From Oscillospiraceae bacterium (GTDB lineage: Bacteria; Bacillota; Clostridia; Oscillospirales; Oscillospiraceae): 64,000 nucleotides of DNA. The notes beneath the pieces were generated by a model. That model did not search any database, was not told the DNA's origin, and was given only the letters and a program-made list of their open reading frames with translations. Below, piece after piece: positions 1 through 64,000 of the stretch. Every line of letters starts with the position of its first letter. The first letter of the stretch is position 1. The position numbers were made by a program, and so were the translations under genes. Location: NCBI GenBank assembly GCA_017430455.1, contig JAFRMX010000008.1, forward strand, positions 62,001 to 126,000, in the 5' to 3' direction.

Positions 1-208
1 GGAAGCCCATTCCCTTATATCCGTTGACACGCTGTGCCCTCAGCCATTTGTCCACAACGGAGATCTCAAAGCTCTCCTCATACTGGACAAGCGCGTCGTT
101 TCTGTCCTTCATTATGAAGGGAATAAAGTTTCCGAATCCGGGCAGAGAACGGATAAGTCTCCCGTCCTTGCGGTCTCCCGATCTCCTCCTGATCTTGGTT
201 TCGTCCAT
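1..208 (-). CDS. 2-oxoacid dehydrogenase E2-type acyltransferase, N-terminal part (runs off window)
   Basis: This is a partial gene: only about the first 69 residues lie in the window and the rest continues beyond position 1. The translation contains GDRKDGR, then FIPFIMKDRNDA, and ends in YKGMGF. This pattern resembles the start of stand-alone proteins with the chloramphenicol-acetyltransferase-like catalytic fold of E2 components (PF00198 type) found in many Bacillota. These lack lipoyl domains, and their physiological substrate is generally unknown. The ATG at 206-208 is preceded by GGAGG with a short spacer, which fixes the start. A good promoter lies upstream on the same strand. The family call rests on the N-terminus only. 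Confidence 0.6.
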   Translation of the reverse strand, partial: MDETKIRRRSGDRKDGRLIRSLPGFGNFIPFIMKDRNDALVQYEESFEISVVDKWLRAQRVNGYKGMGF

Positions 209-251
209 ATATATCCTCCAAGCTAAGAATGCTGATTAATACTGCTAATAG

Positions 252-280
252 AGTATAACTTAAAAATTTTTAATTATCAA
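252..280 (-). promoter_or_regulatory. Promoter for the E2-like gene
   Basis: On the minus strand a TTGATA -35 box (275-280) is separated by 17 bases from a TATACT -10 box (252-257). It points at the E2-type acyltransferase gene starting at 208. Confidence 0.6.
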
Positions 281-301
281 GGTGTAAGTATCCGGCTTTG
301 A

Positions 302-1357
302 TCACGGCGCGAAAAGAAACGGATAATCGTTTTTGAACTCCTCCGTGTTCTGTATTATCTTCTCCTTGTGCAGGGCATAGTTTGAAGGTGTTACGATATT
401 CTCGCCCGAAGCAAAGCATTTCGTCATCAGATCGTTTATCTCGGGAATGTAGTGCGTGGTATCTCTGTAGATATTCAGATCTTTCGTGAAATCCTCAGCC
501 TGGAAATCGAATACGACAGCCTCGTATTCATCGGCTCTCTCAACAAAATACTCCGCGGCATCGAGGCAGGCGTCGAAATATCCGAGGCTCTGGGCGTCTG
601 CCCAGAAAAGCGACGAGTAGGGCGGAAAATAGAAGATGTAATTCGCGTTCGTCAGGTCCAGTTTGGAAAAATAGTCATCTATTCCCGCCTTCATCCTGTT
701 GTAAAGATCCTCGGTATCGATGTCCGAGACTCTGAAGGCTCCGCTTTCTCTGCCTTCGAGCACGATATCCTCTCCATACTCATACTGGTCTCCCCAGTAT
801 CCGAGCCGGTCGATCTTTATCCTGTTTTCATACGAAGCGGGAAGCGGGTGGCCTGTTTTTGTAACTGCTGTAAAGGCGAGATCCACAGGCAGGAATCTGA
901 ACCAGGATTCGTAGGAGAGAGCGTACTGTATACGCGACAGCGGATCGTCCTTCATGAGATATTTTATCGTTTTCGGGCTCGAGTGGGCAGCATATCCGGA
1001 AATATCTATGCACAGATAGTATGTATCCGCTTTTCCGATCCTGTTTGCAAGCCGGATATACTCTACCTGATCGTCTTCGGACATCCCGCCTATACCTATC
1101 TTGAGCGGTTTGCAGCCGAGCTCGGATCTGAACAGATCCATATCGAAATTCTGGCTCATGGAGGATCCGATCAGGATGGTATCATAGTCATAGGTCTTTA
1201 TGAGGCCCGGCGCGCAATATGTCTGATGTATCAGATACTGATCGTTCCTTGAACGGAACTGGAAAAACGGATCGATCACATATGTAAGAAGGCCTGCGAT
1301 CAGCAAAAAGACAACCGCGGTGCTCATGACGAGGACAAGCCATTTCTTTTTTGTCAT
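302..1357 (-). CDS. SGNH-hydrolase-like membrane-anchored protein, partner of MBOAT acyltransferase
   Basis: The 351-residue protein has one N-terminal hydrophobic segment (about residues 7-28) and then an extracytoplasmic domain. ILIGSSMSQNF near residue 60 looks like the nucleophile block of a DltD/AlgX-type SGNH hydrolase, and RDTTHY near residue 300 could supply the Asp-His pair. Such proteins usually work with an MBOAT protein to move acyl (typically acetyl) groups onto an exported polysaccharide or teichoic acid. The MBOAT gene lies 15 bases upstream in the same direction, which supports this. The polymer that is modified cannot be told from the window. The gene is plausibly co-transcribed with its neighbour. 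Confidence 0.7.
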   Translation of the reverse strand: MTKKKWLVLVMSTAVVFLLIAGLLTYVIDPFFQFRSRNDQYLIHQTYCAPGLIKTYDYDTILIGSSMSQNFDMDLFRSELGCKPLKIGIGGMSEDDQVEYIRLANRIGKADTYYLCIDISGYAAHSSPKTIKYLMKDDPLSRIQYALSYESWFRFLPVDLAFTAVTKTGHPLPASYENRIKIDRLGYWGDQYEYGEDIVLEGRESGAFRVSDIDTEDLYNRMKAGIDDYFSKLDLTNANYIFYFPPYSSLFWADAQSLGYFDACLDAAEYFVERADEYEAVVFDFQAEDFTKDLNIYRDTTHYIPEINDLMTKCFASGENIVTPSNYALHKEKIIQNTEEFKNDYPFLFAP

Positions 1358-1372
1358 TTATGCCCTCCTTCC

Positions 1373-2791
1373 TCAGAAATTGAAATAGATGAATACCGTG
1401 CCCTTGGACATGCAGATAAATGAGATCATCAGGCACAGGGCGGAGGCAACGGAAGTTTTTCTGTTCAATTCGAAGTCCCTGTCAAGTTCCATACTGCCTT
1501 TTCCGAAGATGATGACAAGAAAGAGCGCGAGCAGTATTCCCAGAACATAAACGATATCTATGACTCCTGGAAAATTCACAAGGCTGTCAAAGGCGATCTC
1601 CTGAAGCTGGTAAAGTCCCGGGTTGCCGAAGTTCAGCATGCCCCTGTATACGTTGAGCGCCTCCTGGAAGGACTCCGCTCTGAAAAGGACCCACAGAGCA
1701 TTTACGATCAGGAACGTGACCGCTTTTCTTATAAGGTCCGGGATCTTATCCAGGGCATTCTTGAAGATCCTCTCCAGGACGGCAAAGACCCCGTGCAGCA
1801 CGCCCCAGAGGATAAATGTCCACGCGGCTCCATGCCATATTCCGCTGACCAGGAAGGTGAGCATGAGATTAAAGCAGGTCCGTGCAAGGCCCTTCCTGCT
1901 TCCGCCCAGCGGAAAATAAACATAGGTGCTCAGCGCGCGGCCCAGAGTCATGTGCCATCTTCTCCAGAACTCGGAGATGCTCTTCGATCTGTATGGGAGA
2001 TCAAAGTTCTGAGGTATATTTATGTTGAACATTTTCCCGAGTCCGATGGCCATGTCCGAATAGCCTGAAAAATCAAAGTATATCTGGAATGTATAGCTTA
2101 AGGATGTTACCCAGCCCGCGGCCAGACCGAGACCGGACATGGCAAAGCCGTTGTCGACGAACAGGGAAACGGTGTCCGCAATGACGGCTTTTTTAAATGC
2201 GCCTATCGCGAAAAGATAAAGGCCCCGGCAGAAGTTCTCGGTATTGAAGTACCTGCGGGAGCTGTCCTTGAACTGAGGGATCATCTCGCTGTACAGGACT
2301 ATAGGCCCGGCTACCAGCTGCGGGAAAAATGTCACGAATACAGAGTAATCGAGAAGATCCTCCACCTTTTCCTCTCCTTTGTATACCGAGATGAGGAAGG
2401 AGAGCTGCTGGAACGTGAAAAAGCTTATACCGAGCGGAAGAGCAATATTGCGCAGGAAGAATGAAGTCCTGAACAGGGCATTGACATTCGAGATGAAGAA
2501 ATCGTAATACTTGAAATAGCCGATAAGTCCTACATTGAACAGGATCCCGAGAATCAGGAGCGGTTTTTTGCGCTCCGCGCGTTGCATGAATATCGCGATC
2601 AGATAGTTTGCCGCGATCGATGAGACGATGATGAGCAGATAAGCCCGGTTGTAATACCCGTAGAAGAATAAAGACGCAAGAACCAGGAATACCTTCTGTA
2701 TCCTTGCATCATTAAGCCTCGACAGGCCGAAATATACCAATAATACAATTGGCAAAAATACCAGTATGAACTGATATGAGGAATATACCAT
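1373..2791 (-). CDS. MBOAT family O-acyltransferase (AlgI/DltB-like)
   Basis: This is a polytopic membrane protein of about 472 residues. It contains SISEFWRRWHMTLG and FLVSGIWHGAAWTFILWG; the second carries the catalytic histidine of membrane-bound O-acyltransferases. The family moves an acyl group from the cytoplasm to an extracellular acceptor, here probably a surface glycan, together with the SGNH-like protein encoded next. The reading frame is open upstream to 2842. I choose the ATG at 2789-2791 (protein starting MVYSSYQF) because Shine-Dalgarno-like GGAG bases lie just upstream and the family normally begins with this hydrophobic segment. The exact acceptor is unknown. Confidence 0.85.
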   Translation of the reverse strand: MVYSSYQFILVFLPIVLLVYFGLSRLNDARIQKVFLVLASLFFYGYYNRAYLLIIVSSIAANYLIAIFMQRAERKKPLLILGILFNVGLIGYFKYYDFFISNVNALFRTSFFLRNIALPLGISFFTFQQLSFLISVYKGEEKVEDLLDYSVFVTFFPQLVAGPIVLYSEMIPQFKDSSRRYFNTENFCRGLYLFAIGAFKKAVIADTVSLFVDNGFAMSGLGLAAGWVTSLSYTFQIYFDFSGYSDMAIGLGKMFNINIPQNFDLPYRSKSISEFWRRWHMTLGRALSTYVYFPLGGSRKGLARTCFNLMLTFLVSGIWHGAAWTFILWGVLHGVFAVLERIFKNALDKIPDLIRKAVTFLIVNALWVLFRAESFQEALNVYRGMLNFGNPGLYQLQEIAFDSLVNFPGVIDIVYVLGILLALFLVIIFGKGSMELDRDFELNRKTSVASALCLMISFICMSKGTVFIYFNF

Positions 2792-2822
2792 CTGCTCCGA
2801 ATACCTCCGATTTTCTATGAAG

Positions 2823-2850
2823 AATATACCACGGCCGGTCAAAAATACAA
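2823..2850 (-). promoter_or_regulatory. Possible promoter for the MBOAT/SGNH pair
   Basis: On the minus strand TTGTAT (2845-2850) and TATATT (2823-2828) are 16 bases apart, 32 bases upstream of the chosen MBOAT start. The boxes are imperfect, so this is a moderate prediction. Confidence 0.45.
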
Positions 2851-3016
2851 GAAGTTTATACGTTTCGCGGCTTTTCAGATTCCGTATTCTGTATGTGACG
2901 GACTCGTTTTATCGGCGAAAACGCAGACTCAGACATAAAAAATATGGATAACATATATAAAATGTATGACGGATACGGTTTTCAGAATTTTTAACATGTG
3001 CTCACGTTATTAGTTG

Positions 3017-3045
3017 TTGAAATTTTAACAGACTTGGAATAAAAT
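3017..3045 (+). promoter_or_regulatory. Promoter of the V-ATPase operon
   Basis: TTGAAA (3017-3022) and TAAAAT (3040-3045) are separated by 17 bases, 38 bases before the first V-ATPase gene. The rest of the 2851-3016 spacer shows no gene. Confidence 0.6.
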
Positions 3046-3082
3046 AAGTTGTTATTTAAAACTGGTAAAGGGGGTGCGTCAA

Positions 3083-3397
3083 TTGTCCTTTGAAGCAGTG
3101 AATATGATTACAGATGCTGAGGCTCTGGCAAAGAAAAAGATCGCCGATGCCGAAACTGCCGCAAAGCAGCTCATAGCCAAGGCGGAAGAAAACGGCAAGG
3201 CCGCCGTGAAGGCTGCTCTTGAGAAGGCTGCTGATGAAGCCGCGGTGCTTAAAGCCGAGAGCGTCAGGAGAAGCGATGAAAAGACAGGCGCTATTCTTGC
3301 GGATGCGGAGAAGATACGCTCTGAGCTTCGGGAGCAGGCGGAAGCAAAGCTTGATGAAGCGGCAGAATTGATAGTTGAAAGGATCGTGAACGGCTGA
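3083..3397 (+). CDS. ntpF: V-type ATPase subunit G/H (peripheral stalk)
   Basis: This small, almost entirely helical protein is rich in Ala, Glu and Lys, as expected for the coiled-coil peripheral-stalk subunit that pairs with subunit E and holds the A/B head still during rotation. It is the first gene of the V-ATPase operon, the usual place in Clostridia. The frame is open from a GTG at 3074, but AAAGGGGG at 3068-3074 is correctly spaced for the TTG at 3083 (about 104 residues), so TTG is the preferred start. The stop overlaps the next start by one base (TGATG). Symbols vary: ntpF in Enterococcus, atpH or ahaH elsewhere. Confidence 0.8.
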   Translation: MSFEAVNMITDAEALAKKKIADAETAAKQLIAKAEENGKAAVKAALEKAADEAAVLKAESVRRSDEKTGAILADAEKIRSELREQAEAKLDEAAELIVERIVNG

Positions 3398-5394
3398 TGG
3401 CTATTGCGAAAATGAAAAAAATCCGCATTGTGGCAGTCCGTTCTTCCGTTGAAGAGCTTCTGAGGGAATTGATGATCCTTGGCTGCGTCCAGGTCAGCGA
3501 GGCGGAGGCAGGTCTGCAGGGCACAGGTCTTGAGGAGATACTCAAGAGGGAAGATGCCCAAGTAACCGCGAAGAGATCCGTCTATAACCAGATGCTTCAG
3601 GCCCTGGATATCCTGAAAAGGCATTTCCCGCAAAAGAGTGCTCTGCTTTCGGCCAAACCCGAGGTATCCGCCAAAGAGCTTCTCGACACCTCCAAGCTTG
3701 ATTTCTACAGGGAGAAAAGCGCGAGGATAGTCGAGATCGAAGAGAGCCTCAAGAAGATAAGCTCTGACGAGAGCCGGATAAGCGGTCTTCTGGAGGCACT
3801 GAAACCCTGGGATTCCCTGAATATGGATCTCGGCTTCAAGGAGACGGAGACCTGCAACGCCGCGCTCGGATGCATTCCCGCCTCGACAGCTTTGGCGGAT
3901 GTTCAGTCCGCACTCAATGGAGTTTCTCAATACAACGAGCTTTTCGAGGTATCAAGCGATGAGGAGCAGCATTATACGGTCCTGATCGGCCTGAAGGAAG
4001 ATTTCCAGGAGCTGCTGGATGCCGCGCACAAATGCGGCTTTACGGCTTCTCCCACGGACGGTATGGAAGGAACAGCCGGAGAAAATGCCGTTTCTCTTAA
4101 AGATGAGCTCGAAAAGTGCGGAGCCGAAAAAGAGAAACTCACCGAAGAACTCAAACGGGCAACCGATTATACCGACAATCTGAAGCTTGCCTCCGATGTT
4201 CTCGCGTCCGAGATAGCGGTCGCCGAGGCGGAGGACAAGATGGTCGGGACTGAGAACTTCCTCTGCCTTGAGGGCTGGATGCCCGAACAGAATGAGGCGG
4301 AAGTTATTTCGTTGCTGGATAAGTATTCCTGTGCGTATGAAACTCTGGAGCCGACTGAGGATGAATATGCGGATGTTCCGGTCAGGCTCGACAACAACGC
4401 TGTTACGGACTCCATGAATATGGTGACCAACATGTATTCGCTTCCCGCGTACGGGAGCGTGGATGCAAACCCGGTAATGGCGCCGTTTTTCATTTTGTTC
4501 TTCGGACTGATGTTTGCGGATATCGGCTATGGGATCATTATGATCATTGCGGCCATAGTTGCAATGAAGAAAATGAAACCGCGCGGAGGCACAAGGTCCT
4601 TCTGCAGACTTCTTCTGTACTGCGGGATCTCCACAACGATCGCCGGAGTGCTTTCAGGCGGATTTTTCGGTGATTTCCCGTACCAGCTTGTGCATATACT
4701 AAACCCTGCAAGCACCTGGAAAGGACTTCCGGCTTTGTTCAACCCGCTGACAGACAGTCTGTATGTGCTGATCGGAGCGATGGTTCTGGGATTGTTCCAC
4801 CTCAATGCCGGCATGGCTGTAAACTTTTATATGCAGGCGAAAAAGGGAAATCTTAAAGATGCAATATTCTCTGAGGGGGCACAGTGGATAATCCTTCTTG
4901 GCGCGCTTGTTTACGGCGTGAAGATGCTCGGTGTCAATATCCCGAATATGGTTCCGCTTGTTATAATGGCCGCGGGTGTTGTCCTGCTGCTTTACGGCTC
5001 CACAAGGAACGCAAAGGGCTTCTCAAAGATCACGGCACCGATAGGTGAGATCTACAACCAGGCCACAGGATGGTTCGGAGATATCCTGTCTTATTCGCGT
5101 ATCATGGCTCTGATGCTTGCTGGAAGCGTTATTGGCCAGGTCTTCAACAATCTCGCTACAATGCCTCTGAAGGGCGCGAAGGGGCCCGTCGGCACAGTGA
5201 TCGGAGTTATCGCCGCGCTGCTTATATTTGTGGTAGGGCACGCGCTCAACTTCGGCCTCAATATTCTCGGATGCTTTGTCCATGACCTGAGACTCCAGTG
5301 CCTGGAATTCTTTGGGAAGTTCTATCAGGACGGAGGAAAGAGGTTCGAGCCTCTGGCTTTCAGGACTAAATATTATAATGTAGCGCAACAGTAA
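3397..5394 (+). CDS. ntpI: V-type ATPase subunit I (membrane a-subunit)
   Basis: This 665-residue protein has the two-part layout of the family: an N-terminal cytoplasmic half with long coiled coils (about residues 1-330) and a C-terminal half with several membrane helices, including FFILFFGLMFADIGYG and YSRIMALMLAG. It forms the half-channels through which ions reach the rotor ring and links the stalks to the membrane sector. A conserved arginine is present in the SYSRIMAL segment, as expected for the residue facing the ring. The gene overlaps the previous one by one base and lies 39 bases before subunit K. Confidence 0.9.
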   Translation: MAIAKMKKIRIVAVRSSVEELLRELMILGCVQVSEAEAGLQGTGLEEILKREDAQVTAKRSVYNQMLQALDILKRHFPQKSALLSAKPEVSAKELLDTSKLDFYREKSARIVEIEESLKKISSDESRISGLLEALKPWDSLNMDLGFKETETCNAALGCIPASTALADVQSALNGVSQYNELFEVSSDEEQHYTVLIGLKEDFQELLDAAHKCGFTASPTDGMEGTAGENAVSLKDELEKCGAEKEKLTEELKRATDYTDNLKLASDVLASEIAVAEAEDKMVGTENFLCLEGWMPEQNEAEVISLLDKYSCAYETLEPTEDEYADVPVRLDNNAVTDSMNMVTNMYSLPAYGSVDANPVMAPFFILFFGLMFADIGYGIIMIIAAIVAMKKMKPRGGTRSFCRLLLYCGISTTIAGVLSGGFFGDFPYQLVHILNPASTWKGLPALFNPLTDSLYVLIGAMVLGLFHLNAGMAVNFYMQAKKGNLKDAIFSEGAQWIILLGALVYGVKMLGVNIPNMVPLVIMAAGVVLLLYGSTRNAKGFSKITAPIGEIYNQATGWFGDILSYSRIMALMLAGSVIGQVFNNLATMPLKGAKGPVGTVIGVIAALLIFVVGHALNFGLNILGCFVHDLRLQCLEFFGKFYQDGGKRFEPLAFRTKYYNVAQQ

Positions 5395-5433
5395 ATATAA
5401 AAAATAATTTATAAATATTTTGGAGGAATTAAC

Positions 5434-5907
5434 ATGGAATTTCTTAATGCAATCGGAGGGTATGCTATAGGTATACTCGGAGCCGCCCTCGCAGGCGCAC
5501 TTGCCTGTATCGGCTCAGCACTCGGCACAGGACTTGCAGGACAGGCCGGCGCAGGACTGGTTTCCGAGGAGCCGGGCAAATTCGGTAAGGCGATGATCCT
5601 TCAGGTTATCCCGGGCACGCAGGGACTTTACGGATTCGTCATTTTCTTCCTTGCATTCAACAAGGTAACCGGAATCGGCCCCTCAATGACATTTGCACAG
5701 GGCTGCCAGATCTTCGGCGCCACATTGCCAATAGCCATTGGCGGTCTCGTATCCGCAATTGCTCAGGGCAAGGTCGCAGCCGCATCAGTCAACATCCTTG
5801 CCAAGAAAGAAAACGACTGGTCCAAGGGTATGATCCTCTGTATCACTGTAGAGTTCTACGCGATCCTCTGCCTGCTCGCAAGCTTCCTTATGCTCAACGG
5901 GATCTGA
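5434..5907 (+). CDS. ntpK: V-type ATPase subunit K (rotor proteolipid), sodium-type ligands
   Basis: This 157-residue double-hairpin proteolipid has four membrane helices and forms the rotating ring of the membrane sector. PGTQGLYGF (residues 60-68), AQGKVAAA (110-117) and VEFYAIL (139-145) match the sodium-binding regions of Enterococcus hirae NtpK. Thr62, Gln63, Gln111 and Glu140 occupy the positions of the E. hirae side-chain ligands Thr64, Gln65, Gln110 and Glu139, and Ile59 sits where Leu61 gives a backbone oxygen. From this known structure I infer a sodium-translocating enzyme. GGAGG with a standard spacer precedes the ATG. Confidence 0.93.
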   Translation: MEFLNAIGGYAIGILGAALAGALACIGSALGTGLAGQAGAGLVSEEPGKFGKAMILQVIPGTQGLYGFVIFFLAFNKVTGIGPSMTFAQGCQIFGATLPIAIGGLVSAIAQGKVAAASVNILAKKENDWSKGMILCITVEFYAILCLLASFLMLNGI

Positions 5908-5926
5908 GATTTTTGAGGTTGCTTGT

Positions 5927-6532
5927 ATGATAGGCACAGAGAAAATAATAAGCCATATAGAATCTGAGGCCGAAAACAAGTCAGCAGCCATACTCGCGGC
6001 AGCCAAAATCAAATGTGAGGAGATCGCAGCCTCTTATGCCGAAAAGGCTGAGGCAGCCTATAGGGAAAAAACGGCGCAGAGCACAAGAGAGTGCGAAAGC
6101 GCTGAGGAGAGCGCCGAGCGTCTGGCACGCATGGAAGCCAAGAAGGATGTTCTTGCCATTAAACAGGAAATGGTCGGCAAGGTATTTGAAAAGGCTAAAG
6201 AAAAGCTTTCAAATCTTCCTGAGGGCGAATATGTGCAATTGCTGGCAAAGCTTATGGCCGGATCGGCCGAGGGAACTGAAGAAGTCGTCTTCAATTCCGG
6301 AGACAGGGCACTGGCTTCAAAAGTCGTTGAGGCTGCAAACAGCGCGCTGAGCTCTGCGGGGAAAGAAGCAGGCCTTCACGTTTCCAATGAAACAGGCAGC
6401 TTTGCAGGCGGTTTCGTGCTCAAAAGAGCCGGAGTCGCAGTCAACTGTACTGTGGAGACACTGATCGATATGCTGAAACAGGATATGTCTCCGAAAGTTG
6501 CCGCTGTACTTTTTAAGAGCGGAGTTGAGTAA
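5927..6532 (+). CDS. ntpE: V-type ATPase subunit E (peripheral stalk)
   Basis: This 201-residue protein has a long charged N-terminal helix (about residues 1-90, rich in Ala and Glu) and a compact C-terminal domain, the usual architecture of subunit E. It dimerises with the G/H subunit to make the stator stalk. It lies 19 bases after subunit K and one base before the TTG start of subunit C, so the operon is tightly packed here. Confidence 0.85.
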   Translation: MIGTEKIISHIESEAENKSAAILAAAKIKCEEIAASYAEKAEAAYREKTAQSTRECESAEESAERLARMEAKKDVLAIKQEMVGKVFEKAKEKLSNLPEGEYVQLLAKLMAGSAEGTEEVVFNSGDRALASKVVEAANSALSSAGKEAGLHVSNETGSFAGGFVLKRAGVAVNCTVETLIDMLKQDMSPKVAAVLFKSGVE

Positions 6533-6533
6533 T

Positions 6534-7529
6534 TTGGCAGGAAAAAAGGAAAAATATATAAGTTTATCTGCTTCACTCAGAGCAAAAGAGACAAAGCTTC
6601 TCAACGCGGAAAAGGCTGAGAGGATGATCGACGCTCCTTCGTTTGAAGACGCGTGCAAGATCCTTTCGGAATGCGGTTACGGGGATATGTCCGGCCTCAA
6701 TGCCTGTGAGATCAACTCGGCCATACAGGAACACCGCAAAGAGCTGTTTGACTCGCTTGAGCTCGAGGTTCCGGATCCGGAGCTCATAGGTCTTTTCAGA
6801 GCAAAATACGACTGCCACAATGCCAAGGCAGTCCTGAAAGCAGAAGCCACGGGAGCAGATCCGCTTCCGGTTATGAGCCCCTGCGGAAGTGTAAGTCCTG
6901 AGCAGTTCGTATATGAATACAGCGAGGGCCTTTTTTCTGAGCTTCCCGGCAAGATCGGAGAAGTGCTTGAGAACGCCAAGTCGGTCCTTTCAAGAACCGC
7001 GAACCCGCAGCTGGCTGATTTCGTTCTGGACAAGGCATATTATGCCGGGATAAAGGAAACGGCCGAAAAACTTGATAGCAGTTTTCTCAAAGGATATGTC
7101 GAGCTCCTGATTGACAGCGCCAACCTGAGAACGGCTGTCAGAACCGTTCGTATGAACAAGGACAGAGAATTTCTGAAAACAGCTCTGATCTCAGGCGGGA
7201 AAACCGATGAGGGCAGAGTATTGAACGCGTCTGAAAGCGGAGATGCTATTGCCGCGCTTTACAAATCTTCCTACCTCGAGAAAGCGGCAAGGCTTGGAGC
7301 TGATGCAATGCAGGGCGGAACCTTGACAGAGTTCGAATCTGCCTGCGACAATGCGGTCACTGCTTACATAAAGAACACGAAGCTTGTTCCTTACGGGATA
7401 GAAGTCCCAGCGTCGTATCTGGCTGCCTGCGAGTCTGAGATGACAGCAGCCGGAATGATCCTCACAGGAAGGCTTGCCGGAATCGGAGCCGATACTTTAA
7501 AAGAAAGGCTGCGTGATTTCTATGCTTAA
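6534..7529 (+). CDS. ntpC: V-type ATPase subunit C (central-stalk d-type socket)
   Basis: This protein of about 331 residues belongs to the V0D/AC39 family, which caps the proteolipid ring and receives the central rotor shaft. The N-terminal stretch with ASLRAKETKLLNAEKAERM and the all-helical composition fit that family. The frame is open from 6498, but that would overlap subunit E by 35 bases. GGAG at 6521-6524 is well spaced for the TTG at 6534, so TTG is the likely start. The 3' end overlaps the next gene by eight bases. Confidence 0.82.
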   Translation: MAGKKEKYISLSASLRAKETKLLNAEKAERMIDAPSFEDACKILSECGYGDMSGLNACEINSAIQEHRKELFDSLELEVPDPELIGLFRAKYDCHNAKAVLKAEATGADPLPVMSPCGSVSPEQFVYEYSEGLFSELPGKIGEVLENAKSVLSRTANPQLADFVLDKAYYAGIKETAEKLDSSFLKGYVELLIDSANLRTAVRTVRMNKDREFLKTALISGGKTDEGRVLNASESGDAIAALYKSSYLEKAARLGADAMQGGTLTEFESACDNAVTAYIKNTKLVPYGIEVPASYLAACESEMTAAGMILTGRLAGIGADTLKERLRDFYA

Positions 7530-7842
7530 GATAGCTGTAATCGGCGGCAGAGAAACAGTTATGGGCTTCAAGGCTCTCGGACTGGATGTGTATCCGGTAG
7601 CCGGTGCGGAAGAAGCGAGAAAAGCACTGAGATCTGCGACAGGTGAGGGCAGCGAATATGCCATCATCTATATTGAGGAGAACCTCACGCGGGAACTCGG
7701 CCGCGAGATCGACAAATTCAAAGATGTTCCCACTCCTGCCATCATTTTAATACCGGGCAGAGAGGGCTCAACAGGGCTCGGCATGAATGCTCTGAGGGCA
7801 GCTGTCGAGCGTGCCGTCGGCACAAATATTCTTGACGAATAA
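7522..7842 (+). CDS. ntpG: V-type ATPase subunit F (central stalk)
   Basis: This protein of about 106 residues begins [20 protein letters not shown], the standard opening of subunit F, a small Rossmann-like protein on the central stalk that binds subunit D. The frame also has a GTG at 7513, but family alignment from memory favours the ATG at 7522, which overlaps the end of subunit C. It lies 13 bases before subunit A. Naming differs between organisms (ntpG in E. hirae, atpF or ahaF elsewhere). Confidence 0.85.
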
Positions 7843-7855
7843 AGAGGAGAACCAA

Positions 7856-9625
7856 ATGAGCGGAAAAGTAACTAAAGTTTCGGGACCGCTGGTTGTCGCT
7901 GAAGGCCTTGCAGACGCAAACGTATCGGACGTTGTGCGTGTCGGCCGCCAGAGACTTATCGGCGAGATCCTTAATATGACGGGAGACAGTGCATCGATCC
8001 AGGTATATGAGGAGACATCCGGGCTCGGGCCGAGCGCCGATGTTGAGACTACCGGTATGCCGATGTCTGTCGAGCTTGGGCCGGGCATGCTCGATAACAT
8101 CTATGACGGTATCCAGAGACCTCTTCCAGAGATCAGAGCGATAGCCGGCGAGACAATAGCAAGAGGTACCGAAGTCCCCGCGCTGAACAGAGAGAAAGTA
8201 TGGGATTTCGTACCGGTCGCAAGTGTAGGAGATAAACTCGTAACAGGAGATGTCCTTGGTACAGTCCAGGAGACATCTGCGATAAACCATAAGATAATGG
8301 TCCCTAACGGGATCGAGGGCGAGGTCGTCAGGATAGAGAGCGGCGAGCACGTTGTAGAAGATGTTATTGCCGTTATCAGAGACAAGGACGGCAAAGAGCA
8401 TGACCTGACGATGATCCAGCGCTGGCCTGTACGTATCGCAAGACCTTATATCAAAAAATATGTGCCTTCGCGCCCGATGAACTCGGGGCAGAGGATCATA
8501 GATACACTGTTCCCGATTGCAAAGGGCGGTACCGCAGCGGTTCCCGGCCCCTTCGGAAGCGGGAAGACTGTTGTCCAGCACCAGCTGGCAAAATGGTCCG
8601 ATGTCGATATAGTCGTCTATATAGGCTGCGGTGAGCGCGGCAATGAGATGACCGACGTTCTGATGGAGTTCCCTGAACTCAAGGACCCGAGAAACGGTGA
8701 ACCTCTGATGAAGAGGACAGTTCTTATCGCGAACACTTCGGATATGCCTGTTGCGGCACGTGAAGCTTCCATCTACACAGGTATCACGATTGCCGAGTAT
8801 TTCCGTGATATGGGCTATGACGTCGCGGTTCTGGCAGACTCCACATCCCGCTGGGCGGAAGCTCTGCGTGAGATGTCCGGCCGTCTCGAAGAAATGCCCG
8901 GTGAAGAAGGCTACCCCGCGTATCTCGCGTCCAGAATTGCACAGTTCTATGAAAGAGCCGGTGTTGTCGAATGCATGGGCTCCGATGAAAGAAAAGGCTC
9001 CGTAACCGCTATCGGCGCTGTCTCTCCTCCGGGCGGCGACATCTCAGAGCCTGTTTCCCAGGCAACCATGAGAATAGTCAAGGTCTTCTGGGCACTGGAT
9101 TCTTCCCTTGCATACGCAAGACACTTCCCGGCCATTAACTGGCTGACATCCTATTCGCTTTACCTGGATAACCTTGGAGCCTGGTATGAAGATCAGTTCG
9201 GGCCTGCCTATATGGAAAACAGGAACAAGGCTATGTCCATTCTCCAGGAGGAGAGCGAGCTGCTCGAAATAGTAAGGCTTGTCGGTCAGGATGCGCTTTC
9301 TGCCAACGACAGACTCACAATGGAAACTGCCAAGATGGTCAGAGAAGACTTCCTGCAGCAGAACGCGTTTGTCGATGACGATGCATATTCCTCATATGCA
9401 AAGCAGTACAGGCTTCTGGATACCATTCTGAAGTATGATGAATATGCCAGAGAGGCTCTCGTCAAGGGAGCGGAAATAGACAGGCTGTTCAAGATCGGCG
9501 CTAAGGAGAAGATCGGACGCGCGAAGATGATCCCTCAGGACAGATTCGAAGATGAATATGACGCAATCGTTGCCGAAATGAAGGCACAGATTGACGAAGC
9601 GGCAGCCGGAGGTGAAGACGAATGA
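7856..9625 (+). CDS. ntpA: V-type ATPase catalytic subunit A
   Basis: This protein of about 589 residues is the ATP-hydrolysing subunit. It has an N-terminal beta-barrel ([17 protein letters not shown]), the family-specific non-homologous insert (about residues 110-190), the P-loop GPFGSGKT near residue 231, and the [11 protein letters not shown] motif that follows. Its length matches the family. The frame is open upstream to 7811, but AGAGGAGA at 7842-7849 sets the start at the ATG at 7856. It overlaps subunit B by four bases (ATGA), which suggests coupled translation of the A and B subunits. Confidence 0.97.
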
Positions 9626-10995
9626 TTAAAGAGTACAAAACAATAAAAGAGATCGCAAGCCCTCTGATGGTCGTTGAGCATGTTGAAGGCGTTACATTCG
9701 ATGAACTTGCCGAGATAGAGCTCCAGAACGGCGAGAGGAGAAGATGCAAAGTCCTTGAAGTCGAGGGGGACAGAGCGGTCGTTCAGCTGTTTGAGAACGC
9801 TCAGGGCATTAACCTTGCAGAATCCAAAGTGAGATTCCTAGGGCATCCGCTTGAGCTCGGAGTATCCGAAGACATGCTCGGCCGTGTTTTCAACGGAATG
9901 GGCGAGCCGATAGACGGCGGCCCCGAGATACTTGCAGAGGAACACAAGGACATCAACGGACTTCCGATGAATCCGGCAGCCCGCGCGTATCCTGCTGAGT
10001 TTATTCAGACCGGCGTTTCCGCCATAGACGGACTGAATACTCTGGTCCGCGGCCAGAAGCTCCCGATCTTCTCGGGCTCGGGTCTTCCTCACGCACCGCT
10101 GGCTGCTCAGATAGCCAGACAGGCGAGAGTTCTCGGAGATAACGAGACTTTTGCTGTTGTATTCGCGGCAGTCGGTATCACATTCGAAGAGTCCGAATAC
10201 TTTATTAACGACTTCAGAAGAACGGGTGCCATCGACAGAACGGTTGTTTTCTCAAACCTGGCAAATGACCCTGCAGTTGAGCGTATCTCCACTCCGCGTA
10301 TGGCGCTCACCGCTGCCGAGTATCTGGCATTTGAAAAGGATATGCAGGTCCTCGTCATCATCACGGATATCACGAACTATGCCGAGGCTCTCCGTGAGGT
10401 TTCCGCTGCAAAGAAGGAAGTTCCCGGCCGTCGCGGATATCCCGGTTACCTCTATACCGACCTTGCAACAATGTATGAAAGGGCAGGCCGCCGCCAGGGC
10501 AAGAAGGGCTCAATAACAATGATTCCTATCCTTACGATGCCTGAAGACGACAAGACCCACCCGATCCCGGACCTGACAGGATATATCACAGAAGGCCAGA
10601 TTATACTCAGCCGTGACCTTTTCCGTAAGGGCCTTGTTCCTCCCATCGATGTTCTGCCTTCACTTTCACGTCTTAAAGACAAGGGTATCGGTGTAGGCAA
10701 GACCAGAGAAGACCACGCGGGAACGATGAACCAGCTATTTGCAGCCTACTCAAGAGGCAAGGACGCCAAGGAATTGATGACGATCCTTGGTGAAGCGGCA
10801 CTCAGCGATGACGACAAGATCTTTGCCCGTTTTGCGGATGATTTCGAAAAGATCTATGTATCCCAGGGCAACAATACGAACCGCTCCATAGAGGAGACTC
10901 TGAATATTGGCTGGCAGCTTCTCTCAATGCTTCCCAGAACGGAGCTTAAACGTATCAAACCCGAGATGATCGAGAAATATATGCCGAAAGCGTAG
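9622..10995 (+). CDS. ntpB: V-type ATPase regulatory subunit B
   Basis: This 457-residue protein is the non-catalytic nucleotide-site partner of subunit A in the alternating A3B3 head. It keeps the RecA-like fold, but the P-loop region is replaced by [15 protein letters not shown], as is typical for B subunits, so it should not hydrolyse ATP itself. Other family stretches are [20 protein letters not shown] and [14 protein letters not shown]. It overlaps subunit A by four bases and is followed 10 bases later by subunit D. Confidence 0.97.
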
Positions 10996-11005
10996 GTGAC
11001 TTAGA

Positions 11006-11659
11006 TTGGCGAGCACCACAATAACCCCGACCAGAATGGTCTTAAACCAGCTCAAAGGGCGTCTTAAAACTGCCCGCCGGGGTCATAAGCTTTTAAAGGA
11101 CAAGAGAGATGAACTGATGCGCCAGTTCATGGATATCATAAAGCGCAATAAAGAGCTCAGGACCAAGGTCGAAGAAGGTCTTACAGGCGCTTACTCATCG
11201 CTTCAGGTCGCAAGCTCTATAATGTCGCCAGAGATGCTCGAGCAGTCGCTCATGTATCCGAGACAGAGCGTGGAGCTGGGAATGACCTATAAGAATATAA
11301 TGAGTGTCAATGTGCCGATATACTCGTTTCGTACCAAAAACGATGATCCTTCTGAGATCTATCCCTACGGATTCGCGCAGACAAGCGGAGAACTGGATGA
11401 CGCTCTGGAGAAGCTTGCCGTTGTGTTCAACGACATGCTTGAGCTTGCCCAGGTCGAAAAGACCATGCAGCTTCTAGCCGAGGAGATAGAAAAGACCAGG
11501 AGAAGGGTCAATGCTCTTGAGTATGTAATGATCCCGGAGCTTGAAACTAATATCAAATATATCAGTATGAAGCTCGAGGAAAACGAAAACGCGACTAAGG
11601 TTAGACTGCTGAAAGTCAAGGAAATGGTCCTCCAGGACGCGCATCACTACAAACAGTAG
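11006..11659 (+). CDS. ntpD: V-type ATPase subunit D (central rotor shaft)
   Basis: This 217-residue protein is predicted to be a long antiparallel coiled coil, the shaft that turns inside the A3B3 head. PTRMVLNQLKGRLKTARRGH at the N-terminus and LEYVMIPELETNIKYISMKL towards the C-terminus are characteristic of the family. The start is TTG at 11006, preceded by AGGTGA at suitable distance. It is the last gene of the operon. The downstream spacer carries a 17-bp perfect inverted repeat rather than a classical GC-rich terminator. Confidence 0.93.
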   Translation: MASTTITPTRMVLNQLKGRLKTARRGHKLLKDKRDELMRQFMDIIKRNKELRTKVEEGLTGAYSSLQVASSIMSPEMLEQSLMYPRQSVELGMTYKNIMSVNVPIYSFRTKNDDPSEIYPYGFAQTSGELDDALEKLAVVFNDMLELAQVEKTMQLLAEEIEKTRRRVNALEYVMIPELETNIKYISMKLEENENATKVRLLKVKEMVLQDAHHYKQ

Positions 11660-11676
11660 ACCATTAAACCTAACTT

Positions 11677-11740
11677 GAAATTATACACAGTTATACAGGT
11701 AAAAAGTGCTTGCATTTTTATGTTAACTGTGTATAATTTC
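11677..11740. repeat. Perfect 17-bp inverted repeat across the glycine-riboswitch promoter
   Basis: The left arm 11677-11693 (GAAATTATACACAGTTA) is the exact reverse complement of the right arm 11724-11740, with a 30-base gap. The right arm contains the TATAAT -10 box of the next promoter, and the -35 box lies in the gap. Each arm therefore carries a TATAAT, pointing in opposite directions. This could be an operator, or it could fold in the V-ATPase mRNA as an AT-rich 3' hairpin. Confidence 0.85.
11710..11737 (+). promoter_or_regulatory. Promoter of the glycine riboswitch/AGCS gene
   Basis: TTGCAT (11710-11715) and a perfect TATAAT (11732-11737) are 16 bases apart. The predicted start of transcription is about 11744, just before the first riboswitch aptamer. 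Confidence 0.75.
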
Positions 11741-11751
11741 TTTATTATATC

Positions 11752-11912
11752 GGTTGAATCCCGTTGGAAAGTAGGAATTTCCTTGCCGAAGGAGTAAAAC
11801 TCTCAGGACAAAAGACAGCGGGGGGACGGTGATCCGGAGAAGCCCTTTAAAAAGGGGGCCGAAGGGGCAAAGCTTAAAAGCTAATCTCTCAGGCAAAAGG
11901 ACGGATGGCATA
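11752..11912 (+). ncRNA. Tandem glycine riboswitch
   Basis: Two copies of the glycine-aptamer core follow each other. The first has GCCGAAGGAG (11785-11794), then CTCTCAGGACAAAAGAC; the second has GCCGAAGGGGCAAAGC (from 11858), then CTCTCAGGCAAAAGGAC (from 11886). This is the known architecture of the two-aptamer glycine riboswitch. It lies in the leader of a sodium:amino-acid symporter, a known genetic setting for this class. An intrinsic terminator (11945-11979) sits between the second aptamer and the ribosome-binding site, so control is probably by transcription termination. Whether glycine turns the gene on or off cannot be decided from sequence alone. Confidence 0.92.
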
Positions 11913-11944
11913 GTTGTTATTCATTGTGCTGTTTTGTTGTGCTT

Positions 11945-11979
11945 GGGAGTTGCTTTGGGCAATTTCCATTTTTTATTTT
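11945..11979 (+). terminator. Intrinsic terminator of the glycine riboswitch
   Basis: GGGAGTTGC (11945-11953) pairs with GCAATTTCC (11959-11967), with two G-U pairs and a five-base loop, followed by ATTTTTTATTTT. It ends just before the Shine-Dalgarno GGGAGG of the symporter gene. Confidence 0.75.
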
Positions 11980-11992
11980 GGGAGGCAGAAAA

Positions 11993-13393
11993 ATGAGTTT
12001 CTATGACTGGCTTTACAACTTTGATCAGAAGGTGAACGCCATAGCATGGGGCTGGCCGACGATCATTCTGATACTCGGAGCGGGCCTGGTTCTCAGCATA
12101 GGCATAAGGTTTGCCCAGTTCGGGCACTTCGGCCATATGATGAAAAACACCATCGGGGCGATCGGGAAGGCCAAAAAGACTGATGATAAAGGCGCTGTAA
12201 CACCCTTTCAGGCAGTTTGCACTGCGCTGGCTGCGACTGTCGGCACGGGTAATATAGCAGGCGTAGCCGGAGCGATCGCGCTTGGCGGACCCGGAGCTGT
12301 TTTCTGGATGTGGGTCGCTGCACTTCTCGGTATGGCGACCAAGTTTTCTGAAGTTGTGCTTGCCATCAATTTCCGAGAGAGGAATGCAAACGGAGACTGG
12401 GTAGGCGGCCCGATGTACTATATTAAAAACGGTCTCGGAAAGAACTGGAAATGGCTTGGAGCGGTCTTTTCTATATTGGCTGTGGTAGCGTCCTTTGGGA
12501 TCGGAAATATCGCGCAGATCAATTCAATTGCCTCTTCCGTCAACTCTGCAGCCGCAGTGGTATCTCCTAATGTCAATACCGGCATGGTCGCTGTTATTAC
12601 AGGCATTGTTGTAGCTGTCATAGTCGCGCTTGTTTCTATAGGCGGGATCAAAAGGATAGGGCAGGTGACGGAGAGACTTGTACCTGTCATGTCTGTAATA
12701 TATATAGTTGCGTGTCTTGTAGTTATTTTTGCACATATAAGCTCAATAGGCAGAGTGTTTGCGATGATCTTTAAGGCTGCCTTTGCTCCCCAGGCGGTTG
12801 TCGGCGGGGGATTGGGGATAACCATCTCTACGGCGATTAAAAAAGGCTGCGCGAGAGGACTCTTCTCCAATGAAGCCGGCCTAGGCTCCGCGCCTATAGC
12901 CCACGCCGCTGCAGATACGGACGACCCCGTGAAGCAGGGCCTTTACGGAATGTTCGAGGTCTTTATGGATACAATAGTCATCTGTACGCTGACAGCTCTG
13001 ACTATACTCATATCAGGTACGGAGATCACATACGGAACTGGAACGAACCAGGTCCTTTCTGTTGCGGCTTATTCCACGGTCTTCCCTCAGGGCTTTTCAA
13101 GCTTTATTATAGCGATCGCTCTTGCCCTGTTTGCTCTTACCACCATAATCTCCTGGAATCTTTACGGGTCAAGATGCTGCGAATACTTGCTCGGAAGCAA
13201 AGCTGCCATGGTATATAAAGTGCTGTTTCTGCCCGTGATAATAATGGGCGCTACAATGGATCTGACGCTTGCATGGAATATATCCGATACCTTGAACGGC
13301 CTCATGGCTATTCCCAATCTTATAGCGCTGCTGGCCCTGTCTCCCGTTGTATTCAAACTTACAAAGGGATACTTCGCCGAAAAGAGAAATTAA
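11993..13393 (+). CDS. Sodium:alanine/glycine symporter (AGCS family)
   Basis: This polytopic membrane transporter of about 466 residues belongs to the alanine/glycine:cation symporter family. Diagnostic stretches are TPFQAVCTALAATVGTGNIAGVA, here noted as positions about 65-87, WMWVAALLGMATKFSEVVLA and FSNEAGLGSAPIAHAAA. The family imports alanine or glycine with sodium. The upstream glycine riboswitch points to glycine as the relevant ligand. The frame opens at 11924, but GGGAGG followed by ATG at 11993 sets the start. Together with the preceding sodium-type V-ATPase, this suggests sodium-based energetics. Confidence 0.93.
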   Translation: MSFYDWLYNFDQKVNAIAWGWPTIILILGAGLVLSIGIRFAQFGHFGHMMKNTIGAIGKAKKTDDKGAVTPFQAVCTALAATVGTGNIAGVAGAIALGGPGAVFWMWVAALLGMATKFSEVVLAINFRERNANGDWVGGPMYYIKNGLGKNWKWLGAVFSILAVVASFGIGNIAQINSIASSVNSAAAVVSPNVNTGMVAVITGIVVAVIVALVSIGGIKRIGQVTERLVPVMSVIYIVACLVVIFAHISSIGRVFAMIFKAAFAPQAVVGGGLGITISTAIKKGCARGLFSNEAGLGSAPIAHAAADTDDPVKQGLYGMFEVFMDTIVICTLTALTILISGTEITYGTGTNQVLSVAAYSTVFPQGFSSFIIAIALALFALTTIISWNLYGSRCCEYLLGSKAAMVYKVLFLPVIIMGATMDLTLAWNISDTLNGLMAIPNLIALLALSPVVFKLTKGYFAEKRN

Positions 13394-13433
13394 CATAATA
13401 TACTTGAATTAGATTACAAAAATGTTATAATAA

Positions 13434-13465
13434 TCTCCGTCATCAGGCGGAGAATTTATTATTTT
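13434..13465 (+). terminator. Terminator after the AGCS gene
   Basis: TCTCCG and CGGAGA form a six-base stem with an eight-base loop (13434-13453), followed by a T-rich tail. It is short but well placed between the symporter and the next promoter. Confidence 0.6.
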
Positions 13466-13496
13466 GAAATTTATAAAAAAATTTTGAAAAAAATTG

Positions 13497-13525
13497 TTGC
13501 CAAATTGTAATTTATATGCTATATT
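13497..13525 (+). promoter_or_regulatory. Promoter of the wall-anchored repeat protein
   Basis: TTGCCA (13497-13502) and TATATT (13520-13525) are 17 bases apart, followed by AGGAGG at 13559-13564 in front of the start codon. Confidence 0.7.
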
Positions 13526-13571
13526 AACGATGCTATATTCAAGCTTAGCCTATTTATAGGAGGAAAAACAA

Positions 13572-15743
13572 ATGAAGAAAAAACTGATAAGCATGCTGCT
13601 CATCGTAGTTTTGATGTTTACGATGATCCCTGCGGCGTTTGCAGCGGGGCCGTATAATGTCACGTACGATGCACATACTGGAAGCGGTACGATGGCTGCT
13701 GAAGCTACGAATGCAGACGGTAAAATTACTTTAAGCTCTAATAAGTTTGAAAAGAGCGGTTATACATTTGATAAATGGAATACCGCAGCTGATGGCTCTG
13801 GAACTTCTTATGGTGATGGAGTGACTGTTACATTGGAAGCTGATGTTACTCTATATGCGCAGTGGAAGATCAACACATATACGATTAATTATGTTCTTGA
13901 TGGCGGCACTAATGGAGCAGCCAATCCTACTGAATATACAGCTGCTTCGGCTACCATTACAATTAATGATCCTACAAAAGACGGCTATAAGTTTTTAGGT
14001 TGGACTTCAACTGAACTTGGTCTTTCCTCACCTACAAAATCTGTTTCTTTCCCGGGCAGTACTGCAGCTAATGTCACACTTACTGCTGTATGGGAGGCTG
14101 ATTCTTCCTCTGAAGAAGGCGGAGAAAGCGGTGGAGAAGGCGGTAGCGGCGGTTCCGGCGGAACACCTGTAATCGAAGTCAACGGAAAAGCAGTTGATCC
14201 TTCAATCGCAAAGACAGTTCAGGAAGCTGTCAAAGCAGCACTTATTAACAATGCCACTACAGTTTCTGTTAAACTTCTTGCCGATGTTACGGATTCCGCG
14301 CTGGATATTCCTGCCGGCTTTACATGCAATGTTGACAGCAACGGGTATAAGTGGACTGTTTCCGGATCTGTTGCAGGTACACTCAATTGCAGAGACTCTT
14401 ATGAGCACACTAAAAATGATGCATATACAACGATTTCCGGTCTTGGCGGACTTACTGTTCAGAGCCAGAGCGGCAACAGAACCGGAGTTGTGAATGTTTA
14501 CAGCGGAATTATAGATACTGATCCTTCAACTCTTAAGGAAAACGGAGTTTATATCAGAAATGCCTATGAGGCACTTGATGGAGGCAAATGGTGGATCAGA
14601 GCCGGAGCTTCCGGACAGATCGCAACATTAAACTCAACCGGATATCCTTCTCTCCAGGCTGCCTTCACTGAGTCTGTTAAGACTGGCGGTTCTGATACGA
14701 TAAGGCTCAGACTCTCCAATACTGAGAATGTTACGGCAACATATACTCAGACAAAAACCGTATATCTTGATCTTGGCGGTAAGAAGCTTACGGGTGATAT
14801 TACAATTGACGGACCTGCTACCGTTTACGTTAGAAACGGTGTCCTCGACGGAACAATTTCCGGCGGTGCAAAGATCATAGTTGAGTCCGGTTATTATCGC
14901 AAAGCTCTTAGTGTAAATGAGATCCGTGGCGGTTACTTCATGGACAATAAAAGCACTCAGCTTGCAAACGGCTTCTACTTTACAAGTGTCCAGGCCTATG
15001 ACCCTGTTGATTCAAATCAGCTTTACAGCTATATGGCGATCAGAAATCTTGAAGTGACAGAGTGGGTCGTCAGCAGCAACCTTGTAATCTCCGATGCGGA
15101 TATGTATGAGATCTGCCTTGACGCGGAAGAGCTCTACAACGCATACGCTGCATCCGGCAGATTCGCTATCAACGAGAGCTACGGCGATAAAGTTCAGGGT
15201 GTTATTGACGGAGACATCAAAAAGTCTATAGCTGATGCCGGCAGCGGTGCTCATCTCAAAGTCGTTGTCAACTGCGTAGGCCTTCCTGTTGCGACTATTC
15301 CTCAGGAATACGCGCTTCTGAATGCTTCAAAGTCTTCAAATGAAGGTATAGGCGCAATATATAACATTACAATTGATCTTAAGCTTGTCGGAGATTACAG
15401 AGAATACTATATAGGAACACTTACAAAGCTCAGAAATCCGATCGATCTGACAATAGTTATTCCTTCCGGCCTGCGTATGAGCGGCAGATCGTACCGCATT
15501 GCATCCGTACACGATATGAAGGTATACAACTATAAGACTACGGTCAGTGCGCACAAAGCAACGGCTGATGATGTATATCTCTTCTCACCGTTCGCGATCA
15601 TAGTCAACGGCGGTAACGGAATGATCCCTCTTACCGGAGATTCGGGCGATGTCGTCACTTGGGCGCTTGTGAGCGCGGGAGCACTCCTTGCACTTGCCGG
15701 AGCAACAGTCCTGCTCTTACGCAAGAAAAGATCCTCGATCTGA
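13572..15743 (+). CDS. Cell-wall-anchored surface protein with InlB-type repeats
   Basis: This 723-residue exported protein starts with a classical signal peptide (cleavage probably after FAA near residue 26). Two InlB B-repeat / Listeria-Bacteroides-type repeats follow (about residues 28-100 and 101-175), each ending in a tyrosine- or tryptophan-rich LYAQW / LTAVW element. A Glu/Gly/Ser-rich linker follows near residues 177-197, then a long unrecognised beta-rich region. The C-terminus has PLTGDSGD, a hydrophobic helix and a basic tail (RKKR), which is the layout of a sortase sorting signal with a non-standard IPLTG motif. The role is unknown; adhesion is possible but not shown. No sortase gene is in the window. 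Confidence 0.8.
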   Translation: MKKKLISMLLIVVLMFTMIPAAFAAGPYNVTYDAHTGSGTMAAEATNADGKITLSSNKFEKSGYTFDKWNTAADGSGTSYGDGVTVTLEADVTLYAQWKINTYTINYVLDGGTNGAANPTEYTAASATITINDPTKDGYKFLGWTSTELGLSSPTKSVSFPGSTAANVTLTAVWEADSSSEEGGESGGEGGSGGSGGTPVIEVNGKAVDPSIAKTVQEAVKAALINNATTVSVKLLADVTDSALDIPAGFTCNVDSNGYKWTVSGSVAGTLNCRDSYEHTKNDAYTTISGLGGLTVQSQSGNRTGVVNVYSGIIDTDPSTLKENGVYIRNAYEALDGGKWWIRAGASGQIATLNSTGYPSLQAAFTESVKTGGSDTIRLRLSNTENVTATYTQTKTVYLDLGGKKLTGDITIDGPATVYVRNGVLDGTISGGAKIIVESGYYRKALSVNEIRGGYFMDNKSTQLANGFYFTSVQAYDPVDSNQLYSYMAIRNLEVTEWVVSSNLVISDADMYEICLDAEELYNAYAASGRFAINESYGDKVQGVIDGDIKKSIADAGSGAHLKVVVNCVGLPVATIPQEYALLNASKSSNEGIGAIYNITIDLKLVGDYREYYIGTLTKLRNPIDLTIVIPSGLRMSGRSYRIASVHDMKVYNYKTTVSAHKATADDVYLFSPFAIIVNGGNGMIPLTGDSGDVVTWALVSAGALLALAGATVLLLRKKRSSI

Positions 15744-15802
15744 GGCAAAACGATATTTATCCCTCCGTCGATAAGCTCGAAGCAGGGGCGAATATAGCAT
15801 AG

Positions 15803-15829
15803 CAAGACAGGGTTTCCCTGTCTTGTTTT
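15803..15829 (+). terminator. Strong intrinsic terminator after the surface-protein gene
   Basis: CAAGACAGGG (15803-15812) and CCCTGTCTTG (15816-15825) form a ten-base perfect stem with a three-base loop, followed by TTTT. Confidence 0.9.
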
Positions 15830-15832
15830 GCA

Positions 15833-15861
15833 TTGCTTTATAATATGTTCGATGATATAAT
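15833..15861 (+). promoter_or_regulatory. Promoter of the spermidine-synthase-like gene
   Basis: TTGCTT (15833-15838) and TATAAT (15856-15861) are 17 bases apart and 30 bases upstream of the start codon. Confidence 0.65.
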
Positions 15862-15890
15862 CCGTTTATAATTTTAATCGGGAGCATTTA

Positions 15891-17495
15891 ATGAAAAGCG
15901 GAGAGAGAAAGTCAATACTTTCCAGCAAATTATATCTCTATATTACGGAGTTTTTCTCCGGCGTGTCGGTGATGGCTGTTGAACTTGGGGCAAGCAGGCT
16001 CCTGGCACCTTACTTCAGCTCTTCGCAGATAGTCTGGACTATCATTATCGGAACTATCATGATCGCAATGGCCCTCGGCAATCTTTACGGGGGAAAGACA
16101 GCTGATAAAAACCCTGATCCTGATGTTTTATATAGACGGATACTTATTGCAGCCGTTTGGATAGCGGCGATACCGGTTCTCGGTAAGTATACAATAATAG
16201 GGATATCTGCACTTCTTGTTTTTACCGTCAGTACAAATTTCCTTGTTATAGCTGCTTTTGCTTCTTGTATGCTGATTTTTGTATATCCGCTCTTTCTTTT
16301 GGGGACAGTTACTCCTTCACTCGTAAAATATACGGTCGGAAGCCTTGATGACAGCGGATCGACGGTCGGGAGGCTCGGAGCCTGCAATACGGTAGGAAGC
16401 ATAATAGGTACTTTTCTTCCGACCTTCGTTACTATTCCGGCGGTAGGGACTTCGGTCACATTCCTGATCTTTTCGGGTATACTGTTCCTTATCGGTGCCG
16501 TATACTTTCTGAGCGAGAAAAAGAAGCTCAGGACACTTATCATTACGCTTATTCTCTTTATTTTCTGTCTGATATTCGGGCGCAGTACATCATTCGCGTT
16601 TTGGGAACCGGAGCTTGCATATGAGGGCGAATCCGTTTACAACTATCTTCAGGTCAGAGACGATGAGCGGCAGACTGTCCTTTCCACCAATGTGCTGTTC
16701 GGAGTTCAGAGCGTAAAAATGAAAGATGAAATGCTGACCGGTATGTATTACGATTATGCCCTGGCAGCTCCAGTTATGTGCGAAAATGAAGAAATGGATA
16801 TCCTTGTTCTCGGAAACGGAACGGGGACCTTTGCAGGTCTTTGCCTGGATTATTTTCCCGGATCGGCAGTTGAAGGAGTTGAAATAGACGGAAAGATCAC
16901 AGCGCTTGCCCGCAGGTTTTTTGATCTCTCCGATGATGTAAATGTTACGGAATATGACGGAAGAGCTTTTCTGACGGCTACCGGGAAAAAATATGATGTA
17001 ATACAGGTGGACGCTTATCAGGACATTACTATACCGTTTCAGATGTCCAGCGTCGAGTTTTTCAAAATGGTTAAAGAGCATCTGAAGCCGGGCGGCGTTA
17101 TGACTGTCAATATGAATATGCATTCGGACGGTGAGGAAAGCATAAACTCATATCTCTGCGATACCATAGCATCCGTATTTGAATATGTCTTTACGGCAGA
17201 TGTCCCGGGCAATACCAACAGAGAGCTTTTTGCCTGCGTTGATGCCAGTCCGGCGGATATGCTGGAGTCAGGCATATCCGGGCTTAATGACAGAGAACTT
17301 AAGGATATGATGAGAAATGTGAGCACAAGACTTACAGAATATAAGCCGGGGGACAATATACTGACAGACGATAGAGCGCCTGTTGAAGTCATGGGAATGA
17401 GAGCAATCGATGCGCTTATCGCAAGCGAAGTGGAATATTACCGGAATATATATGAGAGAAACGGCCTTAAAGGGCTGATTGCCGCCTTGGCGTGA
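15891..17495 (+). CDS. Membrane protein fused to a spermidine-synthase-like domain
   Basis: This 534-residue protein has an N-terminal membrane half (about residues 10-235, roughly seven helices) with VELGASRLLAPYFSSS, and a C-terminal Rossmann methyltransferase-fold half. In the latter, LVLGNGTGTFAGLCLDYFPG and VEGVEIDGKI mark the nucleotide-binding part and VIQVDAYQDITIPFQM the active-site region. This fusion is widespread in bacteria and is annotated as spermidine-synthase-like; true aminopropyltransferase activity is rarely shown. The usual catalytic Asp of spermidine synthase (DSTDP-type motif) is replaced here by VDAYQD, so another function is possible. The pot polyamine importer lies elsewhere in the window but is not adjacent. 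Confidence 0.75.
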   Translation: MKSGERKSILSSKLYLYITEFFSGVSVMAVELGASRLLAPYFSSSQIVWTIIIGTIMIAMALGNLYGGKTADKNPDPDVLYRRILIAAVWIAAIPVLGKYTIIGISALLVFTVSTNFLVIAAFASCMLIFVYPLFLLGTVTPSLVKYTVGSLDDSGSTVGRLGACNTVGSIIGTFLPTFVTIPAVGTSVTFLIFSGILFLIGAVYFLSEKKKLRTLIITLILFIFCLIFGRSTSFAFWEPELAYEGESVYNYLQVRDDERQTVLSTNVLFGVQSVKMKDEMLTGMYYDYALAAPVMCENEEMDILVLGNGTGTFAGLCLDYFPGSAVEGVEIDGKITALARRFFDLSDDVNVTEYDGRAFLTATGKKYDVIQVDAYQDITIPFQMSSVEFFKMVKEHLKPGGVMTVNMNMHSDGEESINSYLCDTIASVFEYVFTADVPGNTNRELFACVDASPADMLESGISGLNDRELKDMMRNVSTRLTEYKPGDNILTDDRAPVEVMGMRAIDALIASEVEYYRNIYERNGLKGLIAALA

Positions 17496-17512
17496 ATTTG
17501 TATAAGTTTTAT

Positions 17513-17541
17513 TTGACTTTTACAATAGCGGGTGTTAATAT
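17513..17541 (+). promoter_or_regulatory. Promoter of tRNA-Arg(ACG)
   Basis: TTGACT (17513-17518) and TAATAT (17536-17541) are 17 bases apart, 15 bases before the tRNA 5' end. Confidence 0.6.
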
Positions 17542-17555
17542 ACATAAGCTGATTT

Positions 17556-17632
17556 GCGTCATTAGCTCAGCTGGATAGAGCGTCTGGCTACGGACCAGAA
17601 GGTCGGGGGTTCGAATCCCTCATGGCGTGCCA
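17556..17632 (+). tRNA. tRNA-Arg (anticodon ACG)
   Basis: The sequence folds as a full cloverleaf: acceptor GCGTCAT/ATGGCGT, D arm AGCTCAGCTGGATAGAGC, a seven-base anticodon loop with ACG in the anticodon position, and T arm GGTTCGAATCC. The CCA end is encoded. A hairpin terminator follows at once. Confidence 0.96.
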
Positions 17633-17670
17633 AAACAGAGATTGCCTCATGGCGGTCTCTGTTTTGTATT
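17631..17670 (+). terminator. Terminator after tRNA-Arg(ACG)
   Basis: CAAAACAGAGA (17631-17641) is complementary to TCTCTGTTTTG (17656-17666), an 11-base stem with a 14-base loop. The right arm provides its own T run. Confidence 0.75.
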
Positions 17671-17715
17671 AGTATAATATATTTCTTTCTTATTTTATTT
17701 TCACTGAGCAGGTGA

Positions 17716-17721
17716 TATAAT
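17716..17721 (+). promoter_or_regulatory. Extended -10 box immediately before the beta-lactamase-like gene
   Basis: TGATATAAT places a perfect TATAAT at 17716-17721 with an upstream TG. The ATG is at 17730, only eight bases after the box, so transcription should begin within about three bases of the start codon. No Shine-Dalgarno sequence lies at the usual distance. This suggests a leaderless mRNA. Confidence 0.5.
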
Positions 17722-17729
17722 AAAAAAGT

Positions 17730-18614
17730 ATGAGAAAAATCGCTGCGAATATATTGATAATTGTAATCATTTTGTTCACTCTCGCCGGTTGTGGAGAGAC
17801 TGCAGAAATTGAAGAATCTCCATCACCGGAACCTTCTCCTTCGGAGATACCCGTCACCGCCTCTCCCGTTCCCACGCCTCTTCATGAGACTGCTGCTCTT
17901 CAAAGGGAACTGAGAGCATATATGAAAGAGAATTTGTCAGGCAAATGGGCAGTGTGTGTGGAAGACCTTGTGACAGGTGAGAACTTCATCCTTTACAGGG
18001 ATTTTGAGGAAGACGAGTGTTTTCCCGCTGCCAGCACTATCAAGCTCTTTGTCCTCTGTTCGGTATATGACAAAGCTTCAAAGGGAGAGTTTGAGATCGG
18101 TGATGAATATAACCGGATGCTCGCGGAAAAGATGATCACCATTTCATCGAACAACTGCGCGAACATTCTTACGAAGGCTGTCGGAGGAACGGGAGCAGTT
18201 ACCGGGTATATAAGAAAAACCCTCGGATTTAAGCTCTCGACCATGAATAAGCTCATCGGCAATGAATACGGCGGAGCCAATAATCTCATAAATCCTGCTG
18301 AGGCTATGAAGCTTTTGGAGCTGTTGTATAACGGAGAAGTTGTCGACCGGAGATCCAGCGAGGAAATGCTGGGATTTATGCTCAAACAGGAGATAAACAA
18401 CAAGGTATCGCTCGGAATCGGTGAAGACGGACAGTTCGCTCATAAGACAGGCGAGTATTTTGAACTGGCCAATCATGATATGGGCATAGTCTACATGAAG
18501 GGACACCATGATTACAGCATCTGCTGTTTTTCGGGAGAGAGCAAAATCGATGAAGCTCTCAACAATATGAAGGAAATATCCGAAATCGTATATAACTATT
18601 TTGAAACGACCTGA
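17730..18614 (+). CDS. Lipoprotein serine hydrolase, class A beta-lactamase-like
   Basis: This 294-residue protein begins with a lipoprotein signal peptide (lipobox LAGC, Cys near residue 21) and a Pro/Ser/Glu-rich linker, and then has a penicillin-binding/beta-lactamase fold. AASTIKLF gives the catalytic Ser-x-x-Lys, SSNN the second motif (S-x-N type) and HKTGEY the KTG motif. The glutamate-bearing omega-loop motif of true class A enzymes (ExxLN) is not seen; the region reads NNLINPAEAMKLLE. So the protein may be a beta-lactamase-family peptidase or a weak lactamase rather than a resistance enzyme. Transcription may be leaderless. The next gene follows after eight bases. Confidence 0.75.
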   Translation: MRKIAANILIIVIILFTLAGCGETAEIEESPSPEPSPSEIPVTASPVPTPLHETAALQRELRAYMKENLSGKWAVCVEDLVTGENFILYRDFEEDECFPAASTIKLFVLCSVYDKASKGEFEIGDEYNRMLAEKMITISSNNCANILTKAVGGTGAVTGYIRKTLGFKLSTMNKLIGNEYGGANNLINPAEAMKLLELLYNGEVVDRRSSEEMLGFMLKQEINNKVSLGIGEDGQFAHKTGEYFELANHDMGIVYMKGHHDYSICCFSGESKIDEALNNMKEISEIVYNYFETT

Positions 18615-18622
18615 GGGCCAAG

Positions 18623-19399
18623 ATGGAAATAAAGATACTTGCTGTCGGAGACGTTTGCGGGGAGCCCGGCCTTGACTGTCTTCGGGAAAAGCTGAAAGCA
18701 TTCAAAGAAGAAAACAATATCGGGTTCTGTGTTGTTAACGGCGAAAACGCGAATGTTGTCGGGATAACGCCCAAACAGGCAAATGATATTTTTAAATCCG
18801 GCGCGGATGTGATAACTCTCGGAAATCATACTTGGACAAGGACTGAACTTCGTCCATATCTTGATGAGAGATCCCGTATAATCCGCCCTGCAAACTATGC
18901 TCCGCAATGTCCCGGCCGGGGATATTGCACGTTAGAGACAGATTTAGGATCCGTTACCGTTCTTAATCTTATCGGGCGCTTTACGCTTGACAACAATACC
19001 GACAATCCGTTTGTTTATGCGGACGAGTTCATTGAGCACTGCGATACTCTCGGTAATATAATACTTGTAGACTTCCATGCCGAAGGTACAAGCGAGAAGC
19101 GCGCTATGGGTTATATGCTGGACGGAAGAGTTACCGCCGTCTGGGGAACTCACACGCATGTACAGACATCAGACGCTGAGATCCTGCCAAACGGAACCGG
19201 CTATATCACGGATCTGGGAATGACGGGAGCAAAAAACTCGGTTTTGGGAAACGACATTGACCAGTCTATAGGAAAATTCCTCGGAGATCCTCCGATAAGG
19301 TATAACTCGGCTCCGGGACCGAGTAAACTGGAAGGCTGTATTTTTTCGGCAGACACAGAAACAGGAAGATGTATTAAAGCGGAGGCTGTCAGAATATGA
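18623..19399 (+). CDS. ymdB: YmdB-family metallophosphoesterase (2',3'-cyclic nucleotide phosphodiesterase type)
   Basis: This 258-residue cytoplasmic protein matches the TIGR00282 family. GDVCGEPG at the N-terminus supplies the first metal ligand, VVNGENANV, LGNHTWTR and DFHAEGTSEKRAMG follow, and GTHTHVQTSD near residue 176 supplies metal-binding histidines. Bacillus YmdB hydrolyses 2',3'-cAMP and affects biofilm and sporulation choices. GAGGGC precedes the ATG. The end overlaps the next gene by four bases (ATGA), so these metallophosphoesterases are co-expressed. Confidence 0.9.
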   Translation: MEIKILAVGDVCGEPGLDCLREKLKAFKEENNIGFCVVNGENANVVGITPKQANDIFKSGADVITLGNHTWTRTELRPYLDERSRIIRPANYAPQCPGRGYCTLETDLGSVTVLNLIGRFTLDNNTDNPFVYADEFIEHCDTLGNIILVDFHAEGTSEKRAMGYMLDGRVTAVWGTHTHVQTSDAEILPNGTGYITDLGMTGAKNSVLGNDIDQSIGKFLGDPPIRYNSAPGPSKLEGCIFSADTETGRCIKAEAVRI

Positions 19400-20502
19400 G
19401 GATACTGCATGCGGCCGATCTGCACCTGGATTCTCCGTTTGAAGGTCTGAGTGCGGGAAAGGCGGCCCTAAGAAGAGGCGAACAGAGAGATCTGCTTTAC
19501 AGGCTTGCCAACCTTGCTGCAAGTGAGAAAGCGGATGTTGTGCTGCTCGCAGGAGATCTTCTCGACAGCGATAATGCTTATAGGGAAACAGCTGAAGATC
19601 TTGTCCGTTCTCTCAGCATGATAAATGTTCCCGTTTTCATTTCACCCGGAAATCATGACTGGTATTCCTCAAAATGCCCGTATGCCAAGGTGAGGTTTCC
19701 GGAGAATGTCCGTATTTTCAAAAAGCAGGAGATAGAAGCGGTTGAGCTTGTAGACTGCGACGCGGTCGTATACGGAGCCGCGTTTACCGGAAAGCACAGC
19801 GAAGCATTGACAGACGGCTTCAAAGTACCTGAAAAGTTTGCTGATAAGATCAATATCATGTGCATACATGGGGAATACGGCAACAGAGAGAGTCTTTACA
19901 ATCCTGTTTCTGAAGAAAAAATCGCTGAAAGCGGTCTGGATTATCTTGCCTTGGGACATATACACAAGGCTTCGGGTCTTTTAAAGACCGGTGACACTTA
20001 TGTATCATGGCCGGGATGTCCTGAGGGGAGAGGCTTCGACGAGACGGGAATGAAATATGTCAATATAATAGATCTGGAAAAAGGCAGCTGTTCGCTGTCT
20101 CAGATCAGTATCAGCAGCAGAAAATATGAGATACTGTATGTCGATGTCACTGATACGGATCCTGTGCTTGCCATTCATTCTTCAATTCCCGACGAAACGG
20201 TCAAGGATGTATACAGGATCATTTTGCGCGGTGAGACAGATGAGTTTCTTGATCTTAACCGCATCAAAAGAAGTCTCAGCGATCTCTTCTTTGAATACCG
20301 TATCAAAGATGAGACCCGTCTTAAAAGAAACATCTGGGAATCAGCAGGGGATGATTCGCTCAGAGGCCTTTTCCTTTCAAAGATGATGAAAAGATACGAT
20401 TCTGCAAAAACAGAAAGCGAAAAGAAAGCGATCGAAAGCTCGGTCAGATGGGGACTTGCGGCAATCGATAATGCAGAGGAGGTATGCGTACATGAGAATT
20501 AA
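19396..20502 (+). CDS. DNA-repair exonuclease-like metallophosphoesterase (YhaO/SbcD type)
   Basis: This 368-residue protein has the five calcineurin-type motifs in order: HAADLHLDSPF, LLAGDLLDS, SPGNHDWYSS, MCIHGEYG and LALGHIHKA. The family (Mre11/SbcD, Bacillus YhaO) supplies the nuclease half of a DNA-end processing complex whose ATPase half is SbcC/Rad50 or YhaN. The next gene encodes such an ATPase and overlaps this one by 11 bases, which supports a complex. In vivo substrates are not shown by the sequence. Confidence 0.85.
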   Translation: MRILHAADLHLDSPFEGLSAGKAALRRGEQRDLLYRLANLAASEKADVVLLAGDLLDSDNAYRETAEDLVRSLSMINVPVFISPGNHDWYSSKCPYAKVRFPENVRIFKKQEIEAVELVDCDAVVYGAAFTGKHSEALTDGFKVPEKFADKINIMCIHGEYGNRESLYNPVSEEKIAESGLDYLALGHIHKASGLLKTGDTYVSWPGCPEGRGFDETGMKYVNIIDLEKGSCSLSQISISSRKYEILYVDVTDTDPVLAIHSSIPDETVKDVYRIILRGETDEFLDLNRIKRSLSDLFFEYRIKDETRLKRNIWESAGDDSLRGLFLSKMMKRYDSAKTESEKKAIESSVRWGLAAIDNAEEVCVHEN

Positions 20503-22402
20503 CGCGCTGCATGCCTCTTTTGGAAAGCTTGAAAATGAGAGTCTCACTTTCCATGACGGTCTTAATGTTATATATGCTCCCAATGAGAGCGGGAAAAGCA
20601 CTTGGTGCGCGTTTATAAGAGCGATGCTTTTCGGAGTTGACAGCGCCGAGAGAGCAAGATCCGGGCACCTCCCGGATAAAACAAAGTATTCGCCCTGGTC
20701 CGGTGCTCCCATGGAGGGCAGCATGGACCTCACTGCAAACAGGTCAGACATTACAATAACAAGACGTACAAGATCGAAACGGTCTCCGATGTCGGAGTTC
20801 AGCGCGGTATATACCGGAACTTCCGTTGCGGTAAAAGGCTTGGATGAGAAAAACTGCGGGGAATTGCTCACCGGAGTTTCGAAGGATGTTTTCAACAGGA
20901 CAGCCTTCGTCGAGCAGGGAAGTGTGGCTGTCACATCGAGTCCCGAGCTTGAAAAAAGGATCATGTCAATAGTGACATCGGGTGAAGAACAGATATCATA
21001 TACAGAGGCCGATGAGCGCCTCAGGGCATGGCAGAGAAAAAGACGTTACAATAAAAAGGGTCTGCTTTGCGATCTCGAGAGCAAAATCGCGGACAACAGC
21101 GAAAAGCTGAAGGATCTTCAGGGTATAGCGGAAGAAAAACGATTGCTGGAGGCAAGGCTCGAATCGTCCCAAAACGAATGTGAGGATCTGGAAGAGAGAG
21201 TTACGGAGGCAAGAAAAAACCAGAGAAGGGAAGCCATCGAAAGAATCAACAGATCCAGGAGCAGATTGCAGGAGCTCAGCGCGGAGCATGATGCCGCAAT
21301 GGCGGAATTAAGCGACAGGAGAGCGGCATTAAGGAATTCTCCTCTTGATGTGATCCCTTCGGACCGGATCGAGGATAAGGTCCGCTCGGATATTGACAGA
21401 TTGGAAGAGCTGAAAGAGGAGAGCAAATCAGTAAAGCCTCCCTGGCTTGCGGCAGTATTTCTTGTTCTGAGCATTGCCATTGCTCTCGCAGGCAATTATC
21501 TCGCGGAGATCAATTCTCTGTATTTTGTGCTCGCCTCAGTTGCTGCAGGTATCGCGGGAATCGTATTCCTACTTATAAACGGGAGAAAACGCACCAGATC
21601 CTTCTCTGCGAAAAAAGAAAAGGAAGAGCTGCTGCGAAAATATCACGCAAGGAATTCATCGGATATTTCCCGTTTGCTCGAACAATATCACGTTCTTGAA
21701 GAGGAGTACGCAGCGGCAGAAGAACGTGAATCAGCCTCGCGTTCAGCATATGAGGAAGCCAGAGATAAACAGGAGAAACTTGAAGAATCCGCTATTTCAG
21801 ATCTAAATCTCACAGAAGGGAATACTGAAGCATCAAGGCTCGGAAGAGCTTTGGCCTCGGCAAGGACAGCAACCGAGAGCCTTTCGAGACAGATAGCGGA
21901 GATAAACGGAAGACTTGCCGTCATGTCTGATCCGCTGGTGGTCTCAAGCGATCTCAAGAGTATGCAGGAAGAGTATTCCGAAATTGAAAGCGAATTTGAG
22001 GCCATTTCTTTAGCGATAAATGTTCTCAGAGAAGCTGATGAGGAGATGCAAAGCCGTTTCTCTCCCGAATTGGGAGCGTTGGCTGCCGAATATATGTCAA
22101 AAGTAACCGGTGGACGCTATTCCGATATACTTATTGGCCGCGATTTCTCTACAATGGCCAAAACTTCAGGCGATACTGTCGCGAGAGAAAGCGGTTATCT
22201 GAGCGCAGGCACAATGGATCTGTTATATCTCGCGGTACGGCTGGCTGTATGCGAGCTTGCCATGCCGGAAGACGTTTCATGTCCTCTGATAATAGATGAC
22301 GCTCTGGTAAATCTTGATGATGTGAGATATGGTCAGGCAATGGAGCTGTTAAGCGACATAGCAAAAAACAGACAGGTTATACTCTTTACCTGCAGAAAGT
22401 GA
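20492..22402 (+). CDS. SbcC/YhaN-like AAA ATPase with coiled coil and membrane segments
   Basis: This protein of about 636 residues has an ABC-type ATPase head split by coiled coils: Walker A YAPNESGKST near residue 33, long charged helices on both sides, and LSAGTMDLLYLAVRLA (signature) followed by CPLIIDDALVNLDD (Walker B) near the end. Two hydrophobic stretches (about residues 312-360, WLAAVFLVLSIAIALAG and LYFVLASVAAGIAGIVFLL) occupy the middle, as in YhaN-type proteins, so the complex may sit at the membrane. The frame opens at 20456, but GAGGAGG sets the start at 20492. It pairs with the upstream metallophosphoesterase. Confidence 0.83.
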   Translation: MRINALHASFGKLENESLTFHDGLNVIYAPNESGKSTWCAFIRAMLFGVDSAERARSGHLPDKTKYSPWSGAPMEGSMDLTANRSDITITRRTRSKRSPMSEFSAVYTGTSVAVKGLDEKNCGELLTGVSKDVFNRTAFVEQGSVAVTSSPELEKRIMSIVTSGEEQISYTEADERLRAWQRKRRYNKKGLLCDLESKIADNSEKLKDLQGIAEEKRLLEARLESSQNECEDLEERVTEARKNQRREAIERINRSRSRLQELSAEHDAAMAELSDRRAALRNSPLDVIPSDRIEDKVRSDIDRLEELKEESKSVKPPWLAAVFLVLSIAIALAGNYLAEINSLYFVLASVAAGIAGIVFLLINGRKRTRSFSAKKEKEELLRKYHARNSSDISRLLEQYHVLEEEYAAAEERESASRSAYEEARDKQEKLEESAISDLNLTEGNTEASRLGRALASARTATESLSRQIAEINGRLAVMSDPLVVSSDLKSMQEEYSEIESEFEAISLAINVLREADEEMQSRFSPELGALAAEYMSKVTGGRYSDILIGRDFSTMAKTSGDTVARESGYLSAGTMDLLYLAVRLAVCELAMPEDVSCPLIIDDALVNLDDVRYGQAMELLSDIAKNRQVILFTCRK

Positions 22403-22893
22403 TGATTATTATGGATAAGAGAACAGACAAACAGAATTATTACCTTGACATTGCTGATTCGGTCCTGGAGAGAAGCACGTGCCTGAGGCGAATGTACGGT
22501 GCTATAATCGTCAGAAACGATGAGATCATCTCTACAGGTTACAACGGAGCTCCGAGAGGCAGAAAAAACTGCTCAGATATCGGATCGTGCGCAAGAGAAA
22601 CTCTTCATATCCCGTCAGGCGAGCGGTATGAACTGTGCAGAAGCGTTCACGCTGAGGCAAATGCCATTATTTCCGCTTCCAGGAGAGATATGATCGGAGC
22701 GACGATCTATCTTGTCGGAAGAAGCGCAAAAACTCATGAGCTCCTCCCCGATGCCATGTCGTGCTCCATGTGCAAACGCCTCATAATCAACGCGGGAATA
22801 AAAGAAGTCGTTATCCGTACAGGCGAGAACAAGTATATTACTGTCGATGTAAATGACTGGATAGAAAACGACGATTCTCTGTTTACGTTATGA
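22399..22893 (+). CDS. dCMP deaminase family protein (ComEB-like)
   Basis: This 164-residue zinc deaminase has CRSVHAEANAI (His and Glu of the HxE motif) near residue 75 and MSCSMCKRLI (the C-x-x-C zinc ligands) near residue 118. YNGAPRG and the ~40-residue spacing between motifs fit deoxycytidylate deaminases rather than tRNA or cytidine deaminases. The reaction makes dUMP for thymidylate synthesis. It overlaps the previous gene by four bases and the next by four, in a packed operon. An internal ATG a few codons downstream (22411) is an alternative start. Confidence 0.88.
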   Translation: MMIIMDKRTDKQNYYLDIADSVLERSTCLRRMYGAIIVRNDEIISTGYNGAPRGRKNCSDIGSCARETLHIPSGERYELCRSVHAEANAIISASRRDMIGATIYLVGRSAKTHELLPDAMSCSMCKRLIINAGIKEVVIRTGENKYITVDVNDWIENDDSLFTL

Positions 22894-23534
22894 ACAGGAA
22901 CTATTCGAAGGAGCTTGAAAGAATAATACAGAAGCGGGGAAACGAATATCCGCGTCTGCTGCTTCATTGCTGCTGCGGCCCGTGCTCCACATCGGTTCTG
23001 GAATATCTCAGCCGGTATTTCGACATTTCTGTTTTATGGTATAACCCCAATATCTACCCGGAAGCGGAGTTTGAAAAGAGATTCAGGACTCTGATCGAAG
23101 TCATACAGAAAATGGAATTGTCGGACAGGGTCCAGGTCCTCGCAGAGCCGTGGAACAATATTCAATATGAAACGCGGGTCAAGGGTCTTGAGAACGAGCC
23201 TGAAGGCGGGAAGAGATGTGAACAGTGTTTCAGACTCAGGCTGCTTGAAGCCGGAAAGATAGCAAAAAGATATAATTTCGACTATTTTTGCAGTACTCTT
23301 ACAGTTTCCAGACACAAAAATGCTGAGCTGATAAACAGCATAGGCGAGGAAATATCAAAAGCTGTCGGGGTGTCCTGGCTTCCCTCGGATTTCAAGAAAA
23401 AAGACGGGGAAAACCGCTCTGTAGAGCTTTCGGAGAAACTGGGGATATACAGGCAGCTGTACTGCGGATGCAGATATTCTCTGTCAGCCCGTGAGGCGGG
23501 AGCTCCGGACAATAACCGTGAGGATATGGAATGA
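22890..23534 (+). CDS. queH: Epoxyqueuosine reductase QueH
   Basis: This 214-residue protein has LLLHCCCGPCSTS near residue 25, with the adjacent cysteines of the QueH (DUF208) family, plus CEQCFRLRLLEA and a late YCGCRYSL that supply further metal-ligand cysteines. QueH carries out the last step of queuosine synthesis, reducing epoxyqueuosine in tRNA, and replaces the cobalamin-dependent QueG. The other queuosine genes are not in the window. It overlaps the dCMP deaminase gene by four bases. Confidence 0.9.
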   Translation: MNRNYSKELERIIQKRGNEYPRLLLHCCCGPCSTSVLEYLSRYFDISVLWYNPNIYPEAEFEKRFRTLIEVIQKMELSDRVQVLAEPWNNIQYETRVKGLENEPEGGKRCEQCFRLRLLEAGKIAKRYNFDYFCSTLTVSRHKNAELINSIGEEISKAVGVSWLPSDFKKKDGENRSVELSEKLGIYRQLYCGCRYSLSAREAGAPDNNREDME

Positions 23535-23535
23535 T

Positions 23536-24558
23536 ATGATGCCGGCCAAAACTGTGAATCGAATACTTATCTCCGTTATTACAGCAATCATAATTGCCGC
23601 GGCGGTATTTGTCGCGTACGGATATGTTATTTTTAAAGGCCCTTCTCCGACTGCAAGGAATGAATATCTTGCAGAACATGGAGAGGATTCGGTTTATGCA
23701 AGAATATTCGGAATACCGGCTTCGGATATCCCGGAAACGGTTGCTCTGCCTTCATATCCTGCTAAAGATACAGGAGGCGGATCATTGCCTGAGGCCGATA
23801 CTTCTGTTCAGGTGCTTGAAGATATCGGTGAAGGAAAGACGCAAGACCAATACGGCCTTATAGATGATGACGGGGATGGGGTCGTAATAAAAAATGTTTC
23901 CGGGGAAGCGTACGAAGGCAAGATGATCGTAGTCTGGGATCCGAAACAGGTTATTCTCGGAAGCATAGATTTAAACCGCGGAGCCGGATATACGCTCCTG
24001 GAGTTTTGCGAGATGTATGACGCCATAGCAGGGATCAATGCAGGCGGCTTTACTGATAATATGGGCACCGGAAACGGCGGAACACCTTTCGGGATAGTTA
24101 TTACAGACGGGCAATATATGCAGGTCTCTGATGCTCCGTGGGAGAACTGCATAATAGATAATGACGGGAATCTGAAGCTGGGATACTATACGATCGATGA
24201 AATGAAGGCCCTCGGCGCCAGATGGGGCGCAAGTTTCGGCCCTGCTCTGATCATTGACGGACAGGTCAGTGAGATCGGGGTCAATTTCATGTCCGGCCTG
24301 TACGCCAGAAGCGTTATAGGACAGCGTGACGACGGCGCGATTCTGCTCCTTGTTGTAGACGGCATTCAGGCACACAGCGCCGGATGCAGGGGGCGCGATA
24401 TAATAGATATCATGAACGATTATCATGCTGTTTCAGCCTATAATCTCGACGGCGGAGCCTCCACATGTGCCGCGGCTTACGGGGAGATCATTGATTCCCC
24501 GAGTTCGATCCAGCGGCTTATACCGAACGCGTGGCTTGTCATGAAGAAGGGGGCTTAA
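23536..24558 (+). CDS. Membrane-anchored phosphodiester glycosidase (NAGPA domain)
   Basis: This protein of about 340 residues has one N-terminal membrane helix (about residues 8-32) and an extracytoplasmic domain of the PF09992 family. Typical stretches are AGINAGGFTD, GTPFGIVITDG, SFGPALIIDG and AYNLDGGASTCA, the last being the conserved Asp-Gly-Gly motif. The family cleaves GlcNAc-phosphodiester or similar linkages, and in bacteria is often tied to wall or exopolysaccharide turnover. The frame opens at 23491, but two adjacent ATG codons at 23536 and 23539 are the likely start. The next gene follows after one base. A second member lies at 54.9-56.5 kb. Confidence 0.85.
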   Translation: MMPAKTVNRILISVITAIIIAAAVFVAYGYVIFKGPSPTARNEYLAEHGEDSVYARIFGIPASDIPETVALPSYPAKDTGGGSLPEADTSVQVLEDIGEGKTQDQYGLIDDDGDGVVIKNVSGEAYEGKMIVVWDPKQVILGSIDLNRGAGYTLLEFCEMYDAIAGINAGGFTDNMGTGNGGTPFGIVITDGQYMQVSDAPWENCIIDNDGNLKLGYYTIDEMKALGARWGASFGPALIIDGQVSEIGVNFMSGLYARSVIGQRDDGAILLLVVDGIQAHSAGCRGRDIIDIMNDYHAVSAYNLDGGASTCAAAYGEIIDSPSSIQRLIPNAWLVMKKGA

Positions 24559-24559
24559 T

Positions 24560-25603
24560 ATGGATCAGGAAGTAAAGAAAAAACGGTCTGTATTCTGGCC
24601 GGTATATATTACTCTGACTGTACTTGCCATTCTTGCCTCTTTGTTTTTCCTTAAGACAACAAGGGATTCTCTTGAGGAAAAAGAAAGACTGCTCTATGAA
24701 TCAAGCCGGGAAGCCTGCCTTGACAGATATATTTCATCGTTTTCTTCAGAAACAGTTACAGATCAGATGAGCTCTCAGATAAATAAAGACTTTCAGAGCC
24801 CTGAAGAATTTGAAAGTCTGATCGCTCCTCTTTTTTCGGAAGAGCTGAAATATGCTCCCGCGGAAGAGGATAACGCATATTATATATTCAACGACAGTCA
24901 GATAGTAGGGGAGATCAAGATAGCCGAAAAAGGCTCTGCGTATGAAGTGACAAAGGAAGATTTTGATTTTTCATATCTTTTCTCGGTAAAAAGCATCACC
25001 GTGCCCGCTGAATATACTGTCTCTCTCAACGGTAAGACCGTTGATGAAAAATATATTTCCGAGAGAGATATAGAATATCCTTATCTTCACGGTCTTTACA
25101 GAGATGTCCGGGGTCTCCCGCTGCTGGTTACATATAAAGTCCCCGGAATTTTCGGCGATACCGGCTTCGAAGTGAGAGACGGAAACGGCAAGATCGTTGA
25201 GATCAGATCAGAATCGGACGGGTCTGAATACCTTGTCAGTGCCGGTGAAGAAGACAAGACAGTCGCTAACGATATCGCGCCCTTGTTTTTCAAATCCCTT
25301 GCAGAGTTTTCAAGCGGACTCGGCACATCTATATACAATTATGTGCTGCCCGGTTCTGAGATCGCAGAACGGTTAGGGCACAGAGAAAGCGATTATTATA
25401 AAACTTCTGCCGCGGAAATATCGGATCTGGTCTGCAACGGGGTATACAGAATAAACGACGAACTGATGATCGCGGATTATTCGTACAATACTCTTGGAAC
25501 GACTTGGTTTGGAGTAAACAATGTACCGCACAACTGCAAGCTTGCGCTCAGGAACTATAACGGAATGTATCTTGTGGAATATGCGAAGGGCTACGCCGAA
25601 TAA
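24560..25603 (+). CDS. Single-pass membrane protein of unknown function
   Basis: I do not recognise a family. The 347-residue protein has a basic N-terminus, one membrane helix (about residues 12-30, VYITLTVLAILASLFFL), then a helical charged stretch and a mostly beta extracytoplasmic region with a repeated YTVSLNGK / LLVTYKV-type pattern around residues 145-215. The start codon is one base after the stop of the phosphodiester glycosidase gene, so the two are translationally linked and probably act in the same envelope process. A promoter for the tRNA cluster starts right after its stop. Confidence 0.75.
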   Translation: MDQEVKKKRSVFWPVYITLTVLAILASLFFLKTTRDSLEEKERLLYESSREACLDRYISSFSSETVTDQMSSQINKDFQSPEEFESLIAPLFSEELKYAPAEEDNAYYIFNDSQIVGEIKIAEKGSAYEVTKEDFDFSYLFSVKSITVPAEYTVSLNGKTVDEKYISERDIEYPYLHGLYRDVRGLPLLVTYKVPGIFGDTGFEVRDGNGKIVEIRSESDGSEYLVSAGEEDKTVANDIAPLFFKSLAEFSSGLGTSIYNYVLPGSEIAERLGHRESDYYKTSAAEISDLVCNGVYRINDELMIADYSYNTLGTTWFGVNNVPHNCKLALRNYNGMYLVEYAKGYAE

Positions 25604-25621
25604 ATTTTTGAAACAAAGCAG

Positions 25622-25650
25622 TTGACAAGAATAATAATTTTTAGTATTAT
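25622..25650 (+). promoter_or_regulatory. Promoter of the tRNA cluster
   Basis: A perfect TTGACA (25622-25627) is followed 17 bases later by TATTAT (25645-25650), 17 bases before tRNA-Val. Confidence 0.82.
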
Positions 25651-25667
25651 AACAAAGCTGTCCCGAT

Positions 25668-25744
25668 GGGAGCATAGCTCAGCTGGTTAGAGCACCTGCC
25701 TTACAAGCAGGGGGTCACTGGTTCGAGTCCAGTTGTTCCCACCA
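25668..25744 (+). tRNA. tRNA-Val (anticodon TAC)
   Basis: Complete cloverleaf: acceptor GGGAGCA/TGTTCCC, anticodon stem CCTGC/GCAGG with TAC in the loop, T arm GGTTCGAGTCC, and encoded CCA. First gene of a four-tRNA cluster. Confidence 0.97.
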
Positions 25745-25748
25745 ATTT

Positions 25749-25824
<76 letters not shown>

Positions 25825-25828
25825 GCGT

Positions 25829-25904
25829 GCGGCCTTAGCTCATCCGGTAGAGCGCCACCTTGCCAAGGTGGAGGTAGCGAGTTCGAGCCTCGTAGGCCGC
25901 TCCA
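25829..25904 (+). tRNA. tRNA-Gly (anticodon GCC)
   Basis: Complete cloverleaf: acceptor GCGGCCT/AGGCCGC, anticodon stem CCACC/GGTGG with GCC in the loop, T arm AGTTCGAGCCT, and encoded CCA. A small hairpin (25914-25934, TCGCGGG/CCCGCGA) lies between it and tRNA-Cys and may act in processing. Confidence 0.97.
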
Positions 25905-25943
25905 AAATGAAGATCGCGGGTATTAATCCCGCGACTTCAAGTC

Positions 25944-26018
25944 GGCGCCATAGCCAAGTGGTAAGGCAGCGGACTGCAAATCCGCGATTCCCCGGTCCAA
26001 ATCCGGGTGGCGCCTCCA
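25944..26018 (+). tRNA. tRNA-Cys (anticodon GCA)
   Basis: Complete cloverleaf: acceptor GGCGCCA/TGGCGCC, anticodon stem GCGGA/TCCGC with GCA in the loop, T arm GGTCCAAATCC, and encoded CCA. Last gene of the cluster, followed by a strong terminator. Confidence 0.97.
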
Positions 26019-26021
26019 AAA

Positions 26022-26057
26022 TTAAATCCCCGGATCTTTCCGGGGATTTAATTCTTT
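26022..26057. terminator. Bidirectional terminator between the tRNA cluster and yerC-like gene
   Basis: TTAAATCCCCGGA (26022-26034) and TCCGGGGATTTAA (26039-26051) form a perfect 13-base stem with a four-base loop. It is T-rich on both sides and ends the tRNA transcript on plus and the YerC-like gene on minus. Confidence 0.9.
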
Positions 26058-26352
26058 ATTCTTCTTCTTCATCAAGCCTCTTGAAGACCAGCGCGTATCC
26101 GTCCTTGCCGTATTGCAGCGATCTGTTGACCCTCGATATTGTCGCGCTGCTGGCACCGGTCTCAGCCAGTATATCATTATAGATCATGCCTTTGTCCAGC
26201 ATTCTCGCGACATTGAAGCGCTGCTCCATAGCGAGAAGCTCCGGAACCGTACAGAGGTCGTCAAAAAAATTGAGGGCTTCCTCGACGGTCTGCAGTTTCA
26301 GAATAGCCTTGTACATTTCTTCGTTTCTGGGTTTCTTTGCAGATTTATTCAT
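26056..26352 (-). CDS. TrpR/YerC-family DNA-binding protein
   Basis: This protein of about 98 residues matches the YerC/YecD family related to the tryptophan repressor. TVEEALNFFDDLCTVPELLA and ILAETGASSATISRVNRSLQ (the helix-turn-helix, about residues 60-80) are characteristic. The ligand and targets of this family are not established. The frame opens at a GTG at 26361, but AAAGGTGG is placed correctly for the ATG at 26352. The gene points away from the hexokinase gene, and the two share a 140-base divergent spacer, so control of that neighbour is possible but unproven. Confidence 0.83.
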   Translation of the reverse strand: MNKSAKKPRNEEMYKAILKLQTVEEALNFFDDLCTVPELLAMEQRFNVARMLDKGMIYNDILAETGASSATISRVNRSLQYGKDGYALVFKRLDEEEE

Positions 26353-26430
26353 TTTATCCACCTTTTAGTTTAATATCTGATTTATTATATACTACATCTT
26401 TACATTGTTAAAGTAAAGCTTTTTGTGCTG

Positions 26431-26458
26431 TTGAAATATATTATTTTTGGGTTATAAT
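26431..26458 (+). promoter_or_regulatory. Promoter of the hexokinase gene
   Basis: TTGAAA (26431-26436) and TATAAT (26453-26458) are 16 bases apart, and AGAAGGGA follows before the start codon. Confidence 0.65.
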
Positions 26459-26493
26459 TGAACTGCCAATAAAAAAGAAGGGACCGGGCTGTT

Positions 26494-27771
26494 ATGGATG
26501 TCTGTAAAGAAAGGGCGGCAGAATTTCTAAAAAAACACGGTATGCTGCCGACTCTGACCGATCCGGAAGCAATTTCCGATCTGATATATGAGGAAATGAA
26601 AGCGGGTCTCGGGGATTCACCAAAGGACCTGCCTATGATCCCGACCTATCTCAGACTTGAAGGGGAGATAAAAGCGGGCGACAGCGCTATCGTTATCGAC
26701 GCCGGAGGAACTAACCTCAGGACCTGTCTTGTCTCGTTCGACGGCAGCAGCTTCAGGTTCACGGACATTGTAAAGACACCTATGCCCGGAACAGAGGGAA
26801 GAATCAGCTTTGACGATTTTATCGGTATTCTTGCAGACAGGATCGAACACCTCTGTGCGTATACCGATCTTATAGGTTTCTGCTTCTCATTTCCGGCTGC
26901 CATTACCCCTGAGAAAGACGGCAGAGTCATTCTGTTCGATAAACAGGTGGAGATAGAAGGAGCCCATGGAAAGCTGCTCGGGGAGAGCCTGAACAGCGCT
27001 TTGGCAAAGAGAGGTACGGGAAGCAAAAAGATAGTCGTTTTGAACGATACCGCGGCAACGCTCCTTGGCGGCGCCGCAACGGAAGACAGGAACGCCTATT
27101 CAGGCTTTATCGGGCATATAGCCGGGACAGGGGTGAACACATGCTGTATGATCCCCATGGACCGTATCCCGAAGCTCCGCTCCGGAGAAAAGTATAAGAT
27201 ACTGATAAACAATGAGTCCGGATTCTTCAGGAATGTTCCGATCGGGGATTTCGATAAGCAGATGGATTCGTACAGCCTTGATCCGGGTACCAGCCTTTTC
27301 GAAAAGATGATCTCCGGCGCGTATCTTGGAAAAGACGCTCTCCTCACACTTAGAGGCGCGGCGCATGAGGGATATTTTGGAGAAAAAATGTGCGGATACC
27401 TGGCTTCTGTCGAGAGATCCAGCTCTGCTATTCCGGATGCTTTCTGCCGCGGGATCGTTCCCGAGGGCCTGGAGAATGAGAAGGAGGACTTCGAATTTGC
27501 CCGGCATATATGCTTCGCACTGTTCGAAAGATCGGCGAGGCTCATGTGCGCAAGTCTTCTCGCGACGGTAAGGCTCACCGGAGAGGGCACGGACCCCGCC
27601 AAGCCGGTCCTGGTCCTCGCCGAGGGCTCCATGGCGCAAAAGAGCCTCTGCTATATCGACTTTCTCAGAAGAAAGCTCAAAGAGTATGCCAAAGGATACA
27701 GTATCGAGATTAAGGTGGTTTCCGATACGAACCTGATAGGATCTGCAGCGGCTGTTATCTTCAACAGCTGA
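26494..27771 (+). CDS. Hexokinase of the eukaryotic-type (PF00349/PF03727) family
   Basis: The 425-residue protein shows the actin-fold sugar-kinase motifs in the form used by eukaryotic hexokinases rather than by bacterial ROK or Glk enzymes: IDAGGTNLRTCLV (phosphate 1) near residue 69, FSFPAAIT, VLNDTAATLLGG (catalytic Asp), AGTGVN and NNESGFF, then FEKMISGAYLG. It should phosphorylate a hexose with ATP in the cytoplasm. The length fits a single hexokinase unit. It is transcribed alone between a promoter and a terminator, so the sugar is not indicated by neighbours. Such genes occur in some gut Clostridia. Confidence 0.85.
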   Translation: MDVCKERAAEFLKKHGMLPTLTDPEAISDLIYEEMKAGLGDSPKDLPMIPTYLRLEGEIKAGDSAIVIDAGGTNLRTCLVSFDGSSFRFTDIVKTPMPGTEGRISFDDFIGILADRIEHLCAYTDLIGFCFSFPAAITPEKDGRVILFDKQVEIEGAHGKLLGESLNSALAKRGTGSKKIVVLNDTAATLLGGAATEDRNAYSGFIGHIAGTGVNTCCMIPMDRIPKLRSGEKYKILINNESGFFRNVPIGDFDKQMDSYSLDPGTSLFEKMISGAYLGKDALLTLRGAAHEGYFGEKMCGYLASVERSSSAIPDAFCRGIVPEGLENEKEDFEFARHICFALFERSARLMCASLLATVRLTGEGTDPAKPVLVLAEGSMAQKSLCYIDFLRRKLKEYAKGYSIEIKVVSDTNLIGSAAAVIFNS

Positions 27772-27784
27772 GCCTGCTGACATA

Positions 27785-27825
27785 AATGCCTGTCGCAAGC
27801 TTTGCGGCAGGCATTTTATTTATTG
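27785..27825. terminator. Terminator between hexokinase and the pot operon
   Basis: AATGCCTGTCGCAA (27785-27798) pairs with TTGCGGCAGGCATT (27802-27815) with one G-T pair, followed by TTATTTATT on the plus strand. It can serve both convergent genes. Confidence 0.82.
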
Positions 27826-27835
27826 TTTTGGTCTT

Positions 27836-29797
27836 TCAGTTCACTTTCAGGTTCTCCCAGAGAGTGTTCATATAAGCCAAGGCGTCCTGGTCGAGGTTCT
27901 TGTAGGCTGTCCGGTTGTACAGCTCTGAGAAATTTTCGACACCCGGATACAGAACTTCGATCGCTTCCTCACCCATGTCCTCGATATACTCTTCGCTGTT
28001 GTATACGATACTGTTGGGGCAGGCGTAGCAGATATACTCGGCATTGGCCACGGCCGGTTCCTCGCTCAGCATCCAGTTTATGAAGATCTCGGCAAGTTCT
28101 TTGTTTTCACAGCAGGAGGGGATGCACATGGCGTCTATGAAATAGTTCGTAAATTCAGGAGTATAGAATCTGAGATCCACATCCTCGGCTTCAGCGTCCA
28201 GCATCGTGAAATAGTCTCCGGCGTAATACACGGCGATATCCGCTTCACCGGATTCCATCATATTGTATACCTCATCCATTACATAGCTCTTGACAAGCGG
28301 CCTCTGAGCCAGAAGCTCGTCAAACGCGCGGTCCCAGAGAACGGGATCCGTATCGTTCACATCGAGTCCGAGCTTATACTGCGCGACACCGAACGCGTCC
28401 CTGGGGTTGTTGAACTGGAGTATCTGCCCGGAGTATTTTTCGTTCCAGAGTACATCCCAGCCGGTAACATCGGCTTCGTCGACCTTGTTAGCGTTGTATA
28501 TTATTCCGATGACGCCGTAGGTATACGGAACAGTATATTCATTCGATTCATCGTAGTAGAGGTCCTTGAAGCTCTCATCTATGTATTCATAGTTTGGGAT
28601 GTTATCGAAATCAAGCGGCAGGAGCAGGCCCTCGTCCTTCATTCTGGCTATCATATAATCGGAGGGAACTATGACATCGAAGCTCACGGCGCCGCTCTTG
28701 ATCTTGGAATACATATCCTCGTTGCTGGAGAATGTCGTGTAGTTTACCTTGACCTTCTGGCCGTATTCCTCGAGATACCAGTCCTCGAAAGCCGAGATCG
28801 TGTCGAGGGAGTCCTCCGAGCCGTCGGAGATATACTCGCCCCAGTTGTAGACATTCAGCGTAAGCGTATCCCTTCCGGTCCCGAGAGCGGCTATCAGTAC
28901 TATTACGACGACGAGAACGGCGGCTGCAGCAGACAGATATACTTTGGGCGATATGACCCTGCGGTTTTCCACCCTTCTGCTCTTTCTCTGGGCTCTTCTC
29001 GCGTTGGCGGTGGAATCGGACTCCTCGTCCGAGAGATTCGTAAATATGAGAAGTATTAAAATGGCAAAGAATATTATGGTGGCCAGAGCGTACATCTTCG
29101 GGGTCACCGTCTTCTTCGTCATATTGTATATCCTTATCGGCAGAGTCTGGAAATCGTTGCCGACAGTGAAATAGGAGATGACGAAATCATCCAGAGAAAG
29201 CGTGAATGCCATCAGTAGACCGGTAATGACTCCGGGCATTATATCCGGCAGTACTACCTTGAAGAAAGCGCCTACAGGGGTACAGCCGAGATCCATGGCA
29301 GCCTCAGGGAGGGCTTTATCCATCTGCTTGAGCTTGGGTATGACCTGGAGTATCACATAGGGGAGACAGAAGGTTATGTGCGCTATGAGCATGGTGCCGA
29401 AATTGAGGCTCGAGGAAGCTCCGAAGAGCCTTCCGACGAACACGAACATGAGCATGAGGGATATACCGGTGATGATATCCGGGTTTACCATAGGAATGTT
29501 TGTGGTCGTATCGATGGCGGTCTTCAGAAACTTGTTCCTGAGGCTGTTTATCCCGACCGCGGCGGCCGTGCCGAGGACTGTGGATATGACCGACGCCGAA
29601 AGCGCGAGAATGAGAGTGTTCCTCAGAGATCCCAGAGTCTCGGAGTCCTTGAAGAGTTCCCTGTACCAGAACAGGGAGGGCTCGGAGAAAACGGAGAGGC
29701 TGTTCGAGCCGTTAAAAGAGAATACAAGAAGTATCAGTATCGGCGCGAAGAGGAACAGCATTATCAGAACCGTAAATATTTTTGACCAGACTTTCAT
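27836..29797 (-). CDS. potCD: Fused polyamine ABC permease and substrate-binding protein (PotC-PotD)
   Basis: This 653-residue protein joins two transporter parts. Residues about 1-265 form a PotC-type permease with six membrane helices and the EAA-like loop DLGCTPVGAFFKVVLPDIMPG. After a linker and an extra helix (about 288-308), residues about 312-653 form a PotD-type periplasmic-binding domain beginning LTLNVYNWGEYI. In a Gram-positive cell the fusion tethers the binding domain to the outer membrane face. It makes up a polyamine (spermidine/putrescine) importer with PotB and PotA upstream; the substrate is inferred from family. It overlaps potB by four bases. Confidence 0.92.
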   Translation of the reverse strand: MKVWSKIFTVLIMLFLFAPILILLVFSFNGSNSLSVFSEPSLFWYRELFKDSETLGSLRNTLILALSASVISTVLGTAAAVGINSLRNKFLKTAIDTTTNIPMVNPDIITGISLMLMFVFVGRLFGASSSLNFGTMLIAHITFCLPYVILQVIPKLKQMDKALPEAAMDLGCTPVGAFFKVVLPDIMPGVITGLLMAFTLSLDDFVISYFTVGNDFQTLPIRIYNMTKKTVTPKMYALATIIFFAILILLIFTNLSDEESDSTANARRAQRKSRRVENRRVISPKVYLSAAAAVLVVVIVLIAALGTGRDTLTLNVYNWGEYISDGSEDSLDTISAFEDWYLEEYGQKVKVNYTTFSSNEDMYSKIKSGAVSFDVIVPSDYMIARMKDEGLLLPLDFDNIPNYEYIDESFKDLYYDESNEYTVPYTYGVIGIIYNANKVDEADVTGWDVLWNEKYSGQILQFNNPRDAFGVAQYKLGLDVNDTDPVLWDRAFDELLAQRPLVKSYVMDEVYNMMESGEADIAVYYAGDYFTMLDAEAEDVDLRFYTPEFTNYFIDAMCIPSCCENKELAEIFINWMLSEEPAVANAEYICYACPNSIVYNSEEYIEDMGEEAIEVLYPGVENFSELYNRTAYKNLDQDALAYMNTLWENLKVN

Positions 29798-30657
29798 GCT
29801 TCCAGCTTTCTTTCTATATCCGCAAAGTGCTGCATAACTGCCATGCCAGCCAGCAGGATTATCATGAGAATAAGCGCTATGGCGGCCGCGAAATGCAGGT
29901 TGTTGGCTACGTACTGGCCTTCTATCGCGTCACCGATGAGATAGAACTTGCCGTTGCCGAGCTTCTGCGAAATGTAGAAGGTCGAGATCGAGGGGATAAG
30001 GACCATCGTTATTCCGGATACGACGCCCGAGAGGCTGAGCGGGAGAACGACTCTCTTGAAAACTCCGACGGAGTTGCAGCCCAGGTCCCTGGCGGCCTCG
30101 GTGAGCTTCGGGTCCAGCTTCGCGAGGACCGAGTAGATCGGCATTATCATATACGGTATATAGTCGTAGACCATACCGATAACGACAGCGCCCTCAGTCC
30201 CAATGATGTGGACCGGCCTGAGGCTCAGAAGACCGAGAAAACCGTTGAGGATCCCGGTATCCTGCAGTATCGTCATCCAGGCGTAGGTTCTGATCAGGAA
30301 GTTCATCCACATGGGGATCATTATGACCGTAATGAATATCTTCTGCGCTCTCGGAGAGGACTGGGAGATTATATAAGCCATGGGGTAGCCCAGAAGCAGG
30401 CAGACTATCGTTGAGATCACCGCCAGCTTGAGCGAGCGGAGGAAGATGAGTATATAGGTGTGTACCTCGGAAACCTGTCCGGCGTCGTTCGTGACCGAGG
30501 AAGTGGTTACAAAAAATTTCCTTATATTTTCGAAGGTGAAGTTGTAATCATTGTCGGTCAGCGCGTAATAGGCTACGAATATCAGAGGCACTATCATGAA
30601 GAGAAAGGCCCAGACCGAATACGGCGCGAGGAGCCATTTCTGCATTTTCCTGGTCAT
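29794..30657 (-). CDS. potB: Polyamine ABC transporter permease PotB
   Basis: This 287-residue permease has six predicted membrane helices and the cytoplasmic coupling loop [21 protein letters not shown]. The N-terminal pattern [19 protein letters not shown] is typical of PotB. It dimerises with the permease half of PotCD to form the channel. It overlaps its neighbours on both sides by four bases, so the three genes form one tightly coupled operon read from the promoter at 32.04-32.07 kb. Confidence 0.92.
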
Positions 30658-31775
30658 TCGCCGTCCTCGCTTTCATCGATCTCCTCGAGCTCATCGAACT
30701 CGTTGGAGAATGAGGAGTAGTCTCCGTAGAGGCCGGAGTACTCGGATTTGTGCATGACGTGAATGGCGTCCGGGTCTATCTTGAGGCTTATATGCTCGTC
30801 CACATCCACAAAATCGGTGGTCTGGATCATCCACTTGAAGCCTTTGATATCGACGATTATCTCATAGTTGACGCCCATGAAGGTCACGGAGGTGACGACT
30901 CCGCTTAGCAGGTCTTCCTGCTCCGGAACGATATCCACGTCCTCGGGTCTGATAACGACGTCCACGCTCTCTTTTTTCTCGAATCCGAAGTCCACGCACT
31001 TGAAGGTCCTGCCTGAGAAACGGACTTTGTAATCTTCCAGCATCACGCCGTCGAGGATGTTGCTCTCACCGATGAAATCGGCCACAAAAGCGTTCTCGGG
31101 CTCATTGTATATATCTATCGGAGTGCCGATCTGCTGGATCTTGCCTTCGGACATGACTACGACCGTGTCGGACATGGAAAGCGCCTCTTCCTGGTCGTGG
31201 GTAACGAAAACAAAGGTGATCCCTGTGGCTTTCTGGATCTTCTTGAGCTCCTGCTGCATATCCTTGCGAAGCTTCAGATCCAGCGCTGCCAGCGGCTCAT
31301 CCAGGAGAAGTACCTTGGGCTGGCCGACAAGAGCTCTGGCAATGGCTACTCTCTGCTGCTGTCCGCCGGAGAGCTTTGTAACGCTTCTCTTGGCAAAAGA
31401 GCTCAGAGCGACCAGCGAGAGCATCTCGTTTACCTTCTCCTCAATCTCGGCCTTGGGCAAGCCCCTCTCCTTGAGCGGGAAAGCGACGTTGTCGAAGACG
31501 TTGAGATGGGGGAAGAGCGCGTATCTCTGGAAAACGGTGTTTACGTTCCGCTTATGCGGAGGCACGTCGTTTATCTTTTCTCCCATAAATATGACATCGC
31601 CCTGATCCGGCGTCTCAAAGCCTCCGATAAGGCGGAGAGTCGTGGTCTTTCCGCAGCCGGAGGGTCCGAGAAGCGTCAGGAACTCGTTGTCGTAGATATC
31701 GAGATTGATATTGTCGAGTACCGTCTCTCCGTCGAAAGCCTTGCTTACATTTTTAAGTTCGATGATTTTCTTCAT
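30654..31775 (-). CDS. potA: Polyamine ABC transporter ATP-binding protein PotA
   Basis: This protein of about 373 residues has a complete ATPase domain: Walker [10 protein letters not shown] near residue 37, signature [15 protein letters not shown], Walker [13 protein letters not shown] and switch His in [12 protein letters not shown]-terminal regulatory beta domain of the TOBE type follows (from about residue 240). It ends in a long acidic tail ([14 protein letters not shown]), which is unusual. The frame opens at 31829, but the ATG at 31773-31775 gives the standard family start MKKIIELKN. The longer reading frame would run through the terminator hairpin of the leader, so it is rejected. 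Confidence 0.94.
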
Positions 31776-32035
31776 ATTCAAGCCCTGCCTTATATAAAAA
31801 AGCGGCGTATGTGACATTACATACACCACTCAAACTTCAGGATACAACAATATCCCAATCGGTTCTTAGAGTCTATACAACAAAGATGCTCTTACTACTC
31901 TTATTGACCATTTCACAAGTCTGCACGTAACGCATAACGGTTTATAGTAACCAACTTATAAAACTTGAGCTTTTAACTCAATCAATAATCGGCGCTCGGC
32001 CGGGGCAATCTTTCTTGGTGAAACCAATTGAGACT
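31776..32035 (-). ncRNA. Structured leader RNA of the pot operon, class unknown
   Basis: Between a strong minus-strand promoter (start near 32035) and potA lies a leader of about 260 bases with no convincing gene. Its first bases (32033-32022, TCTCAATTGGTT) can pair with 31864-31853 (AACCGATTGGGA) over 12 bases including two G-U pairs, closing a domain of about 160 bases with smaller hairpins. These include TTGGT/ACCAA, CGGC/GCCG, TTGAG/CTCAA and GGTT/AACC. Next come the hairpin GGATA/TATCC, which competes with the closing helix, and then an intrinsic terminator 20 bases before potA. This is the layout of a riboswitch or other attenuator. I do not recognise a known class. Confidence 0.6.
31795..31827 (-). 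terminator. Attenuator-type terminator in the potA leader
   Basis: On the minus strand GGTGTATGT (31827-31819) pairs with ACATACGCC (31812-31804) with one G-U pair and a six-base loop, followed by GCTTTTTT. It lies inside the leader, 20 bases upstream of the potA start, so it must be conditional for the operon to be expressed. Confidence 0.85.
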
Positions 32036-32041
32036 GTGTGC

Positions 32042-32070
32042 ATTCTAACAACGAGGTCAGCTTATGTCAA
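32042..32070 (-). promoter_or_regulatory. Promoter of the pot leader/operon
   Basis: On the minus strand a perfect TTGACA (32065-32070) and TAGAAT (32042-32047) are 17 bases apart. Transcription is expected to begin near 32035, directly before the 5' arm of the long leader helix. Confidence 0.82.
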
Positions 32071-32156
32071 TAAAAAAATGGTGCAATTTCAAATAATTCT
32101 TTACTATATTAAAAATTGTGATAGAATAGCACAAAAATGACAGGAAACGGATAACT

Positions 32157-32519
32157 ATGGAAGACAATCACGGTGAGGAACCGAAAGTCGAAATAACGAA
32201 TGAGAGCGTGGGAAAGACCCTTATGATCGCCTCCGCGCTGGCTCTGCTCGCGGTAAGCGTTATATTCAAAAGAGGCGGCATGGATGAGAAATGGTTTTTC
32301 TTCAGCTTCGGGCTCTGCCTCTGCGCCTTCATCGCGGGGCTTATCATGCTCGTAATGATACGCTTGGTCATGAAACGGATAAACAGCGGCGAGGAAGGGG
32401 ATGACCCCGAGTCGGATATAATCATAATAAACCGGCGCAAATACGAGGATATAATGAAAAAGGTCTCCGACCTGGAAAACCAGGTGAAGAATCTCAAGGA
32501 AAAGAACACAGACCAATAA
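32157..32519 (+). CDS. Small two-helix membrane protein with C-terminal coiled coil
   Basis: No family is recognised. The 120-residue protein has two membrane helices (about residues 20-37 and 46-70), then an acidic loop and a heptad-like helix at the end (YEDIMKKVSDLENQVKNLK), which suggests oligomerisation. AGGAAACGG precedes the ATG. A minus-10-like TAGAAT (32132-32137) lies just upstream. The gene is transcribed alone, divergent from the pot operon, and ends at a strong terminator. Confidence 0.7.
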   Translation: MEDNHGEEPKVEITNESVGKTLMIASALALLAVSVIFKRGGMDEKWFFFSFGLCLCAFIAGLIMLVMIRLVMKRINSGEEGDDPESDIIIINRRKYEDIMKKVSDLENQVKNLKEKNTDQ

Positions 32520-32523
32520 GATA

Positions 32524-32560
32524 CCGGGCAGCGAAACAGCTGCCCGGCTGTATTTTATTT
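32524..32560. terminator. Bidirectional terminator
   Basis: CCGGGCAGC (32524-32532) and GCTGCCCGG (32539-32547) form a nine-base perfect stem with a six-base loop and a T-rich flank (TATTTTATTTT). It separates the convergent genes on either side. Confidence 0.9.
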
Positions 32561-32824
32561 TCCGTTCGCGTCGTTGTCCTTTTCGTAGGGCTGGTCTATT
32601 GCTTCCCTGAACTCCTCTTCGCTCATGCCGAATCTGTCGGCCAGGATCTTAACATCATTGGTGATGGGATTCAGCGTTATATTCAGAAGCCTCATCCACC
32701 AGGGGAATTTTTTGTCCTCTTCCCAGTATGTGACGATCTTCGGATCTATATTGATGAAGCTTGCGACTTCCTCCTGAGTAAAGCCTTTTTCTTCTCTGAG
32801 TGCGCGGAATTTTTTACCGTCCAT
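32555..32824 (-). CDS. XRE-family helix-turn-helix regulator
   Basis: This protein of about 89 residues begins MDGKKFRALREEKGFTQEEV, a standard XRE helix-turn-helix (about residues 5-50, with VASFINIDPKIVTYWE as the second half). The C-terminal part (PWWMRLLNITLNPITND and an acidic tail) is not recognised. AAGGAG precedes the ATG at 32822-32824; the longer frame to 32854 would start inside the -10 region (TATAAT at about 32858-32863 on minus), so it is rejected. Targets are unknown. Confidence 0.75.
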   Translation of the reverse strand: MDGKKFRALREEKGFTQEEVASFINIDPKIVTYWEEDKKFPWWMRLLNITLNPITNDVKILADRFGMSEEEFREAIDQPYEKDNDANGK

Positions 32825-32950
32825 ATATCTGCTCCTTAAAACGATTTTGGCCATTATAACATATAAATTTCAGGAATAAAAGAAGCAGTCCTTATGGTAA
32901 TCGGGAAATTTTCATGATATAATACGTTAAATAATAAGGAGGTGGCATGA

Positions 32951-33397
32951 ATGATAACCGGAATAGGCGCTTCGCCGTGGGTATGGTGGCTGGGCGTGCT
33001 GGTCATTTGTCTTATAGTCGAGGGAGCCGTCCCCGGACTCGTATCGATCTGGTTCGCGTTCGGAGCTCTGGTGGCGCTGCTCATATCTCTTCTGAACGCC
33101 CCTCTGTGGCTTCAGGTGACGGCCTTTATAGTCGTATCGCTCGCCGCACTGTTCTTAACGAGACCGCTGGTCAAAAAATACGTTAACGGCAGGACCCAGC
33201 CGACCAACGCCGATATGCTCATCGGCAGGGAAGCGATAGTGACGGAGGATATAGACAACGTCCTCGGAACGGGCGCCGTTAAAGCGAGCGGCAGAGAGTG
33301 GACCGCGAGGTCCGAGAGCGACAATACCGGGTACCGCAAGGGGACAATGGTCCATGTCGTCAGGATCGAAGGCGTCAAGCTTATTGTGAAGGAGTAA
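32951..33397 (+). CDS. NfeD-family membrane protein
   Basis: This 148-residue protein has two to three N-terminal membrane helices (about residues 9-75) and a C-terminal OB-fold domain starting near LIGREAIVTEDI and ending VKLIVKE. That is the architecture of short NfeD proteins, which usually work with an SPFH/flotillin-type protein in membrane organisation. No flotillin gene follows here; the next gene is a nitroreductase. AGGAGG precedes the ATG with proper spacing, and an extended -10 TATAAT lies at 32918-32923. Confidence 0.85.
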   Translation: MITGIGASPWVWWLGVLVICLIVEGAVPGLVSIWFAFGALVALLISLLNAPLWLQVTAFIVVSLAALFLTRPLVKKYVNGRTQPTNADMLIGREAIVTEDIDNVLGTGAVKASGREWTARSESDNTGYRKGTMVHVVRIEGVKLIVKE

Positions 33398-33402
33398 ACG
33401 GT

Positions 33403-34164
33403 ATGTGGTTTAAGAAGTGGAAAGAGAAGAGAAAGGCCAGAAAGTCGAAAAGAGCGGCAATAAACATGAATGAGACAAGCAGGGATATCCAGTCTCCTCC
33501 CGAGACGAGATACACAGAGGATTATAAAGAATACACAGAAAAACAGTACGGCGGGGCACCGGCGGACAACAGCATCCCGCTCAGAGAGATGCCCTCCGGG
33601 GAAGAAACGAAAAATGAGGTCACAATGGACAATAACATCAATGTCGCGGCGCTCCAGAATCTGCTCGGAAGAAGATCGATAAGGAAATACGATACCGAAA
33701 GACAGGTCCCGAAGGAACTGCTCCACGCGGTCCTGCTCGCGGGCCAGTACGCCCCGACAGCCATGGGCAAACAGTCCCCGAAGATAGTAGTCGTTCAGAA
33801 CAAAGAGGTCAGGGACTGCATCTCCGAGATGAATGACGAGGTCTGGGGCAGGGGCATAGATCCGTTCTACGGAGCTCCCACAATAATAGTCGTCTTCGCG
33901 GATTCGAATATACCGACTTACGTTCAGGACGGCTCTTTAGTTCTCGGCAACATGATGAATGCCGCCCACGCGGTCGGCCTCGGCTCCTGCTGGATCAACA
34001 GGGCAAGAGAAGTGTTCCAGACAGAGAAGGGCAAAGAACTGATGGCCAAATGGGGCCTTGGCGAGAACTACATCGGAATCGGCAACCTCGCTCTCGGCTA
34101 TACCGTCGGCGACGGTCCGAAACCCGCGCCCAGAAAAGAAGACTATATAGTATTCGACGAATGA
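33403..34164 (+). CDS. Nitroreductase-family flavoprotein with basic N-terminal extension
   Basis: The C-terminal 180 residues are a nitroreductase domain: LLGRRSIRKYDTERQVP (FMN binding), YAPTAMGKQSP, and GSCWINRAREVF. These FMN enzymes reduce nitro groups, quinones or unknown cell substrates with NAD(P)H. Before the domain is an extension of about 74 residues, strongly basic at first (WFKKWKEKRKARKSKR) and then acidic. The ATG at 33403 has GGAG upstream; a second ATG at 33625, directly before the domain, also has GAGG upstream, so two products are possible. It overlaps the next gene by four bases. Confidence 0.8.
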   Translation: MWFKKWKEKRKARKSKRAAINMNETSRDIQSPPETRYTEDYKEYTEKQYGGAPADNSIPLREMPSGEETKNEVTMDNNINVAALQNLLGRRSIRKYDTERQVPKELLHAVLLAGQYAPTAMGKQSPKIVVVQNKEVRDCISEMNDEVWGRGIDPFYGAPTIIVVFADSNIPTYVQDGSLVLGNMMNAAHAVGLGSCWINRAREVFQTEKGKELMAKWGLGENYIGIGNLALGYTVGDGPKPAPRKEDYIVFDE

Positions 34165-34571
34165 AGCCCGAATACAGAAGATATGTCGGCGAGGAGCTCG
34201 GAAGACCGGAGTTCGACGAATTCTACGAAAAGATGCTGAAGTCCTGGGATGAGCAGACCTGCTCCCCGCGTTTCCGTAAGTTCTTTTCGCCCTCTCTTCC
34301 GACCACCGGCCAGTGCACCATCACCTCTGTGCTCGCCCAGGAGGTCTTCGGGGGAGAGATCGTATCTTCGAAGGTGCCCGGCGCGCAGATCGTGCACAGC
34401 TTCAATATAATAGACGGGAACATCGTCGACTTCGCGATCTCCCAGTTCGAAAGAGAGGGCGTGTTTCCGGACCTGAGCGACAATTTCCCGAGAAACAGGG
34501 AAGAGATGCTCGCGGCCGGGGATAACTTCGAGAGATTTCTGAGACTTAAGTCCAACTATGAAAAGGCCTGA
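34161..34571 (+). CDS. YunG-like protein
   Basis: This protein of about 136 residues has TTGQCTITSVLAQEVFGGEI, followed by a segment with HSFNIIDGNIVDFAISQFERE. The pattern of a TGQC motif and a later (H/N)-aromatic-Asp stretch resembles the YunG family of unknown function, whose Cys/His/Asp arrangement looks like a papain-type fold. The start overlaps the nitroreductase stop (ATGA), so translation is coupled. The family call is tentative. Confidence 0.55.
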   Translation: MKPEYRRYVGEELGRPEFDEFYEKMLKSWDEQTCSPRFRKFFSPSLPTTGQCTITSVLAQEVFGGEIVSSKVPGAQIVHSFNIIDGNIVDFAISQFEREGVFPDLSDNFPRNREEMLAAGDNFERFLRLKSNYEKA

Positions 34572-34584
34572 AACGGAGAAAGAT

Positions 34585-35046
34585 ATGGACAATTCCCAAA
34601 ACAGAGGCAGGACAAAGAGACAAGTAAAGAAAAAATCCGCGCTCTCCCTTATCATCGCCGTCGGAGTGATCCTTTTATCCGCGGCCGAGGCGGGGGATTT
34701 CGACCTGAGCTTTTTGAGATATAACGCGGAACTCAGGCGTGCGCTCCCGTTCATCCTGACTGTGGTCTTTATAATTGCAGTGGCAGCGATATCGGTCTTC
34801 GCTGCAAAGACTGCCATGAAACGCGCGAAGAGCAGCCCGGGAAGCTTCAGGCGGCCCTTTGATATGATGAAGGCCGAGCATTCCCACGAGGATCTCGAGA
34901 GCACGGTCCTGAGACGCTCCTCCTGCGAGGGCATCGACCATTGGCGCGAGCAGCTGGACCAGTTCAAGAAAAACGGGCTCATAGAACAGGACGAGTACAA
35001 CAAGCTCCTGGCGGTCTGGGACAGGAACCAGACGCTCAACAGATAA
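34585..35046 (+). CDS. Two-helix membrane protein with SHOCT-like C-terminus
   Basis: This protein of about 153 residues has a basic N-terminus, two membrane helices (about residues 19-37 and 52-76), a linker, and a C-terminal helical hairpin with QLDQFKKNGLIEQDEYNKLL. The last part resembles the SHOCT motif (short C-terminal domain), often found at the ends of small membrane proteins. The function is unknown. CGGAG sets the start at 34585 rather than 34558. It ends the small operon that starts with nfeD. Confidence 0.65.
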   Translation: MDNSQNRGRTKRQVKKKSALSLIIAVGVILLSAAEAGDFDLSFLRYNAELRRALPFILTVVFIIAVAAISVFAAKTAMKRAKSSPGSFRRPFDMMKAEHSHEDLESTVLRRSSCEGIDHWREQLDQFKKNGLIEQDEYNKLLAVWDRNQTLNR

Positions 35047-35065
35047 GAACCTGACTTACGTTAAG

Positions 35066-35090
35066 AGGCAGGCTGTGCCTGCCTTTTGAT
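35066..35090 (+). terminator. Terminator after the nfeD-nitroreductase operon
   Basis: AGGCAGGC (35066-35073) and GCCTGCCT (35077-35084) form an eight-base perfect stem with a three-base loop, followed by TTTGATATTTTG. Confidence 0.85.
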
Positions 35091-35152
35091 ATTTTGTTTA
35101 AACAGCGCGTCCTTTGCGCTGCGATCGCGAAAAAAAGAAACGGAGGCGGAAG

Positions 35153-36208
35153 ATGAAGATAGTTGTATTGGGTGGAGGAATAAGCACGGAGCGGCACGTG
35201 TCGCTGGTCACGGCTTCCTCCGTCTGCAAAGGCCTCAGACAGCTCGGCCACAAGGCCGTATTTGTGGATATGTTTTTCGGCCTCGAGGATTACGACGGAA
35301 AGCCAGAGGATCTCTTCGACTGTGAAGACGGGCACCTTCCCGGCGCTTCCATCGAGCACACGGAGCCCGACCTGGAGAAGGTGAGGGCTATGAGAAAAGA
35401 TAAAAGCCCCTCGAGGCTCGGCAAAGGCGTGCTGGAGATCTGCCGTCTGGCGGACTGCGTCTTTCTGGGCCTTCACGGAGCGGACGGAGAGGACGGCAAG
35501 ATCCAGGCGGCTCTGGACCTGCTCGGCGTTCCCTATACCGGCTCGGATTACCTCGGCAGCGCCATGGCCATGAACAAGGCCACGGGCAAGATCGTAATGG
35601 AGGCAAACGGGATCCTCACCCCGCCCTGGAAAGACATAACATATACCGAAGAGGACATACCGAGGCTTATCTGGGAGATCCCCGTGCCCTGCGTAGTCAA
35701 GACGGCCGGGGGCGGCTCATCGATAGGCGTGGAGTTCCCGGAGAGCGTGGAAGAGCTCAGAGACACCCTCACAAGGCTTCTCAAATACGGCAACCATATA
35801 ATCGCCGAGAAGAAGATCGAGGGAACGGAGATCACGGTCCCGGTGCTTGGGGACAGATACCTCTCCCCGATAGAGATAGTCCCGCCCGAGGGCTCGACCT
35901 TCGACTACGTCTCCAAATACCAGTCCGGAAACGAGGCGGCGCGTGAGATCTGCCCTGCCAGGATCAGCGAAAAGGACATGAAGACCTGCGGCGAGGCGGC
36001 ACTCAAATTCCACAGGGCTCTTGGCCTCAAGGTCTACTCGAGGACCGATTTCATACTCGATGCCGAGGGCAGGGCCTGGTGCCTGGAGGTCAACACCCTT
36101 CCGGGAATGACGCCGGCAAGCCTCATCCCGAAAGCCGCCCTCCTCGAGGGCCTCGACTACCCGCACCTCTGCGAGAAGATAGTCGAGCTTTCATTGTTAA
36201 CAAAATAG
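35153..36208 (+). CDS. ddl: D-alanine--D-alanine ligase
   Basis: This protein of about 351 residues is an ATP-grasp ligase that makes D-Ala-D-Ala for peptidoglycan in the cytoplasm. Motifs in order: VVLGGGISTERHVSL, FLGLHGADGEDGKIQ, YTGSDYLGSAMAMNK, KTAGGGSSIGV (loop over ATP), SRTDFIL and LEVNTLPGMTPASL. The end matches the ligase signature that binds the second D-Ala. GGAGGCGG precedes the ATG. The gene is not in an obvious wall operon. Confidence 0.93.
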   Translation: MKIVVLGGGISTERHVSLVTASSVCKGLRQLGHKAVFVDMFFGLEDYDGKPEDLFDCEDGHLPGASIEHTEPDLEKVRAMRKDKSPSRLGKGVLEICRLADCVFLGLHGADGEDGKIQAALDLLGVPYTGSDYLGSAMAMNKATGKIVMEANGILTPPWKDITYTEEDIPRLIWEIPVPCVVKTAGGGSSIGVEFPESVEELRDTLTRLLKYGNHIIAEKKIEGTEITVPVLGDRYLSPIEIVPPEGSTFDYVSKYQSGNEAAREICPARISEKDMKTCGEAALKFHRALGLKVYSRTDFILDAEGRAWCLEVNTLPGMTPASLIPKAALLEGLDYPHLCEKIVELSLLTK

Positions 36209-36268
36209 TGATGAAATCCCGGGCAGCAGTGCTAGAATTTCAGTAATTAAAGAATTACCGGGTGTACT

Positions 36269-36679
36269 ATGAGATTAAGGGAAAAATTTGCCGCATTCAT
36301 GGCCGGCCGCAACGGAAACGACTATTTGAACCGTTTCCTGCTGGTCACGACAGTCGTATTTCTGCTTCTGGCGGCGCTGATCAAAAATTCATTCGGAAAC
36401 CTTTTCTATTTCGCGGCGCTGGCTCTGCTCGCGTTCGTGTATTTCCGCATGTTCTCCAGAAATCTGCCCAAGCGCAGGGCAGAGAACGAGAGATACCTCG
36501 CGAAGAGATACAAAGTAGTGAACGCCTTAAGGGTCGAAGTCCAGAAATGGAAGCAGCGCAAGGAATACAAATTCTTCAAATGCCCTTCCTGCTCGTCGGT
36601 CCTGCGCGTTCCGAGAGGAAAAGGGAAAATCAAGATCGTCTGCAGAAAATGCGGGCGCACTTTCGAGGGGAAGACCTGA
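36269..36679 (+). CDS. Membrane protein with C-terminal zinc ribbon
   Basis: This 136-residue protein has two membrane helices (about residues 21-39 and 43-61) and a C-terminal four-cysteine zinc ribbon, CPSCSSVLRVPRGKGKI then CRKC. The ribbon faces the cytoplasm if the two helices form a hairpin. Similar proteins are common in Clostridia and unstudied. It lies six bases before the DUF5685 gene, so the three genes from here to the DnaJ protein form an operon. Confidence 0.8.
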   Translation: MRLREKFAAFMAGRNGNDYLNRFLLVTTVVFLLLAALIKNSFGNLFYFAALALLAFVYFRMFSRNLPKRRAENERYLAKRYKVVNALRVEVQKWKQRKEYKFFKCPSCSSVLRVPRGKGKIKIVCRKCGRTFEGKT

Positions 36680-36684
36680 TACAG

Positions 36685-37530
36685 ATGTTCGGTTATCTGA
36701 TCTCCACCGGAGACCTTCTTCCCGAAGAACAAATTAAAACATATAAGTCATATTACTGCGGCCTCTGCCACGGGATCAGAGACGGATTCGGAGAGATCCC
36801 GAGGCTCGCGCTGGCCTACGATATGACTTTTTTGATTCTCGTCCTCAGTTCTCTCTACGAGCCGGAGACTAAAGCGGCGGAAGGCCGCTGTCTGCCTCAT
36901 CCCTTTAAGGAGCATTTATTCAGGACAAACGCCTTTACGGATTACGCGGCAGCCATGAACGTTTATCTGGCTTATCTCAACTGCCTCGACGACTGGGAGG
37001 ACGAGAGAAAGCTCGCCGGAAAGCTCGAGTCGGAGATCCTCAAAAGACACGCGCTCAGAGTCGAAGAAAAATATCCCGAAAAGTGCGCCCTTATAAAAAA
37101 GGAGCTCGCCGCGCTCTCGGAGCTGGAGAAGGATGAAAACAGCGGCGCAGACGCGTGCGCCGACGCCTTCGGAAGGATAATGGCAGGGATATTCGCGATA
37201 TACGAGGACCACTGGCAGAGATATCTCCATGATTTCGGCCTCGCGCTCGGAAGGTTCATATACATAATGGACGCCGTCTGCGATCTCAGGAAGGACACGG
37301 AGACGGGCAGCTTCAACCCGCTCAAGAAGGTTTACGGTCCGGACGCGAAAGCGGAGGATCTGAAAGCCATGCTCGAGATGCTCCTCGGAGATTGTGTAAG
37401 ATCTCTGGACGCCTTGCCTTTGGTCGAAAATACAGATATAATAAACAATATTCTCTGTGCCGGAGTCTGGCTAAAGTTTTACAGGTCCTTCGGCGCTGAA
37501 AGGAATCCCACAGGTGCAGGATCCGTATAA
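36685..37530 (+). CDS. DUF5685 family protein
   Basis: This protein of about 281 residues starts [20 protein letters not shown], then [14 protein letters not shown] and [19 protein letters not shown]. This opening, with its conserved C-x-x-C and helical body, is typical of DUF5685. It is all-helical and contains repeated Asp-rich segments ([31 protein letters not shown]) that recall isoprenoid-synthase-like metal sites; that likeness is only by eye. The open frame extends to 36262 in the shadow of the zinc-ribbon gene, so I start at the ATG at 36685. It overlaps the DnaJ gene by 17 bases. Confidence 0.78.
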
Positions 37531-38185
37531 AGTCCTCGGAGTTCCGAGGACAGCCTCCGACGAGGAGATCAAAAAAGCATACAGGGATCTGGCTAAGAAG
37601 TACCACCCGGACATGAACCCCGGGGACAAGTACGCCGCGGAGAAGATGAACGAGATCAACGCGGCCTACGACCAGATAAAAGACGGAGACAAAGCTTCGG
37701 CAGCTTACGGCGGAGGCTCTGCCTATCAGAGCTATTCCTATTCCCACGGCTACGGCGCCGGGACCTGGGACAGCTACTGGAACGGGAACCGGTCCTACAC
37801 AAGAACAGAGACCGAGAGAGGCGAGTACCGCGCCGCCATGAACTATATCAGAAACGGCATGTACCGCGAGGCGCTGAACGCGCTCTCAGGAGTGCCGCTG
37901 GCCGAGAGAGACGGCAGATTCTACTATCTCTCCGCCGCCGCCAACATGTCTCTCGGAAACCGTATCCAGGCCCTCAACGACGCGAGAACGGCCGTGGACT
38001 TCGAGCCCGACAACGACGAATACCTGAGACTGCTCGAGCAGATAGAAAGCGGCGGCGCCTACTACCGCAACTACTCATCGAACTTCGGCACCACGGCTGT
38101 TTCCCCCGCGAGAATGTGCCTGACCTTCATGGCCTTAAACGCCTGCCTGGGGCCTCTCTGCGGAATCAGATTCTTCTGGTGCTGA
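37514..38185 (+). CDS. DnaJ-domain protein
   Basis: This 223-residue protein begins with a J domain (residues about 3-62) including the HPD motif in KYHPDMN, which stimulates Hsp70 ATPase. After a Gly/Ser/Tyr-rich linker (about 63-100) comes a helical repeat region resembling tetratricopeptide repeats ([19 protein letters not shown] and [15 protein letters not shown]), then a hydrophobic, cysteine-containing C-terminus ([14 protein letters not shown]). The start is GTG at 37514, overlapping the DUF5685 gene. This DUF5685-DnaJ pair suggests a shared, unknown role. Confidence 0.85.
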
Positions 38186-38201
38186 GATATTCGAAAATAA
38201 C

Positions 38202-38229
38202 TTGCAATCCGCGGTATCTGTGATATAAT
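38202..38229 (+). promoter_or_regulatory. Promoter of the FMN riboswitch/ribU
   Basis: TTGCAA (38202-38207) and TATAAT (38224-38229) are 16 bases apart, placing the transcript start shortly before the FMN aptamer. Confidence 0.72.
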
Positions 38230-38247
38230 CCGAGCATAACCGAATAG

Positions 38248-38356
38248 AACTTCAGGGCAGGGAGCATTTCCCGACCGGCGGTAAAGTCCGCGAGCAGTAA
38301 GATGCACGATCCGGTGCGATTCCGGGACCGACAGTAAAGTCTGGATGGAAGAAGTT
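38248..38356 (+). ncRNA. FMN riboswitch (RFN element)
   Basis: The closing helix AACTTC (38248-38253) / GAAGTT (38351-38356) and the conserved core are visible: AGGGCAGGG, GACCGGCGGTAAAGTCC, CGCGAGC, GATCCGGTGCGATTCCGG, GACCGACAGT and GGATGGAAGAAG. FMN binding turns genes off in this class. It lies in the leader of ribU, with a terminator hairpin between, so high FMN should stop riboflavin uptake. Confidence 0.96.
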
Positions 38357-38382
38357 TTTTTGTTTTGTCTTTTCGTACATGC

Positions 38383-38424
38383 AAAACTGCCCGTGAAGTT
38401 TTTCGCGGGCAGTTTTATATTTTC
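38383..38424 (+). terminator. Terminator of the FMN riboswitch
   Basis: AAAACTGCCCG (38383-38393) pairs with CGGGCAGTTTT (38406-38416), with further inner pairs, followed by ATATTTT. The ribU Shine-Dalgarno GGAGG lies just after it. Confidence 0.88.
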
Positions 38425-38437
38425 CGGAGGTTGAAAA

Positions 38438-39091
38438 ATGAAATCGAAATTCGACACAAAGTACGTTGTAATGACAGCCATGTTCATCGCCATCGCGTTC
38501 GTGGCGGTCCTGATCGGAAAGATAGTTCCGAACGTCGCGGGCTTTCTGAGCTACGACCCGAAAGACGCCATAGTAGTCATCGCCGGCTTTATATCCGGGC
38601 CACTGACCTGCGTCATAATCTCCGTCCTGGTCTCTCTTATCGAGATGCTTACGATCTCCACCACGGGCCCCTACGGCCTTCTGATGAACATAGTCTCCAC
38701 CTGCGCCTTCGCGGTCCCGGCAGCCTGGTTCTACCATAAAAAGAACCACACCCATAAGGGCGCGGTCATAGGCCTGGGTCTCGGCGTCGCGTTCATGACT
38801 CTGTGCATGCTCGCCTGGAACTATATCGTGACTCCGTTCTACATGGGCGTCGACAGATCCGTCGTCGGGGGAATGCTCATGAGCGTATTCCTCCCGTTCA
38901 ACCTCTCCAAGGGCGGCATAAACGCCGGCATCACGCTTCTTCTCTACAAGCCTCTGGTCACGGCCCTGAGAAAGGCAAAGCTCATAAAGGAATCGTCGAA
39001 CCCGCAGAAGAAGACCTTCAACTGGGGCTTTACGATCTTCGCCCTCGCGGTCTTATTGACCTTCGCGGCGCTTCTGATAGTTCTTATTTAA
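38438..39091 (+). CDS. ribU: Riboflavin ECF transporter substrate-binding subunit RibU
   Basis: This 217-residue protein has six predicted membrane helices. It is the S-component that binds riboflavin and works with a shared energy-coupling module encoded elsewhere. YDPKDAIVVIAGFISGP near residue 40 and VFLPFNLSKGGINA near residue 150 match RibU. The upstream FMN riboswitch independently supports the substrate. GGAGG precedes the ATG. It is convergent with recG and ends five bases before the recG stop. Confidence 0.94.
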   Translation: MKSKFDTKYVVMTAMFIAIAFVAVLIGKIVPNVAGFLSYDPKDAIVVIAGFISGPLTCVIISVLVSLIEMLTISTTGPYGLLMNIVSTCAFAVPAAWFYHKKNHTHKGAVIGLGLGVAFMTLCMLAWNYIVTPFYMGVDRSVVGGMLMSVFLPFNLSKGGINAGITLLLYKPLVTALRKAKLIKESSNPQKKTFNWGFTIFALAVLLTFAALLIVLI

Positions 39092-39096
39092 TGATC

Positions 39097-41151
39097 TCAG
39101 TTAAAGGTATCGCGGCTTAAGTCGAACATCGCTTCGATCTTAGCGCCCAGCAGCGCGTGCTCCGGCCTCTCGAGCAGGGGGTCGGACTCCATTACCCGCT
39201 CGGCCTCGCTCTGCGCGTTTGAAAGCGTCTCCAGGTCCGTTCCGAGATCGGCGATATGCAGCTCGGGCAGGCCGTGCTGGGCGCTCCCGAAGAAGTCACC
39301 GGGGCCCCTCTGCCTGAGGTCCTCCTCGGCAACTCTGAAGCCGTCGTTCGTCTCGCACATGACTTTAAGCCTTGCCCTGACCTCATCCGAACGGTTGTCC
39401 GAGAAAAGCACGCAGTAGCTCTTCGCCTCTCCGCGCCCGACACGGCCCCTCAGCTGGTGCAGCTGGCTCAGGCCGAAGCGCTCGGCGTTTTCTATGACGA
39501 TCAGGCTCGCGTTCGGGACGTCGATACCGACTTCTATAATGGTCGTCGAGACCAGAATATCGCTCTCTCCAAGGACAAAATCATTCATGATCTTGTCCTT
39601 TTCTTTATTCGGGGTCTTCCCGTGCAAAAGCGCGACTTTAAGCTCCGGAAGCTCCTTTTTCAGGTAGGCCGCGTGCTCCTCTGCGGAGATCACGTCGCCG
39701 ATCTCCTCGTTCTCGTCTATCATCGGGCACACGACGAAGACCTGGTGCCCTTCCTGTACCTGTTTTCTTATAAAAGCGTTGATCCTCTGTCTGTAGGAGG
39801 AATCCACCGCGAAGGTGTCGACCTTCTGCCTCCCGGGGGGCATCTCGTCGAGTATGGAGATCGAGAGATCACCGTAGATTATCAGCGCCAGTGTCCTCGG
39901 GATCGGCGTCGCGGACATGACCAGTACGTGCGGGTTTCCCGCCTTCTCGATGATCCTCGCCCTCTGGGCGACTCCGAAACGGTGCTGCTCGTCGGTAATA
40001 ACTAAAGCGATCCTCTCTCCGTACTCCATGCCCTCGCTGAAGAGTGCGTGCGTGCCGATTATGAGACTGTAGCGCCCCTCCGCGATCCCCGCTCTTACGG
40101 CGTTTCTCTCCGCCGCCGTCATGGATCCCGTCACAAGGGCCGTATTCAGCCCGTAGGGCGCGAGAAGCCTCGAGAGGGTATTGTAATGCTGCTCGGCCAG
40201 AAGCGCCGTAGGAGCCATGAATATGGAGCCGAGGCCGTGCCTGCTGCAAGCCCATACCAGCGCCGCCGCGACCAGAGTCTTTCCGCTTCCGACATCGCCC
40301 TGCAGGAGCCTGTTCATGACCTCTCCGGAGCCCATATCCTTCATGCACTCGGCGACGGCCCTTTTCTGGGCATTCGTCGGGGAGAAGGGGAGTCCTTTGT
40401 AGAAATCCTCAAGGTCTGTCTCCCCGAGCCTTATTCCGGAGATCTTTGTATTGTCGCTTCTCATCTTTTTGAGCGCGCAGGCGAGCAGGAACAGCTCGTC
40501 GAAGACCAGCTTCTCCTTTGCGCTCGAAAGAGCTGCCGTGCTCTCCGGGAAATGGATGTTGCGAACGGCGAAGTCCTCGTCGGTAAGGTTGTTCCTCGCG
40601 CTCACGTCCTCAGGCAGAAAGTCCTCGATCCCGTCGTCGCAGAGCTTCAGGCCGTTTTCGACCGCGTTCATTATCTGCTTCTGCGAGAGCTGGGCGTTTC
40701 TCCTGTAGACGGGGATTATCCTCCCGGTGTAGACGCCCTCCTTCTCGGCGTTCTCGTAGAGCGGGTTCGTCATAAAGCGCTTGCGCCCGAGCACCTCGGC
40801 CTTCCCGTAGAAGCGGAGGTGGTCCCCGACGTGGATCCCGGTCTTGAGATAGACCTGGTTGAAATAGGTGATGTCTATCCTCGCGGTATCGTCGGACGCG
40901 CTGAAGCGGACCATGCTCTTTCCGCCGCTGAGACGCGCCAGAACAGGCGAGGAGGTGACATATACGTCTATGCAGGCGTATTCACCGTCCTCGAGGGAGT
41001 TTATCTCCTTTACGCGGCTCCTGTCCTCGTAGCGCCTCGGGTAAAAAGAAATAAGGTCACCGAGAGTCCGGACTCCGAGCTTTTCGAAAGCCCGGGCCCG
41101 TTTTTCTCCAATGCCCTTAATATATCTGATGTTTCTGCTGAGATCCGGCAT
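39097..41151 (-). CDS. recG: ATP-dependent DNA helicase RecG
   Basis: This 684-residue protein has the RecG layout: an N-terminal wedge domain with OB fold (KGIGEKRARAFEKLGV near the start, helix-hairpin type), then superfamily 2 helicase motifs GDVGSGKT (I), DEQHRFG (II, DEQH form), MSATPIPRT (III), and QLHQLRGRVGRG (VI). RecG remodels stalled forks and Holliday junctions. The start ATG overlaps the apbE stop by one base (TAATG), so these unrelated functions share one transcript. Confidence 0.96.
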   Translation of the reverse strand: MPDLSRNIRYIKGIGEKRARAFEKLGVRTLGDLISFYPRRYEDRSRVKEINSLEDGEYACIDVYVTSSPVLARLSGGKSMVRFSASDDTARIDITYFNQVYLKTGIHVGDHLRFYGKAEVLGRKRFMTNPLYENAEKEGVYTGRIIPVYRRNAQLSQKQIMNAVENGLKLCDDGIEDFLPEDVSARNNLTDEDFAVRNIHFPESTAALSSAKEKLVFDELFLLACALKKMRSDNTKISGIRLGETDLEDFYKGLPFSPTNAQKRAVAECMKDMGSGEVMNRLLQGDVGSGKTLVAAALVWACSRHGLGSIFMAPTALLAEQHYNTLSRLLAPYGLNTALVTGSMTAAERNAVRAGIAEGRYSLIIGTHALFSEGMEYGERIALVITDEQHRFGVAQRARIIEKAGNPHVLVMSATPIPRTLALIIYGDLSISILDEMPPGRQKVDTFAVDSSYRQRINAFIRKQVQEGHQVFVVCPMIDENEEIGDVISAEEHAAYLKKELPELKVALLHGKTPNKEKDKIMNDFVLGESDILVSTTIIEVGIDVPNASLIVIENAERFGLSQLHQLRGRVGRGEAKSYCVLFSDNRSDEVRARLKVMCETNDGFRVAEEDLRQRGPGDFFGSAQHGLPELHIADLGTDLETLSNAQSEAERVMESDPLLERPEHALLGAKIEAMFDLSRDTFN

Positions 41152-42197
41152 TACTCGATGGAACTCAATTTGTAGTTCTCGTTTGAAAGCGTGAATCTTT
41201 CGATGAGTCCGGAGGTTATTATGACCTCATTGTTCGTATTTATGATGACCATGTCGAACTCGCCCCGGTTTGCTTTCCAGTACTCGATAGCCTGGCTCTG
41301 CCCCAGTACGAAGAGCGCTGTGGAAAGGCAGTCGGCCTTGATCCCGTTGTCGCAGATCACGGTCACGGACTGGAGCCAGTTGACGACCGGGTAGCCCGTG
41401 TTCGGCTTGAGCAGGTGCCCGTAGGTCTCACCGTCGTTTCCGACGAAGCTCCTCTGATAGTTGCCGGAGGTGACGATCGCGCACTCTCCCGCGGAGACGA
41501 CGCCGACATAGCTCTGCTTGTTGTTTGGGTCCTGGATACCTATCGCCCAGTTGGACCCGTCGGGCTTCTTTCCCAGAGTCTGAACGTTCCCGCCGAGCGA
41601 GACAAATCCGCTGGTGACTCCGTGGTTTCTCATAGTCTCGACGGCGTACTGGGAGGCACAGCCCTTGGCGCAGGAAGCGAAGGTGATCTCGAAGCCCTCG
41701 GGCATGGTCACCTGGTAGGTCCCGCTGCTCGGGAAGGAGACGAGCTTGACCTGAGAGAAGTCGACGAACTGCAGCAGAGACTCGATGTCGTTATAGGCCG
41801 GAACGTAATACTTCTCATCCAGAAAGCCCCAGGCCTTGACGAGCGGGTAGACGGTCAGGTCCAGAGCCCCGCCGGACTTGGCATAGATGTCCTTTGCGAC
41901 GCTGATCATCTCGGCGATCTGCGAGGAGACCGCCACGCTCTTCCCGTGGGCGTGGTTCATGGCGTAGACGGTGCTGGCGGGGTTCTCCGGGTCCAGCATC
42001 TTGTCTAAAGTCAGAATGACGTTCTTGGCCGCGTTCAGGCCCTCGTCGGCATTATTCCCGTAGGCCCTGATATCCATTATCGTGTCCATCGCGAGAAACT
42101 CGGTGTCCTTGTACCTGCTCTCCCCGCAGGCAGCGATGGGCAGGAGCATGGCCAGACACAGTACGGTCGCGATGATCTTCAAAGTCGTTTTTTTCAT
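41151..42197 (-). CDS. apbE: FAD:protein FMN transferase (ApbE), lipoprotein
   Basis: This 348-residue protein has a lipoprotein signal (PIAACGES, Cys near residue 24) and an ApbE domain. MDTIMDIRAYG, GALDLTVYPLVKAWGF, SLGGNVQTLG and DNGIKADCLSTALFVLG are typical, the last containing the metal-binding Asp. The enzyme attaches FMN to threonine residues of extracytoplasmic flavoproteins such as Rnf or Nqr subunits, which fits the sodium-linked energetics suggested by the V-ATPase. No Rnf genes are in the window. The neighbouring ribU gene provides the flavin source. Confidence 0.93.
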   Translation of the reverse strand: MKKTTLKIIATVLCLAMLLPIAACGESRYKDTEFLAMDTIMDIRAYGNNADEGLNAAKNVILTLDKMLDPENPASTVYAMNHAHGKSVAVSSQIAEMISVAKDIYAKSGGALDLTVYPLVKAWGFLDEKYYVPAYNDIESLLQFVDFSQVKLVSFPSSGTYQVTMPEGFEITFASCAKGCASQYAVETMRNHGVTSGFVSLGGNVQTLGKKPDGSNWAIGIQDPNNKQSYVGVVSAGECAIVTSGNYQRSFVGNDGETYGHLLKPNTGYPVVNWLQSVTVICDNGIKADCLSTALFVLGQSQAIEYWKANRGEFDMVIINTNNEVIITSGLIERFTLSNENYKLSSIE

Positions 42198-42280
42198 AGC
42201 GCCTCATTATAACATATGAATCCGGATTTGTGAATTAAGACTTTCGCCACGCCATTTTGCGCCCCGCGAGCGATAAAAGG

Positions 42281-42309
42281 TTTACTTTGAAGTTTTATTT
42301 TGCTATAAT
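42281..42309 (+). promoter_or_regulatory. Promoter of tRNA-Arg(CCG)
   Basis: TTTACT (42281-42286) and TATAAT (42304-42309) are 17 bases apart, 12 bases before the tRNA. Confidence 0.65.
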
Positions 42310-42321
42310 GTTTAAGCTTAC

Positions 42322-42398
42322 GCGCCCGTAGCTCAGCTGGATAGAGTGTCAGACTCCGACTCTGAAGGTCGTGCGTTCGAATCGCATCGGGCGTACCA
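42322..42398 (+). tRNA. tRNA-Arg (anticodon CCG)
   Basis: Complete cloverleaf: acceptor GCGCCCG/CGGGCGT, D arm AGCTCAGCTGGATAGAGT, anticodon stem TCAGA/TCTGA with CCG in the loop, T arm CGTTCGAATCG, and encoded CCA. A terminator follows directly. Confidence 0.96.
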
Positions 42399-42399
42399 G

Positions 42400-42437
42400 G
42401 AAAGATCCGCCGTGATCCGGCGGGTCTTTCTCTTTTC
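42400..42437 (+). terminator. Terminator after tRNA-Arg(CCG)
   Basis: GAAAGATCCGCC (42400-42411) pairs with GGCGGGTCTTTC (42419-42430), with one G-T pair and a seven-base loop, followed by TCTTTTC. Confidence 0.85.
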
Positions 42438-42445
42438 AAAACATC

Positions 42446-42474
42446 TTGCACAAAAGGGGCCCGTACATTAAAAT
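42446..42474 (+). promoter_or_regulatory. Promoter of the operon starting at 42504
   Basis: TTGCAC (42446-42451) and TAAAAT (42469-42474) are 17 bases apart, then GGAGAG precedes the ATG. Confidence 0.62.
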
Positions 42475-42503
42475 ATTTCCGAATAAAGACATACGGAGAG
42501 ACC

Positions 42504-43187
42504 ATGCCTTACAGAATACTTCTTTTCGATTGCGACAACACGATCCTCGACTTCAATACCGCCGAGCGCAACGCGATCGCCCAGACTTTCGCGGATTTCG
42601 GCATCCCCTGCAGCGACGATATCCTCAAGGTCTACCACAGATACAACATCAAGCACTGGGAGCTTCTCGAGAATAAGATCGAGACCCGCAGGCAATGTCT
42701 TGAAAAGCGTTTCGCAGAGACCTTCCTCGAGATAGGAGCGAAGGGCGACCCGGTGAAGGTCAACAAAAGCTATGAGATCTACCTCTCGCGGGGCCACTGG
42801 TTCATGCCCGGAGCTGAGGAGATGCTCGAGCGCGTGTCGAAAACGCACGATCTCTACCTGATCTCGAACGGGAACCAGTTCGTCCAGGAGAGGAGATTCA
42901 AAAGCTCCGGGATCACGAAGTACTTCAAAGGAGTTTTCGTCTCGGAGGCCGTGGGAGCGGACAAGCCCTCGAAGGAGTTCTTCGACGCCGTCATCTCCTC
43001 GATCCCCGACTGGAACAGGGAGGAGGCCCTGGTCATCGGCGACAGCCTGACCTCGGATATAAAAGGGGGAAACAACATAGGAGCGGACACGCTCTGGTAC
43101 AATCCCTTCGGCCTGCCTCTCCGGGATGGCTTCAGAGTCAATTACGAGATCTCTTCCTGGGACGGGCTCTGGGAGATACTGAGATGA
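42504..43187 (+). CDS. HAD-family YjjG-type pyrimidine 5'-nucleotidase
   Basis: This 227-residue protein has the haloacid dehalogenase motifs LLFDCDNTILDFN (nucleophile Asp), LISNGNQFVQ (Ser/Thr motif), the Lys of GADKPSKEFF and VIGDSLTSDIKGG (acidic motif). DFNTAERNAI and the long helical cap match YjjG-type house-cleaning nucleotidases, which dephosphorylate pyrimidine mononucleotides including non-standard ones. First gene of a five-gene operon; overlaps the next by four bases. Confidence 0.85.
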   Translation: MPYRILLFDCDNTILDFNTAERNAIAQTFADFGIPCSDDILKVYHRYNIKHWELLENKIETRRQCLEKRFAETFLEIGAKGDPVKVNKSYEIYLSRGHWFMPGAEEMLERVSKTHDLYLISNGNQFVQERRFKSSGITKYFKGVFVSEAVGADKPSKEFFDAVISSIPDWNREEALVIGDSLTSDIKGGNNIGADTLWYNPFGLPLRDGFRVNYEISSWDGLWEILR

Positions 43188-43666
43188 GCATAAAAGCCGC
43201 CGTTTTTTCTGATACCCACGGGAACATCGAATACGCGCTCGCGGCCGTCAGAAGTTACAGACCGGACCTGATCATCCACCTCGGGGACCACGCCTGGGAC
43301 GCCGACGACATGCATCTCGAGTTTCCTGACATCCCGATGTTCAGGGTGCGCGGAAACTGCGATTTCGCGACCTCGGCGAGAGACCGGGAAGTGGTGCCGC
43401 TCGGGCCGGTAAAAGCCTTCATCACCCACGGACACCTCTACAGCGTCCGCTATACGACCGACTCGCTGGTCTACGCCGCTCAGGAGCGGGGCTGCGCCAT
43501 AGCAATGTACGGGCACACGCACATTCCGGACAACTCGGAGCTCGGCGGCGTAAAGATACTCAACCCCGGCACCGCGGGCTGCGGCTCACACCTCACCTGG
43601 GCTGCCGTCGAGGTAAACGATCTCGGGGGCATAATGACGGAGATAAGGGAGTTTAAACTTCATTGA
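43184..43666 (+). CDS. YfcE/MJ0936-type metallophosphoesterase
   Basis: This 160-residue phosphodiesterase has AVFSDTHGNI (metal Asp and His), IHLGDHAWDADD, VRGNCDFAT, ITHGHLYSV and MYGHTHIP, the ordered motifs of small calcineurin-like enzymes. These hydrolyse phosphodiester model substrates; natural substrates are unclear. It overlaps the neighbours on both sides by four bases, so it is co-translated with the nucleotidase and the methyltransferase. Confidence 0.88.
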   Translation: MSIKAAVFSDTHGNIEYALAAVRSYRPDLIIHLGDHAWDADDMHLEFPDIPMFRVRGNCDFATSARDREVVPLGPVKAFITHGHLYSVRYTTDSLVYAAQERGCAIAMYGHTHIPDNSELGGVKILNPGTAGCGSHLTWAAVEVNDLGGIMTEIREFKLH

Positions 43667-44874
43667 AAGCAGAGAGAGATTTTCCTAAATTTACGGTCTC
43701 GGCCAAGGGGACCCGCTGGGTCGAAAACGGGCACCCCTGGATCTACGAGGCCGAGATAACCGATGCCCCGGACTGCGAAAACGGCGCCCTGGTCGACGCC
43801 GTCAGCGAGAAGGGCAAATACCTGGGGACGGGCTTTCTGAGCCTAAGCAGCAAAATAAGGATACGCCTCGTCTCTCGAAACGCAAACGACAGCTTTAATG
43901 AGGATTTCTGGAGAAGGCGCGCGTCCTACGCCTGGGACTACCGCAAAACGGTCATGCCCGGGGACACCTCTGCCTGCCGCTTCATCTTCGGAGAGTCGGA
44001 CGGCTTTCCCGGCCTTACGGTTGACAGGTTCAATGACGTTCTGGTCACGCAGACCCTCTCGGCCGGCATGGAGAAGAGAAAGGACCTGATCTTCCCGATC
44101 CTCCTGGAGACCTTAAAAGAGGACGGGCAGGAGATAAGGGGCATATACGAGAGAAACGACGTCGCGATCCGCGCCCTCGAGGGCCTTGACGAGGGAAAAG
44201 GCTGGTTTTACGGCGAAGGGGAAACGGTCACGGAGATCGCAGAGAACGGCATAAGATACCTCGTCGACTTCGAAAACGGCCAGAAGACGGGCTTTTTCCT
44301 GGACCAGAAATACAACCGCCTCGCCGTCGCGAGGATAGCCAGGGGCAAAAAGGTCCTCGACTGCTTCACTCACACCGGCTCATTTGCATTAAACGCAGCT
44401 CTGGGCGGAGCGCAGAGCGTTACGGCCGTGGACATCTCACGAAGCGCGATCGACATGGCCATTGCCAACGCGGAGCGAAACGGCCTTAAGGACAGGATGG
44501 ATTTTCTTGCGGCCGACATTTTCGACCTTCTGCCCTCGCTGATACAAAAAGGCGGAAAGCCCTACGATCTGATAATCCTCGACCCGCCCGCCTTTACCAA
44601 GTCCCGCAGGACGGCAGACAGGGCCGAGAAGGGCTACAAGGAGATAAACCTCCGCGCCCTGCAGCTGCTTCCGAGAGGAGGCTATCTTGCCACAGCCTCC
44701 TGCAGCCACTTCATGCCCTCGGAGCGCTTCGTCAGCATGCTAAAGAGCGCCGCCCGGGACGCCGGAGTCGAACTCAAACAGATCGAGGCGCGCCAGCAGG
44801 CCCCGGACCACCCGATCCTGTGGAACGTCCCCGAGACTGATTATCTCAAATTCTATATATTCCAGGCGGTCTGA
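43663..44874 (+). CDS. RlmI-like class I rRNA (cytosine-C5) methyltransferase
   Basis: This 403-residue protein has an N-terminal PUA-like RNA-binding domain (VENGHPWIYEAEI), a central segment with IYERNDVAIRALEGL, the link DFENGQKTGFFLDQKYNR, and a SAM-binding domain (VLDCFTHTGSFALNAALGGA). IILDPPAFTK and YLATASCSHFM supply the catalytic motif IV and cysteine regions of the RlmI/RlmK group. The start is TTG at 43663 overlapping the previous stop, with AAGGGAG upstream. Confidence 0.9.
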   Translation: MKAERDFPKFTVSAKGTRWVENGHPWIYEAEITDAPDCENGALVDAVSEKGKYLGTGFLSLSSKIRIRLVSRNANDSFNEDFWRRRASYAWDYRKTVMPGDTSACRFIFGESDGFPGLTVDRFNDVLVTQTLSAGMEKRKDLIFPILLETLKEDGQEIRGIYERNDVAIRALEGLDEGKGWFYGEGETVTEIAENGIRYLVDFENGQKTGFFLDQKYNRLAVARIARGKKVLDCFTHTGSFALNAALGGAQSVTAVDISRSAIDMAIANAERNGLKDRMDFLAADIFDLLPSLIQKGGKPYDLIILDPPAFTKSRRTADRAEKGYKEINLRALQLLPRGGYLATASCSHFMPSERFVSMLKSAARDAGVELKQIEARQQAPDHPILWNVPETDYLKFYIFQAV

Positions 44875-44896
44875 GACCGCGACTGAGGTGATTTGA

Positions 44897-45721
44897 ATGA
44901 TAGAAAGCAAAACGATAGTTCTGACCGGTGCGAGCTCCGGCATAGGCTTCGAGGTTCTGAAGCTTCTCGCGAAGGGCAAGGGAAACAGGATCCTCGCCGT
45001 AGCGCGCCATGTGGACAATATCCGCGGCTTTGCGGACAACGTCACGGCCTTTCCCTGCGACATAAGCACGAAAGAGGGCGTGGACAGAGTCTTCGAAAAG
45101 GCCGAAGAGCTCTTCGGAAAGATAGATCTCTTCTACGCCAATGCCGGCTTTCCCTATTACGAGGAGTTCAATTACACCGACTGGGACAGGATCGACGCGA
45201 TATTCCGCACGAACACGATCTCCCCGATCTACACCTACGCCAGGTACATAAAGCACCTTGACGGGCGCGAGGGGATCCTGGCCTACACGGTCAGCGCCAT
45301 AGGCGAGATGGCCATGCCCGGCTACGCTCTGTACTCCTCCTCGAAGTTTGCCCTCAACGGCTTCCAGCAGGCGATCCGCCTCGAGAAGCCGGACAATCTC
45401 CAGATAACCTGCCTCTACCCGGTCGCGACCGATACCAATTTCTTCAAGGTGGCCAATCCGGTGGAGTTCGAAAAGCCCTTCCCGGTCCAGAAGCCCGCCC
45501 ATGTGGCGAAAAAGATGGTCGAAGGGATAGAGGCCGGAAAGGCGATCGTGTCTCCCTGCGGGCTCTTCGGCTTCGCGAAGGTTCTGATGGGAGTGGTCCC
45601 TCCGGTGAGGACGGTGTACTGGAACATGGAGAAAGCCAAGCTCGAGCGCTTTAAGAAGAAGCTGGAGAAGATCGCGGAAGAGGTCCGCGATGAGATAAAG
45701 GAGCACGGCCTTGGGATATGA
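44897..45721 (+). CDS. Short-chain dehydrogenase/reductase
   Basis: This 274-residue protein has TGASSGIGFEV (nucleotide binding) near residue 9, YANAGFPYY, and the catalytic Tyr-x-x-x-Lys in YALYSSSKFAL near residue 140. The TGASSGIG form and the basic residues after the second strand (ARHVD) do not decide between NADH and NADPH. The C-terminus carries a helical, Lys/Glu-rich tail (EKAKLERFKKKLEKIAEEVR). It is followed by a flavin enoate-reductase-like gene with overlapping start, so both may act on one unsaturated lipid or steroid-like substrate. Confidence 0.85.
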   Translation: MIESKTIVLTGASSGIGFEVLKLLAKGKGNRILAVARHVDNIRGFADNVTAFPCDISTKEGVDRVFEKAEELFGKIDLFYANAGFPYYEEFNYTDWDRIDAIFRTNTISPIYTYARYIKHLDGREGILAYTVSAIGEMAMPGYALYSSSKFALNGFQQAIRLEKPDNLQITCLYPVATDTNFFKVANPVEFEKPFPVQKPAHVAKKMVEGIEAGKAIVSPCGLFGFAKVLMGVVPPVRTVYWNMEKAKLERFKKKLEKIAEEVRDEIKEHGLGI

Positions 45722-47789
45722 CATGCTTTTGAGCCCGATGAATATCGGGACCATGACTCTCAAAAACAGGACCGTGATGACCGCGGCGGAGATGAGTCTC
45801 GGTCAGACGGACGGCTGCCCCACGGAGAAGATGATCGCTTACTACGAGGAGCGCGCCAAGGGCGGGATCGCCATGATAATTCCCGGTATCTGCCGTGTAA
45901 ACGACATGGGCGCGGCCTCCACCTTCACCCAGCTCTCGATGAGCCACGATTACCACATAGAGCCGATGAGAGCCTTCGCGGAGCGTCTCCATAAGCACGG
46001 GGCGAAACTCTGCATCCAGCTCCACCACCCCGGCAGGCAGGGCTACGCGAGTTCGATAAACACGCTTCCGGTCGTGATCCCCGTAGTCAGGCGCTTCCCG
46101 AAAGTGCTCGACGCTCTCTTCAAATGCACGCCGCTGCTTCTTGGTCTGGAGGAGAAGGGCATCTGCATGTCCGTCCAGAGCCCCTCGGACTGCGAGCTCA
46201 GCGCCCACGGGGCGACCAGGATCCACGCGATGAGCACGCGCGAGATAAAAAATCTGATACAGGATTTCATAAACGCCGCGGAGCGCTGCAAAAAGGCGGG
46301 AGTGGACGCGGTGGAGCTGCACGGCGGCCACGGCTACCTGATCCAGCAGTTCCTCTCGCCGAATACGAACCTCCGTACGGACGAATACGGCGGCAGCTTC
46401 GAGAACAGGCTCCGCTTTTTAAGGGAGATCATCGAGGGGATTAGAGAGCGCTGCGGGCGGGACTACCCTCTGATAGTGCGCCTCACGGCCGACGAGATGT
46501 ACGACAGGATCGGAAAGCCCGGCAAGGGCTACGGCCTGGAGGACGGTAAGCGGATCGCGAAGAGGCTCGAGGAGCTCGGCGTCGACGCGATAAACGTGAC
46601 CTCCGCCTGCTACGACGTGTACAACCGCTGGCTGGAGCCCACATCCTACGAGCCGGGCTGGAGAGCCTATCTGGCGAAGGAGATAAAGAGCGTAGTTTCG
46701 ATCCCGGTCATCGCCGCCAACTTCATGCGCTCGCCCGACCAGGCCGAGAGGCAGCTGGAGGAGGGATATCAGGACTTCATAGGCTCCGCGCGCTCCTTCA
46801 TCTGCGAGCCTCACTGGATAAAGAAGATCGAGGAGGGACGCCCTGAGCAGATCAGGCGCTGCATAGGCTGCCTCCACTGCATAAGCTCCTTCATGACCAA
46901 CGCCAAGATCGGAAAGAGCGGGGAGTGCGCCTTGAATCCCGGAGTCGGGCTCGAGCCGTACTACGAGGAGCCGCCGAAGGACGGAGCTTGCAGAAGGATA
47001 GTGATCATCGGTGCCGGAATAGCGGGGCTCGCAGCCGCCGAGATACTGCTAAAGCGCGGCTTTGCCGTGACTGTGCTCGAGAAGGAAGAGATGCCCGGAG
47101 GCCAGATCAATACTGCCGCCGCCTGCAATCTCAAGGGCAAGCTCTCCTGGGCGATAGAGGACAGGCTCGCGGTACTGGACGCCCTTGGAGCGGAGATCCG
47201 CTTCGGAGTCAAGGTGACTCCCGCGGAAGTTAAGGAACTCGATCCCTATGCCGTGATAGTCGCGACGGGCGCGGAGCCGATAAGGCCGGCTTCCATCCTC
47301 GGAAGCAATCTGCCCCACGTTTTTACGCCGCCTGAGATAATACACAGGGAGACAGTAATAGAGAATAAAAAGGTGATCGTCGCCGGCAGCGGAATGACCG
47401 GCCTCGAGACTGCCGAGATCCTGAACGAGACGGGAAACGAGGTGACCGTCATCGAGATGGCCGATGAGATCGCCCCGGGGACCTGGTTCCAGCTTCTGGA
47501 CGACGAACTCGAGCGCCTCGTGCCCGCGGGGACCAGCTTCCTTACCTCCTGCGAGCTGATGAGGATAGAAAAGGACAGCGTAACGGTCCTCGACAGGAAA
47601 GAGGGGAAGGTCCGCGTAATACCGGCCGATGCCGTCGTCCTCTCACTGGGAGTGCGCGGAGACAAAAAGCTCGCAAACCAGCTCTCGGGCGAGTTCGACC
47701 GGGTCTTCACGATCGGCGACGCCGTCTCCAGCGGCACCATAGCCGACGCCGTCAAAAGCGCCCGCGCCTGCTGCGAGGGGATAAGGTGA
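45711..47789 (+). CDS. NADH:flavin oxidoreductase / 2,4-dienoyl-CoA or enoate reductase-like enzyme
   Basis: This 692-residue enzyme has an N-terminal Old Yellow Enzyme barrel (about residues 1-370; LHHPGRQG, GVDAVELHGGHGYLIQQFLSP, GGSFENRLRF), a four-cysteine cluster site (CIGCLHC and a later GECALNP), and a C-terminal FAD/NAD region (VIIGAGIAGLAAAEILL near residue 429 and VIVAGSGMTGLETAEIL near 555). This is the layout of 2,4-dienoyl-CoA reductase, BaiCD/BaiH and clostridial enoate reductases. The cysteine spacing (C-x2-C-x2-C-x15-C) differs from E. coli FadH. The start is TTG at 45711, with AAGGAG eight bases before it, inside the SDR gene. Confidence 0.88.
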   Translation: MGYDMLLSPMNIGTMTLKNRTVMTAAEMSLGQTDGCPTEKMIAYYEERAKGGIAMIIPGICRVNDMGAASTFTQLSMSHDYHIEPMRAFAERLHKHGAKLCIQLHHPGRQGYASSINTLPVVIPVVRRFPKVLDALFKCTPLLLGLEEKGICMSVQSPSDCELSAHGATRIHAMSTREIKNLIQDFINAAERCKKAGVDAVELHGGHGYLIQQFLSPNTNLRTDEYGGSFENRLRFLREIIEGIRERCGRDYPLIVRLTADEMYDRIGKPGKGYGLEDGKRIAKRLEELGVDAINVTSACYDVYNRWLEPTSYEPGWRAYLAKEIKSVVSIPVIAANFMRSPDQAERQLEEGYQDFIGSARSFICEPHWIKKIEEGRPEQIRRCIGCLHCISSFMTNAKIGKSGECALNPGVGLEPYYEEPPKDGACRRIVIIGAGIAGLAAAEILLKRGFAVTVLEKEEMPGGQINTAAACNLKGKLSWAIEDRLAVLDALGAEIRFGVKVTPAEVKELDPYAVIVATGAEPIRPASILGSNLPHVFTPPEIIHRETVIENKKVIVAGSGMTGLETAEILNETGNEVTVIEMADEIAPGTWFQLLDDELERLVPAGTSFLTSCELMRIEKDSVTVLDRKEGKVRVIPADAVVLSLGVRGDKKLANQLSGEFDRVFTIGDAVSSGTIADAVKSARACCEGIR

Positions 47790-47795
47790 AAGATC

Positions 47796-47975
47796 CTAAT
47801 TGACGTCGGACCCTGTCTCGACCGTCCTCTCGATCGAATAAATCTTCACATCTCCGGTGACCGAAAGACGGTACCGGAGATGATCGCATCTTTTGGGCAG
47901 AACGGAGATAGTGTAAGTGCGCAGACTTTCCGACCCCGCCTGGTCCTTCGTTATACCCGCTTGTATAACGGTTAC
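47796..47975 (-). pseudogene. 3' remnant of an unidentified gene (about 59 codons, no start)
   Basis: The minus strand has an open stretch of 59 codons ending at a TAG (47796-47798). Its translation includes AGITKDQAGSESLRTYTISV, RYRLSVTGDVKIYS and ends TVETGSDVN. The composition looks like a genuine, beta-rich protein C-terminus, and its GC-rich codons match the chromosome. Upstream it runs straight into a stop (TAA) and the AT-rich inverted-repeat element, with no start codon or ribosome-binding site. I infer a gene cut at or near the element's left end. Phage-structural proteins often have such tails, but I cannot assign the family. A hairpin (47849-47882) lies within it. Confidence 0.5.
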
Positions 47976-47989
47976 TTACATTGATTTTT

Positions 47990-48669
47990 TATTTTAGTCA
48001 CTGCAAAAAATAATTTGGTTACCATCGAATGGAATGGCGAATCTCTTGCAGCGCAATGGTTTTGGATTTTAGTCACTTTAGTCACCGGTGTGAGCAATAA
48101 GACAGCGTAAAATTATGTAAACAAATCCCCGAGTGATTTCATTCCTGATGACGGAATTGTTTCTCGCAAGGGCGTATGAAGCGATCGGCTGATTGTAATT
48201 GTAATAGGCTATAATAGTAATTACATTACAATGGAATTCAGACCGGGAATTGTAATTGTAAAAGGGTAAGCATTACCCCTTTTACAATTAGCAATTCCCT
48301 GGAATTACAATACAATTATGTAAATCGGTTTTGGAAAAACGGTTTTTAACATCTTTTTTTGGTGTTTGGGTCAGACTCGTATATTTTCAAAAGTGTGAAA
48401 AAGATTTTATGCACTCGTCCGTGCATTTTATGTTTGTGATTCATACAGATCATTTTTTTCGATTAGTTTGAACAGTTCATAATAAAAAACCTCCTCACTT
48501 ACCATGCACGAAGAAAAGAAAACTTCACGGTTTGCAGTGTAAAATCTTAAAAAAACAAGGGTTCAAAAAAACGGTGACTAAAGTGACTAAAATCGAAACC
48601 GCTTCTGCCGCAACGTTTTCAAAAGAACAAAAGACAGTAACTAAAATAATTATTCCGGTGACTAAATTC
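47990..48669. mobile_element. Non-coding element with long imperfect terminal inverted repeats and ordered 9-mer sites
   Basis: The left arm (47993-48085) and the right arm (48574-48666) are gapless inverted relatives over 93 bases, about 70 percent identical by hand count, including a perfect 23-base block (48065-48087 against 48572-48594). Each arm carries four GTGACTAAA-type 9-mers at offsets 0, 9, 63 and 84 from the inner side. Six are exact, and the variants are GTAACCAAA and GTAACTAAA. The 484-base interior has a two-part palindrome (48245-48266/48277-48299), A/T-rich text and no gene. This resembles a transposon-end or MITE-like element, possibly mobilised in trans; read as codons, the 9-mers give Val-Thr-Lys, so relics of a coding repeat are an alternative. 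Confidence 0.55.
48245..48299. repeat. Large palindrome inside the element
   Basis: GGGAATTG (48245-48252) pairs with CAATTCCC (48292-48299), and ATTGTAAAAGGG (48255-48266) pairs with CCCTTTTACAAT (48277-48288), separated by a two/three-base internal loop and a ten-base apex. No T run follows on either strand, so it is not a standard terminator. Related TTGTAATTGTAA text surrounds it. Confidence 0.85.
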
Positions 48670-48856
48670 TCTCTATTCGAAAAGTCCTGCCTGAGGATCT
48701 GCCCTGAGACGGGGACAGGGCGATGATAGACGAGATCTTCGCCGATGAGATCCGCGCCTTCGACCGGAAATACGAATAAAAATCATTTAAAAAAGAAAAA
48801 TTAAAAAAAACAGCCCCGAAATACACATATATGTATTCGAGGCTGTTTAAGCTTGC
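48670..48856. other. Spacer right of the element, with a hairpin
   Basis: No convincing gene. A short open frame of 18 codons (48723-48779, MIDEIFADEIRAFDRKYE) has normal GC-rich codon style and may be a gene end left by rearrangement, but it has no good ribosome-binding site. At 48809-48850 an imperfect hairpin (AACAGCC...GGCTGTT outer stem) has a strong T run on the minus strand, so it looks like a terminator for minus-strand transcription, although no minus gene lies to its right. Confidence 0.4.
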
Positions 48857-48885
48857 TTTACAGAAAAAAACGGGTTTGGTATAAT
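48857..48885 (+). promoter_or_regulatory. Promoter of the AT-rich cargo genes
   Basis: TTTACA (48857-48862) and a perfect TATAAT (48880-48885) are 17 bases apart, 34 bases before the 52-residue gene. Confidence 0.72.
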
Positions 48886-48919
48886 ATATATTTGGATTAT
48901 TATGAAAGGAAATCTAAAC

Positions 48920-49078
48920 ATGAAAAAAGGAACTGTAGTCAGAATAGCGGAAAAGTGGAGAGACCAGAGCGAAACAGAGCATGGAATTGCTCTCGAACAG
49001 ATCAAATACACAGGTAGCAGCTACGATAAGCTCGAAGAACTGATCATGGGCATTGTCAAAAAATACGGATGCGAGTAA
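48920..49078 (+). CDS. Small protein of unknown function (52 residues)
   Basis: The protein runs from MKKGTVVRIAEKWRDQ to IMGIVKKYGCE. It is charged and helical, with no signal or membrane segment. AAAGGAAA precedes the ATG, and a strong promoter lies 34 bases upstream, which is the main reason to call it. The next gene begins 13 bases after its stop with its own AAGGAG, so the two form a small operon. Low-GC codon use is shared with the following genes. It is too short to place in a family by eye. Confidence 0.68.
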   Translation: MKKGTVVRIAEKWRDQSETEHGIALEQIKYTGSSYDKLEELIMGIVKKYGCE

Positions 49079-49091
49079 GGAGAATTATCAT

Positions 49092-49763
49092 ATGCCAAAA
49101 TGCAGGTTATGTGGGAAAAGTGGGCTTTTCTTTAGAGTAAACGATGATGGGTTATGCAGTAATTGTGCAAATAAACAACGCACACCAGTTTCAAAGCCCA
49201 TACGTTCAGTGAAACAGGAAGTCGCAAAACAGGATAAAGAGCTATCAAGGTTGTTGAAAGCGGAAGAAGCATATGACAACGATAATGATATTCAGCAGTT
49301 GATATCCGTGTACGAGGATGTTTTCATAACTCAAAAAAGCACCCTGAATTCTCAGTCACGATGGTTTAGTCTTGTTGACTTATACCTGAAAGCTGGCCAG
49401 AATGATAAGGCTTGGGCATGGCTTAACCAACTTTCAGTTCAACACCCCGACTATATGAGTAAAATTGAGGATAAACGCTACAGGATTCTCAACAAGGAAG
49501 GACGCTTTTTGGATGCGATGCTTAGTTTAATGGCATCAATTGGCTATGCTGAAGGTAATGCTGTTCCCTTGGCTTACTACCAAACATATGGGAAGGATAA
49601 ATTCTTAAAATCGGCTCCTGCTTTAATCAAGAAACTAAAGTGGCCGACGACTGACTTGGATTCGCTTGAAGCTATGCTCTCGTCGTCCATAGGAAAAACA
49701 CAATTCAAGTATTCTACGTTAAGGGATAAGTATAAAAAGTTCGTTGAGAGCAAAGACGCCTGA
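49092..49763 (+). CDS. Zinc-ribbon protein with helical-repeat body, unknown function
   Basis: This protein of about 223 residues opens MPKCRLCGKSGLFF and NDDGLCSNCANK, a four-cysteine zinc ribbon (about residues 4-33). A charged linker follows, then a helical region with tetratricopeptide-like pairs (RWFSLVDLYLKAGQNDKAWAW and later repeats). The frame opens at 49053, but AAGGAG sets the ATG at 49092. It is AT-rich in codon use compared with flanking chromosome, like its neighbours. The arrangement suggests a protein-binding adaptor; no partner is evident beyond the 52-residue gene product. Confidence 0.7.
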   Translation: MPKCRLCGKSGLFFRVNDDGLCSNCANKQRTPVSKPIRSVKQEVAKQDKELSRLLKAEEAYDNDNDIQQLISVYEDVFITQKSTLNSQSRWFSLVDLYLKAGQNDKAWAWLNQLSVQHPDYMSKIEDKRYRILNKEGRFLDAMLSLMASIGYAEGNAVPLAYYQTYGKDKFLKSAPALIKKLKWPTTDLDSLEAMLSSSIGKTQFKYSTLRDKYKKFVESKDA

Positions 49764-49845
49764 TTTGCACACCCCTTGGCCGTTTGCACCCCCCTAAATT
49801 GAAATGCACCCCCCTAAAGGGCAGGTGAACTCCCCTCCGGGTAAT
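49764..49845 (+). repeat. Four decaying tandem repeats of about 20 bp (TTTGCACCCCCCTAAA type)
   Basis: Units begin near 49764, 49783, 49803 and 49823. The second and third share TGCACCCCCCTAAA; the first (TGCACACCCCTTGG) and fourth (TGAACTCCCCTCCG) are degenerate. Repeats of this spacing occur at ends of some insertion sequences with several transposase sites, so a solitary element end is possible. No transposase is nearby. Confidence 0.7.
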
Positions 49846-50042
49846 TCTATCAAAACGCGATACCTTTTCCATAAAAGACCGGTAATTCAGTTACTGGGTT
49901 TATCGTAATTTTGAAATTCAAAAGAATATGATATAATTCAAATGGTTATGAAAAAGCTATTCAAGATGTTCTTTATCAGGCTGAAAACTTCAAGAAATAC
50001 AGCGACATATTATTATGGAGGAAGAGGAAAGAGATAATATAT

Positions 50043-51410
50043 ATGAAAAGAATATCTGTTTTATTATTAGCATTAATTATATCTTTTTCTCTGTGTGCGT
50101 GCGGAGATAAAACTAAAAGTGAAAATATAGTATCAACGCCTACAATCTCAGAAGAAGAAAATGATCCATATAGAGTTGGAGCAATTATAAAATTTGGAAA
50201 GTATGAGCAAGATAATAAGATTGACAACGGGATGGAGGAAATTGAATGGAAAATACTAGAAAGGGATAGCGACAAAGCTCTAATAATAAGCAAAAACTGT
50301 CTTGATTGTCAGCCTTATAATACCGAATCTAAAGAAGTTACATGGGAAACTAGTTCTATAAGAAAATGGTTAAATAAAGATTTTATAGAAAGTGCATTTT
50401 CAAACAAGGAGCAGGAACTGATTATTTCATCATCAGATAAGGTTTTTTTATTAAGCAAGGATGAAGCTAACAAATATTTCAATACAGATTCAGCCAGACA
50501 AGCTAAAGGAACTGCGTATGCAGTTGCACATGGGGAGTATGTTATTTCAGATGGTGGCAGCCGGTGGTGGTTGCGCTCGTCATCCCGTTCCTCTTCTGCC
50601 CCTTGCATAGGATATCGTGGCGCAATAGCTAGCAACGGGCTTGGGGTTTTTGCTGACGGTATTACGGTTCGACCCGCTCTTTGGATTAATATTACAGAAA
50701 AAATTGAGAAAGTAGAACCAAATAACCCCAATATAGAGCACGAACACAATTGGATTCCAGCGACAAATGCTACCCCTGCAACGTGTTCAATTTGCGGTGT
50801 ACGTAAAGGCGGAGCACCGATTGATGGAGCGTGGAGGGATAAACCGGATAAAGATAATATACAATATGAGCTTGTAATAGATACAAATAAAGGGATAGTC
50901 TATTTTAATTCAATTGAAAACAAAACAACTTCAAAACTATTCGATATGGAAATAGACGAGTATTCTGATGATTATATTATGGCAGGAGGAATGATAATTA
51001 CTTATATTGACGATAATACTCTTTCTACAGATAACGATTCACTATTCACGGATCCGCCGTTAAAAAGGTATTCATATGGTACACAAGAAGTATTTGATAT
51101 AGATTATGATAATCCTCAGAAGAAAGATACAACTACAGGCAGCGATGCCCGTCATACAGATGCCGAAGCATTTACAATAGCATGTGAAATAGTGGAATCA
51201 AAATTGAAATCTCCCTCGACAGCGAAATTCTGCAAAGTTACAGAGGCAGGAATAGAACATTTAGGAAATGGCCGTTATAGGGTAAAAGGATGGGTTGATG
51301 CCCAGAACAGTTTCGGAGCAACCCTTCGCCAAACGTTCCAAGTTACATATACAGCGGTAAAAAAAGGAAATGACATAGGTTATCGGGAGGCCGATTGTTC
51401 AATATACTAA
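50043..51410 (+). CDS. Lipoprotein with DUF6273-type domain and zinc-binding insert
   Basis: This 455-residue protein has a lipoprotein signal (SFSLCACGDK, Cys near residue 20). Residues about 44-220 look like DUF6273: FGKYEQDN, IEWKILERD, then SIRKWLNKDFIESAFSNKE and GGSRWWLRSS, ending RPALWINI. A segment with HEHNWIPATNATPATCSICG (about residues 236-255) resembles a small metal-binding repeat. The C-terminal domain (CEIVESKLKSPSTAKF onwards, to YREADCSIY) resembles envelope domains of unknown role. Codon use is AT-rich and unlike most of the window, suggesting transfer. GAGGAAGAGG-like bases precede the ATG. Confidence 0.75.
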   Translation: MKRISVLLLALIISFSLCACGDKTKSENIVSTPTISEEENDPYRVGAIIKFGKYEQDNKIDNGMEEIEWKILERDSDKALIISKNCLDCQPYNTESKEVTWETSSIRKWLNKDFIESAFSNKEQELIISSSDKVFLLSKDEANKYFNTDSARQAKGTAYAVAHGEYVISDGGSRWWLRSSSRSSSAPCIGYRGAIASNGLGVFADGITVRPALWINITEKIEKVEPNNPNIEHEHNWIPATNATPATCSICGVRKGGAPIDGAWRDKPDKDNIQYELVIDTNKGIVYFNSIENKTTSKLFDMEIDEYSDDYIMAGGMIITYIDDNTLSTDNDSLFTDPPLKRYSYGTQEVFDIDYDNPQKKDTTTGSDARHTDAEAFTIACEIVESKLKSPSTAKFCKVTEAGIEHLGNGRYRVKGWVDAQNSFGATLRQTFQVTYTAVKKGNDIGYREADCSIY

Positions 51411-51442
51411 TTTGGTGGTATTAGGTCAGATCCGTAACAGAG

Positions 51443-51476
51443 CGGATTGCCGCGGAGCGAAGCTCCTCGCAATGAC
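51443..51476 (+). repeat. Dispersed palindromic repeat, copy A
   Basis: CGGATTGCCGCG, a short hairpin (GGAGCGAAGCTCC) and TCGCAATGAC. Related copies are at 52369-52394, 53344-53371 and 53495-53513. Repeats of this kind are known in many bacterial genomes as small intergenic palindromes. Confidence 0.8.
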
Positions 51477-51521
51477 AGGAGAGAATCAAAGCCAGTTTAT
51501 ATAATCATAAAGGAAAGTCAG

Positions 51522-52346
51522 ATGATTGAAGAAAAGACATTCTTATCAATGGCAAATCAATTAGGATGTAAATCCGTCAAGGTTCGTCCTGGCAGTGAAT
51601 TGTCTGTTAAGTTGATGTGCTCAGAAGAGGATTTTTTGACATTTGCTTCTAACAAGACAGCCAATATTTTTTATTCTTACGAATATCCGGAAGACCATGA
51701 AATCATCATCACTGGAAAAACTTTTGATGAAGCAAAGGGAGATTTAGAGAAACTTATAAATTCTCTTGAAATCAGTCATGATTTTGACTGGTTTCTGGAT
51801 GAAGACATTTATCCGGAGCAATATACTGAAGAAAGTGACTACGAGGATAATGAAGCTTCGGGCGATGACATTTTTTCTCCATTTGAAAAAGAATTAAAAC
51901 GGGTAATACTCGATAGCAATGCACAGACAGATATAGAAAGCCTAAAAAAGCCGCGTAGTTTTATGGCCTTTTATATAGACAACGGATGTTTAGTCGGAAT
52001 TCATAATGAAGAGCCCAAACCGGTAGAATCTTTAGCAGAAACCAAATTGTACTCATTATTAATGGAATATGAAGATGTTGTCAGAGTTAAAAGGGAAGAA
52101 GCAGAACAAAAAAAGGATGATATTAGGGAAAAACTAAAAGATTATCTTTTAGAGGATATACAGTTCAAGATATCAACTAACCAAAAACTTCGAAATGAAT
52201 ATGCTCGCAACTTATGGGAAAACCGTAGATTCAAATGGATACGAGACGGATTCGACAAAATGTTTGGTGATTATCCAACAAATGAATATTTCTTATTTAT
52301 CGATAGAGTATTTAAAGAAATGAAATACATGGAGAAAGAACAGTAA
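51522..52346 (+). CDS. Acidic protein of unknown function
   Basis: No family is recognised. The protein has about 274 residues, no signal peptide, a very acidic middle (about residues 100-130, with Glu/Asp runs such as ESDYEDNEASGDDIF) and a helical C-terminal third rich in Lys/Glu. The frame opens at 51447 within a dispersed repeat, but AAAGGAA followed by the ATG at 51522 is the clear start. Codon use is AT-rich like the preceding lipoprotein gene, so both probably arrived together. Confidence 0.68.
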   Translation: MIEEKTFLSMANQLGCKSVKVRPGSELSVKLMCSEEDFLTFASNKTANIFYSYEYPEDHEIIITGKTFDEAKGDLEKLINSLEISHDFDWFLDEDIYPEQYTEESDYEDNEASGDDIFSPFEKELKRVILDSNAQTDIESLKKPRSFMAFYIDNGCLVGIHNEEPKPVESLAETKLYSLLMEYEDVVRVKREEAEQKKDDIREKLKDYLLEDIQFKISTNQKLRNEYARNLWENRRFKWIRDGFDKMFGDYPTNEYFLFIDRVFKEMKYMEKEQ

Positions 52347-52368
52347 TTGCGGGATGTCAAATAGGAAA

Positions 52369-52394
52369 CGGATTCTTCGCAGGCTCAGAATGAC
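52369..52394 (+). repeat. Dispersed palindromic repeat, variant copy D
   Basis: CGGATTCTTCGCAGGCTCAG followed by AATGAC. It shares the outer ends of copies A to C but has a different centre. Confidence 0.55.
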
Positions 52395-52401
52395 AAAAAA
52401 C

Positions 52402-52427
52402 AAAGCCACCCGGAAGGGTGGCTTTTG
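52402..52427. terminator. Bidirectional terminator
   Basis: AAAGCCACCC (52402-52411) and GGGTGGCTTT (52416-52425) form a ten-base perfect stem with a GGAA loop. A run of A on the left and T on the right make it usable on both strands, by the acidic-protein gene and the convergent gene at 52449. Confidence 0.88.
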
Positions 52428-52448
52428 TGTCGGGGGAATATGGGATCG

Positions 52449-52742
52449 TCAGTCGATCCTGCTTGCGAGGGCGATGTAATCGACATTATGCTCGCGGGCA
52501 AACAGTATAAACTGTCTCTCCTGTTCGGTTACTCTCATCTGACGATCGAGCGGCTGGGAATATTTTGCTTTCCTGCCGGCCCCTTTTCTCTTTCCGCCGT
52601 GAGTGAAGTGTTCCGTATAATAATCGTCTCCGGACAGAGCGTGATATTCCGCCGCGGAAATAACGGTTTCTTCCGCGCCTACTTCAGAAGCGGGCTTTTT
52701 CACAACAAACCCTTCCGGATCTTTAACATAGACGTATTTCAT
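52449..52742 (-). CDS. Small basic protein of unknown function
   Basis: The 97-residue protein begins MKYVYVKDPEGFVVKKP, is acidic in the middle, and then has GGKRKGAGRKAKY (about residues 49-61), a Gly/Arg/Lys stretch like an AT-hook or transposase-associated linker, followed by a helical end (RVTEQERQFILFAREHNVD). I do not recognise the family. The start is preceded by AAAGAGAA-type bases, not a strong Shine-Dalgarno site. A terminator follows, which supports real transcription. Confidence 0.55.
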   Translation of the reverse strand: MKYVYVKDPEGFVVKKPASEVGAEETVISAAEYHALSGDDYYTEHFTHGGKRKGAGRKAKYSQPLDRQMRVTEQERQFILFAREHNVDYIALASRID

Positions 52743-52867
52743 ATCATTTGTTCTCTTTCATTGCTCCACAAATATATCATAAATCTTGAAATTGTCAACA
52801 TATTCAAAATTATTAGATATTTCTCCTTTCGGTATCGGTTTGGATCGATTATATCAGATAAAAAAGC

Positions 52868-52897
52868 AAAAAATGTCGCCTGCCAGGCGACATTTTT
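52868..52897. repeat. Hairpin repeat GTCGCCTGCCAGGCGAC, copy 1
   Basis: AAAAATGTCGCCTG / CCAGGCGACATTTTT is a near-perfect palindrome with A and T runs, so it can terminate transcription on both strands. An almost identical hairpin is at 53575-53604, on the other side of the NUDIX gene. Confidence 0.85.
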
Positions 52898-52968
52898 GGA
52901 AATAGATATGATATAATAAACAAAAAGCTTGCCGCGCTCAAGAGAGCTCGCAAAAACAGGGGAAGAAC

Positions 52969-53370
52969 ATGAAAACACTGAATGTAGTGGCGGCGGTGAT
53001 CTGCGAAGGGGACAGGATACTGGCGACACAGCGCGGATACGGAGAGCACAAGGACAGATGGGAGTTCCCGGGCGGGAAGATCGAGCCGGGGGAGACGGCG
53101 AGGGAAGCGCTCGTCCGGGAGATAAGGGAAGAACTTAAGACGGAGATCGTCCCCGGGGAGCTTATAACGACAGTCGAGACGGACTATCCGTCATTTCACC
53201 TGAGCATGCAGTGCTTCTTTTGCACGATAAAGGAAGGGTATCCGGTCCTGATGGAGCACGAGGCTGCAGAGTGGCTTTCTTATGATGAACTTGAAAGCGT
53301 GGACTGGCTCCCCGCCGACAGGATCGTCGTTGAGGAAATAAAACGGATTGCCGCGCTTCGCTCGCAATGA
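52969..53370 (+). CDS. NUDIX hydrolase of the MutT/CTP-pyrophosphohydrolase group
   Basis: This 133-residue protein has a complete NUDIX box, GGKIEPGETAREALVREI followed by REEL, near residue 36. VAAVICEGDRILATQRGYG at the start and WLPADRIVVEEI at the end match (deoxy)nucleoside triphosphate pyrophosphohydrolases that remove oxidised or modified nucleotides. GGGGAAGAAC precedes the ATG, and an extended -10 TATAAT is at 52912-52917. The same hairpin repeat brackets the gene on both sides, as if the unit were inserted or duplicated together with its ends. Confidence 0.9.
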   Translation: MKTLNVVAAVICEGDRILATQRGYGEHKDRWEFPGGKIEPGETAREALVREIREELKTEIVPGELITTVETDYPSFHLSMQCFFCTIKEGYPVLMEHEAAEWLSYDELESVDWLPADRIVVEEIKRIAALRSQ

Positions 53371-53371
53371 C
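53344..53371 (+). repeat. Dispersed palindromic repeat, copy B
   Basis: CGGATTGCCGCGCTTCGCTC followed by GCAATGAC. It overlaps the last codons of the NUDIX gene, which therefore uses the repeat for its stop. Confidence 0.8.
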
Positions 53372-53494
53372 GGGTCGGCCACCTCAGGCCGTTGCGACGG
53401 CCAGCTCATCCATAACGATGGAGGAGCAATAGTAATAGCCCTTCCAGTTTGGAGGGGCGCGCGACACCAGAGGTTCGCGGGGGTGGTGAAGAGA

Positions 53495-53513
53495 CGGATT
53501 GCCGCGCAATGAC
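53495..53513 (+). repeat. Dispersed palindromic repeat, short copy C
   Basis: CGGATTGCCGCGCAATGAC, the same ends as copies A and B but with the central part missing. Confidence 0.7.
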
Positions 53514-53574
53514 GAACTATGATTTTTTGAAACTCCTGAATCCCTTGCGGGAGAAGCGAGAACAAGTGTTTCAC

Positions 53575-53612
53575 AAAAAGTGTCGCCTGCCAGGCGACAT
53601 TTTTATATTTTT
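53575..53612. repeat. Hairpin repeat GTCGCCTGCCAGGCGAC, copy 2
   Basis: AAAAAGTGTCGCCTG / CCAGGCGACATTTTT is followed by TATATTTTTTTT, so on the plus strand it should act as a strong terminator for the NUDIX transcript. It matches copy 1 at 52868-52897. Confidence 0.85.
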
Positions 53613-53690
53613 TTTATTATATAATCCTCCCGTAATAAGAAACCATTTGACAATATATCAAAAAAGGAATATTATTTGGGAGGAAGAATC

Positions 53691-54038
53691 GTGTTCAGCA
53701 TTGAGTATTATGCTTTGCCTTCAGGGAAGAAGCCGGCAGAGGACTTTATCGACAGTCTCTCACCTGCAATGAAGAGCAAGGCCTTTGCCAGTCTCGTGCT
53801 ACTTGAAGAATTCGGAAATGAGTTGAAGTATCCTCATTCTGCTCCGATAGGTTACGGGCTGTTCGAGCTGAGGATCAGATTTTCGGGCGACATCTCGAGG
53901 ATCTTCTATTTTTTCTTTGACGGTCAGAAGGTAATTCTAACAAACGGGTATATCAAGAAATCCCGGAAGGCACCGAAGAATGAAATAGAACTGGCAAGAA
54001 GATATAAGGCGGATTATGAAAGGAGAAATACGAAATGA
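53691..54038 (+). CDS. HigB/RelE-type toxin (phage Gp49-like family)
   Basis: This protein of about 115 residues begins MFSIEYYALPSGKKPAEDF, then LEEFGNELKYPHSAPIGYGLFELRI and FYFFFDGQKVILTNGYIKKS. These are typical of the phage-derived Gp49-like/HigB branch of the RelE superfamily, which cut mRNA on the ribosome. The frame opens at 53676, but GGGAGGAAG is placed for the GTG at 53691. The stop overlaps the start of the antitoxin gene (ATGA). Toxin-first order is the HigBA arrangement. Confidence 0.87.
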   Translation: MFSIEYYALPSGKKPAEDFIDSLSPAMKSKAFASLVLLEEFGNELKYPHSAPIGYGLFELRIRFSGDISRIFYFFFDGQKVILTNGYIKKSRKAPKNEIELARRYKADYERRNTK

Positions 54039-54307
54039 GCGATTTCAGAGACCATCTGAAGAGATCCCTCGAGGACGCGGAATTTGCCGCCGAGTGGGAG
54101 AAGATACAGCCTGAGATACAAGTGGTCAGAGCTCTCATTAATGCGAGAATATCTGAGAATATGACACAGAAAGATCTGGCCGAGAAGAGCGGGATCAGAC
54201 AGTCCAATATCAGCCGGATCGAAAGCGGGGTCTGCAGCCCGACAATATCCACTTTGCAGCAACTGGCTTCGGGAATGGGGAAGAAGCTTAAGATAGAGTT
54301 TGTCTGA
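54035..54307 (+). CDS. HigA-type antitoxin, XRE family
   Basis: This 90-residue protein has a leading helix (MSDFRDHLKRSLEDAEFAAE) that probably binds the toxin and an XRE helix-turn-helix (about residues 32-85, MTQKDLAEKSGIRQSNISRI). It should neutralise the upstream toxin and repress the pair. It overlaps the toxin gene by four bases. A relative lies at 54552-54830 and shares the overall layout but differs in sequence. Confidence 0.88.
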   Translation: MSDFRDHLKRSLEDAEFAAEWEKIQPEIQVVRALINARISENMTQKDLAEKSGIRQSNISRIESGVCSPTISTLQQLASGMGKKLKIEFV

Positions 54308-54331
54308 CAATGACAGGAGAAGGAAAAACGT

Positions 54332-54505
54332 ATGATAGACTGGAACGGTGACGGGAAAGTAGATCCGATAGAGACGGGTCTTACATTCCAGCTTATGCAG
54401 GAGGAGCAGGACAGAAGACGCGGGAATCCCGGAGGGAGCGGCTGCCTCACAGCCGTTATGACCTTTGTCATTGTCATAGCAGCGCTCGTCTCGCTGATCC
54501 TGTAA
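54332..54505 (+). CDS. 57-residue membrane protein with EF-hand-like loop
   Basis: The protein begins MIDWNGDGKVDPIETGL. DWNGDGKVDPIE follows the calcium-binding EF-hand/dockerin loop pattern (Asp at 1, Asn at 3, Asp at 5, Glu at 12). After a charged stretch (QEEQDRRRGN) and a Gly-rich bend comes a single membrane helix (about residues 38-57). AGGAGAAGG precedes the ATG. It lies 24 bases after the antitoxin gene and 46 bases before a second antitoxin-like gene, all in the same direction. No family is recognised. The topology would place the loop either in the cytoplasm or outside; the sequence does not decide. Confidence 0.7.
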   Translation: MIDWNGDGKVDPIETGLTFQLMQEEQDRRRGNPGGSGCLTAVMTFVIVIAALVSLIL

Positions 54506-54551
54506 AAGAACATGAAAACAATAAAGCATATAGCAAAACAGGAGATAAACA

Positions 54552-54830
54552 ATGGAAAAGTATGAATTTGAAAACCGGCTGAAAACAGCGGCGGAGGACC
54601 CGGAGCTGAAAGTAACAGCGGATGAGTCCCGGCTGAGATACCAGGTGGTGAAAGCCCTTATCGGGGCAAGGCTTGCCGCGAACATGACGGAGAAGGAACT
54701 GGCGAAAAAGACGGGGATAAGGCCGGGCAGAATAGACAAGATCGAAAACCAGCTGACCAGCCCCACCCTGGAGGAGCTCCAGAAGATAGCCGCCGCGACT
54801 GGCAGAAAGCTGAATATAGAAGTCATCTGA
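54552..54830 (+). CDS. Orphan HigA-like XRE regulator
   Basis: This 92-residue protein starts MEKYEFENRLKTAAEDPE, then has a helix-turn-helix (about residues 35-88, MTEKELAKKTGIRPGRIDKI) and ends RKLNIEVI, much like the antitoxin at 54035-54307, which ends KKLKIEFV. No toxin gene sits next to it; the preceding gene encodes the 57-residue membrane protein. It may be a duplicated antitoxin, or it may regulate or partner that small protein. AGGAGA precedes the start. Confidence 0.8.
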   Translation: MEKYEFENRLKTAAEDPELKVTADESRLRYQVVKALIGARLAANMTEKELAKKTGIRPGRIDKIENQLTSPTLEELQKIAAATGRKLNIEVI

Positions 54831-54850
54831 CTGCTTCCCGGGCAGAAAAA

Positions 54851-54880
54851 CAGTCCTGCAGACATGTGCTGCAGGACTTT
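54851..54880. terminator. Terminator between the TA region and the glycosidase gene
   Basis: AGTCCTGCAG (54851-54860) and CTGCAGGACT (54868-54877) form a ten-base perfect stem with a seven-base loop, with TTTCC to the right and AAAAAC to the left. Confidence 0.85.
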
Positions 54881-54897
54881 CCGTTTGTATATGCCTT

Positions 54898-56469
54898 TTA
54901 AGATTCCGGTATCGCGGTCGCGAAATAGATTATATCGCTGATGCCAGTTTCCCAGCCGAACTGGACCGGGTTTACAAGCTTAAAGTTGAAGACCGTGGTC
55001 GCGGTCTGCCCGCCGTCGAGCGCGTAGGCCTTCTCCACGCCGTAGCTCATGATCGCCTCGGTGGCCTGGTGCAGAGTCGCGAGCTCCGGGTAGTACGGCT
55101 TGTCGATATTGAGGTTCATGGTCAGGTAATGGTGCCGTCCGAGCATTCCCAGGACGCTCCGGGCGTAGGTGTCGTTTACTTCTCCCCAGGGGTAGTTCTC
55201 CGGGGTCACGTCCTCTCCGTTCTCGACAAGCACGGGGCCGAAGCAGAGGGAGAAGAGGACATCGTTGTCTCTGACAAACTTTTCGGCCTCCTCGGGGGTC
55301 CTGACCGTATCACGGTATGTGAAGAGCATATCCCCGTCCGAGGTTATATAGCAGATGTCGGAGGTGACAGGCTCGAACCTGTAGAGGCTCCTCTGATAGA
55401 AGCCTATGCCGCACTCCCTCCCGTGGTAGTAGAAATCGCCTCCGAAGGCAAGAACGGCGTTCGAGAGCCGGGCAAATTCGCTGGTCGTATGGAAATCGAA
55501 GCTCCAGAGCTCGTCGCCGGATATCTTTCTCCTCAGCTGGGATCCGTCAGCGATGAATATCTCGGAAAATGTTCCGACCGTATCGAACTGAGGCTGCTGC
55601 CAGACGATGACCAGAATGGTGCCGTCGAGATAGTATCTGATAGGAGTGCCGGGAACGCGCTCTATAGCGCTGTTCCAGGCTGTTTTCGCGTCGCCGATCA
55701 GGGCTTTTGCCTCGGGACGCTTGAGCAGCTCCTCTATGACCGCGGGATCGTCGGTCTCCCCGAAGTTATCCGGGTCCGGAACAGGACCTTCGAGAGCGTT
55801 TTCATCTATTTTGAGGTCCAGAAGGCGGTAGGGCTGCCCCGATACTGCTTTGCCGTACATCTCTTCCGCTAAATTATCCGCGCTCTTTCCCTCGGAAAAC
55901 GGGCCTTTCAGTGAGGCCTCGAATTCGGAGAGATCTGCGATCTGCCACTGACCCTTATCGTAATCGAGACGGATGACAATATCGGATCGGGTCAGACAGT
56001 TTCCGGCGTTTTCCAGACGCCTGTTCAGGACCTCCGTAAAAGCCGCGTCGAGGAGCTCCGGCAGATAATTCCCGTCAGAGCCGTAGATCTCCTTCGGAAG
56101 GGAAGCGGAGGACACCCTGAGATCCAGTATTTGGCTTATCTCATCTTCAAGCCCCTCAGAAAGCCTGTCGAAGTCAAGCACCTCTGTACTTATCTTCTGA
56201 TACGCGCTGTCTCCCGATATCTCGATATCGCCCGAGAGCGTGAAATTCCGGTGATCTTCAAAGGCCTTCAGGAGCTTTTTCCCGTTTTCCGTCTCCGCCT
56301 CCGTCTCTATTGCCGGAAGGCTCAGCACGGAAAGCGCCTCGCGCGGATCCGGCCTTCTCAGGCGGGCGGTCGCGAGGAAATATATAGCGGCTATCAGAGC
56401 TGCCGTTAAAAGGAAAAGAAGTATATTGAGAAGGATACGCGGTCCTTTTTTTCTTTTTCTCTTTGCCAT
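54898..56469 (-). CDS. Membrane-anchored protein with C-terminal phosphodiester glycosidase domain
   Basis: This 523-residue protein has a very basic N-terminus and one membrane helix (about residues 12-32). A region of about 250 residues follows without a recognised domain. The C-terminal part (about 320-523) has NAVLAFGGDFYYHG, SDGDMLFTYRDT, CFGPVLVENGEDV and YALDGGQTATTVF, matching the NAGPA family (PF09992) like the gene at 23.5-24.6 kb. The larger middle region and the membrane anchor suggest action on wall or capsule phosphodiester-linked sugars. It lies alone between terminators. Confidence 0.8.
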   Translation of the reverse strand: MAKRKRKKGPRILLNILLFLLTAALIAAIYFLATARLRRPDPREALSVLSLPAIETEAETENGKKLLKAFEDHRNFTLSGDIEISGDSAYQKISTEVLDFDRLSEGLEDEISQILDLRVSSASLPKEIYGSDGNYLPELLDAAFTEVLNRRLENAGNCLTRSDIVIRLDYDKGQWQIADLSEFEASLKGPFSEGKSADNLAEEMYGKAVSGQPYRLLDLKIDENALEGPVPDPDNFGETDDPAVIEELLKRPEAKALIGDAKTAWNSAIERVPGTPIRYYLDGTILVIVWQQPQFDTVGTFSEIFIADGSQLRRKISGDELWSFDFHTTSEFARLSNAVLAFGGDFYYHGRECGIGFYQRSLYRFEPVTSDICYITSDGDMLFTYRDTVRTPEEAEKFVRDNDVLFSLCFGPVLVENGEDVTPENYPWGEVNDTYARSVLGMLGRHHYLTMNLNIDKPYYPELATLHQATEAIMSYGVEKAYALDGGQTATTVFNFKLVNPVQFGWETGISDIIYFATAIPES

Positions 56470-56553
56470 CAGTATTGTTCAGGCTCCTTTTTTATTTGAC
56501 GGAGCGGATTATATCATATCTGCCGCAAAATTGCACTTCGGAAATCACGGTGA

Positions 56554-56583
56554 CAAAAAAAGGCCGCCGCTTGCGCGACGGCC
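56554..56583 (-). terminator. Terminator of the alpha/beta hydrolase gene
   Basis: On the minus strand GGCCGTCGC pairs with GCGGCGGCC (56583-56562, one G-U pair, GCAA loop), followed by TTTTTTT (56555-56561). Confidence 0.9.
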
Positions 56584-56625
56584 CGGAATGAAAAGGAGAT
56601 CTGAAATTCAGCTCACAAATATCAA

Positions 56626-58734
56626 TTATACGTTGAAGAAGTTGCTGATCGCGTAAGGTCCGAAGTAATCGTCGTTTACGCCGAGGGCGGACATCATTGC
56701 CCAGGTGATGATCGCAGCGTTGAGGAAGGCGCCGGACCAGATGTTTCCTGTCAGCTTGTACATCTTGCGTGCGATGTAAGTGGTGAGGGGAACCCAGAAC
56801 ACGAACTGGTAGGAGCAGATGAAGCTGGAGAAGAGCGTGCCGTTGTAGGATGCTTTCGCGATGAGAATATTGAGTATGCAGCAGAGCCATACGCCGACGG
56901 AGTTGACCAGTACGGTTACGAGAGTATCCTGCCACTCGGGGAGATCGGTGCGGATCGTGAAGTTCACGCCCGCACTGATGATAAGGTACATCGGGAAGAG
57001 GATCACGAAGTAGTGCAGACCGACTGTCCACCACTCGACCTTCATGTCGGAGAGACCCGCCATCCAGAGACGGAAGTCCTGACCGAAGAAGTATTCGCTG
57101 ATCGAGAGTACCGCGTAGCCGGCTCCGATAAGGATAACGACGAGGAGCAGGTTCTTGAGTATCTTCCTGAGGCTTATCGCCACGTTGAGATTCTTTATCC
57201 CGAGGTCGCCGACAGCCTTCTTGTTGAAGAAGAAGTAGCAGGCGAGGAGGATAAGCGTGCCGATGCTTACGACTATCAGGAAGTAGATGGTAAGAACGGC
57301 GGTACGGCCGAGAGGCAGCCAGCGCGACGGGCTGAAGAAGAAGAGTCCGTTCTTGTTGGCCATGTAGATGCCTATGAAGCCGAGCAGAGCAGCGAGAGCG
57401 CTGAAGATCCAGAATCTGCCCTTGTTCAGCGGGGCGCGGACCGTGTCGTCCACGGGGCATACGACATCGGCAAAGAATTTCTTCTTGGTGAGCAGGCCTG
57501 TGAGGGCAATAAAGATACCGAATACGCAGAGCATCGAGATGAAGTTGCAGATCGCTCTGATAAGCCAGGTCTGGTTGCTGTCCGCAATGGGATCCGATCC
57601 GGGAGCGCCGAGATCGCCGCGGTTATAGCCGAGGACCTGTGTGAAGTAGCGGATAACGGTCGCGTTGCAGGAGCTGGAGAAGAATTCCTTGGAGTGGGTC
57701 TCGCGACCTGTCGACTGTACAAGCCTTGTCGTACGGTTCGCGACGGCCTCGGCAAGCCCCACATCGCTCTGGATATCTATGCTGTTGAAGCTTCCGAGGT
57801 TTATGCTGCTCGCCGTTACGTCATCGATCGAATACCAGTCGCCGGCCTTGAAGTTCTCTTCATACCAGGCGGCGTTCGTGTTGTCATTCTGGAAGCCGAA
57901 CATCGAGTCGAAATCGCCGCTCATATAGGCGATATTGGTCTGGATGCTGCGCTTCACGGTGTATCCGGCAACCTCAACTTCGCTCTGAAGAGGCGACATT
58001 CCGCCGCCGATCCCGAGGGGTATCTCGGCCTTTACGCGGGTGTTGTAGACCTCCCAGTTGGCTTCTTTCAGGCTGTTGTAGTGTGCCAGCTGGTCGTCAT
58101 TGAGTCTCTCTTCTGCGAGGGTATCGGCGTCCATACCGATCTCTTCCTCAGTGAAGGTCTGGCCGAATTCGTTATACAGCTCGTTGATCATGATATCGTT
58201 GAAAGTGAGATATCCTGCATCGATCGCCGCGGCTCCGAGCGTACGCATAGCGCCCATGGAGTGGCCTATGGTGCCTATTCTGGTCGGGTCGACGAATCTG
58301 AGAGTGCGGAGGTAGCAGAGAGAGTCGTAGAGACCGTTTATGGCGACCATCATATTGAAGCCGTCCTGTCCCTGATTGGCTTCATCGTAGATGGGCTGAT
58401 CGCTGAAGCCCGTGCCGTAAGCACTGACGTTCAGTACGACAAAACCTCTGCGCGCGAGTTCCTGGGACATGCCTTTGGTTACGCCGAGAGTACAGCCGCC
58501 GCCGTGTGTTACGACGATTCCGGGCAGGCTGTCTCTGTCACTGGTGTACGCCGGGTAATAGAGTTCTGCGTTGATCGAAGCGCCGCGGGAATCAAAGTTG
58601 ACCTTTTCGACTTTGATCTTCCCGCCGTCAGTCTGGACTACTCTGGCCACGCAGGAAGCCAGGAGCAGAATGACGAGGAAGATGGCCAGCAAACGTCTGC
58701 AGCCGTCTTCAGTTTTGAGAGTCAGTTTCTTCAT
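56626..58734 (-). CDS. Alpha/beta hydrolase fused to a multi-helix membrane domain
   Basis: This protein of about 702 residues starts with a membrane anchor or signal (about residues 12-30), then an extracytoplasmic alpha/beta hydrolase domain (about 45-370): VVTHGGGCTLG (oxyanion region), and TIGHSMGAMR with the catalytic serine. The C-terminal half (about 385-702) has eight or so membrane helices (for example WIFSALAALLGFIGIYMANK and WWTVGLHYFVILFPMYLI). The hydrolase probably acts outside on an ester or peptide, with the membrane part as anchor or transporter. The start is the ATG at 58734 with AAAGGA upstream. A MarR gene is divergent. Confidence 0.8.
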   Translation of the reverse strand: MKKLTLKTEDGCRRLLAIFLVILLLASCVARVVQTDGGKIKVEKVNFDSRGASINAELYYPAYTSDRDSLPGIVVTHGGGCTLGVTKGMSQELARRGFVVLNVSAYGTGFSDQPIYDEANQGQDGFNMMVAINGLYDSLCYLRTLRFVDPTRIGTIGHSMGAMRTLGAAAIDAGYLTFNDIMINELYNEFGQTFTEEEIGMDADTLAEERLNDDQLAHYNSLKEANWEVYNTRVKAEIPLGIGGGMSPLQSEVEVAGYTVKRSIQTNIAYMSGDFDSMFGFQNDNTNAAWYEENFKAGDWYSIDDVTASSINLGSFNSIDIQSDVGLAEAVANRTTRLVQSTGRETHSKEFFSSSCNATVIRYFTQVLGYNRGDLGAPGSDPIADSNQTWLIRAICNFISMLCVFGIFIALTGLLTKKKFFADVVCPVDDTVRAPLNKGRFWIFSALAALLGFIGIYMANKNGLFFFSPSRWLPLGRTAVLTIYFLIVVSIGTLILLACYFFFNKKAVGDLGIKNLNVAISLRKILKNLLLVVILIGAGYAVLSISEYFFGQDFRLWMAGLSDMKVEWWTVGLHYFVILFPMYLIISAGVNFTIRTDLPEWQDTLVTVLVNSVGVWLCCILNILIAKASYNGTLFSSFICSYQFVFWVPLTTYIARKMYKLTGNIWSGAFLNAAIITWAMMSALGVNDDYFGPYAISNFFNV

Positions 58735-58937
58735 TTTTGCCGTCCTTTCATATTTATTATTATTTTTTGAACTCCGCTCGGCGGAGCAATTCACATATAA
58801 TTGATCAGAATTAATTATTATTTATCCAAGCGGATTGATTTCAATTTGATTTTAATATATAATTACCCCGGAGTCAATGATATTATTTCATTCATATTAA
58901 AATTTATATAAAAATACTTGCCTTAATAAGGTCCGGT

Positions 58938-59483
58938 ATGTATAATTTCTCAGACACAAATACGGAAGCAGGTAAAAAGATGGAATCCGAATGGATGGGA
59001 AGATACCGCGAGATCGTAGCGGCCGTCGTAAGACACGGCAATGTTGTTCTGCGTGTGCAAAGCAACACCCACGACATAGGGAACGGTATCGTCATAAAAC
59101 AGCAGCACTGGCAGATACTAGAATACATTGTCGAGCACGACAACAAAAGATTCAGCATGAACGATATCTCGTACCAGCTGAACATCCCGCAGAGCACTTT
59201 TTCACGCACCGTAAAGATGCTTTGCGAGGAAGGCCTGGTGGAAAAATACCAGATGGTCAACAACAGGAAAAACATCGTCCTGAAACCCACTGAGAAGGGG
59301 ATAGAGCTGTACAGAAGAAATGCCGAGAACTCGGTCGAGCCGCTTTTCAGAGACTTTTTCGAGGCCCTTAAGGATGTCAGCGACGAGGACCTTCACAGAG
59401 TGGCTGTTGCCATAGAAAAACTCGACAACAATCTTATTCCCGAGCGCAATGAAGAGATAGAGATGATACGGCTGGAAAAATGA
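58938..59483 (+). CDS. MarR-family transcriptional regulator
   Basis: This 181-residue winged-helix protein has FSMNDISYQLNIPQSTFSRT (recognition helix region, about residues 72-91), LCEEGLVEKYQ and the wing with MVNNRKNIVLKPTEKG. An additional ATG at 58980 is a possible start, giving a protein of about 167 residues. Divergent orientation and a 200-base spacer with the hydrolase-membrane gene suggest that it regulates that gene and itself; this is inference. A terminator follows. Confidence 0.82.
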   Translation: MYNFSDTNTEAGKKMESEWMGRYREIVAAVVRHGNVVLRVQSNTHDIGNGIVIKQQHWQILEYIVEHDNKRFSMNDISYQLNIPQSTFSRTVKMLCEEGLVEKYQMVNNRKNIVLKPTEKGIELYRRNAENSVEPLFRDFFEALKDVSDEDLHRVAVAIEKLDNNLIPERNEEIEMIRLEK

Positions 59484-59510
59484 TCCGGTCACTTACTTAA
59501 ATAACAATAA

Positions 59511-59545
59511 AAAGATCAGGCATCAATGCCCGATCTTTTTTGCTG
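59511..59545. terminator. Bidirectional terminator
   Basis: AAAAAGATCAGGCAT and ATGCCCGATCTTTTTT (59511-59542) form a long stem with one A/C mismatch. It lies between the MarR gene and the convergent MFS gene. Confidence 0.85.
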
Positions 59546-59569
59546 TTTAAATATAACAAAGAGTATGTT

Positions 59570-60751
59570 TTATTGTTTTCCGCTCATACGTTTTATTCCC
59601 GCGATCCCGAAGGGGACTCCGAGCGCCGCGATCAGAGCGAGCACCAGAAGGCAGGTCTTCGGGGAAAAGGTGTCGAACATGTATCCGAATGCCAGCGTTG
59701 ATACGAAGGTCCCGAGCGAGGCGGCGCTTCCGACCAGGCTCTGTCCCTTTCCCGAATCGGAGTACGCTACGGTCTCCCGGATAAAGTCCACCACTACCGG
59801 AGTATAAAGCCCGAAGGAGAGCCCATGGAGGATGTTCGCGAAATATATGGCTGTCACGGTCTTCAACATCGCGAGAGCCGCGAACTTGAGCGGGAAGAAC
59901 ATAAGGCTGACCGCCAGAAGCAGCGGATATTTCCTGTTCTTCATCCTTCCGTAGATGAGCATTACGACGAGCTCGAGAAGAGCCAGAACAAAATTCACAT
60001 AGCCTATCGAAGCCGAATTGCCTCCGGCGTTTTCGATGACCACATAGTAGAAATTGTTTACGGTGTTGTTCGCCGCGAAAATGAAGGCTATCCCGAGAGC
60101 GAGCAGGCACAGGCCGGGATCGTCCCGAAGAAAAGCCGCCAGTCCCTTAGCCCGGTCCTGAGTCCCGGAGACTTCATCGGAAACGCTGTTGCAGATATTG
60201 CCCGTAATGAACAGGACCGCGAGCTGCATAAGGCAGATCCCCGCGCAGATATAAGGGATCACAAATACCCGGAACTTCAGCGTAAGGGCTCCGAGAATTG
60301 CCGAGGTCACAGCGAAAGAGAGCGAGCCCATGCCCCTGGCGCGGCTGAAATTGACCGTATTCCCGCTCTTTTCGATATCCACATACAGCTTGTTGTATAC
60401 TATAGAGCTCATCAGATTGAAAACTATAAGAAACATGTACAGGATCGCGACAAGAAGAGCGTTTTTGTCTTTCAGGACCGCCAGAGAGCAGGAGACCAGT
60501 ATCTTAAGCCCGAGCAGGAAGACCGAAGCCGTAAACGAGGTCACCTTATTCTTTCTGTCTATGAGCTCCGCGACAGCGTTGGACATGGCAAAGGAAAGGA
60601 TATTGGCGATCGCGATCGTCACGCCGACGCTTCCGTTGCTCATCCCGGCCGCCTGCAGATATAACCCGACGTAGACAAAAACCGTGCTCGCCTCGGCCCA
60701 GTAAAGTATCTGCAATGCCGAATATTTGAAATTCAGGCTCAGTTTATTCAT
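59570..60751 (-). CDS. MFS transporter (LacY-like/PF12832 type)
   Basis: This 393-residue protein has about twelve membrane helices. It begins LSLNFKYSALQILYWAEAS, and AVAELIDRKNKVTSF (about residues 60-75) is the loop between helices 2 and 3. SRARGMGSLSFAVTSAILG and the paired halves fit the LacY/nucleoside-permease-like branch of the major facilitator superfamily. The substrate is unknown. The gene stands alone between a terminator and a divergent membrane-protein gene. Confidence 0.85.
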   Translation of the reverse strand: MNKLSLNFKYSALQILYWAEASTVFVYVGLYLQAAGMSNGSVGVTIAIANILSFAMSNAVAELIDRKNKVTSFTASVFLLGLKILVSCSLAVLKDKNALLVAILYMFLIVFNLMSSIVYNKLYVDIEKSGNTVNFSRARGMGSLSFAVTSAILGALTLKFRVFVIPYICAGICLMQLAVLFITGNICNSVSDEVSGTQDRAKGLAAFLRDDPGLCLLALGIAFIFAANNTVNNFYYVVIENAGGNSASIGYVNFVLALLELVVMLIYGRMKNRKYPLLLAVSLMFFPLKFAALAMLKTVTAIYFANILHGLSFGLYTPVVVDFIRETVAYSDSGKGQSLVGSAASLGTFVSTLAFGYMFDTFSPKTCLLVLALIAALGVPFGIAGIKRMSGKQ

Positions 60752-60920
60752 ATTCTGTATTATAACAGATAAATAATCATTTAAAAAGAATATATATGAA
60801 GCTGATATTCATATGACCGTGGAGATAAAGCGGCTCTTTTTATATCATCCCCGGTATGGTATAATATAACAAAAGGATTCGGGCCTTGCGTACGGATAAT
60901 AAGGAGAATGATAAGTCAAA

Positions 60921-61484
60921 ATGCTTTCAGTCTTGTTCAATCTGGCTATAGTCATAATCGCGGTCAAGACCATGAGGACATATCTGAAAAACACGGAGCT
61001 GAAGATCCTTCTTAGGTTCTTTACGATCCTCTCGAATCTGCTCTGCGCTTTCGCGTGCCTGCTGGTTCTGGTATTCAGGATAATAGGGAATATGCCGGCG
61101 TTCGTGCTGGTCTTGAAGTATGTCGGGACTTCCTGCGTCGCGCTGACTTTTCTTACGGTCATGCTGTTTCTGGGGCCCGTCGTGTACAGCTTCAAACAGG
61201 TGCTCTCGGGGCCTGACCTCTGGTTTCATGCCGTGAATCCTCTGCTCGCGATCATTTCCTATCTGGCTCTGGACAGGGCGCACGGGACCTTTTCCCATGT
61301 TCTGCTCGGAACGCTTCCTGTCGTTCTGTATGCTTTCGTGTACCTTAAAAAGGTGGTTCTGGATCCGAAAGAAAAGAGATGGGAAGATTTTTACGGTCTG
61401 AACAGGGAAGGGCACTGGCTGTTCAGCTTTGTGATCATGGTGGCGGCAGGATTTCTAATAAGCGTTGTCCTCTGGTCATTTTAA
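60921..61484 (+). CDS. Pr6Pr-like six-helix membrane protein
   Basis: This 187-residue protein has six predicted membrane helices. LNPLLAIISYLALDR-type text (VNPLLAIISYLALD, about residue 107) and HGTFSHVLLGTLPVVLYAF resemble the Pr6Pr membrane family (PF04087-related FAR-17a/AIG1 type), whose bacterial function is unknown. It is preceded by AAGGAG and a TATAAT at 60860-60865. The family call is moderate. Confidence 0.65.
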   Translation: MLSVLFNLAIVIIAVKTMRTYLKNTELKILLRFFTILSNLLCAFACLLVLVFRIIGNMPAFVLVLKYVGTSCVALTFLTVMLFLGPVVYSFKQVLSGPDLWFHAVNPLLAIISYLALDRAHGTFSHVLLGTLPVVLYAFVYLKKVVLDPKEKRWEDFYGLNREGHWLFSFVIMVAAGFLISVVLWSF

Positions 61485-61551
61485 AAATTAACAAACTGTA
61501 CAGCCTTTGCGCTAATTAGTGTTTATAATTGACCTGAAAGAAGTGGAGCAT

Positions 61552-62055
61552 ATGAGACTCTTTGTCGCCGTAAAGCTGAGTCCCGGAGCAAAACAGCTTA
61601 TAAAAGATACGCAGATGATCTTCAGAAAGCTGGATGTTTCGGGAAATTACACAAGCGAAGAGAACATGCACCTGACCCTCGCGTTTATAGGTGAGTACGA
61701 CGACCCGGATAAGGTCATGGATGCCCTCAATGAGGTCAGTTTCGAGCCTTTCGAGATCACGCTCGGAGAGACCGGCAGATTCGGCGACCTCTGGTGGATG
61801 GGCGTATATAAAAGCGGGGAGCTCGACCTGCTCGCGGAAAAGGTAAGAAAAGCGCTCGACGACAAGGGCGTTCCCTATGACCCGAAGAAATTCAAAGCAC
61901 ACATAACATTCCTGAGAAGAGCGGTATATAAAGGAACGAAACCGGGCCGGATACCGGCAGAGCCTGTAAAAATGCCCGTTGAAAGCTTCAGTCTGTTCAG
62001 GTCCGACAGGGGCAGATACGGGATGATATATACGGAGATCGGAAAAGTACAATAA
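61552..62055 (+). CDS. thpR: RNA 2',3'-cyclic phosphodiesterase (ThpR/LigT)
   Basis: This protein of about 167 residues has the two H-x-T/S-x motifs of the 2H phosphoesterase superfamily: HLTLAFIG near residue 42 and HITFLRRA near residue 120, with the characteristic spacing. It opens MRLFVAVKLSPGAKQLI, as in ThpR. It is expected to open 2',3'-cyclic ends in RNA. The frame opens at GTG 61519, but AAGTGGAG supports the ATG at 61552. It is followed 14 bases later by an unrelated membrane protein gene. Confidence 0.88.
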   Translation: MRLFVAVKLSPGAKQLIKDTQMIFRKLDVSGNYTSEENMHLTLAFIGEYDDPDKVMDALNEVSFEPFEITLGETGRFGDLWWMGVYKSGELDLLAEKVRKALDDKGVPYDPKKFKAHITFLRRAVYKGTKPGRIPAEPVKMPVESFSLFRSDRGRYGMIYTEIGKVQ

Positions 62056-62069
62056 CAGGAGGACAAAAA

Positions 62070-63182
62070 ATGCCGCCGAAAACACACAGCAGCAGTTCAC
62101 ACAGCAGCCGCAGTTCTTCGAGCTCGAGGAGCTCTTCTTCCTCAAGCAGATCATATTCGTCTCCTTCGCGTTCCTACAGCAGAGGCCCCTCGGGCCACAG
62201 CTCCTCGTCGCACAGCTCCGCCCCGAGAACCGGGTACGGAGCAGGTACACCGCGGCCTTCGAGACCCTACAGCTCCGGCAATGACGGCAGCAGGGTATAC
62301 AGACGCCCGAGAGTGCGCCAGCCCGTGATCATGCCCCAGAGAATGACTCCGATCATCTTTTACGGGAGAAGCCACGATTACGTCTATTACAACGAGCCCT
62401 GGGAGTACAACAACGTCACCTACGAGCCCGGGTATTACGACGAGAACGGCAACCGCTACGACAATCTCCTGATGCAGGACGCGAACGGAAAGAACACGAT
62501 AATCCTCAAGTGCGATTACTGCGGAAATGTCCTGAAGACGGACTGGACCGAAGGTATGATCCCGACCTGCCCGGGCTGCGGAGCTCCCTTGAAGCTTGAG
62601 AATATCCAGAAGGATACGATCCTTTCCTCGGAGAAATACGACGCCTCCGCTTCTTCCCGAAGCACGTATGACGCGAAGAAGACCTCAAAGAGAACAGGCT
62701 GCCTGATAGCTTTTCTGATCGTTCTGGCACTTCTGATCATATTCGGAGCTTTCGTCAGGGAGACGGCATATCAGCCCGATTTTAACGATATTTACGAAGC
62801 TCCCGAAATGACCGGGAATTCCGGAGATACGACCGTTTCCGGATCCTACTCGAACGTGGATCTGTACGGAGAGACCCTCTATCTGAAGAGATCGGGCGAT
62901 GATTCGTTTATCGTGACTACGGAGCAGGAAGCAGACAAATCACTGCAGTGGGACTATCTCATTGAATGCTACTACGACGAGGAGACCGAGACCTATCTCT
63001 GGTACAATACGGACGTGTCACCGGCTCTCTGGCAGTACTGGGTAGAAGGAGTTTCCTCAGACTATGACAGCGGCTGGATGGAATACGAGGACGGAACCTG
63101 GTACATCCAGAAAGGGGAATTTGATCCCTATACGGTTTATGACGGAGACACTTCGGAATTCTGGCATATAGGCAAAGACTGA
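62070..63182 (+). CDS. Ser/Arg-rich membrane protein with internal zinc ribbon
   Basis: This 370-residue protein has an N-terminal low-complexity region (about residues 4-70) made of Ser and Arg with His, Gly and Pro, an aromatic stretch (YVYYNEPWEYNNVTYEPGYY), a zinc ribbon (CDYCGNVLKTDW and CPGCGAPLKLE, about residues 149-180), a membrane helix (about residues 212-230), and an extracytoplasmic, Tyr/Asp/Trp-rich C-terminus. The ribbon and low-complexity part should be cytoplasmic. Such proteins are annotated only as hypothetical. GGAGGAC precedes the ATG. A terminator follows. Confidence 0.75.
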   Translation: MPPKTHSSSSHSSRSSSSSRSSSSSSRSYSSPSRSYSRGPSGHSSSSHSSAPRTGYGAGTPRPSRPYSSGNDGSRVYRRPRVRQPVIMPQRMTPIIFYGRSHDYVYYNEPWEYNNVTYEPGYYDENGNRYDNLLMQDANGKNTIILKCDYCGNVLKTDWTEGMIPTCPGCGAPLKLENIQKDTILSSEKYDASASSRSTYDAKKTSKRTGCLIAFLIVLALLIIFGAFVRETAYQPDFNDIYEAPEMTGNSGDTTVSGSYSNVDLYGETLYLKRSGDDSFIVTTEQEADKSLQWDYLIECYYDEETETYLWYNTDVSPALWQYWVEGVSSDYDSGWMEYEDGTWYIQKGEFDPYTVYDGDTSEFWHIGKD

Positions 63183-63200
63183 GAAATATATAAAGAATAA

Positions 63201-63230
63201 AAAAGACACGCTTCACAGCGTGTCTTTTTA
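63201..63230. terminator. Bidirectional terminator
   Basis: AAAAGACACGC (63201-63211) and GCGTGTCTTTT (63218-63228) form an 11-base perfect stem with a six-base loop and flanking A and T runs. It separates the two convergent genes. Confidence 0.92.
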
Positions 63231-63248
63231 TAGAATATCGTGATATTT

Positions 63249-64000
63249 TCAGCCCGCCTCGGAAACCTCGTTAATACCGTGCTTCTCGGCATATCCGGTC
63301 AGGATCAGGGTCAGAGCGCCGTCTCCCGTTACGTTGCATGCTGTTCCGAAGCTGTCCTGCAGCGCGAAGATCGCGAGCATAAGAGCTGTTCCCGCGTCAT
63401 CGAACAATAAAACGCCGGTTATAAGACCCAGAGACGCCATGACAGTCCCGCCCGGAACTCCGGGAGCGCCGATCGCGAAAATACCGAGCAGCAGGCAGAA
63501 CAGGATCATCGTTCCGAGCGAGGGAAGTTGGCCGTAGAGCATCTTCGATATCGTCATGCAGAAGAACACTTCGGTCAGGACGGAGCCGCAGAGGTGGATG
63601 TTCGCGAAGAGCGGAATGCCGAATCCGACCATATCCTTGCGAAGAACCTTGCTCTTGTTTGCACATTCGAGAGCTACCGAAAGAGTAGCCGCGCTGGACA
63701 TGGTCCCCACAGCGGTGAGATAGGCCGGCCCGTAGTGTCTCAGGACTTCCCAGGGTTTCTTTTTGGAATAAGCGCCGGCAATGAGATAGAGTACTGCCAG
63801 CCAAATATAATGGCCGAGCATGACGATTCCGATCACTTCGAGGAATACGGGAAGCTGGTGTGTGATCATTCCTTCGTAGCTTAAATTGCAGAACGTAGCG
63901 CAGATATAGAAGGGAAGGACCGGGATCATGACCTTCTCAACGATCTTCAAAACGATGTTCTGGAACTCGCCGAGCAGATCACAGGTCAGCTCGGATCTGG
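63249..64000 (-). CDS. Dicarboxylate/amino acid:cation symporter (DAACS family), C-terminal part
   Basis: The reading frame is open to the window edge, so the protein starts outside; about 250 residues are visible. TMSSAATLSVALECAN near the visible middle is the serine-rich re-entrant loop of the glutamate transporter family, and LQDSFGTACNVTGDGALTLI the second re-entrant part with its Asn and Asp cation/substrate ligands. These import dicarboxylates or amino acids such as glutamate, aspartate or serine with sodium or protons. The substrate cannot be decided from this part. A TTG at 63950 is not the start, because codons of the family continue upstream. Confidence 0.88.
   Translation of the reverse strand, partial: RSELTCDLLGEFQNIVLKIVEKVMIPVLPFYICATFCNLSYEGMITHQLPVFLEVIGIVMLGHYIWLAVLYLIAGAYSKKKPWEVLRHYGPAYLTAVGTMSSAATLSVALECANKSKVLRKDMVGFGIPLFANIHLCGSVLTEVFFCMTISKMLYGQLPSLGTMILFCLLLGIFAIGAPGVPGGTVMASLGLITGVLLFDDAGTALMLAIFALQDSFGTACNVTGDGALTLILTGYAEKHGINEVSEAG

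Follow-up and report, generated by a model that had tools for sequence, protein, structure and literature searches.

The locus considered here raises the question of whether the RNA leader in front of a polyamine transporter operon of an Oscillospiraceae bacterium is a new kind of regulatory RNA, as a sequence-only reading had proposed, or a variant of something already on record, and how it might act on the genes behind it. Throughout, 'the window' denotes the whole 64,000-nt stretch of DNA that was analysed (positions 62,001 to 126,000 of contig JAFRMX010000008.1). The leader is about 240 nt long and lies on the minus strand, between a promoter and the potA start at 31775. The features of the leader and of the genes that follow it are:

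32042..32070, minus strand: sigma-70-type promoter, TTGACA-17-TAGAAT with an extended -10 (TG); 11 of 12 consensus positions match
32022..32033, minus strand: closing helix P1, 5' strand; partner 31864-31853
32015..32027, minus strand: P2 hairpin, UUGGU-UUC-ACCAA; the relatives' counterpart is GGAUA..UAUCC; rivals P1 in the fold
31990..32010, minus strand: remnant region at the site of the relatives' RF02440 module and GGCAAC/GUUGCC hairpin; a CGGC/GCCG hairpin (32002-31990) is the sole survivor
31868..31988, minus strand: conserved core P6-P12, 121 nt, common to Firmicutes (BLAST, covariance model, pair counts)
31902..31987, minus strand: P6 helix, 31987-31981 with 31908-31902; near-invariant
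31966..31980, minus strand: P7 hairpin; double changes at 6 of 6 pairs among relatives
31910..31964, minus strand: P8 helix, 31964-31953 with 31921-31910; its 3' strand adjoins and lies partly within the antiterminator
31939..31952, minus strand: P9 hairpin, GGUU/AACC; GAUU/AAUC elsewhere
31922..31934, minus strand: P10 hairpin; its 3' side contributes to the antiterminator strand
31917..31933, minus strand: antiterminator strand, 31933-31922 with 31825-31814 and 31920-31917 with 31831-31828; duplex -17.3 kcal/mol; also in the MFE fold of the transcript ending at 31812
31868..31901, minus strand: P11, AGAGU/ACUCU, enclosing the P12 hairpin (pair counts)
31853..31864, minus strand: closing helix P1, 3' strand; partner 32033-32022
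31800..31831, minus strand: intrinsic terminator stem-loop, then a T run (sequence and fold)
30654..31775, minus strand: potA, spermidine/putrescine ABC transporter ATPase (NF043075, 557 bits, above cut-off)
29794..30657, minus strand: potB-like permease; top matches PotB/PotH, below the equivalog cut-off
27836..29797, minus strand: potC-potD fusion, permease plus substrate-binding protein; below the equivalog cut-off

Much of this anatomy had been described in the sequence-only reading. The strong promoter and the 12-bp closing helix with two G-U pairs (P1; duplex energy -15.9 kcal/mol) lie where it placed them, and TTGAG and CTCAA occur twice each, as it stated. The intrinsic terminator is present, but the span given for it (31827-31795) is displaced by about 4 bases. 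Compared with dinucleotide shuffles, the fold of the leader is better by 4.5 SD. P1 is displaced by other pairing in the fold of the full leader, depending on the exact 5' end, and the covariation that had been anticipated in this helix is weak: P1 is conserved within the genus, but 966 of 20,000 permutations were as good.

The leader has no counterpart in Rfam. Nothing in it reaches a gathering score, and at E ≤ 10 there are only chance matches to snoRNA and RAGATH-25 models; RF02440 (SpF59/ldcC) has no match in 31750-32160, even at E ≤ 10, and none anywhere in the window genome. RF02440 does lie directly 5' of the core in 8 of the 10 relatives' potA leaders tested, and the full leaders of relatives are longer than that of the window. 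The description of the RNA as unassigned therefore holds for the window sequence itself, but not for its orthologues before the same operon, which match RF02440 at 56–67 bits, and a pneumococcal RNA, SN20, was reported in 2010 (see below). Measured against the RF02440 definition (a 54-nt module with a GACC/GGUC stem and ACGGACAGCC..UGCCGA, scoring at least 37.2 bits), the window leader keeps a remnant only, with GGCCGAGCGCCGA in place of the relatives' GGGUCGAAUGCCGA; the GGCAAC/GUUGCC hairpin has also been lost.

The distribution of RF02440 clarifies its relationship to the core. It was detected in 17 of 398 phylum genomes, all of them among the 24 that bear the core and with the module adjoining it, while 7 of the 24 core genomes lack RF02440, including the window genome (one core copy, zero RF02440). 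RF02440 is thus an optional module of an RNA of ~250–330 nt, and the window leader, which fails the RF02440 definition, belongs to this larger class. No Rfam family covers the core in any relative tested. What the database misses is thus the larger and more widespread part; its model holds only the optional 54-nt piece, which is the piece lost from the window copy, and the window leader looked unknown for this reason. The module profile missed 35 of 194 distinct core loci, some of which are misaligned, truncated or interrupted. At least 15 module-free loci are clean, with a promoter, a 5' hairpin and a short hairpin at the module site (for example, L110, L130, L131, L133, L140, L152, L156, L161, L180, L195 and L200, and further L004, L010, L014, L027 and the window). 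The potA tree of the genus, in which the window row forms a long branch, requires three separate changes of module state. One genome of the genus (G008) has two copies of the RNA, L014 and L065, one with and one without RF02440, and the module-bearing copy precedes a potB-like gene. The name of the ldcC motif reportedly derives from a 2017 survey, which is said to have associated the motif with polyamine genes; in the literature within our reach, we found no description of the motif itself.

Analysis of the genes behind the core links the class to polyamines. A DNA search found the core (31988-31852) in 66 of 99 related genomes, spread over several other families of the order as well; before potA in relatives its identity is 80–87% (BLAST, no model), and in the first 29 relatives looked at, ~100 nt separate it from potA downstream. 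The covariance model R1, which was not chosen by gene, detected the core in 24 of 398 phylum genomes, in all 24 cases before polyamine genes: speD (10), a carboxynorspermidine synthase-like gene (7), an Orn/Lys/Arg decarboxylase (6) and potA (1), with gene families confirmed on representatives. The synthase-like protein falls below the equivalog cut-off, yet has both saccharopine dehydrogenase domains. Outside the genus, 138 distinct loci, a set biased by the search pattern used to collect them, precede decarboxylase (67), speD (25), synthase-like (21), potA (15) and P-II (1) genes, the rest being unclassified or cut off. Named hosts include Streptococcus, Paenibacillus, Bacillus, Lachnospiraceae, Oscillospiraceae and Acidaminococcus. 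The RNA is widespread in Firmicutes with an almost exclusively polyamine gene context, and the window core, placed before potA-potB-potCD, conforms to it; the earlier proposal of a structured and conserved leader that is controlled by a terminator and linked to polyamines is strongly supported. In L066 and L211, a P-II family gene comes first after the RNA (PF00543 in L066, where potA is next). In L155 and L210, one of which is from Intestinimonas, the RNA precedes a gene for a long secreted protein, M28-type peptidase-like by eye, and this is the only clearly non-polyamine context seen. An Isosphaeraceae locus from the pattern scan (L123) was discarded as a chance match without the core.

Covariation supports the fold of the core. 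Over 100 loci, 90.7% of cells at the core pairs are paired and 23 of 45 pairs changed on both sides; 0 of 500 shuffles scored as high and slid partners reached 36–47%. Covariation is seen in P7, P9, P10 and P11, and P6 and P8 are near-invariant. We regard this as strong support and not as proof, because alignment A2 had been made to fit the model, and some shared ancestry survives the shuffle and permutation controls. Six loci (L043, L046, L052, L055, L057 and L067) carry inserts in core hairpin loops (P7 or P9), some with repeated segments in common, a pattern suggestive of small mobile repeats landing in loops of the core that tolerate them.

These data also bear on what kind of element the core is. 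Protein-bound leaders have highly conserved sequence islands too, and polyamines have general effects on RNA folding (PMC10853860), so that the core might be the site of an RNA-binding protein or an indirect responder to polyamines instead of an aptamer. We consider this unlikely: the core fold is elaborate and covarying, and it recurs in numerous families of Firmicutes, upstream of polyamine genes of several kinds, with no linked regulator gene noticed in an unsystematic look. Attenuation through a leader peptide (uORF) or a T-box would share the terminator/antiterminator anatomy common to such systems. That reading is highly improbable, and we rejected both forms of it, given that the core has conserved stop triplets (UGA, UAA and UAG) and indels that are not in threes throughout, and that a T-box covariance model has no match in the window or its relatives.

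To locate the pairing partner of the terminator, the terminator 5' arm of each of 167 leaders was scored against 22-nt stretches along its own leader. The duplex optimum, at a mean of -15.2 kcal/mol, lies over the P10 3' strand and the start of CUUGUG, compared with approximately -5 to -10 elsewhere. Arms paired with their own strand at a mean of -15.1 kcal/mol and with swapped strands at -12.2. None of 20,000 permutations reached such a difference, whether all leaders were taken, only those of the genus or only those outside it. The window leader conforms to the class in having a terminator 5' arm complementary to the P10/P8 3' strand: when the transcript stops at 31812, the computed fold is the antiterminator (-56.7), and for the full leader it is the terminator (-70.7). 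From these folds and the shared P10/P8 3' strand, core folding and antitermination are mutually exclusive; were a ligand to stabilize the core, an OFF switch would be expected. The sequence-only reading had drawn attention to a different overlap, that of a GGATA/TATCC hairpin with the 3' strand of P1. The overlap exists, but the best-supported alternative pairing is that of the terminator 5' arm with 31933-31922; because, on visual inspection, the relatives' leaders do not share the GGATA/TATCC overlap, we did not prefer it as the main switch.

Taking together the conservation, the covariation, the gene context and the mutually exclusive pairings, we think it likely that the leader is a cis-acting transcription attenuator belonging to a large class of Firmicutes polyamine-gene RNAs, in which core folding is set against read-through in an OFF switch. 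The class would comprise the P2 5' hairpin, the optional 54-nt SpF59/ldcC module, a small hairpin, the ~120-nt core P6-P12 and an expression platform, with the closing helix as a further part in the genus of the window; the window copy appears to have kept core and platform and lost the RF02440 module. When the core is folded (P8 and P10 formed, presumably with ligand bound), the P10/P8 3' strand would be occupied, the terminator would form and transcription would halt before potA. When the core is not stabilized, 31933-31922 would pair with 31825-31814 and the polymerase would read through. The net effect would be to lower polyamine import when polyamines suffice. The gene context suggests that the leader senses polyamines; direct sensing of a small molecule, and with it the OFF direction, is what we infer from the architecture. 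Spermidine is the leading guess for the ligand, as it is the point at which decarboxylase, speD, the carboxynorspermidine route and PotABCD meet.

The loss of the module could mean that the window copy has lost or changed its sensing. It may even be a decaying relic that no longer senses anything, its terminator acting as a constitutive attenuator: RF02440 is missing from the entire genome as well as the window, the window potA sits on that long branch, and speD and carboxynorspermidine synthase were undetected in a search of the window genome (made without a positive control inside that genome), so the polyamine economy may differ and the bacterium may depend on polyamine import. We find the relic reading rather unlikely, since the window core scores 128 bits against R1 (the window being part of its training alignment), P6-P11 and the antiterminator pairing are intact, and three separate lines of the genus, as well as other lineages, have copies that lack the module but retain an intact core. 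The preferred reading can be taken one step further. It is possible, although we put it forward tentatively, that the core alone suffices as a polyamine aptamer and represents a second natural class with no relationship to the SAM-I variant. RF02440 would in that case be a separable second domain, either another aptamer or a tuner, with a history of repeated loss, and the window leader would be a naturally occurring 'core-only' version.

The leader can be compared with several known systems. SN20 is an RNA of Streptococcus pneumoniae TIGR4 from the SP0915-SP0916 interval, with promoter and terminator mapped and a length of 314 nt by coordinates or 318 nt in the table of the paper (PMC2887815); F59 is a later, 82-nt fragment upstream of SP_0916 (PMC3395615), a gene for an arginine decarboxylase according to the title of PMC7531197, as cited in PMC10543277. 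In S. oralis, S. pseudopneumoniae and other streptococci, a decarboxylase gene of this kind has a leader in which the core is accompanied by a diverged RF02440 module, with a predicted length of 328–332 nt, and, judged through these close relatives, SN20 is very probably homologous to the core-class RNA. By analogous spacing, F59 would take in the module and only the very start of the core, which is probably why the RF02440 model is short. The gene downstream of SN20 and F59 differs from that of the window leader, and the window leader has no module. In the sampled genomes, RF02440 always lies directly 5' of the same core and before polyamine genes; however, it is 54 nt long and filed as an sRNA gene, and core, closing helix and expression platform fall outside its model. 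In the parts of the literature available to us, we found no regulation study of SN20 or F59, and only one class of natural bacterial polyamine riboswitch with convincing validation (PMC10853860).

That class, the SAM-I-variant spermidine riboswitch, is a termination OFF switch before polyamine genes, including ldcC and speE (PMC10853860). The window leader would work like such a terminator-controlled riboswitch in its logic, but with an unrelated fold: the known class is built on a SAM-I aptamer, whereas the relatives have no SAM-family match and the window has none at E ≤ 10, so we rejected identity with it. The ABC-leader of Pasteurellaceae is also an attenuator-like leader before potABCD, but its hosts are Gammaproteobacteria and a palindromic terminator hairpin is indicated for it (PMC2965389); the likeness is one of description.

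The division of the RNA into core and module has a practical consequence. As the database model covers only the 54-nt piece, an aptamer located in the core could escape binding tests confined to that piece, and aptamers missed through incomplete constructs are a failure mode described for orphan riboswitches (PMC7266159). The window leader, by contrast, is a compact natural module-free construct that allows the roles of core and module to be separated. Other RNAs in the window were assigned to Rfam families: tandem glycine riboswitch aptamers at 11754-11906 on the plus strand (RF00504, twice), an FMN riboswitch at 38244-38360 on the plus strand (RF00050, 108 bits) and a gut-2 RNA at 47926-47973 on the minus strand (RF02990, 49.8 bits).
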